From contig DUOW01000014.1 in NCBI GenBank assembly GCA_012838635.1, positions 1 to 36,554 on the forward strand: 36,554 nt of DNA. Direction: 5' to 3'. Position 1 is the stretch's first letter; each line of letters begins with the position of its first letter. Below are positions 1 to 36,554 of this stretch, in pieces. Source of the DNA: Acholeplasma sp. Its GTDB lineage: Bacteria > Bacillota_I > Bacilli_A > ML615J-28 > CAG-698. The translations under genes were made by a program, and so were the position numbers. Under the pieces are notes generated by a model. It did not search any database. It saw only the letters and a list, made by a program, of their open reading frames with translations, and had not been told where the DNA came from.

Positions 1-109
1 CTTTGAAAAATATAAATGCCGCAACAAGTGATCCGATAATCAGGGAAGCAAAAATAGCTGTTGCTATTAGTTTAATTTTGCGGGCTTTTGTAAATGTATT
101 TTTAGCCAT
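1..109 (-). CDS. N-terminus of an unidentified membrane-anchored protein (partial)
   Basis: This is a minus-strand reading frame that starts at ATG 109-107 and runs off the left edge, so only about 36 codons are visible. On the minus strand AGAGG lies 7 bases before the ATG, which supports the start. The peptide opens with MAKNTFTKARKIK, a basic stretch, followed by a hydrophobic segment of about 20 residues (residues 14-35) that reads as a signal anchor or first membrane helix. No family can be recognised from this fragment. It is divergent from the GNAT-like gene at 238, with 128 bases between the two starts. Confidence 0.55.
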   Translation of the reverse strand, partial: MAKNTFTKARKIKLIATAIFASLIIGSLVAAFIFFK

Positions 110-188
110 AATTAACCTCTTAAATATGTAATATTTTATCACAATAGTCTTAAAATTAACATAAAAATTATTTGGATTTTGATATTTC

Positions 189-217
189 TTTACAAATCAA
201 CCAAAAAATAGTATAAT
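189..217 (+). promoter_or_regulatory. Sigma-A promoter of the GNAT-like gene
   Basis: The -35 box TTTACA (189-194) and the -10 box TATAAT (212-217) are separated by 17 bases. The expected start point is near 224, just before the ribosome site GAGGTG (227-232) and the ATG at 238. Confidence 0.75.
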
Positions 218-237
218 AATCCTACTGAGGTGATTTT

Positions 238-1374
238 ATGTATTATATTAAAGAAGTGATCACAAGAAAAGAAATGAAGAAGTTTGTGAAGTTTCCTAAT
301 AAATTATATAAAGATTGTAAGTATTTTGTTCCCGATATTTATGAATCAGAAATAACTTTCTTTAATCCGAAGAAGAACTCATCATATGATTATAGTGAAT
401 CAAAACAATGGTTATGCTATGATGAAGAAGGAGAAGTTGTTGGGAGAGTTGCAGCTATTTTAAGTCATGCTTATAATAAAAAAACTGGTGGCAAGTTTAT
501 GCGTTATTCTCATCTTGATATGATTGATGATGTAGAGGTAACTAGACTTTTATTGATTGAAGTTGCAAAATATGCAAAAGAAAAAGGAATGGATACTTTA
601 ATGGGACCTTTAGGTTTTACCGATATGGATAAACAAGGGTTATTAGTAGAAGGATATAATGAAATGAGTAATTTCATTACTTTATATCATTATCCTTATT
701 ACAAAGAGCATTTAGAAAAGTTAGGATTTGAAAAAGACCAAGATTGGGTTGAATATCAAATCAAAGTTCCTGATGAAATTCCTCATCTTTTAAATAGGAT
801 GGCCGATCGTGCTGTAGCTCGTTATGATTTAAAGATTAAGAAGTTCAAAAAGAAAAAGGAAGTATATCCTTATATTGAAGCAGCATTCCATGTTGTTAAT
901 GATGCTTTTGCACCTTTATATGGAACTGTTCCTTTAACTCAAAAACAAATTGATGAACTTGTAGCTTCATATATCCCTTTACTAAACTTAGATTTTGTTT
1001 ATTTAGTAGCTGACAGAGAAGATGAAGTAATAGGCGTTGGCTTAATGGTTCCTTCCTTAAATAAATCATTACAAGCAACTAAAGGTAAATTACTTCCATT
1101 TGGCTTTTTAAAAGTTTTACGTGATTTAAAGACAGTAGAAGTATTAGATTTACTTTTTATTGCTGTTGAGCCTAAATATCAAACTACTGGTGTTGCTGCC
1201 TTAATTATAAGAGAGGCAATTATAGAGGCGATTAAGTATGGTGCTAAGTTTGCAGAAACAGGACCAGAATTAGAAACTAATATTAAAGTTCAATCACAAT
1301 GGAAATATTTTCAAACAAGACAACATAGAAGACGTAGAACTTATAAGATAAATGTTGATGAGTTTTTAAAATAA
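238..1374 (+). CDS. GNAT-fold protein of unknown substrate
   Basis: A 378-residue cytosolic protein with no signal peptide or membrane segment. The C-terminal part reads like an acyl-CoA N-acyltransferase core: QTTGVA at about 315-320 fits the Q/R-x-x-G-x-G/A acetyl-CoA loop, and it is followed by the helix and strand pattern of the GNAT fold. The middle contains MGPLGFTDMDKQGLLVEG and YHYPYY, which I recall as hallmarks of a widespread uncharacterised GNAT family of 370-380 residues in Bacteroidota and Bacillota. The length fits a whole member of that family. GAGGTG sits 5 bases before the ATG. The gene has its own promoter and appears monocistronic, since the L21 promoter begins four bases after its stop. 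The substrate is unknown, and the GNAT assignment is moderately secure. Confidence 0.75.
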   Translation: MYYIKEVITRKEMKKFVKFPNKLYKDCKYFVPDIYESEITFFNPKKNSSYDYSESKQWLCYDEEGEVVGRVAAILSHAYNKKTGGKFMRYSHLDMIDDVEVTRLLLIEVAKYAKEKGMDTLMGPLGFTDMDKQGLLVEGYNEMSNFITLYHYPYYKEHLEKLGFEKDQDWVEYQIKVPDEIPHLLNRMADRAVARYDLKIKKFKKKKEVYPYIEAAFHVVNDAFAPLYGTVPLTQKQIDELVASYIPLLNLDFVYLVADREDEVIGVGLMVPSLNKSLQATKGKLLPFGFLKVLRDLKTVEVLDLLFIAVEPKYQTTGVAALIIREAIIEAIKYGAKFAETGPELETNIKVQSQWKYFQTRQHRRRRTYKINVDEFLK

Positions 1375-1377
1375 ACC

Positions 1378-1406
1378 TTGCAATTTTAAGTAAATAGTGC
1401 TATAAT
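1378..1406 (+). promoter_or_regulatory. Sigma-A promoter of the rplU operon
   Basis: TTGCAA (1378-1383) and a perfect TATAAT (1401-1406) are 17 bases apart. Transcription would start near 1413, giving an untranslated leader of about 97 bases before rplU. Confidence 0.85.
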
Positions 1407-1410
1407 ATAT

Positions 1411-1500
1411 GAGTTGTGGAAGTACACCGCACTTAGTTAAGGTTATAAATGATTAATTAATCTACCTTACAAGGCGTGTCTTAAAAATATTAAAAAGGAG
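1411..1500 (+). ncRNA. Structured 5' leader of rplU, probable L21 leader
   Basis: The untranslated leader between the promoter and rplU can fold. TAAGGT (1438-1443) pairs with ACCTTA (1464-1469), enclosing the palindrome GATTAATTAATC (1451-1462). Outside that, ACACcGC (1424-1430) pairs with GCGTGT (1474-1479) with one bulged C. Position, size and nested-stem layout match the L21 leader family, a cis-regulatory element found before rplU in Bacillota and thought to mediate feedback by the ribosomal protein. The assignment rests on position and hand folding, not on a covariance-model search. Confidence 0.65.
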
Positions 1501-1509
1501 GTAGTACTT

Positions 1510-1809
1510 ATGTATGCAATTATTGAAACTGGTGGTAAACAATATAAAGTATCAGAAAATGATGTAATTCATATCGAGAAAATCGAAGGCGAAGAAGGTG
1601 CTGAAGTTACTTTTGATAAAGTTTTACTTGTAAATGGTAAAGTTGGTAGTCCTTATGTAAAGGGTGCTAAAGTTACTGGTAAGATTTTAAAACAAGGTCG
1701 TGGTAAAAAGATCATTGTTTATAAATACAAAGCAAAGAAAAACTATCACAAGAAACAAGGACATCGTCAAGCATATACTAGAGTTCAAATTTTATCTTTA
1801 GGTGCTTAA
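1510..1809 (+). CDS. rplU: Large-subunit ribosomal protein bL21
   Basis: A 99-residue protein, close to the usual length. It begins [18 protein letters not shown], the characteristic bL21 start, and has the basic RNA-binding C-terminal part with [15 protein letters not shown]. bL21 binds 23S rRNA in the 50S subunit. AGGAGG lies 9 bases before the ATG. The stop touches the ATG of prp with no spacer, and the order rplU-prp-rpmA is the conserved Bacillota order. Regulation is probably through the structured leader upstream. Confidence 0.97.
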
Positions 1810-2127
1810 ATGATTACAGTTAATTTTACTTATGAAAATAAGGAGATAAAAAAAGTGTCGGTTTCTGGTCATTCATTATATGATAAGAAAGGTTCTGACA
1901 TTGTTTGTAGTTCAGTATCAACTGCTGTTATTTACAGTATTAGATTACTGGAGGCAAATGAAGAAAAGTTTACTTTCCGTGAAGATGAAAAAAAGCCAGA
2001 AATAACTATTTTAGTAAACGAGGTAAGCTCTTTAACTAATTTAGTTTTGGATAATCTAAAAATATTATTAGAAGACTTAAGTAAAGATTATCCGAACAAT
2101 ATCAAAATAAAGGAGGCATTAAAATGA
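1810..2127 (+). CDS. prp: Ribosomal-processing cysteine protease Prp
   Basis: A 105-residue protein of the YsxB/Prp family, encoded between rplU and rpmA as in other Bacillota. The catalytic pair is visible: His21 in SGHS and Cys33 in DIVCSSVS. Prp removes the short N-terminal extension of bL27, an essential maturation step characterised in Staphylococcus aureus. The partner is present next door, because the L27 encoded here starts with exactly such an extension. The gene begins immediately after the rplU stop and shares ATGA with rpmA (2124-2127), so translation of the three is likely coupled. Confidence 0.93.
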
Positions 2128-2405
2128 TTAAATTAAACATTCAATTCTTTGCATCTAAAAAAGCTGGTGGATCTACGAAAAACGGTCGTGATTCGATTGC
2201 GAAAAGACTAGGTGCTAAAATGGGTGATGGTGAATATGCAAACGCTGGATCAATTATTTATCGCCAAAGGGGAACAAAGATTCATCCGGGAGAAAATGTT
2301 GGTCGTGGAGGCGATGATACATTATTCGCTTTAATTAATGGATATGTAAAGTTTGAGCGTAAAGGACGTAATAAAAAGCAAGTTTCTGTTTACGCTACGA
2401 AATAA
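2124..2405 (+). CDS. rpmA: Large-subunit ribosomal protein bL27 with cleavable N-terminal extension
   Basis: A 93-residue bL27. The first nine residues, MIKLNIQFF, precede [15 protein letters not shown], the conserved mature N-terminus that reaches the peptidyl-transferase centre. The LxxQFF/A junction is the Prp cleavage motif known from Firmicutes and Fusobacteria, so the mature protein should begin at Ala10. The rest, including the [15 protein letters not shown] segment, is canonical. The gene overlaps prp by four bases and is followed at once by a strong hairpin with a T-run. Confidence 0.97.
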
Positions 2406-2434
2406 TGCACTTATAATATAAAGTGCATTTTTTT
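2406..2434 (+). terminator. Intrinsic terminator after rpmA
   Basis: A perfect 7-bp stem, TGCACTT (2406-2412) with AAGTGCA (2421-2427), has an 8-base loop and is followed by seven T. It starts one base after the rpmA stop and ends 22 bases before obg, with no recognisable promoter in between. It may therefore be a partial terminator that sets the ratio of obg to the ribosomal genes. Confidence 0.85.
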
Positions 2435-2456
2435 AACGTTTAAGTAGGTGATATAA

Positions 2457-3719
2457 ATGTTTATTGATCAAGTAAATATCGAAGTAGTAGCCGGTAATGG
2501 TGGTAAAGGAATGGTTGCTTTTAGAAGAGAAAAGTATGTCCCTAAAGGTGGACCAGCTGGAGGTAATGGGGGCAAAGGTGGCTCTGTTATCTTTAAAGGC
2601 TCATTAAATAAAACTACGCTTTTAGACTTAAAATACAACAAAATTATCAAAGCTGATTCAGGTGAAAATGGTAAAGCTAAAAACATGTTTGGAAAAGATG
2701 CTTTAGATGTTATTATTGAAGTACCACTTGGCACAGTAGTTAGAGATCTTGATAGTGGTGAAGTAATCGCCGATATTACTAAAGATGGAGAAGAAGTTGT
2801 GATTGCAAGAGGTGGAAAAGGTGGAAGAGGCAATGCTGCTTTTGCTACAAGCAAAAATCCTGCTCCCAAAATCTTTGAAGCAGGTGAGCGTGGTGAAACG
2901 AAAAACATTAGTTTAGAGTTAAAACTCTTAGCTGATGCTGGTTTAGTGGGACTGCCTAATGTAGGTAAAAGTACGATTATTTCTGCTTTATCAAAAGCAA
3001 AACCAAAAATAGCCGATTATCCTTTTACTACTTTAATTCCAAATCTTGGTGCAGTAGAAGCTAAAGATGGAAGAAGCTTTGTTTTAGCTGATCTTCCAGG
3101 TTTAATTGAAGGGGCTAGTTTAGGTGCTGGTTTAGGACATGATTTCTTAAGACATATTGAAAGATGTAGAATCATCGTTTATGTTTTAGATATTGATCCT
3201 GTAGATAAATCTGATCCTTATGAGAACTATCTTTTAATTAAAAAAGAACTAGCTGAGTATAACCCTGAGCTAGTTACAAGACCTGAAGTTATTGTAGCTA
3301 ATAAGATGGACTTACCTAATGCAAACAAGAATTTACTTAAATTAAAGATGAAATTAGGTGATGATGTTATTGGTATTTCTGCTTACCAAGCTGAAAACTT
3401 AGATGCTTTAGTTTATAGGATTGCCGATTTACTAGAAACAGTTCCGTTAAAAGAAGAAGCTTTAGAAGAAGTTGTAGAATACACATTCAAGAAAGAAGAA
3501 AAACCTTATACAATTACTTTATTAGAAGATGGAACTTATGAAGTAAAAGGTAAACTTATCGAAAAATATATTGATTCCACAAATTTCCAAAACGATGAAA
3601 GTGTTAAAGTACTTGCTTATCGCCTAAAAAGATTAGGAATAGAAGATGAGCTTAAGAAATTAGGTGCTACACCTGAAGATACTATAATTATCGAAGGTAT
3701 TGTTTTCGAATTACAATAG
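2457..3719 (+). CDS. obg: Ribosome-assembly GTPase Obg
   Basis: A 420-residue protein with the three Obg modules in order. The glycine-rich Obg fold covers about residues 1-157 (many GG and GGKGG segments). The GTPase domain has G1 GLPNVGKST at 165-173, G3 DLPG, G4 NKMD and G5 SAY. A C-terminal OCT domain covers about 340-420. Obg binds the 50S subunit during late assembly and links growth to GTP and ppGpp levels. The rplU-prp-rpmA-obg neighbourhood is conserved. The start has AGGTGA 5 bases upstream. Length and motifs are normal. Confidence 0.97.
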   Translation: MFIDQVNIEVVAGNGGKGMVAFRREKYVPKGGPAGGNGGKGGSVIFKGSLNKTTLLDLKYNKIIKADSGENGKAKNMFGKDALDVIIEVPLGTVVRDLDSGEVIADITKDGEEVVIARGGKGGRGNAAFATSKNPAPKIFEAGERGETKNISLELKLLADAGLVGLPNVGKSTIISALSKAKPKIADYPFTTLIPNLGAVEAKDGRSFVLADLPGLIEGASLGAGLGHDFLRHIERCRIIVYVLDIDPVDKSDPYENYLLIKKELAEYNPELVTRPEVIVANKMDLPNANKNLLKLKMKLGDDVIGISAYQAENLDALVYRIADLLETVPLKEEALEEVVEYTFKKEEKPYTITLLEDGTYEVKGKLIEKYIDSTNFQNDESVKVLAYRLKRLGIEDELKKLGATPEDTIIIEGIVFELQ

Positions 3720-3811
3720 ATGTTACTAATTTTTAAGAACATACTTTTAAAATAAAAAAAGATTATTAGACTATGGGACTTAATGGATTTTAAGCCTAAA
3801 AGGAGGGAAAA

Positions 3812-4435
3812 TTGAAAAAATATAATCTTGCAGATTTTGTCTTTGGAGCAATTTTATTTGCTATTATTATTGTGATGGCTTTTGTACCATCTGTTGGGTA
3901 TATCCCAATCATACCTGGTGTTGCTTATGCAACATTACTACACATTCCTGTTTTAATTGGAGCAATCTTCTTAGGGTGGAAATGGGGTCTTGCTTTAGGC
4001 TTAACATTTGGCATTACGTCAATGATTCAAGCATTCATTATGATGGGACCTGCTAATGCACCATTTACTAACCCTTTGGTAAGTGTATTACCAAGAGCTT
4101 TAATTGGCGTTTTAGCACCATTTATGTTTAAGTGGTTAACTAAAGCTTTTAAAGGCAAAGAAAAGTTAGCTTTATTCTTCACTTTTGGGATAATGACAAT
4201 TATTCATACAGTTATTGTATTAACACTACTTTATGGAGCAATTAAAACTGGTCATTATTATACGAAAACAGTGGAGGATATTGCGGAGACGACATTTGAA
4301 AAAGTGGTATTTGCCATTTTATCTTGGAACTCACTAGCAGAAATTGTATTAGCAGTCTTAATTGGACCAGCTATTTACATACCTTTAGATCAGGTAAGGA
4401 AAAAAAGAAATCACAAGTTAGAAGAACAAGTATAA
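3812..4435 (+). CDS. ECF transporter S component, substrate unknown
   Basis: A 207-residue integral membrane protein with about six hydrophobic segments. The pattern HIPVLIGAIFLG, then GLxxGLTFGITSMIQAF, then NPLVSVLPRALIG is typical of substrate-binding S components of energy-coupling-factor vitamin transporters, especially the PanT-like or COG4684-type group. The start is TTG at 3812, chosen because AGGAGG (3801-3806) is well placed and no in-frame ATG lies nearby. It follows obg after 92 bases and ends at a bidirectional terminator. The energising EcfA/EcfA'/EcfT subunits are not in the window. The substrate cannot be read from the sequence, and I recognised no riboswitch upstream. Confidence 0.8.
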   Translation: MKKYNLADFVFGAILFAIIIVMAFVPSVGYIPIIPGVAYATLLHIPVLIGAIFLGWKWGLALGLTFGITSMIQAFIMMGPANAPFTNPLVSVLPRALIGVLAPFMFKWLTKAFKGKEKLALFFTFGIMTIIHTVIVLTLLYGAIKTGHYYTKTVEDIAETTFEKVVFAILSWNSLAEIVLAVLIGPAIYIPLDQVRKKRNHKLEEQV

Positions 4436-4437
4436 AT

Positions 4438-4465
4438 AAAAAAGGGTTTAATAAAACCCTTTTTT
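4438..4465. terminator. Bidirectional terminator between the ECF gene and tetR
   Basis: GGGTTT (4444-4449) pairs with AAACCC (4454-4459) around an AATA loop, with six A before and six T after the stem. It therefore works as an A-stem-T terminator on either strand for the two convergent genes. Confidence 0.9.
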
Positions 4466-5051
4466 AATTTGTGAATACTTTCACAAGTTCTTTTACATAA
4501 GCATCACGATACTCTTTGAATTTAGTGTTAGTTATAGTCGGAATAATTGATTGTAAGAATAGGGGAACACCGAAAGAAGAGAATAAGATGATGTATTTAG
4601 CAGCTAGTTTTGTTTTGTCTGTTATTCCAGTTATTTCAGAAAATACTTTGAAAAGTTGTTCTAAAAAGACACTGTCAGTTAAAAATTCATCAACTAAAAT
4701 GTTTGCGGAACTATCATTTCCTTCACTACCAATAAAAGAAAGATAGATAACACCAATATATTCTTCAGAAAAAGCGTAGATTAAATCAACTGCTTTGTTA
4801 ATCATTAATTCTGTATCGTCATTTTTTCCTTTATTATTACTCGGGATTAAAAGTTCATGGTAGATTTTAGTTTTAAGTTCAGTAATTACTTCTTTTAAAA
4901 CGATATTTACTAAGTTTTCTTTACTACCGAAGTAGTAGTTTACTGCTGCTACATTGATATTTGAAGCATCGGTAATGTCTTTAATCGTTAGATTAGTCCT
5001 TGTTTTTAATAATTCTTTTGTTGTTTGAATAATACTTTCTTTTCTTGTCAT
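4464..5051 (-). CDS. TetR-family transcriptional repressor
   Basis: A 195-residue protein. The N-terminal 50 residues form a TetR helix-turn-helix, seen as LTIKDITDASNINVAAVNYYFGSKENLV with the family hallmark YYFGSKE. The remainder is a helical ligand-binding domain with no assignable ligand. The ATG (complement of 5049-5051) has AGGAGG 5 bases upstream. It is divergent from an MMPL exporter-lipoprotein pair, the usual arrangement for a repressor controlling an efflux operon. An almost perfect 21-bp palindrome (5070-5090) covers its likely transcription start, implying autorepression. Target and inducer are unknown. Confidence 0.9.
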   Translation of the reverse strand: MTRKESIIQTTKELLKTRTNLTIKDITDASNINVAAVNYYFGSKENLVNIVLKEVITELKTKIYHELLIPSNNKGKNDDTELMINKAVDLIYAFSEEYIGVIYLSFIGSEGNDSSANILVDEFLTDSVFLEQLFKVFSEITGITDKTKLAAKYIILFSSFGVPLFLQSIIPTITNTKFKEYRDAYVKELVKVFTN

Positions 5052-5069
5052 TTTATACCTCCTAATGCC

Positions 5070-5090
5070 ATTTGAAATTAAATATCAAAT
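5070..5090. promoter_or_regulatory. Probable TetR operator (21-bp palindrome)
   Basis: The site has arms ATTTGA and TCAAAT and matches its own reverse complement except at the centre and one symmetric pair. On the minus strand a TATAAT -10 box lies at 5094-5089, so the palindrome overlaps the expected tetR start point. A second ATTTGAAATT copy, a half-site in the same orientation, lies at 5153-5162 before mmpL. Confidence 0.6.
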
Positions 5091-5128
5091 TATATTTCAT
5101 ACCTCATTATATCACATTTTATGTTATA

Positions 5129-5160
5129 TTGAAAGTAGTAATTGAAATATATATTTGAAA
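5129..5160 (+). repeat. Three TTGAAA direct repeats before the MMPL gene
   Basis: TTGAAA occurs at 5129-5134, 5142-5147 and 5155-5160, exactly 13 bases apart. They lie just before the ribosome site AGGAGG of the exporter gene. One of them could be a -35 box. The regular phase also suggests protein binding. Confidence 0.5.
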
Positions 5161-5180
5161 TTTTGATTTAAGGAGGTTAT

Positions 5181-7274
5181 ATGGATAAGATTTTAAGAAA
5201 ACTAGTGTCAAAAAAGGGGATGACGATTACCGCTATCGTCTTTGTAGTTTTACTTATTGCTTCAATCGGTTTTGCTTTCATGACAAAGGTAAATTACAAT
5301 ATGTCTTTATACCTTCCAGAAGACTCAAAGACAAAACAATCAATGGAGGTTTTTGAGGAAGAGTTTGGACTAACAACAATGCTTCAAGTTATGATTTCGG
5401 ATACTAATAATGAAGAAGTAGCTGAGATTGTTGATGAAGTAAAGCAAATTGAAGGAGTAAAAAGTGTTAACTGGTTAGGTGATGTAGCGGATTTAAAACA
5501 ACCAGTTGATGCTGTTAGTAATCCTTTAGTCAATCGTTTTTATAAAGATGGTAATTACTTACTAACAATTGAGATGAATGAAGATGAGTATAGTTTAGTT
5601 ACCGATCAAGCAATTGATAAAACGCAAGACTATTTAAAAACGAAAGCTGTTACGGTTAATTATCGTGGACCAGCAATGTCGGCCAAAACTACAAGAGATT
5701 TAACGGCGCGAGAAACTTTAAATATTATGGCAGTTGTAGTTCCTGTTGCTTTAATCATTCTAATCATTGGTTCTACATCATGGATTGAACCAGTTGTAGT
5801 TTTAATAAGTTTATTAACTGCGATTGTAATTAATTTAGGTGTTAATGGTTTTATGCCTAATATTTCTTTTATTACAATGGCAATGGCATCAGCATTGCAG
5901 CTTGCAGTGAGCCTCGACTACTCGCTCTTCTTTGTTCATAGGTACTATGAAAAAAGGGAAGCGGGGATGGATAAGAGGAAAGCTGCTGTAAGTTCAATGA
6001 AAGATGCTTTAGGTTCAGTAACCGCATCGTGCTTAACAACTGTATTTGGCTTCTTAGCTTTAGTCTTTATGCGTTATCGCATCGGTGCTGATATTGGAAT
6101 TAACCTAGCAAAAGCTGTCTTTATTAGTTATTTAGTTGCCTTGTTTATGATGCCAATGTTACTTATTGTTTTTGATAAGTGGCTTTTAAAGAGTAAACAT
6201 AAAAGCTTTGTTCCTAACTTTAAGAAAATTGGGGGAAGGATTCATAAAGGAAGATTCCCGATTGTAGCAATCTTTTTAGTAGTTATGGGAATAGCTGTTG
6301 TTTTCCAATCTAAAACAAAATTCTTTTATGGAGATCAGGGAGTATTAGAAGAAGATGATCCTGTTGTTGTTCAAGATGTAGCAATTACCAATGAGTTTGG
6401 ATATTTCCAACCAGTTGTTATTTTATATGATAAAGATGCAAAAACTGAGGCTGTAGCAGTAGCTGAAGTTTTACAAGATCATGAATTAATAGATGGTATT
6501 GATAGTATCGTAACATCAATTCCTAAAACTATTCCTAGTGATATGATACCTGCTGAGTATTTAGATAGGTTTGTTGGGGATAAGTATGCGAGAATGATTG
6601 TTTCGATTAAAGTAATGGATGAAACAGAAGATATGTATCAAGTCGCAGAAGATATTGAGCGCATCTGTAAAGAAAACTTTGGTGATAATTACTATACTTT
6701 AGGTTATGCATCATCGATTACGGAGATTAAAGATACGGTAACTGCTGATGGAATTATTGTTCAGATTATCTCTGTTGTTACAATAGCCTTAATTGTAGGT
6801 TTAATCTTTAAGTCAATTTCGATTCCAATTGTTTTAGTTTTAGTTATTCAAACAGCAATTTGGATTAACTTTGCAATTCCTTACTTTACAGACAAGACGC
6901 TAACATATATCGGTTATCTAGTTGTATCAAGCTTGCAACTAGGGGCAACGATTGACTATGCCGTACTACTCACAAGTAGGTATATGGAATTTAGAGAGCA
7001 AAAGATGGAGAAAAAACAAGCACTATCTTTGGCAATGCAAAAGTCAGTTAATACAATTTTAGTTTCATGTTTTGTGTTAGCTGCGGCAGGGTTTGTAGAG
7101 ATGCTTATGAGTAATGTACCTAGTGTATCAGAAATGGGACTTCTAATTGGTCGTGGTGTATTACTATCAGGCTTATTAGTTTTGGTTGCTTTACCAGCAC
7201 TATTAGTACTTTTAGATAAACCTATTCAAATGCTAACATTTAATAAAAAGAAGAACAAGGAGGAAAATATATGA
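5181..7274 (+). CDS. MMPL/RND-superfamily exporter
   Basis: A 697-residue membrane protein with the duplicated MMPL layout. An N-terminal helix (about 11-34) is followed by an extracytoplasmic domain and a helix cluster (about 180-335). A second half repeats this with helices at about 360-378 and 525-690. The equivalent helix-4 motifs, LAVSLDYSLFFVHRY and LGATIDYAVLLTSRY, carry the conserved Asp-Tyr used for proton coupling in this superfamily. AGGAGG lies 7 bases before the ATG. It overlaps the lipoprotein gene by four bases (ATGA) and is divergent from tetR, so it is probably a repressed efflux or lipid-export system. The substrate is unknown. Confidence 0.9.
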   Translation: MDKILRKLVSKKGMTITAIVFVVLLIASIGFAFMTKVNYNMSLYLPEDSKTKQSMEVFEEEFGLTTMLQVMISDTNNEEVAEIVDEVKQIEGVKSVNWLGDVADLKQPVDAVSNPLVNRFYKDGNYLLTIEMNEDEYSLVTDQAIDKTQDYLKTKAVTVNYRGPAMSAKTTRDLTARETLNIMAVVVPVALIILIIGSTSWIEPVVVLISLLTAIVINLGVNGFMPNISFITMAMASALQLAVSLDYSLFFVHRYYEKREAGMDKRKAAVSSMKDALGSVTASCLTTVFGFLALVFMRYRIGADIGINLAKAVFISYLVALFMMPMLLIVFDKWLLKSKHKSFVPNFKKIGGRIHKGRFPIVAIFLVVMGIAVVFQSKTKFFYGDQGVLEEDDPVVVQDVAITNEFGYFQPVVILYDKDAKTEAVAVAEVLQDHELIDGIDSIVTSIPKTIPSDMIPAEYLDRFVGDKYARMIVSIKVMDETEDMYQVAEDIERICKENFGDNYYTLGYASSITEIKDTVTADGIIVQIISVVTIALIVGLIFKSISIPIVLVLVIQTAIWINFAIPYFTDKTLTYIGYLVVSSLQLGATIDYAVLLTSRYMEFREQKMEKKQALSLAMQKSVNTILVSCFVLAAAGFVEMLMSNVPSVSEMGLLIGRGVLLSGLLVLVALPALLVLLDKPIQMLTFNKKKNKEENI

Positions 7275-9112
7275 AAAAAAGATTTGTAATTATCTTATTA
7301 CTGGTTTTATCTATTTTCATGCTAACAAGTTGTAAGAAAGATGATGAGCCTGTTGTTGTAAAAAAGGATCCGTTTATTCCTTCACAAACTAAAGTAATTG
7401 CAGAAAACATGCAAGAAGAAACAGTTTTTGCTGTTTTAGATGCAGAAGGAAATATTGTTTCTTTAAAAGTAGTAGCAGTATTAGATAATGTTGAAGCTGA
7501 TAATTACTATACAATTAATGCTCATACTTTAGGAACTAATGCTAACTTATCAGAAAACAATCCTTTAGTAAAAGAAGGCAACTTAATTAAAATACCAGTT
7601 AAAAATGCTAAAAATAAATATTATTATGAGTTAGAGTTAGATAAAACTAAGTATGAATTACCATATAAATTTAAGTTTACCTATTATTTAGGTGAAGAAG
7701 AAAAAACTTTAAATGAAATTCTTGGGAAAGCTGGAACGTTTAAAATTAAATTAGAGATTACTCCTAATGAAGCAGTTGCAAAAGAAATAAGAGAACAGTT
7801 TGTAGCACAAGTACAAGTACCGATTGATATTGATAAAGCAGAAGTAATTGATGATGATGGAGCAATGACATCTGTTCTAGCAGGTTCAGTTAGAACGATA
7901 GCTTATTTTGGGATGCCAGGATCAAAGTCTAGTTATGAGTTAACGATTAAAACTGATTCATTTATGAGAATCAATGCTACAATTAGCCTTCAAGCTATCG
8001 ATATGAGTTCAATTGATTTGGAAAATATATTTGCTAATCTAAATATGTTTGGTGAAGAATTATCACCAGAAGCGTTAAAGGCAATGGTAATCTTGATGCT
8101 TGGTGGTCTAGCAGAAGGGATGTCGGAATTTTCATTTATCCATTTATTAAATACGCAAATTAAAGGAGCATTACAAGGTGTACTAGAAAATCCAATGGAC
8201 TTTTCTGGATTAGACCAATTAGGAGTAGCAATTCAAAATATTGCCCCACCAGTTGCATCAATCGCTGATGAAGAGTTAAGAGGTCAAATTCTTGCTTCAT
8301 ACTTAGCAGTAACAGTAGCAGCTAGTGAAGCTTTTGCACCTGAAATTATGACATCTATTCAAGAATGTATTGTTCAAGTAGGAACAGATGTTTCAAGAAT
8401 GGAAAGTTATGATCCAAAATATCAAAAGATTGTTGCTACTAAGACTGCTTTAGAAGGCTTAATTCCTAAAATTGAAGCTTTAGATATTAGTATCTTAGAA
8501 GATGTTGCTTTAATTAAAAACAATATTGCTTCTATGGGAAGTGATTATGCTTTATATGATAATGATGTAAAAGAAGTTTTTGATAATTTTCATAAGTTAT
8601 TAAATAATATTGAAACACTAGGAACTAAAATTGGTGTTTTAATCCAAAAGTTAGCTGAATATCAAGCAATGATGGTGGCTAATCAAGATGCTTTTGGCTC
8701 AGATCCAGCAGTTATTGCTCAAGTTCAAACTATTATTAATACAATTTCTAATGAGCAAGGTACAGGCTTAATTAATCAACTTACAGGTATTGCATCACAA
8801 ATTGAAAGTTCAATGCCTACAACTGATGATTTAACTGCTTTAGGTGCTTTATTTAATAAAAACCCGGAAACTGGTCTAACACCTTTAGATATGCCGTTAT
8901 TTGCAATTTTAGAATTTTCCAAAGAAGTAAATTCCGTTAATGTAGATACTCCTATGAGTGCAATGACGTTACTTGATGGCTTATCAATTGCAGCACAAGC
9001 AAAACAAGCTTTTGCTTCATCTGCAAGTGAAGAAGAAACAATTTTTTATTCCTTTGCCTCTCTTGACGTTTTACAAGTAAAATCATTGCAATTTGTTATT
9101 ACCCAAAAGTAA
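7271..9112 (+). CDS. Large lipoprotein partner of the MMPL exporter
   Basis: A 613-residue protein with a lipoprotein signal: MKKR, a hydrophobic core and the lipobox LTSC, with Cys21 as the predicted lipidated residue, followed by charged KKDDE. After a beta-rich region (about 30-260) the rest is largely helical, with repeated Ala-, Ile- and Leu-rich stretches suggesting long helical bundles or coiled coils. I recognise no enzyme motif. It is translationally coupled to the MMPL gene (ATGA overlap), which points to an outside-facing accessory of that exporter, perhaps playing the part YhgE-like proteins play elsewhere. That role is inference from context. Confidence 0.85.
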   Translation: MKKRFVIILLLVLSIFMLTSCKKDDEPVVVKKDPFIPSQTKVIAENMQEETVFAVLDAEGNIVSLKVVAVLDNVEADNYYTINAHTLGTNANLSENNPLVKEGNLIKIPVKNAKNKYYYELELDKTKYELPYKFKFTYYLGEEEKTLNEILGKAGTFKIKLEITPNEAVAKEIREQFVAQVQVPIDIDKAEVIDDDGAMTSVLAGSVRTIAYFGMPGSKSSYELTIKTDSFMRINATISLQAIDMSSIDLENIFANLNMFGEELSPEALKAMVILMLGGLAEGMSEFSFIHLLNTQIKGALQGVLENPMDFSGLDQLGVAIQNIAPPVASIADEELRGQILASYLAVTVAASEAFAPEIMTSIQECIVQVGTDVSRMESYDPKYQKIVATKTALEGLIPKIEALDISILEDVALIKNNIASMGSDYALYDNDVKEVFDNFHKLLNNIETLGTKIGVLIQKLAEYQAMMVANQDAFGSDPAVIAQVQTIINTISNEQGTGLINQLTGIASQIESSMPTTDDLTALGALFNKNPETGLTPLDMPLFAILEFSKEVNSVNVDTPMSAMTLLDGLSIAAQAKQAFASSASEEETIFYSFASLDVLQVKSLQFVITQK

Positions 9113-9120
9113 TAACGTAA

Positions 9121-9167
9121 AAAGCCTTTCCTAATAAAAAAATCTCTCTCGTTAGGAGAGGTTTTTT
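9121..9167 (+). terminator. Terminator after the lipoprotein gene, with two alternative stems
   Basis: CCTTTCCTAA (9125-9134) pairs with TTAGGAGAGG (9152-9161), with A-T extension on both sides into the T-run at 9162-9167. A competing shorter hairpin, AATCTCTC (9141-9148) with GAGAGGTT (9156-9163), uses the same right arm. Either gives a working intrinsic terminator. Confidence 0.8.
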
Positions 9168-9188
9168 ATTTTATTATGACCTTATTTA

Positions 9189-9197
9189 TGATATAAT
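9189..9197 (+). promoter_or_regulatory. Extended -10 promoter of the mutS operon
   Basis: TGATATAAT is an extended -10 element (TG-n-TATAAT) with no good -35 box. The in-frame ATG at 9198 touches this -10 box and would lie upstream of the transcript start, so mutS must begin at the ATG at 9216. Confidence 0.75.
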
Positions 9198-9215
9198 ATG
9201 ATAAATGGTGATAAT

Positions 9216-11768
9216 ATGACAAAAATTGACAAAACAAAATATACGCCTATGATGAGGCAATATTTAGAGATTAAAGAAAATTATCCTGATACTTTAGTTT
9301 TATATAGGTTAGGAGATTTTTATGAGCTTTTCTTTAATGATGCAATTGTAGCATCAAAAGAGTTAGATATTGTGTTAACAGGGCGAGATGCAGGGATGAA
9401 AGATCGCGTTCCAATGTGTGGTGTTCCCTATCATGCTATTGATAGCTATTTAGATAGATTAACTTCTAAAGGTTATAAAGTTGCGATTGTAGAACAAGTT
9501 GAAGATCCTAAAGAAGCTAAGGGGATTGTAAAAAGAGAAGTTATTAGAGTTATCACTCCTGGTACGATTACCGAAGGGAGTATAATTTCTGAAGAAGATA
9601 ACAATTTCTTAGCAACTGTTGCTAAAGAAAAGAATCGTTTTATCTTTGCTTATTCTGACCTATCAACTGGAGAAAACTATATAACAGATATTCCTTTAAA
9701 TGAAGAGTTATTGCTTCAAGAAATCTTAAATTTAAAGACAAAAGAAATAGTTGTTTCAAGCACATTTGATTTAGGTATTTTTGCTCCCCTAGAGAAAGTA
9801 GCTAGTATTACTTATTCTCTTTCTGATGATGAAGAAGACATCTCTTATTTAAAGAAGTTAACTTTAGATTTAGATCAAGAAGAGCAAAAGTGTGCTAATA
9901 GACTTTTAAATTATATCGTAAGTACACAAAAAAAAGTTTTGATTCATATGCAAAGCTTTACCAAATATGATATTTCAGGTTACTTAAAGATTGATTTTAC
10001 TTCAAGACGTAATTTAGAACTTTTAGAGACAATTAGATTTCAAAATAAAAAGAATACTTTGTTTTATACTTTAAATAAAACAAAGACAGCAATGGGAGCA
10101 AGATTCTTAAAAAGGAATATTGTTTTTCCTTTAATTGATAAGGCAAAAATTGAAGCAAGATACGATATTATTGATGCTTTACATAAAGCTTTTATTAAAG
10201 CAGATGATATTAGAAATATTCTAAATGATATTTATGACTTAGAGAGGATTGTTGGGAGGATTGCCTATGATAATGCTAATCCAAAAGACTTCTTGCAGTT
10301 AAAAGCATCATTAAAAGATATTCCTTTATTACAAGCATTACTTAAAGAAATAGGTATTATTAAATATTTCCCTAATCTAGAGGAAATCGAGCCTTTTGTT
10401 TTTATCTATAAAACAATTAATGATGCGATTAGTGAAGATGCTCCTTATACAATTAAAGAAGGGGGAATCTTTAAAGATGGTTATAGTGAAGAATTAGACA
10501 CTTTAAGACATTTAAATGATAAAAGCCAAGATTATCTAATTAGCTTAGAACAAAGAGAAAGAAAAAGAACAAATATCAAAAACCTAAAAGTAGGTTACAA
10601 TAAAGTCTTTGGCTATTATATTGAAATAAGTAAAGGAAATATTCCTTTAGTTAAAGATGAATATGGTTATATTAGAAAACAAACATTAGTTAACTCGGAG
10701 CGTTATATAACCGAAGAGTTAAAAGAAAAAGAAACGATGATTTTAAGAGCTGAAGAAAAGATGATGGCTTTAGAATATAATATGTTTGTAAGTATGCGTG
10801 ATTTATTTAAAGAATATACTCATACTTTACAAGCTTTAAGTAAAGATCTTGCTTTACTTGATATGATGCAATCATTAGCGAGGGTTGCAAAAGAAAATAA
10901 TTATGTAAGGCCTAAATTTCAAAAAGAGGGAATTAAGATCATTACTGGCCGTCACCCTGTTTTAGAGCAAGCAGAAGATAACTTTATTCCTAATGATTTA
11001 GTTATGGAAGAAGAAAAGATTATGCTAATTACAGGACCAAATATGAGTGGTAAATCTACTTATATGAGGCAAATTGCTTTAATTGCAATTATGGCCCAAA
11101 TTGGATCTTTTGTTAGTGCAAAAGAAGCTATCTTGCCTTTATTTGATGCTATTTATACTAGGATAGGTGCTAGTGATGATATTATTTCTGGTGAGTCTAC
11201 ATTTATGGTAGAGATGCTTGAAGTAAATAAAGCTTTACAAAATGCAACTAGTAATTCGTTAATCATTTTTGATGAAATAGGTCGTGGTACAGCTACATAT
11301 GATGGTATTAGTTTAGCGCAAAGTATTATTGAGTATATCCATAATAACATCAAAGCTTATACTTTATTTTCAACGCATTATCATGAACTTACCTCTTTAG
11401 ACCAAAGTTTAAAGAACTTAAAGAATATTCATGTAAGTATTAAAGAGCGTTTAGGTGAAGTCATCTTTATGCATAAAGTTTTACCTGGTGCTGTTGATCG
11501 AAGTTATGGAATTAATGTAGCTAAGTTAGCAAAACTTCCGCTAGAAGTTATTCTAAGAGCAACTGACCTATTACATAAATATGAAACAAAGGGAATTGAT
11601 AGTGAGAAACTTTCACTTGCTAACTATCAAGCACCACTAATTTATGATTCTAAGACAGAGTTAGAGAAAAACATTTTAGAAGAGATTGAAACGATAGATT
11701 TAAATAAAACATCACCACTTGATGCCTTAAATAAACTATCAGAATTACAAAAGAAGTTAAAAAAGTAA
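9216..11768 (+). CDS. mutS: DNA mismatch-recognition ATPase MutS
   Basis: An 850-residue MutS counted from ATG 9216, preceded by GGTGAT. The mismatch-binding domain opens with PMMRQYLEIKENYPD and contains GDFYELFF with the Phe-x-Glu mismatch probe. Connector, lever and clamp regions follow. The ABC-type ATPase has Walker A GPNMSGKST at about 607-615 and Walker B in LIIFDEIGRGTATYDG. The dimerisation tail ends the protein. MutS scans DNA and recruits MutL, the next gene. Length and motifs indicate a fully functional MutS1. The gap to mutL is 10 bases. Confidence 0.98.
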   Translation: MTKIDKTKYTPMMRQYLEIKENYPDTLVLYRLGDFYELFFNDAIVASKELDIVLTGRDAGMKDRVPMCGVPYHAIDSYLDRLTSKGYKVAIVEQVEDPKEAKGIVKREVIRVITPGTITEGSIISEEDNNFLATVAKEKNRFIFAYSDLSTGENYITDIPLNEELLLQEILNLKTKEIVVSSTFDLGIFAPLEKVASITYSLSDDEEDISYLKKLTLDLDQEEQKCANRLLNYIVSTQKKVLIHMQSFTKYDISGYLKIDFTSRRNLELLETIRFQNKKNTLFYTLNKTKTAMGARFLKRNIVFPLIDKAKIEARYDIIDALHKAFIKADDIRNILNDIYDLERIVGRIAYDNANPKDFLQLKASLKDIPLLQALLKEIGIIKYFPNLEEIEPFVFIYKTINDAISEDAPYTIKEGGIFKDGYSEELDTLRHLNDKSQDYLISLEQRERKRTNIKNLKVGYNKVFGYYIEISKGNIPLVKDEYGYIRKQTLVNSERYITEELKEKETMILRAEEKMMALEYNMFVSMRDLFKEYTHTLQALSKDLALLDMMQSLARVAKENNYVRPKFQKEGIKIITGRHPVLEQAEDNFIPNDLVMEEEKIMLITGPNMSGKSTYMRQIALIAIMAQIGSFVSAKEAILPLFDAIYTRIGASDDIISGESTFMVEMLEVNKALQNATSNSLIIFDEIGRGTATYDGISLAQSIIEYIHNNIKAYTLFSTHYHELTSLDQSLKNLKNIHVSIKERLGEVIFMHKVLPGAVDRSYGINVAKLAKLPLEVILRATDLLHKYETKGIDSEKLSLANYQAPLIYDSKTELEKNILEEIETIDLNKTSPLDALNKLSELQKKLKK

Positions 11769-11778
11769 GGAGTAAAAG

Positions 11779-13548
11779 ATGATCAAACAACTGGATAAAC
11801 ATTTAATCAATTTAATAAAAGCTGGAGAAGTTATTGAACACTGTTATTCAGTTGTAAAGGAGCTTGTTGAGAATGCAATTGATGCTGGTGCTAAAAATAT
11901 TGTCATTACTTTAGAAAATTCTGGTTTAAAAGAAATCAAAGTTTTAGATGATGGTAGTGGGATGAGTGAGCAAGAAGCAAGGCTTGCAATCTTACCTCAT
12001 CACACTAGTAAAATCTTAGAAGAAGCTGATTTATATCATATTGATACTTTAGGTTTTAGAGGTGAAGCCCTACCTTCAATTATTGCTGTTTCCTCTTTTA
12101 GAATGAAGACATCTGATAATGGTATTCAAGGAATAATGATGTCTTTAAAAGGTGGAGAATTAATTAGTGAAGCATTAATTGCTTTAAATAAAGGGACGGA
12201 AATTACTGTTAGGAGTCTATTTTATAACACTCCAGTTCGCTTACAAAACTTAAAAAATGAATATGTAGAGTTAAGTTATATTGCTGACTTTGTAATGAAG
12301 ATTGCTTTTGCAAGACCAGATATTGCTTTTAAGTTAATCAATAATGATAAATTGTTACTTCAAACTTATGGTTCAGGTAACCTTTTAGAAGTAATTAATG
12401 CAGTTTATGGGACAGAAGTTGCTAAGAATATGCTTGAAGTTAAAGGCAGGAGTAACTTATATCAAATATCTGGTTATATTAGTAACTTAAATGTAACTAG
12501 GTCAAGTAAAGGCAATATGACTTTTATTGTCAATGGTAGAAGTGTAAAAAACAATAAACTATTTAATATAGTTTTAGCTGCTTATAAAGGTTACTTAATG
12601 ATTGGGAAATTCCCTTATGTAATCTTAAATATTACTTCAAGTTCAAATTTAATTGATGTAAATATTCACCCATCTAAAATCGAAGTTAGATTTACTGAAG
12701 AAAGAGAATTAGAAGAGCTAATTACAGATGTTGTTAGAGAAGCTTTATCTAAAACTAATCTTACTTATAGTTTTGAAGAAGAACAAGTAGAGCCAGAAGA
12801 GCCACAAGCAGTTTTAGAACCACAAGAAGAATCAACTAAGCTTGATTTAGAAAACATAGAAATAAAGGAAACTGAAGCTTTAGTAATTGAAAAAGAAGAA
12901 GAAAGCCCTATAATTAGGGAAGAGGTTACTCAATATAATCTTGATTTTGAGGAGTTAAAAGAAGAAGTAATAAGTAACTATGACTATGTAGGCCAGTTAT
13001 TTAATACCTATATAATTCTTGAAAATAAGAATGATTTCTATTTAGTTGACCAACATGCGGCAGCTGAAAGAATAAATTATGAGTTAATTTTAGAATCATT
13101 AAGGTTAGAAAATCACAAAAAATATGAGTTACTAGTTCCTATCAATTTAAAATATTCTAAAAAAGATTACTTTCTTGTTTTAGAACATTTAGATGAAATT
13201 GAAGCTTTAGGAATTGAACTAGAAGAGTTTGGTAATAATAGTTTTAATATCAGAGTTATTCCTAACTGGATTTTTAGAGGGAAAGAAGAAGAATTTTTAG
13301 ATCAAATTATTGATGATATCATTCACTCTAAAAAAACTGAACGTGAAGAGTTTTTAGATAATCTAGCAATTAACCTTGCTTGTAAGAAGTCAATTAAAGC
13401 AAGTGATAGATTAAGTGATCAAGAAGTAAAAAGTTTATTAAAAGATCTAGAACAAACTACAAATCCTTATACTTGTCCTCATGGAAGACCAACTATTGTT
13501 AAGCTAAAAAAATATGAACTTGAAAAGATGTTTAAGAGGATTGTATGA
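11779..13548 (+). CDS. mutL: Mismatch repair endonuclease MutL
   Basis: A 589-residue protein. The N-terminal GHKL ATPase carries VKELVENAIDAGA, DDGSGM and GFRGEALPSI. An acidic, low-complexity linker covers about 330-400. The C-terminal domain carries the metal-dependent endonuclease motif DQHAAAERINYE (Asp424 onward) plus ACKKSIKA and CPHGRP. This is therefore the nicking MutL type of organisms lacking MutH. The first motif reads AGEVIEHCYSVV where most relatives have ERPASVV, a local divergence next to the ATP site. AAGGAG precedes the start. The gene overlaps miaA by ATGA, giving a conserved mutS-mutL-miaA operon. Confidence 0.97.
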   Translation: MIKQLDKHLINLIKAGEVIEHCYSVVKELVENAIDAGAKNIVITLENSGLKEIKVLDDGSGMSEQEARLAILPHHTSKILEEADLYHIDTLGFRGEALPSIIAVSSFRMKTSDNGIQGIMMSLKGGELISEALIALNKGTEITVRSLFYNTPVRLQNLKNEYVELSYIADFVMKIAFARPDIAFKLINNDKLLLQTYGSGNLLEVINAVYGTEVAKNMLEVKGRSNLYQISGYISNLNVTRSSKGNMTFIVNGRSVKNNKLFNIVLAAYKGYLMIGKFPYVILNITSSSNLIDVNIHPSKIEVRFTEERELEELITDVVREALSKTNLTYSFEEEQVEPEEPQAVLEPQEESTKLDLENIEIKETEALVIEKEEESPIIREEVTQYNLDFEELKEEVISNYDYVGQLFNTYIILENKNDFYLVDQHAAAERINYELILESLRLENHKKYELLVPINLKYSKKDYFLVLEHLDEIEALGIELEEFGNNSFNIRVIPNWIFRGKEEEFLDQIIDDIIHSKKTEREEFLDNLAINLACKKSIKASDRLSDQEVKSLLKDLEQTTNPYTCPHGRPTIVKLKKYELEKMFKRIV

Positions 13549-14456
13549 TTAAGGTTATAGGGATTGTTGGGGCTACAGGTTCTGGTAAGACTTATCTTTC
13601 TAATCTACTAGCAAGAAAATTTAAAGCTGAGATTATTAATACTGATGCTTCTAGTTTTAGAAAAGGATTAGATATTGGTACAGCTAAACCAAAAAATGAA
13701 GAAATGTTGGTAAAACATCACTTAATTGACTTTTTAAATCCAATAGAGGATTATTCTATTAATAGTTTTCAAAAGGACTGTCGAAGCAAAATAGAGGAGT
13801 TAAATGAAGAAAATAAATTAGTTTTCTTAGTTGGTGGTTCAATGCTTTATCTAAACAGTGTTATTTATGACTATCAGTTTAGTAAAGTAAAACGAGATAA
13901 AAAGAAATATTTAGCTTATTCTAACGATGAGCTTTATGAATATTTAATCAAACTAGATCCTGCTTTAAAAGACAAATATCATCCAAATAACAGAAGAAGA
14001 ATTGAAAGAGCCCTTGACTTAATAGAAGACAATAGCTTAAAGCAAAAACAAACTGAAACTAAGTATTATGACTTTTTGATTATTTTCTTAAATCCAGAAA
14101 GAAAAGATTTATATGATAGAATTAATAAAAGAGTAGATTTAATGCTTGAAGAAGGCTTTATAGATGAAGTAAAAGCATTAAAAGAAGCAGGAATTGATCT
14201 AACTAAAATCAAAGAAATTGGCTATAAAGAGTTAGGTGATTATTTAGATGGTAAGATTACTTTAGAAGATGCTAAAGAAGTAATAGCACAAAAGACTCGA
14301 AATTATGCGAAGAGGCAAATAACTTGGTATCGTAATAAGATTGAAACTGTAGAAGTAAAGGTAGATTACAACAATCTAGATTTAGCACTTAAGAAAAGTG
14401 AAGAATTAATAATGAGGTTTTTAAATGGAAAGACTACAAAAGAGAATAGCAAATAG
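13545..14456 (+). CDS. miaA: tRNA dimethylallyltransferase MiaA
   Basis: A 303-residue enzyme that transfers a dimethylallyl group to N6 of A37 in tRNAs reading UNN codons. The P-loop is GATGSGKT, followed by GLDIGTAKP, VGGSMLY and the C-terminal KRQITWYR, all hallmarks of the family. The segment usually reading DSxxxY before GLDIGTAK is DASSFRK here, so the Tyr is lost while the Asp is kept. The gene overlaps mutL by four bases and the next gene by 32 bases, so it is embedded in a tightly packed operon. Confidence 0.95.
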   Translation: MIKVIGIVGATGSGKTYLSNLLARKFKAEIINTDASSFRKGLDIGTAKPKNEEMLVKHHLIDFLNPIEDYSINSFQKDCRSKIEELNEENKLVFLVGGSMLYLNSVIYDYQFSKVKRDKKKYLAYSNDELYEYLIKLDPALKDKYHPNNRRRIERALDLIEDNSLKQKQTETKYYDFLIIFLNPERKDLYDRINKRVDLMLEEGFIDEVKALKEAGIDLTKIKEIGYKELGDYLDGKITLEDAKEVIAQKTRNYAKRQITWYRNKIETVEVKVDYNNLDLALKKSEELIMRFLNGKTTKENSK

Positions 14457-15162
14457 CGGACTTTGTTCGAGAAGAAAAGCAGAAGAGTATATAAAAGAAG
14501 GTAGAGTAAAAGTAAACGGGGAAGTTATAACTGAAATGGGTGTTAAAGTATCTCCAAGTGATACAATTTTAGTTGATGATAATCCTTTACCTGTTTTAAT
14601 TAAAACTTACCTTGTTATGAATAAACCAGTAGGAGTTTTATCTTCCACAACCGATGATCGAGGAAGAAAAACAGTTATTTCTATTCTTCCTCAAGAATAT
14701 CAAGGTTTAGGTTTATATCCTGTTGGTAGACTAGACTATGATACTAAAGGAGTCCTTTTAATCACTAACGATGGTGATTTTATGAATACTTTAATTGGTC
14801 CTAAATCAAACCTAAAAAAAGAATACCTTGCTAGAATTGATGGGATTATTACGAAAGAAGAAGTGAAAAACTTAGCTCAAGGTGTATATATTGATGCTAA
14901 AAAAACAAGAAAATGTGATGCTAAGATTATTGATATTGATAAGAAAAACAAATCTTCATTAGTTAGTATCACTTTAGTTGAAGGAAACTACCATCAAGTT
15001 AAAAACATGTTTTTAGCTTTAGGTTATAATGTAAAGAAACTAACAAGAGTTAAGTTTGGGGAAGTAGAAATAGGAAACTTATCTCCAGGCGAGATAAGAG
15101 AATTAAAACCTCATGAAATTAAAAGGTTAGTAGTTTTAAGTAAATATAAGTTTGTAAAGTAA
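14425..15162 (+). CDS. rluB: rRNA pseudouridine synthase of the RsuA/RluB group
   Basis: A 245-residue protein. An S4 RNA-binding domain (about 1-60) opens with ERLQKRIANSGLCSRRKAEEY. The catalytic domain follows with GRLDYDTKGVLLITNDGDF, where Asp104 is the catalytic aspartate. It isomerises uridine in rRNA, most likely in 23S rRNA as RluB, although RsuA/RluB specificity cannot be settled from sequence alone. The ATG at 14425 lies inside miaA, with GAGG at a suitable distance. The gene ends at a terminator, closing the mutS operon. Confidence 0.92.
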   Translation: MERLQKRIANSGLCSRRKAEEYIKEGRVKVNGEVITEMGVKVSPSDTILVDDNPLPVLIKTYLVMNKPVGVLSSTTDDRGRKTVISILPQEYQGLGLYPVGRLDYDTKGVLLITNDGDFMNTLIGPKSNLKKEYLARIDGIITKEEVKNLAQGVYIDAKKTRKCDAKIIDIDKKNKSSLVSITLVEGNYHQVKNMFLALGYNVKKLTRVKFGEVEIGNLSPGEIRELKPHEIKRLVVLSKYKFVK

Positions 15163-15189
15163 AAAATAGACTTTTGAAAGTCTATTTTT
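15162..15189 (+). terminator. Terminator of the mutS-rluB operon
   Basis: AAAAATAGACTT (15162-15173) pairs perfectly with AAGTCTATTTTT (15178-15189) around a TTGA loop. The A and T tracts make it usable on either strand. Confidence 0.9.
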
Positions 15190-15232
15190 AATTTCAAAGC
15201 CATTTGAATCTTAAAATTATCTTAAAAAGTAT

Positions 15233-15260
15233 TTGCAATTATTACAATTTGAGATACAAT
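15233..15260 (+). promoter_or_regulatory. Promoter of surface-protein copy 1
   Basis: TTGCAA (15233-15238) and TACAAT (15255-15260) are 16 bases apart. The promoters of copies 2 and 3 carry the same TTGC-type -35 box. The 45 bases upstream (TTTCAAA and CTTAAAA segments) resemble the region before copy 3. Confidence 0.7.
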
Positions 15261-15291
15261 TGTGACTAATATAGTGAAGAGTAGAATTAAA

Positions 15292-15930
15292 ATGAAAAAT
15301 AGAAAAAAATTAATGCTTTTTGCTATCTTAATATTTCTACTTTCTGCATCAGTAAGTAGTGCTTATGCATATTGGGCAGGAACAGTTAATGCACCTGCAC
15401 CAGAAGATGAGAATATTACTATTAACATTGGTGAAGGTGGGACTGTTACTACTGAAATAGTACTAACTAACCATCCTGATTTTACTGATAAAATATTAGT
15501 CCCAACAGGACAAGTTGCTAATAGTGTTGATCCAGGTGTAGGTAAGGAAAATGTAGATGCACTTTATTTTTGTTATAATATAAGATAGACACAATCAGGT
15601 GGAAATGCAATTGGTGAATATGGATATTTGAATGTTAAGATTAATAGTATTACTATTGGTGGAGATGCTACTTATGGTGATTTAGTTAAGGTTTATAATG
15701 GTTCAAATCTAGATACAAACCCACCACTTATTCCAATAGGTACAACACACACTTTAGATATTATACCACTAGCAGCTGATCTTCCATCTGCTGGGTGGTT
15801 TACATTTAAATTAACTGAACCAGCTAACAAAACTATTTATGATGCTATTAAAGGGAAACCGATTGCTATTCAATTGGAGTTTAATGTTGTTCCTGGAGCT
15901 CCGGAACCAGGACCACCACCGCCTCCATAG
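15292..15930 (+). pseudogene. Surface-protein array copy 1, interrupted by an in-frame TAG
   Basis: The start is set at ATG 15292 by alignment with its paralogues. An in-frame GTG at 15262 lies over the expected transcription start. The product begins MKNRKK, then a hydrophobic signal, then AYAYWAGTVNAPAPED, the family hallmark. TAG at 15586-15588 interrupts the frame, but the same frame continues to 15930 with clear family sequence (VKINSITIGG, LTEPANKTIYDAIKGKPI) and a Pro-rich end. The stop falls exactly where copies 2, 3 and 4 have a conserved Trp, consistent with TGG to TAG. The flanking residues are also off-consensus (LYFCYNIR). Translation would give a 98-residue truncated protein. 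It has its own promoter and terminator. Confidence 0.8.
15817..15858 (+). repeat. 42-base segment identical to 16536-16577
   Basis: Both segments encode EPANKTIYDAIKGK near the C-terminus of copies 1 and 2. Identity over 42 bases, including synonymous positions, contrasts with the divergent sequence on both sides. Confidence 0.85.
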
Positions 15931-15942
15931 AAAATAAAAAAT

Positions 15943-15968
15943 GCAGGCTTTATTAGTCTGCTTTTTTT
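15943..15968 (+). terminator. Terminator after copy 1
   Basis: GCAGGCT (15943-15949) pairs with AGTCTGC (15955-15961), with one G-T pair, followed by seven T. Confidence 0.8.
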
Positions 15969-16021
15969 GATAAACTGAGTAAGAATTTTACACTTTTTTT
16001 ACAATTTATAATAAGAAACAC

Positions 16022-16050
16022 TTGCATTTTATTATTGATTGTAGTATAAT
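16022..16050 (+). promoter_or_regulatory. Promoter of surface-protein copy 2
   Basis: TTGCAT (16022-16027) and a perfect TATAAT (16045-16050) are 17 bases apart, and GGAGGT (16060-16065) follows. This is the best-looking promoter of the array. Confidence 0.85.
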
Positions 16051-16070
16051 AGCAAAATTGGAGGTAAATT

Positions 16071-16619
16071 ATGAAGAAAAGACAAAAGTTTATTTTAGTT
16101 GCAATCTTAATGCTTTTAGTATCTGCATCAATTGGTGGTGCTTATGCTTACTGGGCAGGAACAGTTAATGCTCCTACACCAGAAGACGAGACTATTGCTA
16201 TTAACATTGGTGAAGGTAAAGAAGTTGCTACTGTTTTAAACGTAAGTGGAGACAATGGGGCTCAAAACAAAGTTTTAGTTCCAGCTGGACAAATTGATAA
16301 CAGTGTTGAAGTACCTGAAGGATCAACGCTTGTAGAAGAAGTTACTGTCGTTTATACAGCTACATGGACTGGAGTTACTGGTGCTACTGGTACTTTAAAT
16401 GTTGCTATGGGCTCTGTTACTATTGATGGATCTGAAACTACTCATGCTGATTTAGTAAATGTTACTATTACAAGTGAAAATACTGCTATTACTGGTGGTA
16501 CAGATGTAACTGTTACTGTAAAAGTTACTTTAACAGAACCAGCTAACAAAACTATTTATGATGCTATTAAAGGGAAAGCAATTTCTATTCCATTAACATT
16601 TAAAGTTGTTCCTAACTAA
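16071..16619 (+). CDS. Secreted TasA/SipW-type surface protein, copy 2
   Basis: A 182-residue intact member of the array. A signal sequence (MKKRQK plus a hydrophobic core) leads into GGAYAYWAGTVNAP, with likely cleavage after AYA. The mature part is Thr-, Val- and Gly-rich and looks all-beta. Shared blocks are INIGEG, KVLVPAGQIDNSV, the YTATW strand, VTIDG, HADLVNV and LTEPANKTIYDAIKGKAI. The layout resembles SipW-dependent TasA/CalY-type matrix proteins, with a signal ending in AYAY[WF] and then a VxPGxxxxN-like turn and beta strands. The homology is suggested by pattern only. It has its own strong promoter and terminator. Function is probably extracellular fibre or matrix (inference). Confidence 0.8.
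   Translation: MKKRQKFILVAILMLLVSASIGGAYAYWAGTVNAPTPEDETIAINIGEGKEVATVLNVSGDNGAQNKVLVPAGQIDNSVEVPEGSTLVEEVTVVYTATWTGVTGATGTLNVAMGSVTIDGSETTHADLVNVTITSENTAITGGTDVTVTVKVTLTEPANKTIYDAIKGKAISIPLTFKVVPN
16536..16577 (+). repeat. 42-base segment identical to 15817-15858
   Basis: This is the copy-2 partner of the identical block in copy 1, encoding EPANKTIYDAIKGK. Confidence 0.85.
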
Positions 16620-16649
16620 GATTGAAATTAAAAGTAAGAGGAAATAAAG

Positions 16650-16674
16650 GTAGACCTATATGGTCTACATTTTT
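16650..16674 (+). terminator. Terminator after copy 2
   Basis: GTAGACC (16650-16656) pairs with GGTCTAC (16662-16668) around a 5-base loop, followed by a T-rich tract. The terminator after copy 4 has the same GTAGAC/GTCTAC core. Confidence 0.85.
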
Positions 16675-16709
16675 TATTTTCAAACCTTAAAAATACCTTA
16701 AAAAAACTC

Positions 16710-16738
16710 TTGCTTTTTATAATAGGTTTTGGTATAAC
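16710..16738 (+). promoter_or_regulatory. Promoter of surface-protein copies 3 and 4
   Basis: TTGCTT (16710-16715) and TATAAC (16733-16738) are 17 bases apart, and GGAGAGG follows before the ATG at 16768. Confidence 0.75.
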
Positions 16739-16767
16739 TAGACAAGAATAAAAGAAGGAGAGGTAAG

Positions 16768-17388
16768 ATGAAAAATAGAAAGAAATTTTTATTACTAGCT
16801 ATTTTAGTGTTTCTAATTTCTGCATCATTTAGTGGAGCTTATGCTTATTGGGCTGGTACTGTTAATGCACCTGATCAAAAAACTAATACTATTGCTATAA
16901 ACATTGGTGAGGGTGGAGTTATTGATACTGAGATTACTTTAAATCCTTTATTTGGGGGAACTAATGGTGGGAATAAGGTATTAGTGCCTACTGGACAAAT
17001 TCCTAATAGTGTTGCCGCACCTGCTGGTAAAGAACTTGTAGATAAAGTAGAAATTACTTACGGAGTTGAATGGAAACCAGTATCTGCATCTGCTAATATT
17101 ACGGGAACTGAAGGTACTATTTCTGTAGCTTTGGATGCTGTTACAATTGGTGGAGATACTGCACATGCTGATTTAGTTAAGGTAGAATATAAAAAACCTG
17201 GAATATCAGCACCTTATGAGTCTATTAATGGAGCTCCTGCAACATATATCCAACATGCTCATGTGCCAGCGCCATATACTTATATTAGAGTTACTTTAGA
17301 AGAACCTGTAGATAAAGCAACATATGAAGCTATCATTGGTAAAGAAATTGTTATTAAATTGAAATTCAGTGTAACGGTTAATCCGTAA
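16768..17388 (+). CDS. Secreted TasA/SipW-type surface protein, copy 3
   Basis: A 206-residue intact paralogue. MKNRKKF and a hydrophobic core lead to SGAYAYWAGTVNAP, nearly identical to copies 1 and 2. The mature part keeps INIGEGG, KVLVPTGQIPNSV, VEITYGVEW with the conserved Trp, VTIGGDTAHADLVKV and LEEPVDKATYEAIIGKEI. It has an extra Pro- and Tyr-rich insertion (about residues 148-172) not present in copy 2. A GGAGAGG ribosome site precedes the ATG. No terminator separates it from copy 4, which follows after 29 bases, so the two are probably one transcript. Confidence 0.8.
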   Translation: MKNRKKFLLLAILVFLISASFSGAYAYWAGTVNAPDQKTNTIAINIGEGGVIDTEITLNPLFGGTNGGNKVLVPTGQIPNSVAAPAGKELVDKVEITYGVEWKPVSASANITGTEGTISVALDAVTIGGDTAHADLVKVEYKKPGISAPYESINGAPATYIQHAHVPAPYTYIRVTLEEPVDKATYEAIIGKEIVIKLKFSVTVNP

Positions 17389-17417
17389 AAAATAAAATGC
17401 TCGGAATCGAGGTAAAT

Positions 17418-18005
17418 ATGGGGAAAAAGAAGAAAATAATTATTATAGTAATTTTAGTATTTGTAATGTCATTTACTATTGATGGAGCTTATGCCTATTG
17501 GGCAGGAACAATTAATGCCCCTGCAGAAGAAAGCGATACTGTTAATATCAACATTGGTGAGGCTAAAGCAGTTAACACCGTTTTAACATTAAATGGGACT
17601 ACAACTTCAGGACAAGTTTTAGTTCCTGTTGGTCAAGTTGCCAATAGTAATGCGCCTTCTGGATCTACTCCGGTTGAACAAATTACTTTTCAGTATACAG
17701 CTAATTGGAATGAAGTCGCAGGTAGTGCTTTAGGTGCTACTGGATCTTTTACTGTAACTTTAGGGCAAATTACAATCAATGGTTCAACAGCTAATGCTGG
17801 TTTAATTCATGTTTTTATAGGATAAACAGCAACTGGTGCTCCTTTAACAACTTCATATACAATGCCTAACCCGATTAGCATTGCAACTCCATATGTATTT
17901 TATATCACGTTTACGATGGATTGTCCTGGTACAACAACCGTTTATAATGAAGTAATTAATAAACCAATCGCAATTCCACTAACATTTAGTGTTGCTGTTA
18001 ATTAA
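17418..18005 (+). pseudogene. Surface-protein array copy 4, interrupted by an in-frame TAA
   Basis: The start is placed at ATG 17418 because GAGGT (17409-17413) precedes it and MGKKKK aligns with the signal starts of the paralogues. The ATG at 17397 would add seven unrelated residues. The frame carries GAYAYWAGTINAP, INIGEA, QVLVPVGQVANS and FQYTANW, then meets TAA at 17823-17825. The same frame then stays open to 18005 with recognisable family sequence (TTTVYNEVINKPIAIPLTF). The stop aligns roughly with a Lys of copy 3 (AAA to TAA possible). Translation would give a 135-residue protein lacking the last two or three strands. Confidence 0.75.
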
Positions 18006-18008
18006 TAA

Positions 18009-18034
18009 ATGTAGACAGAAATGTCTACATTTTT
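18009..18034 (+). terminator. Terminator after copy 4
   Basis: ATGTAGACA (18009-18017) pairs perfectly with TGTCTACAT (18022-18030) around a GAAA tetraloop, followed by a T-run. Confidence 0.9.
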
Positions 18035-18060
18035 ATTTTGATTTAAAATAAATTATTTTA

Positions 18061-18089
18061 TTGTATAATAAAGATAAATGTGATATAAT
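18061..18089 (+). promoter_or_regulatory. Promoter of the cmk-rpsA operon
   Basis: TTGTAT (18061-18066) and TATAAT (18084-18089) are 17 bases apart. A TG at 18081-18082 makes this an extended -10 promoter as well. Confidence 0.8.
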
Positions 18090-18110
18090 GTATAAGATTT
18101 GAGGTGTTTT

Positions 18111-20531
18111 ATGAATTGGCAGATTGCAATTGATGGACCTAGCGGTGCTGGTAAAAGTACAATTGCGAAGTTGTTGGCGAAGAAGTTAGGCTTTGTTTAT
18201 GTAGATACGGGTGCCATGTATCGGGCTATAACTTTAAAAGCTTTAAATTTAAAGATTGATTTAGAAGATGAATCAAAATATGATTTTCTTGAAGAGACAG
18301 TAATTAAATTTGATGGTGATCAAATTTATTTAGATGGTAAAGATGTAACTGAAGAAATTAGAAGTTTAGAAGTTACAAATAATGTATCTTTAGTTTCTAA
18401 GTATAAGTCGGTTAGAGAACATTTAGTATCAATGCAAAGAAAGATTGCTTTAGATTCTAATATTGTGATGGATGGCCGTGATATTGGAACTGTTGTTTTA
18501 AAAGATGCTAATCTTAAAATCTATTTAGATGCTACACTTGAAGAGCGTGCTAAAAGAAGAAGAGATGAGAGAATAGCAAAAGGTCAAGAAGTTTCAAGTA
18601 TTGAAGAAACGATTGAAGAGTTAAAGATAAGAGATCATAAAGATTCAACAAGAGAAATTAGCCCTTTAAAAAAGGCTGACGATGCTATATTAATAGACAC
18701 TACAAATTTAAGTATTGACAAGGTGATTAGTGAAATCACGAAATTAGTTTTGGAAAGAGGTTTAAAGATGGAAAAGAAGGCAGAAACTAAAGCTTTAGCA
18801 GAAGATGTTAAAGCAAATGATGCAAGTGAAGTAGAACTTGAAGAAGAAAAATCTACTAAAGAAGTTGTAAAAGAAGAAGCTGAAGAAGAAAAGGAAGAAG
18901 CAACTTCTAGTGATCAAAAAAACAATTTAAGAGTAAGTAAATTCAAAAAATTAGAACATCTTTATGGTCTTGTTTTAAGTATTGAATCTAACCCAACAAA
19001 CAGAAAAAGAGAAAGAGCTCTTATTTTAGGTGTAGGTGATGATGATATGCTTAAAATTAAAAAAGATGGCAAGTTAGTAAAAGATGGTAAACTTGTTTTA
19101 GATGCAGCTGATAAGATTATGAATATGGAAGATGTAAAGGTGGAAAAAGGTTATTTATATCGTCATGATTTTGATCAAATTAAAGAAGATGAAGGTTTAT
19201 TAGATTTATTAGTTGTTGGGGATTTACTTGAACTGATTGTGAAAAAGATTGAAAAAGCAAAAGAATCTGGAGAACCAAATCTACTTTTTTCAACGAAACT
19301 ATTAAAACTTTATAAAGATATTGAAGAAATTGAAAAAGAACATGAAGCAAATAAAGATAAAGTGTTTGAAGCACAAGTAGTTCGTTATTCATCAAAAGGT
19401 AAAGAAGAAGGTAAAGCAGACTTACTATTAAAATATAATGGTATTAACTGTTTCTTACCATCACTTCAAATTAACGCTACTGATGAAGAAAAACAAGAAC
19501 TTGTTGGTAAGACTTTAGAAGTTGCTGTTATTAGAGTTGATAAACCAAGATTAAGATTAATCGTTTCTAATAAAGCAGCTCAAGCAATTAAATACAGAAA
19601 AGAATTAGAAGAAAAAGTAGCTAAGATTGAAGTTGGAGCTACATATAAAGGTTTAATTAAGAATGTGGAGACATATGGTGCCTTTGTGGAAATCGTTGAA
19701 GGTGTTGATGCCTTATTACACGTTTCTGAATGGAGTCATGACCGCATTCGTAATTTAAAGAATACGGTAAAAGTTGGTACTAAAGTTGAATTCAAAGTTT
19801 TAGGTAAAGAACAAAAAGGTAATGAATTCCATATTTCTATTTCTCGTAAAGCTTTACTTCCAGACTATTATGGAGATTATGCTAAGAGTAAAAAGTTAGG
19901 CGATGTTGAAGAGTTAGAAGTTGTAGAAATCAATAACTCAGGTGTTGTTTTAAAACTAAATGAAGGATCGACTGGATTCTTACCAAAGAGTGAATTTGCT
20001 TGGGAAAAGAATGTTTTTATTAAAGATTATACTGACTTAGGTGAAAAGTTAAAGGTAAAAATTATTGAACTTGAACCTCAAAGAAAGAGAGTTATTTTCT
20101 CACGCAAACAATTATTTGAAAATCCTTGGGAAACTTTAAAATTAGAAGAAAACCAAACTATTACTGTAAATGTAATTGCTAAGTTAAAAGATGGCTTTAA
20201 AGTTGAATATCAAAACTTAATTGGTTATATGCCAAGTAATAGCGTTCATTCAATGAAACTAGAAGATATTAAAGAAGGAATGGATTTAGAAGTTGTTGTT
20301 GGCCGTTTTGATCCTGAAGAAACTAGATTTGTTGTATACAAAGATCAAAGAGCACCTAGAGCACCAAAAGCTCCAAAAGCTGATAAACCAAAGGGAGCAC
20401 CTCGTGGTAAAGGGGCAAAACAAGAACAAGTTCAACTTCCTCAAGAGAGTATTTCAAGTAATCTTAAGGATTTAATTAAAGACCAACTTGATCAAGATGA
20501 ATTAAAGAAATTAAAGGATTCTAAAAAGTAG
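18111..20531 (+). CDS. cmk-rpsA: Cytidylate kinase fused to ribosomal protein S1
   Basis: An 806-residue two-enzyme fusion counted from ATG 18111 (GAGGTG 5 bases upstream). Residues 1 to about 217 are a complete CMP kinase: P-loop GPSGAGKST, DTGAMYRA, MDGRDIGTVV and RRRDERIAKG. It phosphorylates CMP and dCMP. A highly acidic Glu/Lys linker covers about 220-275. A degenerate S1-like region follows, then four S1 RNA-binding repeats starting near 418, 507, 596 and 680. The third, KGLIKNVETYGAFVEIVEG, is the most canonical. The tail is basic (Pro, Lys, Gly). S1 helps mRNA bind the 30S subunit. cmk and rpsA are adjacent in many bacteria. Here no stop separates them, yet a ribosome site and Met220 remain at the junction. 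It sits upstream of der and gpsA. Confidence 0.93.
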   Translation: MNWQIAIDGPSGAGKSTIAKLLAKKLGFVYVDTGAMYRAITLKALNLKIDLEDESKYDFLEETVIKFDGDQIYLDGKDVTEEIRSLEVTNNVSLVSKYKSVREHLVSMQRKIALDSNIVMDGRDIGTVVLKDANLKIYLDATLEERAKRRRDERIAKGQEVSSIEETIEELKIRDHKDSTREISPLKKADDAILIDTTNLSIDKVISEITKLVLERGLKMEKKAETKALAEDVKANDASEVELEEEKSTKEVVKEEAEEEKEEATSSDQKNNLRVSKFKKLEHLYGLVLSIESNPTNRKRERALILGVGDDDMLKIKKDGKLVKDGKLVLDAADKIMNMEDVKVEKGYLYRHDFDQIKEDEGLLDLLVVGDLLELIVKKIEKAKESGEPNLLFSTKLLKLYKDIEEIEKEHEANKDKVFEAQVVRYSSKGKEEGKADLLLKYNGINCFLPSLQINATDEEKQELVGKTLEVAVIRVDKPRLRLIVSNKAAQAIKYRKELEEKVAKIEVGATYKGLIKNVETYGAFVEIVEGVDALLHVSEWSHDRIRNLKNTVKVGTKVEFKVLGKEQKGNEFHISISRKALLPDYYGDYAKSKKLGDVEELEVVEINNSGVVLKLNEGSTGFLPKSEFAWEKNVFIKDYTDLGEKLKVKIIELEPQRKRVIFSRKQLFENPWETLKLEENQTITVNVIAKLKDGFKVEYQNLIGYMPSNSVHSMKLEDIKEGMDLEVVVGRFDPEETRFVVYKDQRAPRAPKAPKADKPKGAPRGKGAKQEQVQLPQESISSNLKDLIKDQLDQDELKKLKDSKK
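18754..18770 (+). promoter_or_regulatory. Internal ribosome site and start at the CMK-S1 junction
   Basis: AAAGAGG (18754-18760) is followed after 7 bases by an in-frame ATG (18768-18770, Met220). The position is the exact boundary between the kinase and the acidic linker. It could produce a free S1 protein of about 587 residues alongside the fusion. Confidence 0.5.
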
Positions 20532-20538
20532 GTAAGAT

Positions 20539-21855
20539 ATGGCAGGAGTTGTTGCAATAATTGGTAGACCTAACGTTGGTAAATCAAGCTTATTTAATAG
20601 AATTATTGGTGAGCGCCTATCAATTACTGATGATGTAAGTGGGATAACAAGAGATCGTCTTTATGCCCAAGCATCTTGGCTAAATCAACAATTTTCTGTA
20701 ATTGATACAGGGGGCATCATCTTAAAAGATGAGCCCTTTTCTCATGAAATTAGAATGCAAGCTGAAATTGCTATTAAAGAAGCCGATGTAATTATTATGG
20801 TAGTTGATATTACAATTGGGGCTACAAAAGAAGATGAAGATGTGATTCGCATCTTACAAACATCTAATAAACCTGTAATTGTAGCGGTAAACAAAGTTGA
20901 TAACTTAGAACTGTCTCATGAGATTTATGAGTTTTATAAATTAGGAGTTGACCATTTACTACCAGTATCATCAATTCACGGTTTAGGAATTGGTGATTTA
21001 CTTGATTTAGTCGTTAGTTTATTACCAAAAGAAAATAAAGAAAAAGAAAATCAAGGTATTAAATATTCTTTAGTAGGTGAACCTAATGTTGGTAAATCTA
21101 CTTTAGTAAATGCGATTTTAGGAGAAAAAAGAGCAATTGTTAGTTCAATCCCTGGTACCACAACAGATGCTGTTGATACTAGTTATAAAAGAAATGGCAA
21201 AGAGTATGTTGTGATTGATACAGCAGGACTAAAAAAAGAAGGTAAGCTCTATGAGAATTTAGAAAAGTATAGTTTCTTAAGAGCAATGAGAGCAATTGAA
21301 AGATCAGACTTATCAATCCTTGTTTTAGATGCTACAAAACCTTTAACAGAACAAACAAAAAGAATTGCAGGTTATATTAAAGACTATAACAGAGCAATGA
21401 TTATTGTTTATAATAAATGGGATTTAGTTACTAAAGATTCTAATACAATGAAAGAAATGACTGATAATTTATATGAGTTTATGCCATTTTTATGGTATGT
21501 ACCAGTTATCTTTTTATCAGCTTTTAATAAAGAGAGAATTAATTTACTGCTTGATACGATTGATCAAGTTTATGAAAACTATACCCAAAGAATTAATACA
21601 TCTTTATTAAATGATATTATTATGGAAGCTGTAGTATTAAACCCACCTAGTGAGTTTAATCAAAAGACTTTGAAAGTCTATTATGCAACTCAAGAGGATA
21701 TTGCTCCCCCATCAATTGTTTTGTTTGTAAATGAACCAAGTGCAATTCATTTTTCATACAAGCGTTATTTAGAAAACAAAATACGAGAGAACTTTGATTT
21801 TACAGGAGCACCTTTAAAAATCACTTTAAGAAAGAAGGATAGTCATGAGTTATAA
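20539..21855 (+). CDS. der: Ribosome-assembly GTPase Der (EngA)
   Basis: A 438-residue protein with two tandem GTPase domains, unique to Der. The first has GRPNVGKSS, DTGG and NKVD. The second (from about 174) has GEPNVGKST, DTAG and NKWD. A KH-like C-terminal domain ends the protein. Der acts in 50S assembly. It starts 7 bases after the cmk-rpsA stop, behind a weak AGGTAAG site, and overlaps gpsA by 11 bases. The cmk-S1-der-gpsA-HU order matches the Bacillus neighbourhood. Length and motifs are normal. Confidence 0.97.
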   Translation: MAGVVAIIGRPNVGKSSLFNRIIGERLSITDDVSGITRDRLYAQASWLNQQFSVIDTGGIILKDEPFSHEIRMQAEIAIKEADVIIMVVDITIGATKEDEDVIRILQTSNKPVIVAVNKVDNLELSHEIYEFYKLGVDHLLPVSSIHGLGIGDLLDLVVSLLPKENKEKENQGIKYSLVGEPNVGKSTLVNAILGEKRAIVSSIPGTTTDAVDTSYKRNGKEYVVIDTAGLKKEGKLYENLEKYSFLRAMRAIERSDLSILVLDATKPLTEQTKRIAGYIKDYNRAMIIVYNKWDLVTKDSNTMKEMTDNLYEFMPFLWYVPVIFLSAFNKERINLLLDTIDQVYENYTQRINTSLLNDIIMEAVVLNPPSEFNQKTLKVYYATQEDIAPPSIVLFVNEPSAIHFSYKRYLENKIRENFDFTGAPLKITLRKKDSHEL

Positions 21856-22849
21856 AATTGCTATTGTTGGGTCTGGTAGTTGGGGTAGTGCTTTAGCCCA
21901 AATTCTATCAGATAATAAACATGAAGTTTTAATGTATGATATTGATGATAAAATTGTTACAGAAATAAACAAAGACCATACTAATAAAAGTAAACTAGGA
22001 TCAAGTAAATTAAACGAAGATATTAAAGCTACTAAAGATCTTACAAAAGCAATTGATTATGGCGAGATTATTTTACTTGCTGTTCCAACTGCTGTTGTAA
22101 GATTAGTTTTATCAGAAATAAACAAAGTTATTAAAGAGCCAAAGCTTTTTGTGAATGTAGCTAAAGGTATTGAACCAGAAACTTTTAAAAGAGTATCAGA
22201 GATTGTTTATGAAGAAATAGCTGAAGCGATGATTAAAGGTTATGTTGTTCTAACGGGGCCAAGTCACGCCGAAGAAGTTGTTATTGGGATGTTAACTTTA
22301 GTAACAGCAGCATCAAATAATTTAGATGATGCAAAACTTGTCCAAAAGATTTTTAGTAATAAAACATACTTTAGAGTATATACATCAACAGACCTAATTG
22401 GAGCTGAACTTTGTGGCTCTTTAAAGAACGTTATTGCTCTTGCTAGTGGTATGGCTTATGGTTTAAAGTTTGGTGATAATACTTTAGCTGCTTTAATTAC
22501 AAGAGGTTTACTTGAAATCAAGAGAATAGTTTTAGTTTTAGGTGGTAAAATCGAAACAGTTTATGGCCTATCAGGAATGGGTGATTTAATTGTAACTTGT
22601 ACCTCTCACCATAGCCGTAACTTTCAAGCAGGGATTAAAATAGCCCAAGGTAAAAACTTAAAACAAACATTATCAGAGATGACAATGGTTGTAGAAGGGG
22701 CAAGAACAGCTGTTGCTGCTCATCAAATAATTAAAGAATATAAGATTTCTGCCCCAATTATGGAAGGTGTTTATGACATCGTTTATAAACAAAAAGATGT
22801 GAAAAAGGCGATTTCTAAATTGATGTCAAGGTCTTTAAAACCAGAATAA
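21845..22849 (+). CDS. gpsA: Glycerol-3-phosphate dehydrogenase [NAD(P)+]
   Basis: A 334-residue enzyme that reduces dihydroxyacetone phosphate to sn-glycerol 3-phosphate, the backbone of membrane phospholipids. The N-terminal Rossmann motif is VGSGSWGSALA. The catalytic region has GPSHAEEV, then LKNVIALASGMAYGL with the conserved Lys, then the GLSGMGDLIVTC block and the SRN motif. The start overlaps der by 11 bases with GAAGGA upstream. The gene ends at a strong terminator that closes the cmk-der-gpsA operon. Confidence 0.97.
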   Translation: MSYKIAIVGSGSWGSALAQILSDNKHEVLMYDIDDKIVTEINKDHTNKSKLGSSKLNEDIKATKDLTKAIDYGEIILLAVPTAVVRLVLSEINKVIKEPKLFVNVAKGIEPETFKRVSEIVYEEIAEAMIKGYVVLTGPSHAEEVVIGMLTLVTAASNNLDDAKLVQKIFSNKTYFRVYTSTDLIGAELCGSLKNVIALASGMAYGLKFGDNTLAALITRGLLEIKRIVLVLGGKIETVYGLSGMGDLIVTCTSHHSRNFQAGIKIAQGKNLKQTLSEMTMVVEGARTAVAAHQIIKEYKISAPIMEGVYDIVYKQKDVKKAISKLMSRSLKPE

Positions 22850-22877
22850 AATCTAGAAATATTTTCTAGATTTTTTT
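22850..22877 (+). terminator. Terminator after gpsA
   Basis: AATCTAGAAA (22850-22859) pairs perfectly with TTTCTAGATT (22863-22872) around a 3-base loop, and the T-run continues to 22877. Confidence 0.9.
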
Positions 22878-22907
22878 AAAATATTCCTTTAATTTTTAAG
22901 GGATTAG

Positions 22908-22916
22908 TGTTATACT
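22908..22916 (+). promoter_or_regulatory. Extended -10 promoter of the HU-ankyrin operon
   Basis: TGTTATACT is an extended -10 box (TG-n-TATACT) with a weak TTTAAT -35 box at 22888-22893, spacing 17. Confidence 0.65.
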
Positions 22917-22941
22917 TTGAGAAACAAAGGGGGATTAAAAA

Positions 22942-23214
22942 ATGAAAAAGGAGGAGTACTTAAGTATTATTAGTCAAAAGACCAAACTTACGAAAAAAGA
23001 TATTGACTTAGTAGTTACCGAATATCTTGAATTAGTAAAAGAACAATTAAAGACTAATGGTAAGGTAAGTATTACTAACTTTGGAACATTCAAAAAAAAT
23101 GTTACGAAACCTTTTAGTTATTTTAGTCCTGTAGATGGCAAAGCTTTAGAAACAGAAGGGATTATTAAGATCTCTTTTTCATCTTCTAAACAATTATTGG
23201 AGAAAATGAAGTAG
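22942..23214 (+). CDS. HU/IHF-family DNA-binding protein, divergent
   Basis: A 90-residue protein of HU length. Two N-terminal helices are followed by the ITNFGTF strand hallmark (about 44-50). The DNA-contacting arm, usually RNPxTG, reads FSPVDGK here and keeps the intercalating Pro63 and Gly66 but loses the Arg and Asn. The family bends DNA and compacts the nucleoid. Position after gpsA matches hbs in Bacillus, which favours an orthologue of HU. The basic charge of the arm is low, so binding strength may differ. An AAAGGGGG ribosome site lies upstream. It is 7 bases from the ankyrin gene. Confidence 0.88.
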   Translation: MKKEEYLSIISQKTKLTKKDIDLVVTEYLELVKEQLKTNGKVSITNFGTFKKNVTKPFSYFSPVDGKALETEGIIKISFSSSKQLLEKMK

Positions 23215-23221
23215 GTGGCAT

Positions 23222-24529
23222 ATGGAAAAGATTTATCGTTTATATAAAAATGTCGGTGATGGCAAATCTAAGAATATCGTTGATGCAATTATGCATAATG
23301 ATTGTTACTATGTAATTAATTATTATGAAAAAGGCAACGATATTTTGTTTAGGGATCAAAAAGGTAATTCATATCTTCATATTGCCTCAAGAAATGATTA
23401 TTTTGAAGTAATTGACTTACTTCTTAAACTTGGTTGTGATGTTAATGCCAAGAACAACCAAAATGAAACACCGCTTCACTTAGCAACACAGTTCAATAAT
23501 GAAGAAGCAATTCAAAAACTACTTTTAGAAAAAGCTAATCCAAACTCTTTAGATAAAAGAGGAGTATCGCCATTACATATTGCTGCATCAAAAGGAAATG
23601 TAAATATACTTACACTACTTTTAGATGCTGGGGCAAAATTAAATATTTCTGATTTTAAAGGAGCTAAACCAATTCACTATGCCGTGCAGTCTGGTAAAAC
23701 AGATATGATTAGACATTTACTTTCAAGTGGAGCTAGTTTGGTTGATTCTGATGAGCGTAAAAATACGGTTTTACACTATGCTTGTGAACAAAATAGTTTA
23801 CATTTAGTTAATTATATTTTGCGTCATATGACTGTAAACAATTTTAAAAACATTTATAAAGAAACAGCAATGCACTTTGCAGCTAGGTATGGTAATATTG
23901 AAATCTTAAGAAGTCTTTTAAATCATGGCTATGATTTAGAAGGTAAAAATTATTTAAATCAAACGCCACTTGATATTGCTAATATTACTAATCCAGAAAA
24001 CTATTCTTTTTTAAGAAGGATTGTTAGTGGTAGTGAATACAAAGAAAAGTATTTAGAGCCAGCAATTCATCGTGCCGCAAAAGAAAATAACTATGAATAC
24101 TTACTTCAAAAGGTTAATAGTGAGAATGTCAATGAGTTTGATCATTTTGGGAAAAGACCAATTTACTATGCGATTATTAATGGCAATTTAAAGATTGTGA
24201 AGTTTTTGTATAGTAAAGGGGCTAATATTGATATTGTAGATGATGCTAATCAATCAGCTTTATTAATTGCTGTTTATGTAGAGGCATTAAATATTATTAA
24301 GTTTTTAATTGAAAAAGGTTCAGATGTTAATGAGATCTATTATGGTAGAAGTTATTTATATAGGGCAATTTTAAAAAACAACTATGAATTAGTTAAGGTT
24401 TTAGTTGAAGCAGGTGCTAATGTTAACTTCCTTGATAATAAACATCGTGCTATTTTCTCATATGCAATTGACTATGCAAGTGATAGTATTATTGCTTTGC
24501 TAATATCTAAGAGTGCAACATTAGTATGA
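23222..24529 (+). CDS. Ankyrin-repeat protein
   Basis: A 435-residue protein made almost wholly of ankyrin repeats, about 11-13 units of 32-34 residues. Typical units are NETPLHLATQFNNEEAIQKL and GVSPLHIAASKGNVNIL, with NAK/NSL/NFL-type turns between them. The unit around residues 245-290 is irregular. There is no signal peptide, membrane helix or catalytic domain, so it is predicted to be a cytosolic protein-binding scaffold. It lies between an HU-like gene and rdgB, and its last codon overlaps the rdgB start (ATGA), so it is a stable operon member rather than an isolated effector. The partner is unknown. The absence of a classical secretion signal argues against, but does not exclude, a host-directed role. 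Confidence 0.92.
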   Translation: MEKIYRLYKNVGDGKSKNIVDAIMHNDCYYVINYYEKGNDILFRDQKGNSYLHIASRNDYFEVIDLLLKLGCDVNAKNNQNETPLHLATQFNNEEAIQKLLLEKANPNSLDKRGVSPLHIAASKGNVNILTLLLDAGAKLNISDFKGAKPIHYAVQSGKTDMIRHLLSSGASLVDSDERKNTVLHYACEQNSLHLVNYILRHMTVNNFKNIYKETAMHFAARYGNIEILRSLLNHGYDLEGKNYLNQTPLDIANITNPENYSFLRRIVSGSEYKEKYLEPAIHRAAKENNYEYLLQKVNSENVNEFDHFGKRPIYYAIINGNLKIVKFLYSKGANIDIVDDANQSALLIAVYVEALNIIKFLIEKGSDVNEIYYGRSYLYRAILKNNYELVKVLVEAGANVNFLDNKHRAIFSYAIDYASDSIIALLISKSATLV

Positions 24530-25083
24530 AACTATTATTTGCAACACACAATCTAAACAAAGTAAATGAAGCTAGAAAGATTTTAAAAGGTATTGATTTA
24601 ATTAGCTTAAGTGATTTAAATGATATGGCGGATGTAGAAGAAGTAGGTAAGAGTTTTAAAGAAAATGCCTATTTAAAAGCTAAATATTACTATGATAAAT
24701 ATAAAATCCCTACATTCTCCGATGATTCTGGTTTATGTTGTTTAGGTTTAGATTTATTTCCTGGAATTAATTCTAAAAGAATTAAAAACAATGATGAAGA
24801 AAACATCAAAGAAATTTGGAGGCTGCTTGCTAGTAAAGACAAAGCAGCTTATTTTGAAGCTTGTGTTTGTTTGATTATTGATGATGAAACTTACTTTTTC
24901 AAAGGAATTTTAGAAGGTGAAATTATTTTAGAAAAAAGGGGAGCTGGTGGATTTGGCTATGACCCTATTTTCTATTTAGAAGAATATGGAAAGACTTTAG
25001 CTGAACTTGGCGAAGAAAAAAACAAAATCAGCCACAGAAGCAAAGCTTTATCTTTAATGGCTAGTTTTTTGGAGGATTATTGA
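24526..25083 (+). CDS. rdgB: Non-canonical purine NTP pyrophosphatase (RdgB/HAM1)
   Basis: A 185-residue enzyme that hydrolyses ITP, XTP and dITP to monophosphates and keeps damaged purines out of nucleic acid. The N-terminal FATHNLNKVNEARKIL is the family signature. DDSGL contains the metal-binding Asp pair, and GFGYDPIFY and KNKISHRSKAL complete the active site. It is slightly shorter than the usual 195-200 residues, in the segment after DDSGL, which reads CCLGLDLFPGINSKR. Overlaps with both neighbours (ATGA and TGATG) indicate translational coupling. Confidence 0.94.
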   Translation: MKLLFATHNLNKVNEARKILKGIDLISLSDLNDMADVEEVGKSFKENAYLKAKYYYDKYKIPTFSDDSGLCCLGLDLFPGINSKRIKNNDEENIKEIWRLLASKDKAAYFEACVCLIIDDETYFFKGILEGEIILEKRGAGGFGYDPIFYLEEYGKTLAELGEEKNKISHRSKALSLMASFLEDY

Positions 25084-25955
25084 TGACTGATAAAATATTA
25101 AACGAAGCTAAGAAGATTTTTGTAACAGATAACATTAAAATTGAAGAAAGATTATTAGGTGGAATGAGTAATATGACTTATGTTATCTCCGTTCACGATA
25201 AGCTTTATACATTTCGTTTACCTGGTCCAAATGCTTATCATTTTGTAGATAGGCATTTAGAACAAAAAAATCTTAAAATCTTTGAATCTTTAAATATCAC
25301 TAACGAAACTGTTTATTTTAACTGTGAAGATGGGATTAAGGTGAGTAAATATTTAGACGGTAAAAGTTTAAATTTAGTTGAAAAGTCAGAATATCCTTTA
25401 GAAGATGTAGCAATGCTTTTAAAGAAGATTCATACATCTAAATTAAAAGCTGTTAATGATTATAATCCTTTTGGAAGATTAGAACAATATGAGCAGTTAG
25501 TGTTAGATTTAGGTCATAAATTAAAACCAGAATACTTAAAAATTAAAAAGGAGTTTTTAAAATATAAACCTTTCCTCGATAAACAAAAAAAGACAATAGC
25601 TCATGGTGATGCTCAACCATCAAACTTTATTATTACATCTAGAGGTTTAAAAGTTGTAGATTTTGAGTTTTCAGGTAATATTGATCCAATTTATGATATA
25701 GCTTGTTTTGGAAACAATGATCTTGAAGATGGGTTAGAATTATTAAAAGTTTATTATGGTGATGAGCTTAATGACGATAAATATTTTCGTTTTTATGCTT
25801 GGCGATGTTTTCAAGCATTACAATGGTATAATGTAGCATATTTTAAAGATGTTGTTGGGATGAGTGAAGAGCTAAAACTTGATTTTAAGAAGATTGGTAA
25901 CAATTACCTAAAACTAGCAAATGAGCTATGTAAAAGGCTAGAAAATATAAAATAA
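25083..25955 (+). CDS. LicA-like choline/ethanolamine-type kinase
   Basis: A 290-residue kinase of the aminoglycoside phosphotransferase/choline kinase fold. An N-terminal nucleotide-binding lobe includes LLGGMSNMTYVI and TFRLPGP. The catalytic loop is HGDAQPSNF and the metal motif is VVDFEFSGNIDPIYDIA. The set GGMSNxTY and DFEFxGxxxPxYDxA resembles LicA and bacterial choline kinases more than drug-resistance enzymes. ATG 25083 is chosen over TTG 25080, and it overlaps the rdgB stop (TGATG). The exact substrate is inferred. None of the other lic-locus genes (transporter, cytidylyltransferase, transferase) is in the window. Confidence 0.82.
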   Translation: MTDKILNEAKKIFVTDNIKIEERLLGGMSNMTYVISVHDKLYTFRLPGPNAYHFVDRHLEQKNLKIFESLNITNETVYFNCEDGIKVSKYLDGKSLNLVEKSEYPLEDVAMLLKKIHTSKLKAVNDYNPFGRLEQYEQLVLDLGHKLKPEYLKIKKEFLKYKPFLDKQKKTIAHGDAQPSNFIITSRGLKVVDFEFSGNIDPIYDIACFGNNDLEDGLELLKVYYGDELNDDKYFRFYAWRCFQALQWYNVAYFKDVVGMSEELKLDFKKIGNNYLKLANELCKRLENIK

Positions 25956-25957
25956 AC

Positions 25958-25986
25958 TTGAAATAATTTCCTAAATGTAGTATAAT
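25958..25986 (+). promoter_or_regulatory. Promoter of rpsU
   Basis: TTGAAA (25958-25963) and TATAAT (25981-25986) are 17 bases apart. It begins two bases after the kinase stop, with no terminator visible in between. Confidence 0.85.
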
Positions 25987-26016
25987 ATTACTGCTAGTGC
26001 GAAGGGAGGGTTGGAA

Positions 26017-26199
26017 ATGGCAAAAACAATTAGAAGAGATGGTGAATCTACAGAAGATTTAATTAAACGTTTTAAACGTGATGTTTCACGTAGTGGAACC
26101 CTTGCTGAAGCACGTAAAAGAAGGCATTTTATGAAGCCTAGTGAAATTAAGAAAATGAAGCAACGTTCTTCACGCAAAGCACGTCGAGGCGGTAGATAA
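26017..26199 (+). CDS. rpsU: Small-subunit ribosomal protein bS21
   Basis: A 60-residue basic protein starting at ATG 26017 behind GGGAGGG. The TTG at 26011 lies too close to that ribosome site to be the start. It has SGTLAEARKRRHFMKPSE and an Arg/Lys-rich tail, characteristic of bS21 of the 30S subunit, which aids initiation. In Bacillus it lies upstream of yqeY and phoH. Here a phosphoesterase gene separates it from phoH. It has its own promoter and terminator. Confidence 0.95.
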   Translation: MAKTIRRDGESTEDLIKRFKRDVSRSGTLAEARKRRHFMKPSEIKKMKQRSSRKARRGGR

Positions 26200-26207
26200 G
26201 AAGGTAT

Positions 26208-26237
26208 AAAAAGAGAAACTAATGTTTCTCTTTTTTT
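26208..26237 (+). terminator. Terminator after rpsU
   Basis: AAAAAGAGAAAC (26208-26219) pairs perfectly with GTTTCTCTTTTT (26224-26235) around a 4-base loop, followed by more T. Confidence 0.93.
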
Positions 26238-26266
26238 GTTTTGGTGTAGTAAATGAAAAATAAATA

Positions 26267-26275
26267 TGGTATAAT
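26267..26275 (+). promoter_or_regulatory. Extended -10 promoter of the phosphoesterase gene
   Basis: TGGTATAAT is a TG-n-TATAAT extended -10 box with no clear -35 box. AAGGAG follows about 10 bases before the ATG at 26309. Confidence 0.7.
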
Positions 26276-26308
26276 TAATATATAAAAAAACAAGAAGGAG
26301 AATAAAAA

Positions 26309-29299
26309 ATGAAGAGAAAGATTTTAATTGTATTTACTTTTTTACTTTGTTTTATGTTTTTTGGTTTTTTAGGAAATGAAAGGTATGTAGAAGGAGCAAC
26401 AGATATGAAACTAATTAATACTACACCAGGTGAAGATGCATCATCTTCAGTAAATGTTGTTTGGCATTCAAAAACAATATCTTCATATTTGGAACTAGCA
26501 AATGCTACTGATACCAGTTTTTCTAATCCAGTTTATAAAACCCCCCTAAAAACAGAACAAAGATCATTTTATGATGACAGATCAAAGATAACTTATACTT
26601 TTTATAAGAATGATCTTACTATTTATGATTTAAACCCTAGTACGAGCTATATTTATAGGATTAAAGAGAATAATCTTTATAGTCCTGTTAAATCGTTTAA
26701 AACAGCCCCTAGGGAAGGATCTAATATTTTAAAAACAGAAGGTTTTAACTTTGTGTTTTTATCAGACTATCATACTTGGACTAATGGACCAACAAGATTA
26801 CAAACAGCAGTTGATGTTTATAATAAAGCTAAAGAGAAAGTAAATGGTAATCTTAATTTAACTATTCATGGTGGAGATATGTTAGCTTATGGTAGTAGTT
26901 ATGATTGTTGGGAAAACATTTCTCAAAGTGCTTTTGGTATGGAAACTATGATGGCAATGACACCAGGAAACCATGACTTTTATGATAGTTCTGCTAGTAC
27001 TAAAGGACAACAATACTTTAATACATTTTTGTATAATCCTCAAAATGGAGCTGATGGTGTTAAAAACTTAAACTACTATTTTAAGTATGGGAATGTACTA
27101 TTTATCTCTATTGATAATGAATCAACATCTTCATCAACTGGTAACCTTGTTTCTAAAGAAGTAGCACTTGCTAATCAACAAGCTTGGTTTAGAGAAGTTG
27201 TAGAAAACAATCCTTCACAATATATTATTGTGTATAACCATAGACCATTTTATACTGGTGGAACTAGTAACTCAGGACATGCAACTAAAAACAGGAATAA
27301 CTGGCTTGCGTTATATGATGAGTATGGAGTTGACTTGTCTTTGTCTGGTCATGACCACGCTTATGCAAGGACGGTTAAGGCTAAAAATAGTGTAGCAACT
27401 GGTACTAATGAAGGTACTGTTTATATAACAGGTTTACAATATGGAGATCGTTATAAAACAGTAGAAGGTAATCCACAATTTGATATTGTAACTAAAGTAA
27501 TTGATGGAAATGTTAGTGCGATGATGTTATTTAACGTCAACGAAGAAAGAATTAATTTAAGATATGTTGATAAGAGTGGTAACATTATTGATGAGGCTGA
27601 TATTTTAGCCCAAAGAGATCCAATTGATTATAATGTTTTAGATAAAGATGCAATTTTTGATAATATTGAGTATGTTTATGATAATGAGACTAAAACTATT
27701 ACAATTAAACCAAATGCTTTAGATTTTCAATATTTAGAGAAAATCTCACTTGTAGCATCAAGACCACCATATTTAGTATATAATGGAATATTTGATACAA
27801 TTAATAAAACATTAACTATTCCTGATATAGAACAAGATAAAATATATATGCCTAATGTTACTTTACATTTTAACGATGGATCAGCTGTAACTAAAAGGGT
27901 AACAATTAATACTAGTTTGCCATATGGGGAGATTAGTTTTAATAGTGTTGATAATTTTAGTATTAGTTATGATTGTAACTTAATTAACAATCAAATTACG
28001 AAATATGAACTTTATGTAAATGGTGAGTTAAAAGAAGAAAGAGATGCAACTCAAGGTGAAAAGTTAGAGAAGTTTTTCTTAAGCTTAAACTATGGGGAAA
28101 ATCAAATTGAATTAAAAGCATTTGATGCCAATGGCAATGAGAGATTTACTGATCTAATAACTCATGATATGACTTTAGATATAAGTGCAATTGAAATTAA
28201 AGCAGAAGTTATTGAAGGACAAAAAACAGTTACTATTTTAAATATGACTGAAGCTGATTTAAAGAGCTTAAGTGTATATTATGATAATCAATTAGTTGTA
28301 ACTGGTAGTAAGCTTACTTTAGTTATTCCAGATTCTTCAATAGAACAACCTAATGCAATTAAATATGAAATCGAATTTCCAAATGGGAAAAAGAAAATAC
28401 AAGTAGTTTTTATTGATTATGGTTCTGATTATGGTATATTTTATGTTTTTCCTACGGCTAATCGCATTAGCGCAGAATATAACCTAGCAAGTGATAATGA
28501 ATATACAATTATACATTACATTGATGGTGAACTAATTAAAGAAGAAAAGTTAAGCGGTAAGGGATCATATGAGTTTAACAACCTACCAGAAACATATCAA
28601 TACAAGATTGAAGTTTATGAAAATGGTTATTTAATTGACACTTTAGAGTTTGATGGTGGCAATTTTGCATCAATAAAAACTAAAGAAGATCAAAATATTC
28701 CTCAAACAATTAAGATTTTAGAAGGCCATAATCGCAAGTTAGCACTAAAGCTATTTTATAAAGATAACCTTATTTCTCATCTTTATCCATATCATAAATT
28801 TAGAGCCTCAGTTCTTGATGCTACAATTGCAACTGTTAATGTAGCTATCAATATTTCATCAGATGGATCAATGATTTTTCTTTTTGAGCCTTTAAGAACG
28901 GGGACAACTAAACTAGTTGTAGAGTATTATGGAGAAGTAATTGAAGTTGATCTTAGGGTAGATAGTTATACTTTAGAATATAAAGATAAAGTTAAAGTTG
29001 GTGAAGAAGCTGAAGTTAAAACTAGTATTCAAGATGCGGTATTAAAAGTAGATGATAGTGATGTTTATGAAGCTAATGGCTTAAAATATAAAGGTATAGC
29101 CAAAGGTGAAACATCATTAAAAGTTTATAGTGCAGAATATGGTGCTACAATTGAACTTGATGTTGAGTTTACCGCTAAAGGTTGTAATAGTGGAACAATT
29201 GTTTTACCAATGATTGTTTTAGCTTTAGGTGTTGGTTTTATAAGAGGAAATAATCACTTAAGAGAAGATCTTGAAGAAGAAGATAAAAAGAAAAAATAG
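26309..29299 (+). CDS. Secreted, membrane-anchored metallophosphoesterase (purple-acid-phosphatase-like)
   Basis: A 996-residue exported protein. A signal peptide (MKRK plus a Phe-rich core, about 1-32) is followed by a fibronectin-type N-terminal domain as in purple acid phosphatases. A calcineurin-like metallophosphatase (about 145-400) has all its metal motifs: LSDYHTW, HGGDMLAYG, TPGNHDFYD, YNHRPFY and SGHDHAYAR. Several beta-sandwich or Ig-like domains follow (about 430-950). The C-terminus reads KGCNSG, then a hydrophobic helix, then a charged LREDLEEEDKKKK tail, which looks like a sorting and anchoring signal. It likely releases phosphate from organic esters outside the cell. It is monocistronic, between rpsU and phoH, where Bacillus has other genes. 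Confidence 0.9.
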   Translation: MKRKILIVFTFLLCFMFFGFLGNERYVEGATDMKLINTTPGEDASSSVNVVWHSKTISSYLELANATDTSFSNPVYKTPLKTEQRSFYDDRSKITYTFYKNDLTIYDLNPSTSYIYRIKENNLYSPVKSFKTAPREGSNILKTEGFNFVFLSDYHTWTNGPTRLQTAVDVYNKAKEKVNGNLNLTIHGGDMLAYGSSYDCWENISQSAFGMETMMAMTPGNHDFYDSSASTKGQQYFNTFLYNPQNGADGVKNLNYYFKYGNVLFISIDNESTSSSTGNLVSKEVALANQQAWFREVVENNPSQYIIVYNHRPFYTGGTSNSGHATKNRNNWLALYDEYGVDLSLSGHDHAYARTVKAKNSVATGTNEGTVYITGLQYGDRYKTVEGNPQFDIVTKVIDGNVSAMMLFNVNEERINLRYVDKSGNIIDEADILAQRDPIDYNVLDKDAIFDNIEYVYDNETKTITIKPNALDFQYLEKISLVASRPPYLVYNGIFDTINKTLTIPDIEQDKIYMPNVTLHFNDGSAVTKRVTINTSLPYGEISFNSVDNFSISYDCNLINNQITKYELYVNGELKEERDATQGEKLEKFFLSLNYGENQIELKAFDANGNERFTDLITHDMTLDISAIEIKAEVIEGQKTVTILNMTEADLKSLSVYYDNQLVVTGSKLTLVIPDSSIEQPNAIKYEIEFPNGKKKIQVVFIDYGSDYGIFYVFPTANRISAEYNLASDNEYTIIHYIDGELIKEEKLSGKGSYEFNNLPETYQYKIEVYENGYLIDTLEFDGGNFASIKTKEDQNIPQTIKILEGHNRKLALKLFYKDNLISHLYPYHKFRASVLDATIATVNVAINISSDGSMIFLFEPLRTGTTKLVVEYYGEVIEVDLRVDSYTLEYKDKVKVGEEAEVKTSIQDAVLKVDDSDVYEANGLKYKGIAKGETSLKVYSAEYGATIELDVEFTAKGCNSGTIVLPMIVLALGVGFIRGNNHLREDLEEEDKKKK

Positions 29300-29320
29300 A
29301 CTATTTTAGAAATAGATAAA

Positions 29321-29352
29321 AACACATTAAGGTAAACTTAATGTGTTTTTTT
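29321..29352 (+). terminator. Terminator after the phosphoesterase gene
   Basis: AACACATTAAG (29321-29331) pairs perfectly with CTTAATGTGTT (29337-29347) around GTAAA, followed by a T-run. Confidence 0.93.
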
Positions 29353-29385
29353 ATTTGAAAAGATATAGAAAATGCTTAATAAATG

Positions 29386-29394
29386 TGATATACT
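29386..29394 (+). promoter_or_regulatory. Extended -10 promoter of the phoH-rnf gene run
   Basis: TGATATACT is an extended -10 element with a weak TAGAAA at the -35 position (29366-29371). No further terminator or clear promoter is seen from here to the end of the window, so this may drive all genes from phoH to rnfG. Confidence 0.65.
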
Positions 29395-29410
29395 ATGTAA
29401 AGGTGGTTAA

Positions 29411-30373
29411 ATGGCAAAAACTATTATTTATGAATTACAAAACATTCTTAATGAAGCTAAATTGTTAGGAGATCAAAATAGGATTATTAACTTTATTGAA
29501 GAAGAATATCAAATTCCTGTTCGTTTAAGATATGGAGAAGTTTCTATTCCTGAAACCGAACTTGCCTATAAAGATGAACTTGTTAACTTATTTCAAACTT
29601 TAGAATATATTCTAAATCAAGTGAAGTTAAATGAGTCTGATATTCTAACGATTATTAAAAACTTAAGTTTAGAAAATACAGAAGAAATAATTGATTTATA
29701 TACCAAAAAGAAAATTCTCTTTACAACAATCAATGGTAAAACTGTTTATCCTAAAACTTTAAATCAAGTTGCTTATATTAAAGCAATGGAAAACAATGAT
29801 ATTGTTTTTGGAATTGGGCCTGCTGGTACTGGTAAAACTTATTTAGCTGTCTTATATGCAATGCAAGCTTTAAAGATGGGAAGAATCAGTAAAGTTGTTT
29901 TAGTAAGACCGGTTGTAGAAGCAGGAGAAAAGTTAGGCTTTTTACCTGGTGATTTAAAAGAGAAGATTGATCCATATTTAATTCCTTTGTATGATGGAAT
30001 TACAGATGCTATTGGTAGTGAGAATCAAGAAAAGTATGTCAATAAAAAGATAATTGAGATTGCTCCACTGGCTTATATGAGAGGGCGAACTTTAGAAAAT
30101 GCCATTATCATTTTAGATGAAGCACAAAACGCGACAAAAATGCAAATGAAGATGTTTTTAACTCGTTTAGGATTTAATTCAAAAATGATTGTTACTGGGG
30201 ATGTTACCCAAATTGACTTACCTAGAAAATCTGATTCAGGTTTAATTGATGCATATTACAGATTACAAAAGATTAAGGGTGTTAAGTTTATTGAATTTGA
30301 AAGTAAAGATGTTATGAGACATCCAATACTTTTTGAAATCATTAAGCGTTATGAGGAAGATAATGAAAATTAA
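29411..30373 (+). CDS. phoH: PhoH-family ATPase
   Basis: A 320-residue protein. A short N-terminal domain precedes a P-loop ATPase with Walker A GPAGTGKT at 136-143 and Walker B ILDEAQN. VRPVVEAGEKLGFLPGD and TGDVTQIDLP are PhoH hallmarks. The family is predicted to be an RNA-remodelling ATPase acting with YbeY, whose gene follows and overlaps by 11 bases. Unlike Bacillus, no yqfF (HD-domain) gene lies between them. AGGTGG precedes the ATG. The length is typical. Confidence 0.95.
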   Translation: MAKTIIYELQNILNEAKLLGDQNRIINFIEEEYQIPVRLRYGEVSIPETELAYKDELVNLFQTLEYILNQVKLNESDILTIIKNLSLENTEEIIDLYTKKKILFTTINGKTVYPKTLNQVAYIKAMENNDIVFGIGPAGTGKTYLAVLYAMQALKMGRISKVVLVRPVVEAGEKLGFLPGDLKEKIDPYLIPLYDGITDAIGSENQEKYVNKKIIEIAPLAYMRGRTLENAIIILDEAQNATKMQMKMFLTRLGFNSKMIVTGDVTQIDLPRKSDSGLIDAYYRLQKIKGVKFIEFESKDVMRHPILFEIIKRYEEDNEN

Positions 30374-30761
30374 TTTATTTTTAGAAGCAGATCAAGAATT
30401 TGCATTTGAATCCTTAGTTAAAGAGATTGCAAGGCTTTTTGAAAATGATAGTGAGTTATCCTTAATCATTATTGATGATTCTAAGATGAGAAATCTTAAT
30501 TATCAGTATCGAGCTCTTGATAGGGCAACAGATGTTTTATCTTTTCCTGATACGGAAGATGGTTATTTAGGAGATATTTTTATTTCTTTAGATAAAGTTA
30601 ATGAACAAGCTGTAGAATATAAGCATAGCAAGGAAGAAGAATTTGCAAAGCTATTAATTCATGGGATTTTACATCTCTTAGGTTATGACCATATTGAAGA
30701 TAAAGATTATGAAATAATGGCAAAGAAAGAAGAAGAATATTTAAGTAAACTTTTTAAATAA
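30363..30761 (+). CDS. ybeY: Endoribonuclease YbeY
   Basis: A 132-residue protein starting at MKINLF, with GAGGAAG 5 bases before ATG 30363. The earlier ATG at 30333 would add ten residues from inside phoH. The zinc site HGILHLLGYDH (His100, His104, His110) and the NYQYRALDRATDVLSFP segment identify it. YbeY matures 16S rRNA ends and takes part in ribosome quality control. The dgkA gene that often follows ybeY is missing, and cdd comes next after 11 bases. Confidence 0.95.
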   Translation: MKINLFLEADQEFAFESLVKEIARLFENDSELSLIIIDDSKMRNLNYQYRALDRATDVLSFPDTEDGYLGDIFISLDKVNEQAVEYKHSKEEEFAKLLIHGILHLLGYDHIEDKDYEIMAKKEEEYLSKLFK

Positions 30762-30772
30762 GAGGTAAGTTT

Positions 30773-31180
30773 ATGGAAAAATTATATAATGAAGCCTTAA
30801 AAGCTTTTCATAATGCTTATGCCCCATACTCTAAGTTTCATGTAGGTGCAGCAGTATTATTAAAAAATGGAAAGATTGTAAGTGGTGCTAATGTAGAGAA
30901 TGCATCTTATGGTTTATCTAATTGTGCCGAAAGAACTGCACTTTTTAAGGTGTATGCTTTAGGTTATAGGCAAGATGATATTGTAAAGATGTTAGTTTTA
31001 GCTGACACAAGCGATCCTGTTTCTCCTTGTGGAGCATGTAGACAGGTAATGAGTGAGCTTTTAAATCCTGATACACCAATTATCCTTACAAATCTAAAGA
31101 AAGATGTAAAGGTATATACAATTAAAGAATTGTTACCTTATAGTTTTAAAGAAAGCGATATGGATGATGCCAAAAAATAA
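30773..31180 (+). CDS. cdd: Cytidine deaminase
   Basis: A 135-residue enzyme that deaminates cytidine and deoxycytidine in pyrimidine salvage. The zinc-binding set is Cys51-Ala-Glu53 (NCAERTALF), where the Glu is catalytic, and Cys86 and Cys89 in PCGACRQ. YAPYSKFHVGAAV is the substrate-binding start. This is the tetrameric type of normal length. An AGAGG site lies upstream. It overlaps era by 17 bases, as is usual for the cdd-era pair. Confidence 0.96.
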   Translation: MEKLYNEALKAFHNAYAPYSKFHVGAAVLLKNGKIVSGANVENASYGLSNCAERTALFKVYALGYRQDDIVKMLVLADTSDPVSPCGACRQVMSELLNPDTPIILTNLKKDVKVYTIKELLPYSFKESDMDDAKK

Positions 31181-32063
31181 AGCTGGATTTGTAACTATTA
31201 TTGGGAGAAGTAATGTAGGTAAAAGTACTTTCTTAAATTATGTTGTTGGGAGAAAGGTTGCAATTACAACTCATAAACCTCAAACAACAAGAAATGTTTT
31301 AAGGGGGATATATAACTGTGAAGGTGCTCAGGTGATATTTGTAGATACACCAGGAGTACAGTCGGGAAAAACTGTTTTAGATAAGAAGATGAATAAAGCA
31401 GCTTTTGCTTCCCTTTATGATGTTGATTTAATTCTATATATGATTGATTGTAATCAAAGGATTAATGAGCAAGATCGCTTGATTTTAAGAAGTCTTAAAA
31501 ATCATGATATTCCTAAGTTTTTAGTTGTAAATAAAATTGATAATTTGAAAAATGAAGCTCATATGGTTGAAAATGTTTTGAGTTTGATGAGTGAATTAGA
31601 ATTTGATGAAGTCTTTTATATTTCAAGTTTAGATGGAAATAATGTTGAGCGCACGCTTAATAAAATTATTGAGTATTTACCTGAAAGTGAACCTTTCTTT
31701 TCAGAAGAAGTAGAAAACTTACAAACAGAAGCTTTTATGATTTCTGAAATTATTAGAGAAAAGATTTTACTTTTAACTCATGAAGAGATTCCTCATTCGG
31801 TTGGGGTAATTATTGAAAGTATTAAAGAAGATCATGAAGTAGAAGATTTACTTGTAATTGAGGCAAAGATTATTGTAGAGCGAGCAACACAAAAAGGAAT
31901 TGTTATTGGTAAAAATGGTTCGATGCTTAAAGAAATTGGTACTGAAGCAAGAAAAGAAATTGTCAGGACAATCAAAAGAAAAGTATATTTAGAACTTTAT
32001 GTTACTGTTGAACCAAACTGGAAGAGTTATGATTTAGGAGTTAAGAAAGCTGGTTATGAGTAA
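31164..32063 (+). CDS. era: Ribosome-assembly GTPase Era
   Basis: A 299-residue protein with a GTPase domain (G1 GRSNVGKST at 14-22, G3 DTPG, G4 NKID) and a C-terminal KH domain with GKNGSMLKEIGTEAR. Era binds the 3' end of 16S rRNA in 30S maturation. The G1 loop has Ser where most Era proteins have Pro, a harmless-looking change. ATG 31164 or the adjacent ATG 31167 could be used. The ribosome site (GAAAG) is weak, so translation probably relies on coupling with cdd. It overlaps recO by eight bases. Confidence 0.96.
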   Translation: MMPKNKAGFVTIIGRSNVGKSTFLNYVVGRKVAITTHKPQTTRNVLRGIYNCEGAQVIFVDTPGVQSGKTVLDKKMNKAAFASLYDVDLILYMIDCNQRINEQDRLILRSLKNHDIPKFLVVNKIDNLKNEAHMVENVLSLMSELEFDEVFYISSLDGNNVERTLNKIIEYLPESEPFFSEEVENLQTEAFMISEIIREKILLLTHEEIPHSVGVIIESIKEDHEVEDLLVIEAKIIVERATQKGIVIGKNGSMLKEIGTEARKEIVRTIKRKVYLELYVTVEPNWKSYDLGVKKAGYE

Positions 32064-32775
32064 TCTTTTAGAAGGTTTAGTTCTCAAAGAACAAAAGTAT
32101 CAAGAAGATTCAAAAATAGCTTTTATCCTTACAAGTGTTGGCTTGCAAAGTTATTTAGTTAGAGGAGCATATAAAGTTAATGCCAAGAATGCTAGTTATT
32201 CTGTCCCTCTAACAAAGGTAAGTTTTGATTATAGTTCTAAGAATAATTTTAATATTTTAAAGCAAGGTAAAGTTTTAAATAACTATTCTAAGATTAAAGC
32301 AAATTATGAGTTATTACTTGGTGCTTTAGAAGTTTTAGATTATTGTTATGACTTTGCAAATCATGTAAGTGATTATAATCTATTTTATCAGTTTGTAATC
32401 TTTACTTTAGATAAGTTAGAAGAAACAGAAAATTTATATTATATAGCTATTTTTAAGTTAAAACTGCTATACTTACTAGGAATTGGACCAGTATTAAATA
32501 GATGTGTAGTTTGCGGTTCTAAAGAAAATTTAATTGGTTTTAGTTTAAATAAAGGTGGCTTAATCTGTAAAGATTGTCATGAATCTAGTTTAATTAAGTT
32601 AGATGACTTTATGAGGACTATTATTGTAATGTACTATACAAAGTTAGAAGATCTAAATGAAAAAGTTTTTGATTTAAAGTATTTGGATAAAATCAATAAT
32701 CTTTTAGATCAATATTATGAAATTCATTTGACGTATAAGTCAAAGGCAAATAAAGTTATAAGAAAGATAAAATAA
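32056..32775 (+). CDS. recO: DNA repair protein RecO
   Basis: A 239-residue protein. The N-terminal OB fold starts with LEGLVLKEQKYQEDSK. A helical C-terminal domain includes a zinc finger with Cys150, Cys153, Cys171 and Cys174. RecO works with RecR to load RecA onto gapped DNA. The start overlaps era, matching the conserved era-recO pair. It is followed after only 17 bases by rnfC, an unusual neighbour for recO. Confidence 0.93.
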   Translation: MSNLLEGLVLKEQKYQEDSKIAFILTSVGLQSYLVRGAYKVNAKNASYSVPLTKVSFDYSSKNNFNILKQGKVLNNYSKIKANYELLLGALEVLDYCYDFANHVSDYNLFYQFVIFTLDKLEETENLYYIAIFKLKLLYLLGIGPVLNRCVVCGSKENLIGFSLNKGGLICKDCHESSLIKLDDFMRTIIVMYYTKLEDLNEKVFDLKYLDKINNLLDQYYEIHLTYKSKANKVIRKIK

Positions 32776-32792
32776 GAAGGAGGACAAATTAT

Positions 32793-34082
32793 ATGCCATT
32801 AGGAATGACAAAAGCAACTCATATTTCTGAGCACAAAGGGCATAAGGAACTTACGAAACATAAGGGAATCTTGGAGTATCTAAATCCTAAATATGTTTAT
32901 TTTCCTGCAAATAGACCTGATTTAGATTATGAGATTTGCGTTAAAGTAGGAGATGAAGTTAAAATTGGAGATGTCTTAACGATTTCAAAAGCATACTTTC
33001 CAGTTATTACTCATTCTTCTGTTAGTGGTAAGGTTACTGCAGTTGATAAGAAGGTATGGCACCCATCAGGGAAGAAAATATCTGCAATTGAAATTGAAAA
33101 CAACTTCAAAGAAGAAGTAACTTACTTAAAAGAGCAACCTTTAACAAAAGAAGGTATTATTGAAACAATTCGCTTAGCCGGGATTGTAGGGATGGGAGGA
33201 GCTGGATTTCCAACTCATGTGAAATACACTCACCCTAAATACCAAACTGACACTTTGATTGTAAATGCAGTTGAGTGTGAGCCTTATTTAACATGCGACT
33301 GTGTTTCAATTAAACATTATGCGAAAGAGTTAATCCAAGGGATTAAGTATGCGATGATTGCAAATGATGCTAAGAAAGCTGTCATAGCAGTTAAAGTATG
33401 CCATCAAGATGTAATTGCCATTTTAGAAGAACTACTAAAGGATGAAGAAAATATTTCCTTACATCTTTTAACAGATGTATATCCTGCAGGTTGGGAGAAG
33501 TATATTGTAGAGAAAGTGCAAGGAAAAACTTATAAGAGTTTACCATGTGAGACTGGTGCTGTTGTAAGTAATGCAGGTACTTTGATTGCAATTAACGATG
33601 CTGTTTCAAAAAGACTTCCTCTAACTAAGCGTGTAATTACTGTTAGTGGTGATGGTGTTAAAAATCCCCAAAATGTTTTAGTAAAAGTAGGAACTTTAGC
33701 ATCAGAGATCATTGACAAAACTGGTGGTTATGTAGATGATCTTGGGGCAGCAAATTTAATTGCTGGTGGTCCAATGACAGGAAATGGTCAATTCTTTGAT
33801 AGTTTTATGGTTGAAAAGACTACTACAGGCATTTTAGTATTTAAAGAAATCGCTGGTAAAGAAGAAGCTTGTTTAGGTTGTGGTAAATGTGTAGACAATT
33901 GCCCTGTTAAATTATCACCTATTTTAATAAAACTTGCTTATGATGATAAAGATAAAGAAAAGATGGTTAAACTACATGCTGATATGTGTATGGAATGTGG
34001 TTTATGTTCTTATATTTGTCCTTCAAGAATAGAGCTTACGGAAGCTGTTGGTAAAGCTAAGAAAGTTGTAAGAGGTAAATAA
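32793..34082 (+). CDS. rnfC: Rnf complex subunit C
   Basis: A 429-residue peripheral subunit of the Rnf complex, which couples ferredoxin oxidation and NAD+ reduction to ion pumping. A glycine-rich NADH/FMN loop, GIVGMGGAGFPTH, begins at about 130, followed by the SLBB region. Two [4Fe-4S] motifs are present: Cys360-x2-Cys363-x2-Cys366-x3-Cys370 and Cys399-x2-Cys402-x2-Cys405-x3-Cys409. AGGAGG (32780-32785) is strong and well spaced to the ATG. It is followed after one base by rnfD. The CDG order fits the acetogen-type cluster order (C-D-G-E-A-B), so E, A and B probably lie beyond the window. Confidence 0.96.
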   Translation: MPLGMTKATHISEHKGHKELTKHKGILEYLNPKYVYFPANRPDLDYEICVKVGDEVKIGDVLTISKAYFPVITHSSVSGKVTAVDKKVWHPSGKKISAIEIENNFKEEVTYLKEQPLTKEGIIETIRLAGIVGMGGAGFPTHVKYTHPKYQTDTLIVNAVECEPYLTCDCVSIKHYAKELIQGIKYAMIANDAKKAVIAVKVCHQDVIAILEELLKDEENISLHLLTDVYPAGWEKYIVEKVQGKTYKSLPCETGAVVSNAGTLIAINDAVSKRLPLTKRVITVSGDGVKNPQNVLVKVGTLASEIIDKTGGYVDDLGAANLIAGGPMTGNGQFFDSFMVEKTTTGILVFKEIAGKEEACLGCGKCVDNCPVKLSPILIKLAYDDKDKEKMVKLHADMCMECGLCSYICPSRIELTEAVGKAKKVVRGK

Positions 34083-34083
34083 G

Positions 34084-35298
34084 ATGGTTCAAGAAAGAAG
34101 ATTTTCTGTAAATAAAGCGCCAATGATTAGAAGAGCAGATTCTGATTCAAATACAAAATCAATTATGCTTCATTTTATGATTGCATTGATTCCAATTATT
34201 ATCTTTGGTTTTGTGAAGAACGGACTTATGCCTTTTATTAATACAGTCGAAGATAAAAACTTTGCAGCTGTTATTGATATGTTAAGACCATTAATTTTAG
34301 TAATTGTTGGTTGTTTAACTAGTTTTCTTGCGGAGCTTGTTTATTTTGTTTTAGTAAAGAAAAGTAAAACTCCTGTTAATGATGCGTTAAATTCTTATTC
34401 GCTTATTCCAGGATTATTGATAGCTTTAATTGTTCCTTTATATACACCTGTTTGGGTATTAATTCTAGGATGTTTATTTGGAACAGTTATTGGTAAATTA
34501 GTATTTGGTGGGTTTAGTAAAAATATCTTTAACCCAGCATTAATTGGTTATTTATTTATTCAAACAGCATTTAGTGGTGTAGTAGCAGCTCATGGTGGTA
34601 ATTTAAACCCAACTGAAGTTGGAACAATTGTAAGTGGTGCTACACCAATGGTTGCATTTAAAGCTGATATGTTTGGCTCATATGATGTTTTAGTAAAACC
34701 TTATGGAACAATTTTAGATTTCTTTTTAGGTAATGTTCCTGGGGCTTTAGGTGAAACAAGTGCTGTTCTTTGTTTAGTTGCATTTTTATATCTAGCAATT
34801 AAAAAAGTAATTGACTGGAAGATTCCTGTTATTTATGTAGGTGGAGTATTTGTCTTAACATACATTCTAGGAGCATTTAATGGTCATGCAGCTGATTTAT
34901 GGTATCCCGCATTAGGTATCTTTAGTGGTGGTTTAATGTTTGGTGCTGTCTTTATGGCAACTGAACCAGTAACTGCACCTAAGAGCCCAAATGGTAGAAT
35001 ATTATATGCTATTAGTTTAGCTGTTTTAACTGTTCTTTTTAGATATAAATCTAATTTCCCTGAAGGTGTTGCCTCATCAATTCTAGTAATGAATATGTTA
35101 GTATTCATCTATGATAATATTTGTGCGCCTTTAAGAGTTGAACCAAAGAAGTGGAAAGTTGCTTTAGTTTACTTAGGCTTTGCTTTAGTGTTTTTAGCAT
35201 TGTTTGCTTTTGTGTTATTTACGACAGGTAAATTTGCTCCCGTTGAAGCAGCAATGATTAATAATCCATTATTTTTAGGTGTTGGAGGTCTTAAATGA
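34084..35298 (+). CDS. rnfD: Rnf complex subunit D
   Basis: A 404-residue membrane protein with about ten helices. The flavinylation motif SGATPMVAF is present, with Thr187 as the predicted covalent FMN site attached by the ApbE transferase. FGGFSKNIFNPALIGYLF and ATEPVTAPKSPNGR are family hallmarks. RnfD forms the membrane electron path together with RnfG. It is somewhat longer than the usual 320-350 residues. The stop overlaps the rnfG start (ATGA). No apbE gene lies in the window. Confidence 0.96.
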   Translation: MVQERRFSVNKAPMIRRADSDSNTKSIMLHFMIALIPIIIFGFVKNGLMPFINTVEDKNFAAVIDMLRPLILVIVGCLTSFLAELVYFVLVKKSKTPVNDALNSYSLIPGLLIALIVPLYTPVWVLILGCLFGTVIGKLVFGGFSKNIFNPALIGYLFIQTAFSGVVAAHGGNLNPTEVGTIVSGATPMVAFKADMFGSYDVLVKPYGTILDFFLGNVPGALGETSAVLCLVAFLYLAIKKVIDWKIPVIYVGGVFVLTYILGAFNGHAADLWYPALGIFSGGLMFGAVFMATEPVTAPKSPNGRILYAISLAVLTVLFRYKSNFPEGVASSILVMNMLVFIYDNICAPLRVEPKKWKVALVYLGFALVFLALFAFVLFTTGKFAPVEAAMINNPLFLGVGGLK

Positions 35299-36554
35299 GT
35301 CAAAATAATAAGAAAAGTGTTTTAAAAAATGTTTTACATTATTCAATCTTTTTACTTGTTTTAGGACTTTTAGTTGGTGGAATTTTAGCAGCATTAAATG
35401 CTTGGACTTATCCAATTATTAAAGAACGTAAAGAAAAAGAAGTTAGAGAAAGGTTAGAAGCTAATTTTACATTTACTAGTTTTACTTCTGAAGGTTTATT
35501 AGAAAAATATCCTTTAGCTGGCAATAATGCGACTTTAGAAAATATTTATCTTATTGGTCAAGAAGAAGGTCAATATAATGAAGTAGTTTATGAAGTTAAG
35601 GCTAAAGGTTATGGTGGCGATGTTGTATCGCTTGTTGGGATTTATGGGACTGGTACAATTAGTAAGTTAGTTGTAATTGATGTTTCTTCTGAAACGCCAG
35701 GATTTGGATCTAAAGCTGCAACTCATGATTTTGATGTTGCTGGTAGAAGTACTGATAACTTTGTTTTTGAAGTTGGAAATAAAGAAAACTATATTGCTGG
35801 TTCAACTGTAACTTCTAAGGCTGTTGATGCTGGTGTAACTTTAGCTGTTGCTCATTACAATCAATATAAAGACGATTTAGGTTTAGCAGCAGTTGAAACA
35901 AAAACCTTCAAATTTGAAAGTTGTGAACAAGACTTAACTGCCCTACCTGATTTAAGATATAAATATGTTTTATCATATGGAGATGATGCATTAAATGTTT
36001 TAGTTGATGGTGATTATAAAGTTGTTTCCGTTACTGAAGCTGGTTATGATGATAAACATCAAGATATTGAAACATTAATTGCTACTAAACAATTAAAGAC
36101 TTATATTGCTTCTTCTACAAAATCAGGTAATGTTTATACAGTCGAAGCATATAGTAATGGTTTCGAAGTAGCAAAAGGGCCTGTTAAATCAACTTATACA
36201 ATTGAATCAGGAAAAGGTATTACAGCAGTTGTAATTGATGATAGTAAAGAAAGTTACCCTGTTTCTAATGATGTAGCTGCAGAACTTGCTTCAGAAATCT
36301 TAGAAAAACAAGAAGCTATTGATACTGTGGCAGTTATTGCTGGTGCTACTGTAACATCAAATGCAATTTTAGATACTGCAAAACTAGTTACAAAATATAT
36401 GGTAGAAGTATTAAATATTCAACCAGTTACTCCAGTTGAGAAAGTTTTCAAAGTTGAATCAAGATCACAAAAGATGTCAGCTTTACCAGAACTTGAGTTT
36501 AACTATGAAGTATCTTACGGGGAAGAAATCTTAAATATTACTGTTGATAGTAAC
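35295..36554 (+). CDS. rnfG: Rnf complex subunit G with repeated FMN-binding domains (partial)
   Basis: The frame is open from ATG 35295 to the window end, 420 codons without a stop. One N-terminal helix (about 17-37) anchors an extracytoplasmic part. FMN-binding domain 1 is canonical, with SSETPGFG and AGSTVTSKAV, where Thr171 is the likely flavin-bearing residue. A second, divergent domain has AGATVTSNAI with Thr352. Each domain is followed by a related block: FKFES, ALPDL, SYGDDALNVLVD after the first, and FKVES, ALPEL, SYGEEILNITVD after the second. A third unit may therefore begin at the window edge. Ordinary RnfG has about 190-210 residues and a single domain. It overlaps rnfD by four bases. 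Confidence 0.93.
   Translation, partial: MSQNNKKSVLKNVLHYSIFLLVLGLLVGGILAALNAWTYPIIKERKEKEVRERLEANFTFTSFTSEGLLEKYPLAGNNATLENIYLIGQEEGQYNEVVYEVKAKGYGGDVVSLVGIYGTGTISKLVVIDVSSETPGFGSKAATHDFDVAGRSTDNFVFEVGNKENYIAGSTVTSKAVDAGVTLAVAHYNQYKDDLGLAAVETKTFKFESCEQDLTALPDLRYKYVLSYGDDALNVLVDGDYKVVSVTEAGYDDKHQDIETLIATKQLKTYIASSTKSGNVYTVEAYSNGFEVAKGPVKSTYTIESGKGITAVVIDDSKESYPVSNDVAAELASEILEKQEAIDTVAVIAGATVTSNAILDTAKLVTKYMVEVLNIQPVTPVEKVFKVESRSQKMSALPELEFNYEVSYGEEILNITVDSN

Follow-up and report, generated by a model that had tools for sequence, protein, structure and literature searches.

Does the open frame that runs off the end of this stretch of DNA encode an RnfG carrying a chain of flavin units and, if so, what might such a chain do in an Rnf complex? 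A sequence-only reading of the window (the whole 36,554-nucleotide stretch that was analysed) had proposed that the G subunit extends outward as a series of covalent flavins, passing electrons to an external acceptor or a surface partner. The genome (G000) has 1.04 Mb and is 98% complete; the window, its contig C51, ends within rnfG.

The rnfG gene and its FMN_bind units

The features of the window that bear on this question, all on the plus strand, are as follows.

32793..34082, +: rnfC (TIGR01945, 342 bits, cut-off 246)
34084..35298, +: rnfD, 404 aa, with a helix and tail beyond the canonical end at about residue 350 (PF03116, E 1.2e-73)
35295..36554, +: rnfG, first 420 codons, open at the window end and continuing on contig C50 of the same genome
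35319..35375, +: predicted N-terminal membrane helix of RnfG, residues 9-27 (hydropathy)
35400..35897, +: RnfG unit 1, the canonical RnfG core with FMN_bind, residues 36-201 (PF04205, profile)
35796..35816, +: flavinylation-type motif AGSTVTS of unit 1, residues 168-174 (direct reading)
35898..36422, +: RnfG unit 2, an extra FMN_bind with an N-terminal extension, residues 202-376 (PF04205, profile, fold)
36339..36359, +: flavinylation-type motif AGATVTS of unit 2, residues 349-355 (direct reading)
36438..36554, +: start of RnfG unit 3, residues 382-420, whose end with SGASVTS lies on contig C50 (profile; complete in the sister species)

What had been read from the letters is confirmed, apart from one detail. 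The frame has no stop in its 420 codons before the window end, a single N-terminal helix is predicted, and both motifs lie where they had been placed. The two proposed FMN_bind domains correspond to two stretches matched by PF04205 (whole-protein E 6e-13, 49.7 bits, cut-off 22), which a genome-wide search located at 35607-35849 (39 bits) and 36174-36383 (28.4 bits), both above the cut-off. Against the profile of the extra units, the last 40 windowed residues score E 2e-4, so that unit 3 begins in the window, as the suggested start of a further repeat would have it. The blocks FKxES, ALPxL and SYGxxxLNxxVD do repeat, but they had been misplaced: they are part of the N-terminal half of unit 2 and of unit 3, rather than tails of units 1 and 2.

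The assignment to RnfG is consistent with the position of the gene between rnfD and rnfE and with an N-terminal helix followed by an FMN_bind core. TIGR01947 (rnfG) aligns over positions 2-186 of 187 with E-values of 1.3e-20 and 2.6e-22, the scores (74.3 and 79.8 bits) lying below a cut-off of 102 that is a naming threshold. By sequence, the best PDB matches are the RnfG 9eri_G (E 7.7e-8), CbFMN4 (8p2b) and the RnfG 7zc6_G.

The complete gene is seen in a sister species of the same genus (L033, also L093), which is on record as a member of the Acholeplasmataceae. There an uninterrupted rnfG encodes a protein of 549 aa in which FMN_bind is matched three times (E 2.3e-19); downstream lie rnfE, rnfA, rnfB (105 aa) and the beginning of a lipoprotein gene. 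In this independent assembly the frame is 87% identical to the windowed RnfG and stands in the same operon. In the window's own genome, contig C50 opens with the last 47 residues of RnfG, which are 91% identical to sister residues 503-549 and include the motif SGASVTS, and continues with rnfE, rnfA, rnfB and two lipoprotein genes. The placement of the gene in an rnf operon is thus borne out on both sides, and all six subunits, RnfA, B, C, D, E and G, are encoded in the order rnfCDGEAB (window with C50; sister). Since contig C51 spans sister residues 3-416, leaving about 86 codons unseen between C51 and C50, we infer, and do not observe, exactly three units in the window's species.

An AlphaFold2 model of sister RnfG residues 200-549, covering units 2 and 3, has a mean pLDDT of 90.4. 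Searched with Foldseek, it matches CbFMN4 domain 1 (8p2b; probability 1.00, TM 0.78 and 0.76 of the target) and RnfG (7zc6_G; probability 1.00, TM 0.40 of the target), every E-value being at least 0.001 and most of the listed matches being chance ones (probability < 0.9, TM ∼0.1). The model, a confident one, shows the FMN_bind fold. An early stop with no further domain, and no FMN_bind fold in residues 200-420, had been named beforehand as evidence against the proposed chain; the sister gene instead carries a third domain, and the fold is present past residue 200. The extracytosolic protein has more than one FMN_bind domain, two in the window and three in the sister, as expected of a multi-flavinylated protein.

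The flavin-site motifs are AGST in unit 1, AGAT (window species) or SGAT (sister) in unit 2, and SGAS in unit 3, so each of the three units retains the Thr/Ser position. The AGST of unit 1 is unusual; it is the same in both species and also occurs in the core RnfG of a relative (G004). The flavin transferase gene whose presence the sequence-only reading had made a point to check, apbE, is encoded in the same genome (PF02424, E 2.1e-70; C45 14264-15193), on a contig that also encodes PFOR. These motifs would allow covalent FMN on each RnfG unit. No PF04205 protein other than RnfG was found in a profile search of the genome.

By eye, we also noted that apbE abuts sufC-, sufD-, sufS- and sufB-like genes (L120 4651-5862, minus strand, with 31-4651; C45 of G000), as if flavin attachment and Fe-S assembly were co-expressed.

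Attachment of the extra units among relatives

Within the same family, the two extra units are found in several positions. They extend RnfG in G000 and G001; they are fused as a pair after the C-terminal helix of RnfD in G009, G017, G008 and G004, and apparently also in G024 and G002, where the frames are split; and they form a free two-unit protein between rnfD and rnfG in G010, G011 and G012. A single unit is fused to RnfD in G003 and, with the degraded motif ATATQTS, in G007, G020 and G026, while G013 and G022 lack the extra units, as does the more distant Rnf of G006 and G023. A different family of the same taxonomic order has RnfG with one extra unit (G028) and a free pair (G029). Examples of RnfD with two fused units, 734-762 aa long, are L035 2348-4636, L036 1302-3512, L037 913-3120 and L040 2312-4516; the pair is a free gene at L045 1411-2439, L046 2032-3126 and L124 2185-3249. 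Elsewhere in the class, too, RnfGs of two and three units are seen (L051, L143). In the open-licence literature searched, we found no description of an RnfD-FMN_bind fusion, which is weak evidence of absence.

A tree of the RnfD core, RnfE and RnfA places the window genus, in which RnfG bears the pair, next to G009, of the sister genus, in which the pair is on the RnfD C-terminus (support 99/97), and the six architectures require at least six changes on this tree. In a tree of the units themselves, units 2 and 3 group together (100/99), with the deeper order unsettled. This unit tree does not serve to trace units 2 and 3 to an RnfD-fused pair; on it, relocation would look the same as fresh duplication in the genus or homogenisation of the copies. 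We also considered whether the C-terminal helix of the window RnfD, to which solved RnfDs align only up to residue 349, is the vestige of a lost RnfD-FMN fusion; this is ruled out, given that RnfDs of G013, G022 and G048 have the helix and no fused unit.

The frequent presence of the pair, together with its shifting attachment, suggests that it serves the Rnf complex as a whole. Its loss in G013 and G022, and the degraded motif in G007, G020 and G026, indicate that the extra units are not indispensable.

Among distant members of the class, proteins at the RnfG position were seen with 669 and 577 aa (about three units) and with 467 aa (one detected unit); these are L048 2674-4683, L143 585-2315 and L140 3608-5008, respectively.

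RnfB, the following lipoproteins and the cell surface

The RnfB of the window genus is a protein of 105 aa, comprising a hydrophobic N-terminus and a single-cluster PF04060 domain. It is not exceptional in this respect: RnfB has 97-119 aa, and no Fer4 motifs or ferredoxin-like polycluster domain, in 31 of the 35 rnf operons read, the long form (267-277 aa) being confined among them to genus g19 (L131-L134). Two examples, both with PF04060, are listed here.

L034 8433-8750, −: short rnfB
L033 4230-4547: short rnfB

The RnfB C-terminal domain holds two to seven clusters according to a review (PMC12174285), and solved RnfBs are described as carrying three to eight clusters in all (PMC11889175). 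The RnfB of this gene set lacks the C-terminal polycluster domain expected of a ferredoxin:NAD+ Rnf and so, though the gene set is Rnf, its use of ferredoxin cannot be assumed. A single-cluster RnfB was not described in the open-licence literature searched, again weak evidence of absence. The genome itself encodes PFOR, an NADH-type [FeFe] hydrogenase and a 61-aa frame with a Fer4 match that is probably a small ferredoxin; reduced ferredoxin is therefore likely to be available in the cell.

In many relatives, rnfB is followed by a gene for a lipoprotein with two similar domains of ∼150 aa that has no Pfam name.

L034 6773-8320 and 5609-6655, −: lipoproteins following rnfB
L095 8144-9124 and L096 8384-9397: the same in relatives

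A profile of this lipoprotein matches PDB 2kzx (E 3e-6) over a stretch containing AISGATI. The letters at the SGAT place of 2kzx are AGVT- or AGVS-like, and the Thr/Ser is lost in the 348-aa second copy. The profile comparison with the FMN units gave no match, and the AlphaFold model is poor (pLDDT 40). We take the lipoprotein as a lead: it may be a distant, degenerate relative of FMN_bind and a candidate partner of RnfG. The lipoproteins 3' of rnfB have no Pfam FMN_bind match, and in this they differ from the separate FMN_bind lipoprotein PplA of the Ndh2/EetA/PplA system.

No penicillin-binding transpeptidase domain was found in the 98%-complete genome, which fits a wall-less cell, and there is probably no cell wall to span. 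Together with the record of the sister species as a member of the Acholeplasmataceae, this weakens the likeness to wall-spanning electron transfer in Gram-positive bacteria, and the sequence-only interpretation is supported in part.

Two other loci of the window encode secreted or lipid-anchored proteins. At 16071-17825 lie three small adjacent genes, including those of two similar secreted proteins with the starts MKKRQKFILVAIL and MKNRKKFLLLAIL, together with AYAYWAGTVNAP. At 5181-9112, the gene of an MMPL/HAE3-type RND transporter (697 aa) overlaps that of a 613-aa lipoprotein without an NCBIfam match.

A possible side branch, and known systems

In the solved complexes, electrons pass from RnfB to the [2Fe-2S] centre of RnfA/E, then to the FMN of RnfG, the FMN and riboflavin of RnfD, RnfC and finally NAD+ (PMC11889175). 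We think it probable that the locus encodes a canonical Rnf pump to which covalent flavins add a side branch, RnfG being lengthened by a tandem FMN_bind pair to three ApbE-type sites. Starting from the gene, its domains, the operon, apbE and the fold, we infer the flavinylation, the direction of flow and the acceptor as follows. Unit 1 would keep its canonical role as the link by which electrons of the ion-pumping ferredoxin:NAD+ route reach the covalent FMN of RnfD from the RnfA/E [2Fe-2S] centre. On the extracytosolic face, units 2 and 3 would draw electrons from unit 1 or from RnfD and might pass them to an outside acceptor, possibly by way of the tandem-domain lipoprotein encoded 3' of rnfB. 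In favour of the side branch are the three FMN_bind domains of the sister RnfG together with the corresponding 3' end on contig C50, the full rnf set, apbE, the fold of units 2 and 3, the Thr/Ser kept in three units, and the retention of two extra units across the family, whether on RnfG, on RnfD or free; a side exit has also been proposed in print for multi-flavinylated RnfG (PMC8238504). Against it are the lost or degraded units of some relatives, the absence of another PF04205 protein from the genome, the unusual AGST of unit 1, and the fact that no acceptor was found in the genome.

The last of these points, like the absence of another PF04205 protein, would also suit a complex in which the extra units do bear flavin yet serve as a buffer for electrons, or a local store of flavin, within the ferredoxin:NAD+ cycle, with no outside exit; the operon is otherwise that of an ordinary rnf. 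A canonical Rnf runs without such a buffer, however, and the conserved lipoprotein 3' of rnfB, with its distant likeness to an SGAT-bearing protein, offers a candidate partner, making this explanation an unlikely one in our judgement. Distinctly unlikely, to our minds, is that the extra units have lost flavinylation, wholly or in part, and have a structural or assembly role, for instance as an outer cap joining RnfG, RnfD and the lipoprotein. Such a role would accord with the motif ATATQTS in three relatives and with an attachment point that shifts between subunits, but the Thr/Ser position is intact in the window genus, as in most relatives with two units, and apbE is kept. The buffer role and the structural role both count for us as live alternatives. 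As for the long rnfG being an assembly artefact that fuses separate genes, the window does end inside rnfG, some 86 codons short of C50; yet the separately assembled sister has the same operon with an unbroken 549-aa frame, and RnfGs of two or three units exist elsewhere in the class, so that we give this almost no credence.

A further departure from the side-branch reading, which we hold only tentatively and would not favour, is that the relocatable module of two flavins (borne by RnfG or RnfD, or free), the one-cluster RnfB and the dedicated tandem-domain lipoprotein make this Rnf mainly or partly an outward electron exit of a wall-less fermenter, and not a plain ferredoxin:NAD+ pump.

The locus provides a clear case, with a complete sister gene, of the little-tested class of multi-flavinylated Rnf complexes, and indicates that flavin pairs of one kind can be borne by one subunit or another of the same complex. 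The module is defined, and the idea of a side exit is thereby open to test; the question also arises by what route ferredoxin electrons would enter an Rnf whose RnfB has a single cluster.

Multi-flavinylated RnfG as a kind has been known since 2021, when it was described, and a second outward electron path proposed, by Méheust et al. (eLife; PMC8238504); what specialists might expect less is how the pair changes its place of attachment and how small RnfB is. The present RnfG resembles those of that article in lying in an rnf cluster and having more than one FMN_bind domain. It differs from those in the article's main text in that the host is an apparently wall-less relative of the Acholeplasmataceae, relatives bear the pair on RnfD or free, and RnfB is single-cluster. 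The canonical RnfGs of Clostridium tetanomorphum and Acetobacterium woodii (PDB 7zc6, 9eri) share the N-terminal helix and an FMN_bind core homologous to unit 1, but they have one FMN domain where here there are two further units. The secreted multi-FMN proteins SaFMN3 and CbFMN4 (PMC10339131, PDB 8p2b) likewise have tandem covalent-FMN domains, and units 2 and 3 resemble CbFMN4 domain 1 in sequence and fold; those were studied as separate soluble proteins, whereas the present units form part of an Rnf subunit and bear a long extension at the N-terminus. Finally, the Rnf of Methanosarcina acetivorans with its multiheme cytochrome MmcA (PMC12174285) is alike in the proposed sense of an extracytosolic side exit, the difference being that MmcA is a separate multiheme cytochrome, while here the flavin units lie within RnfG.
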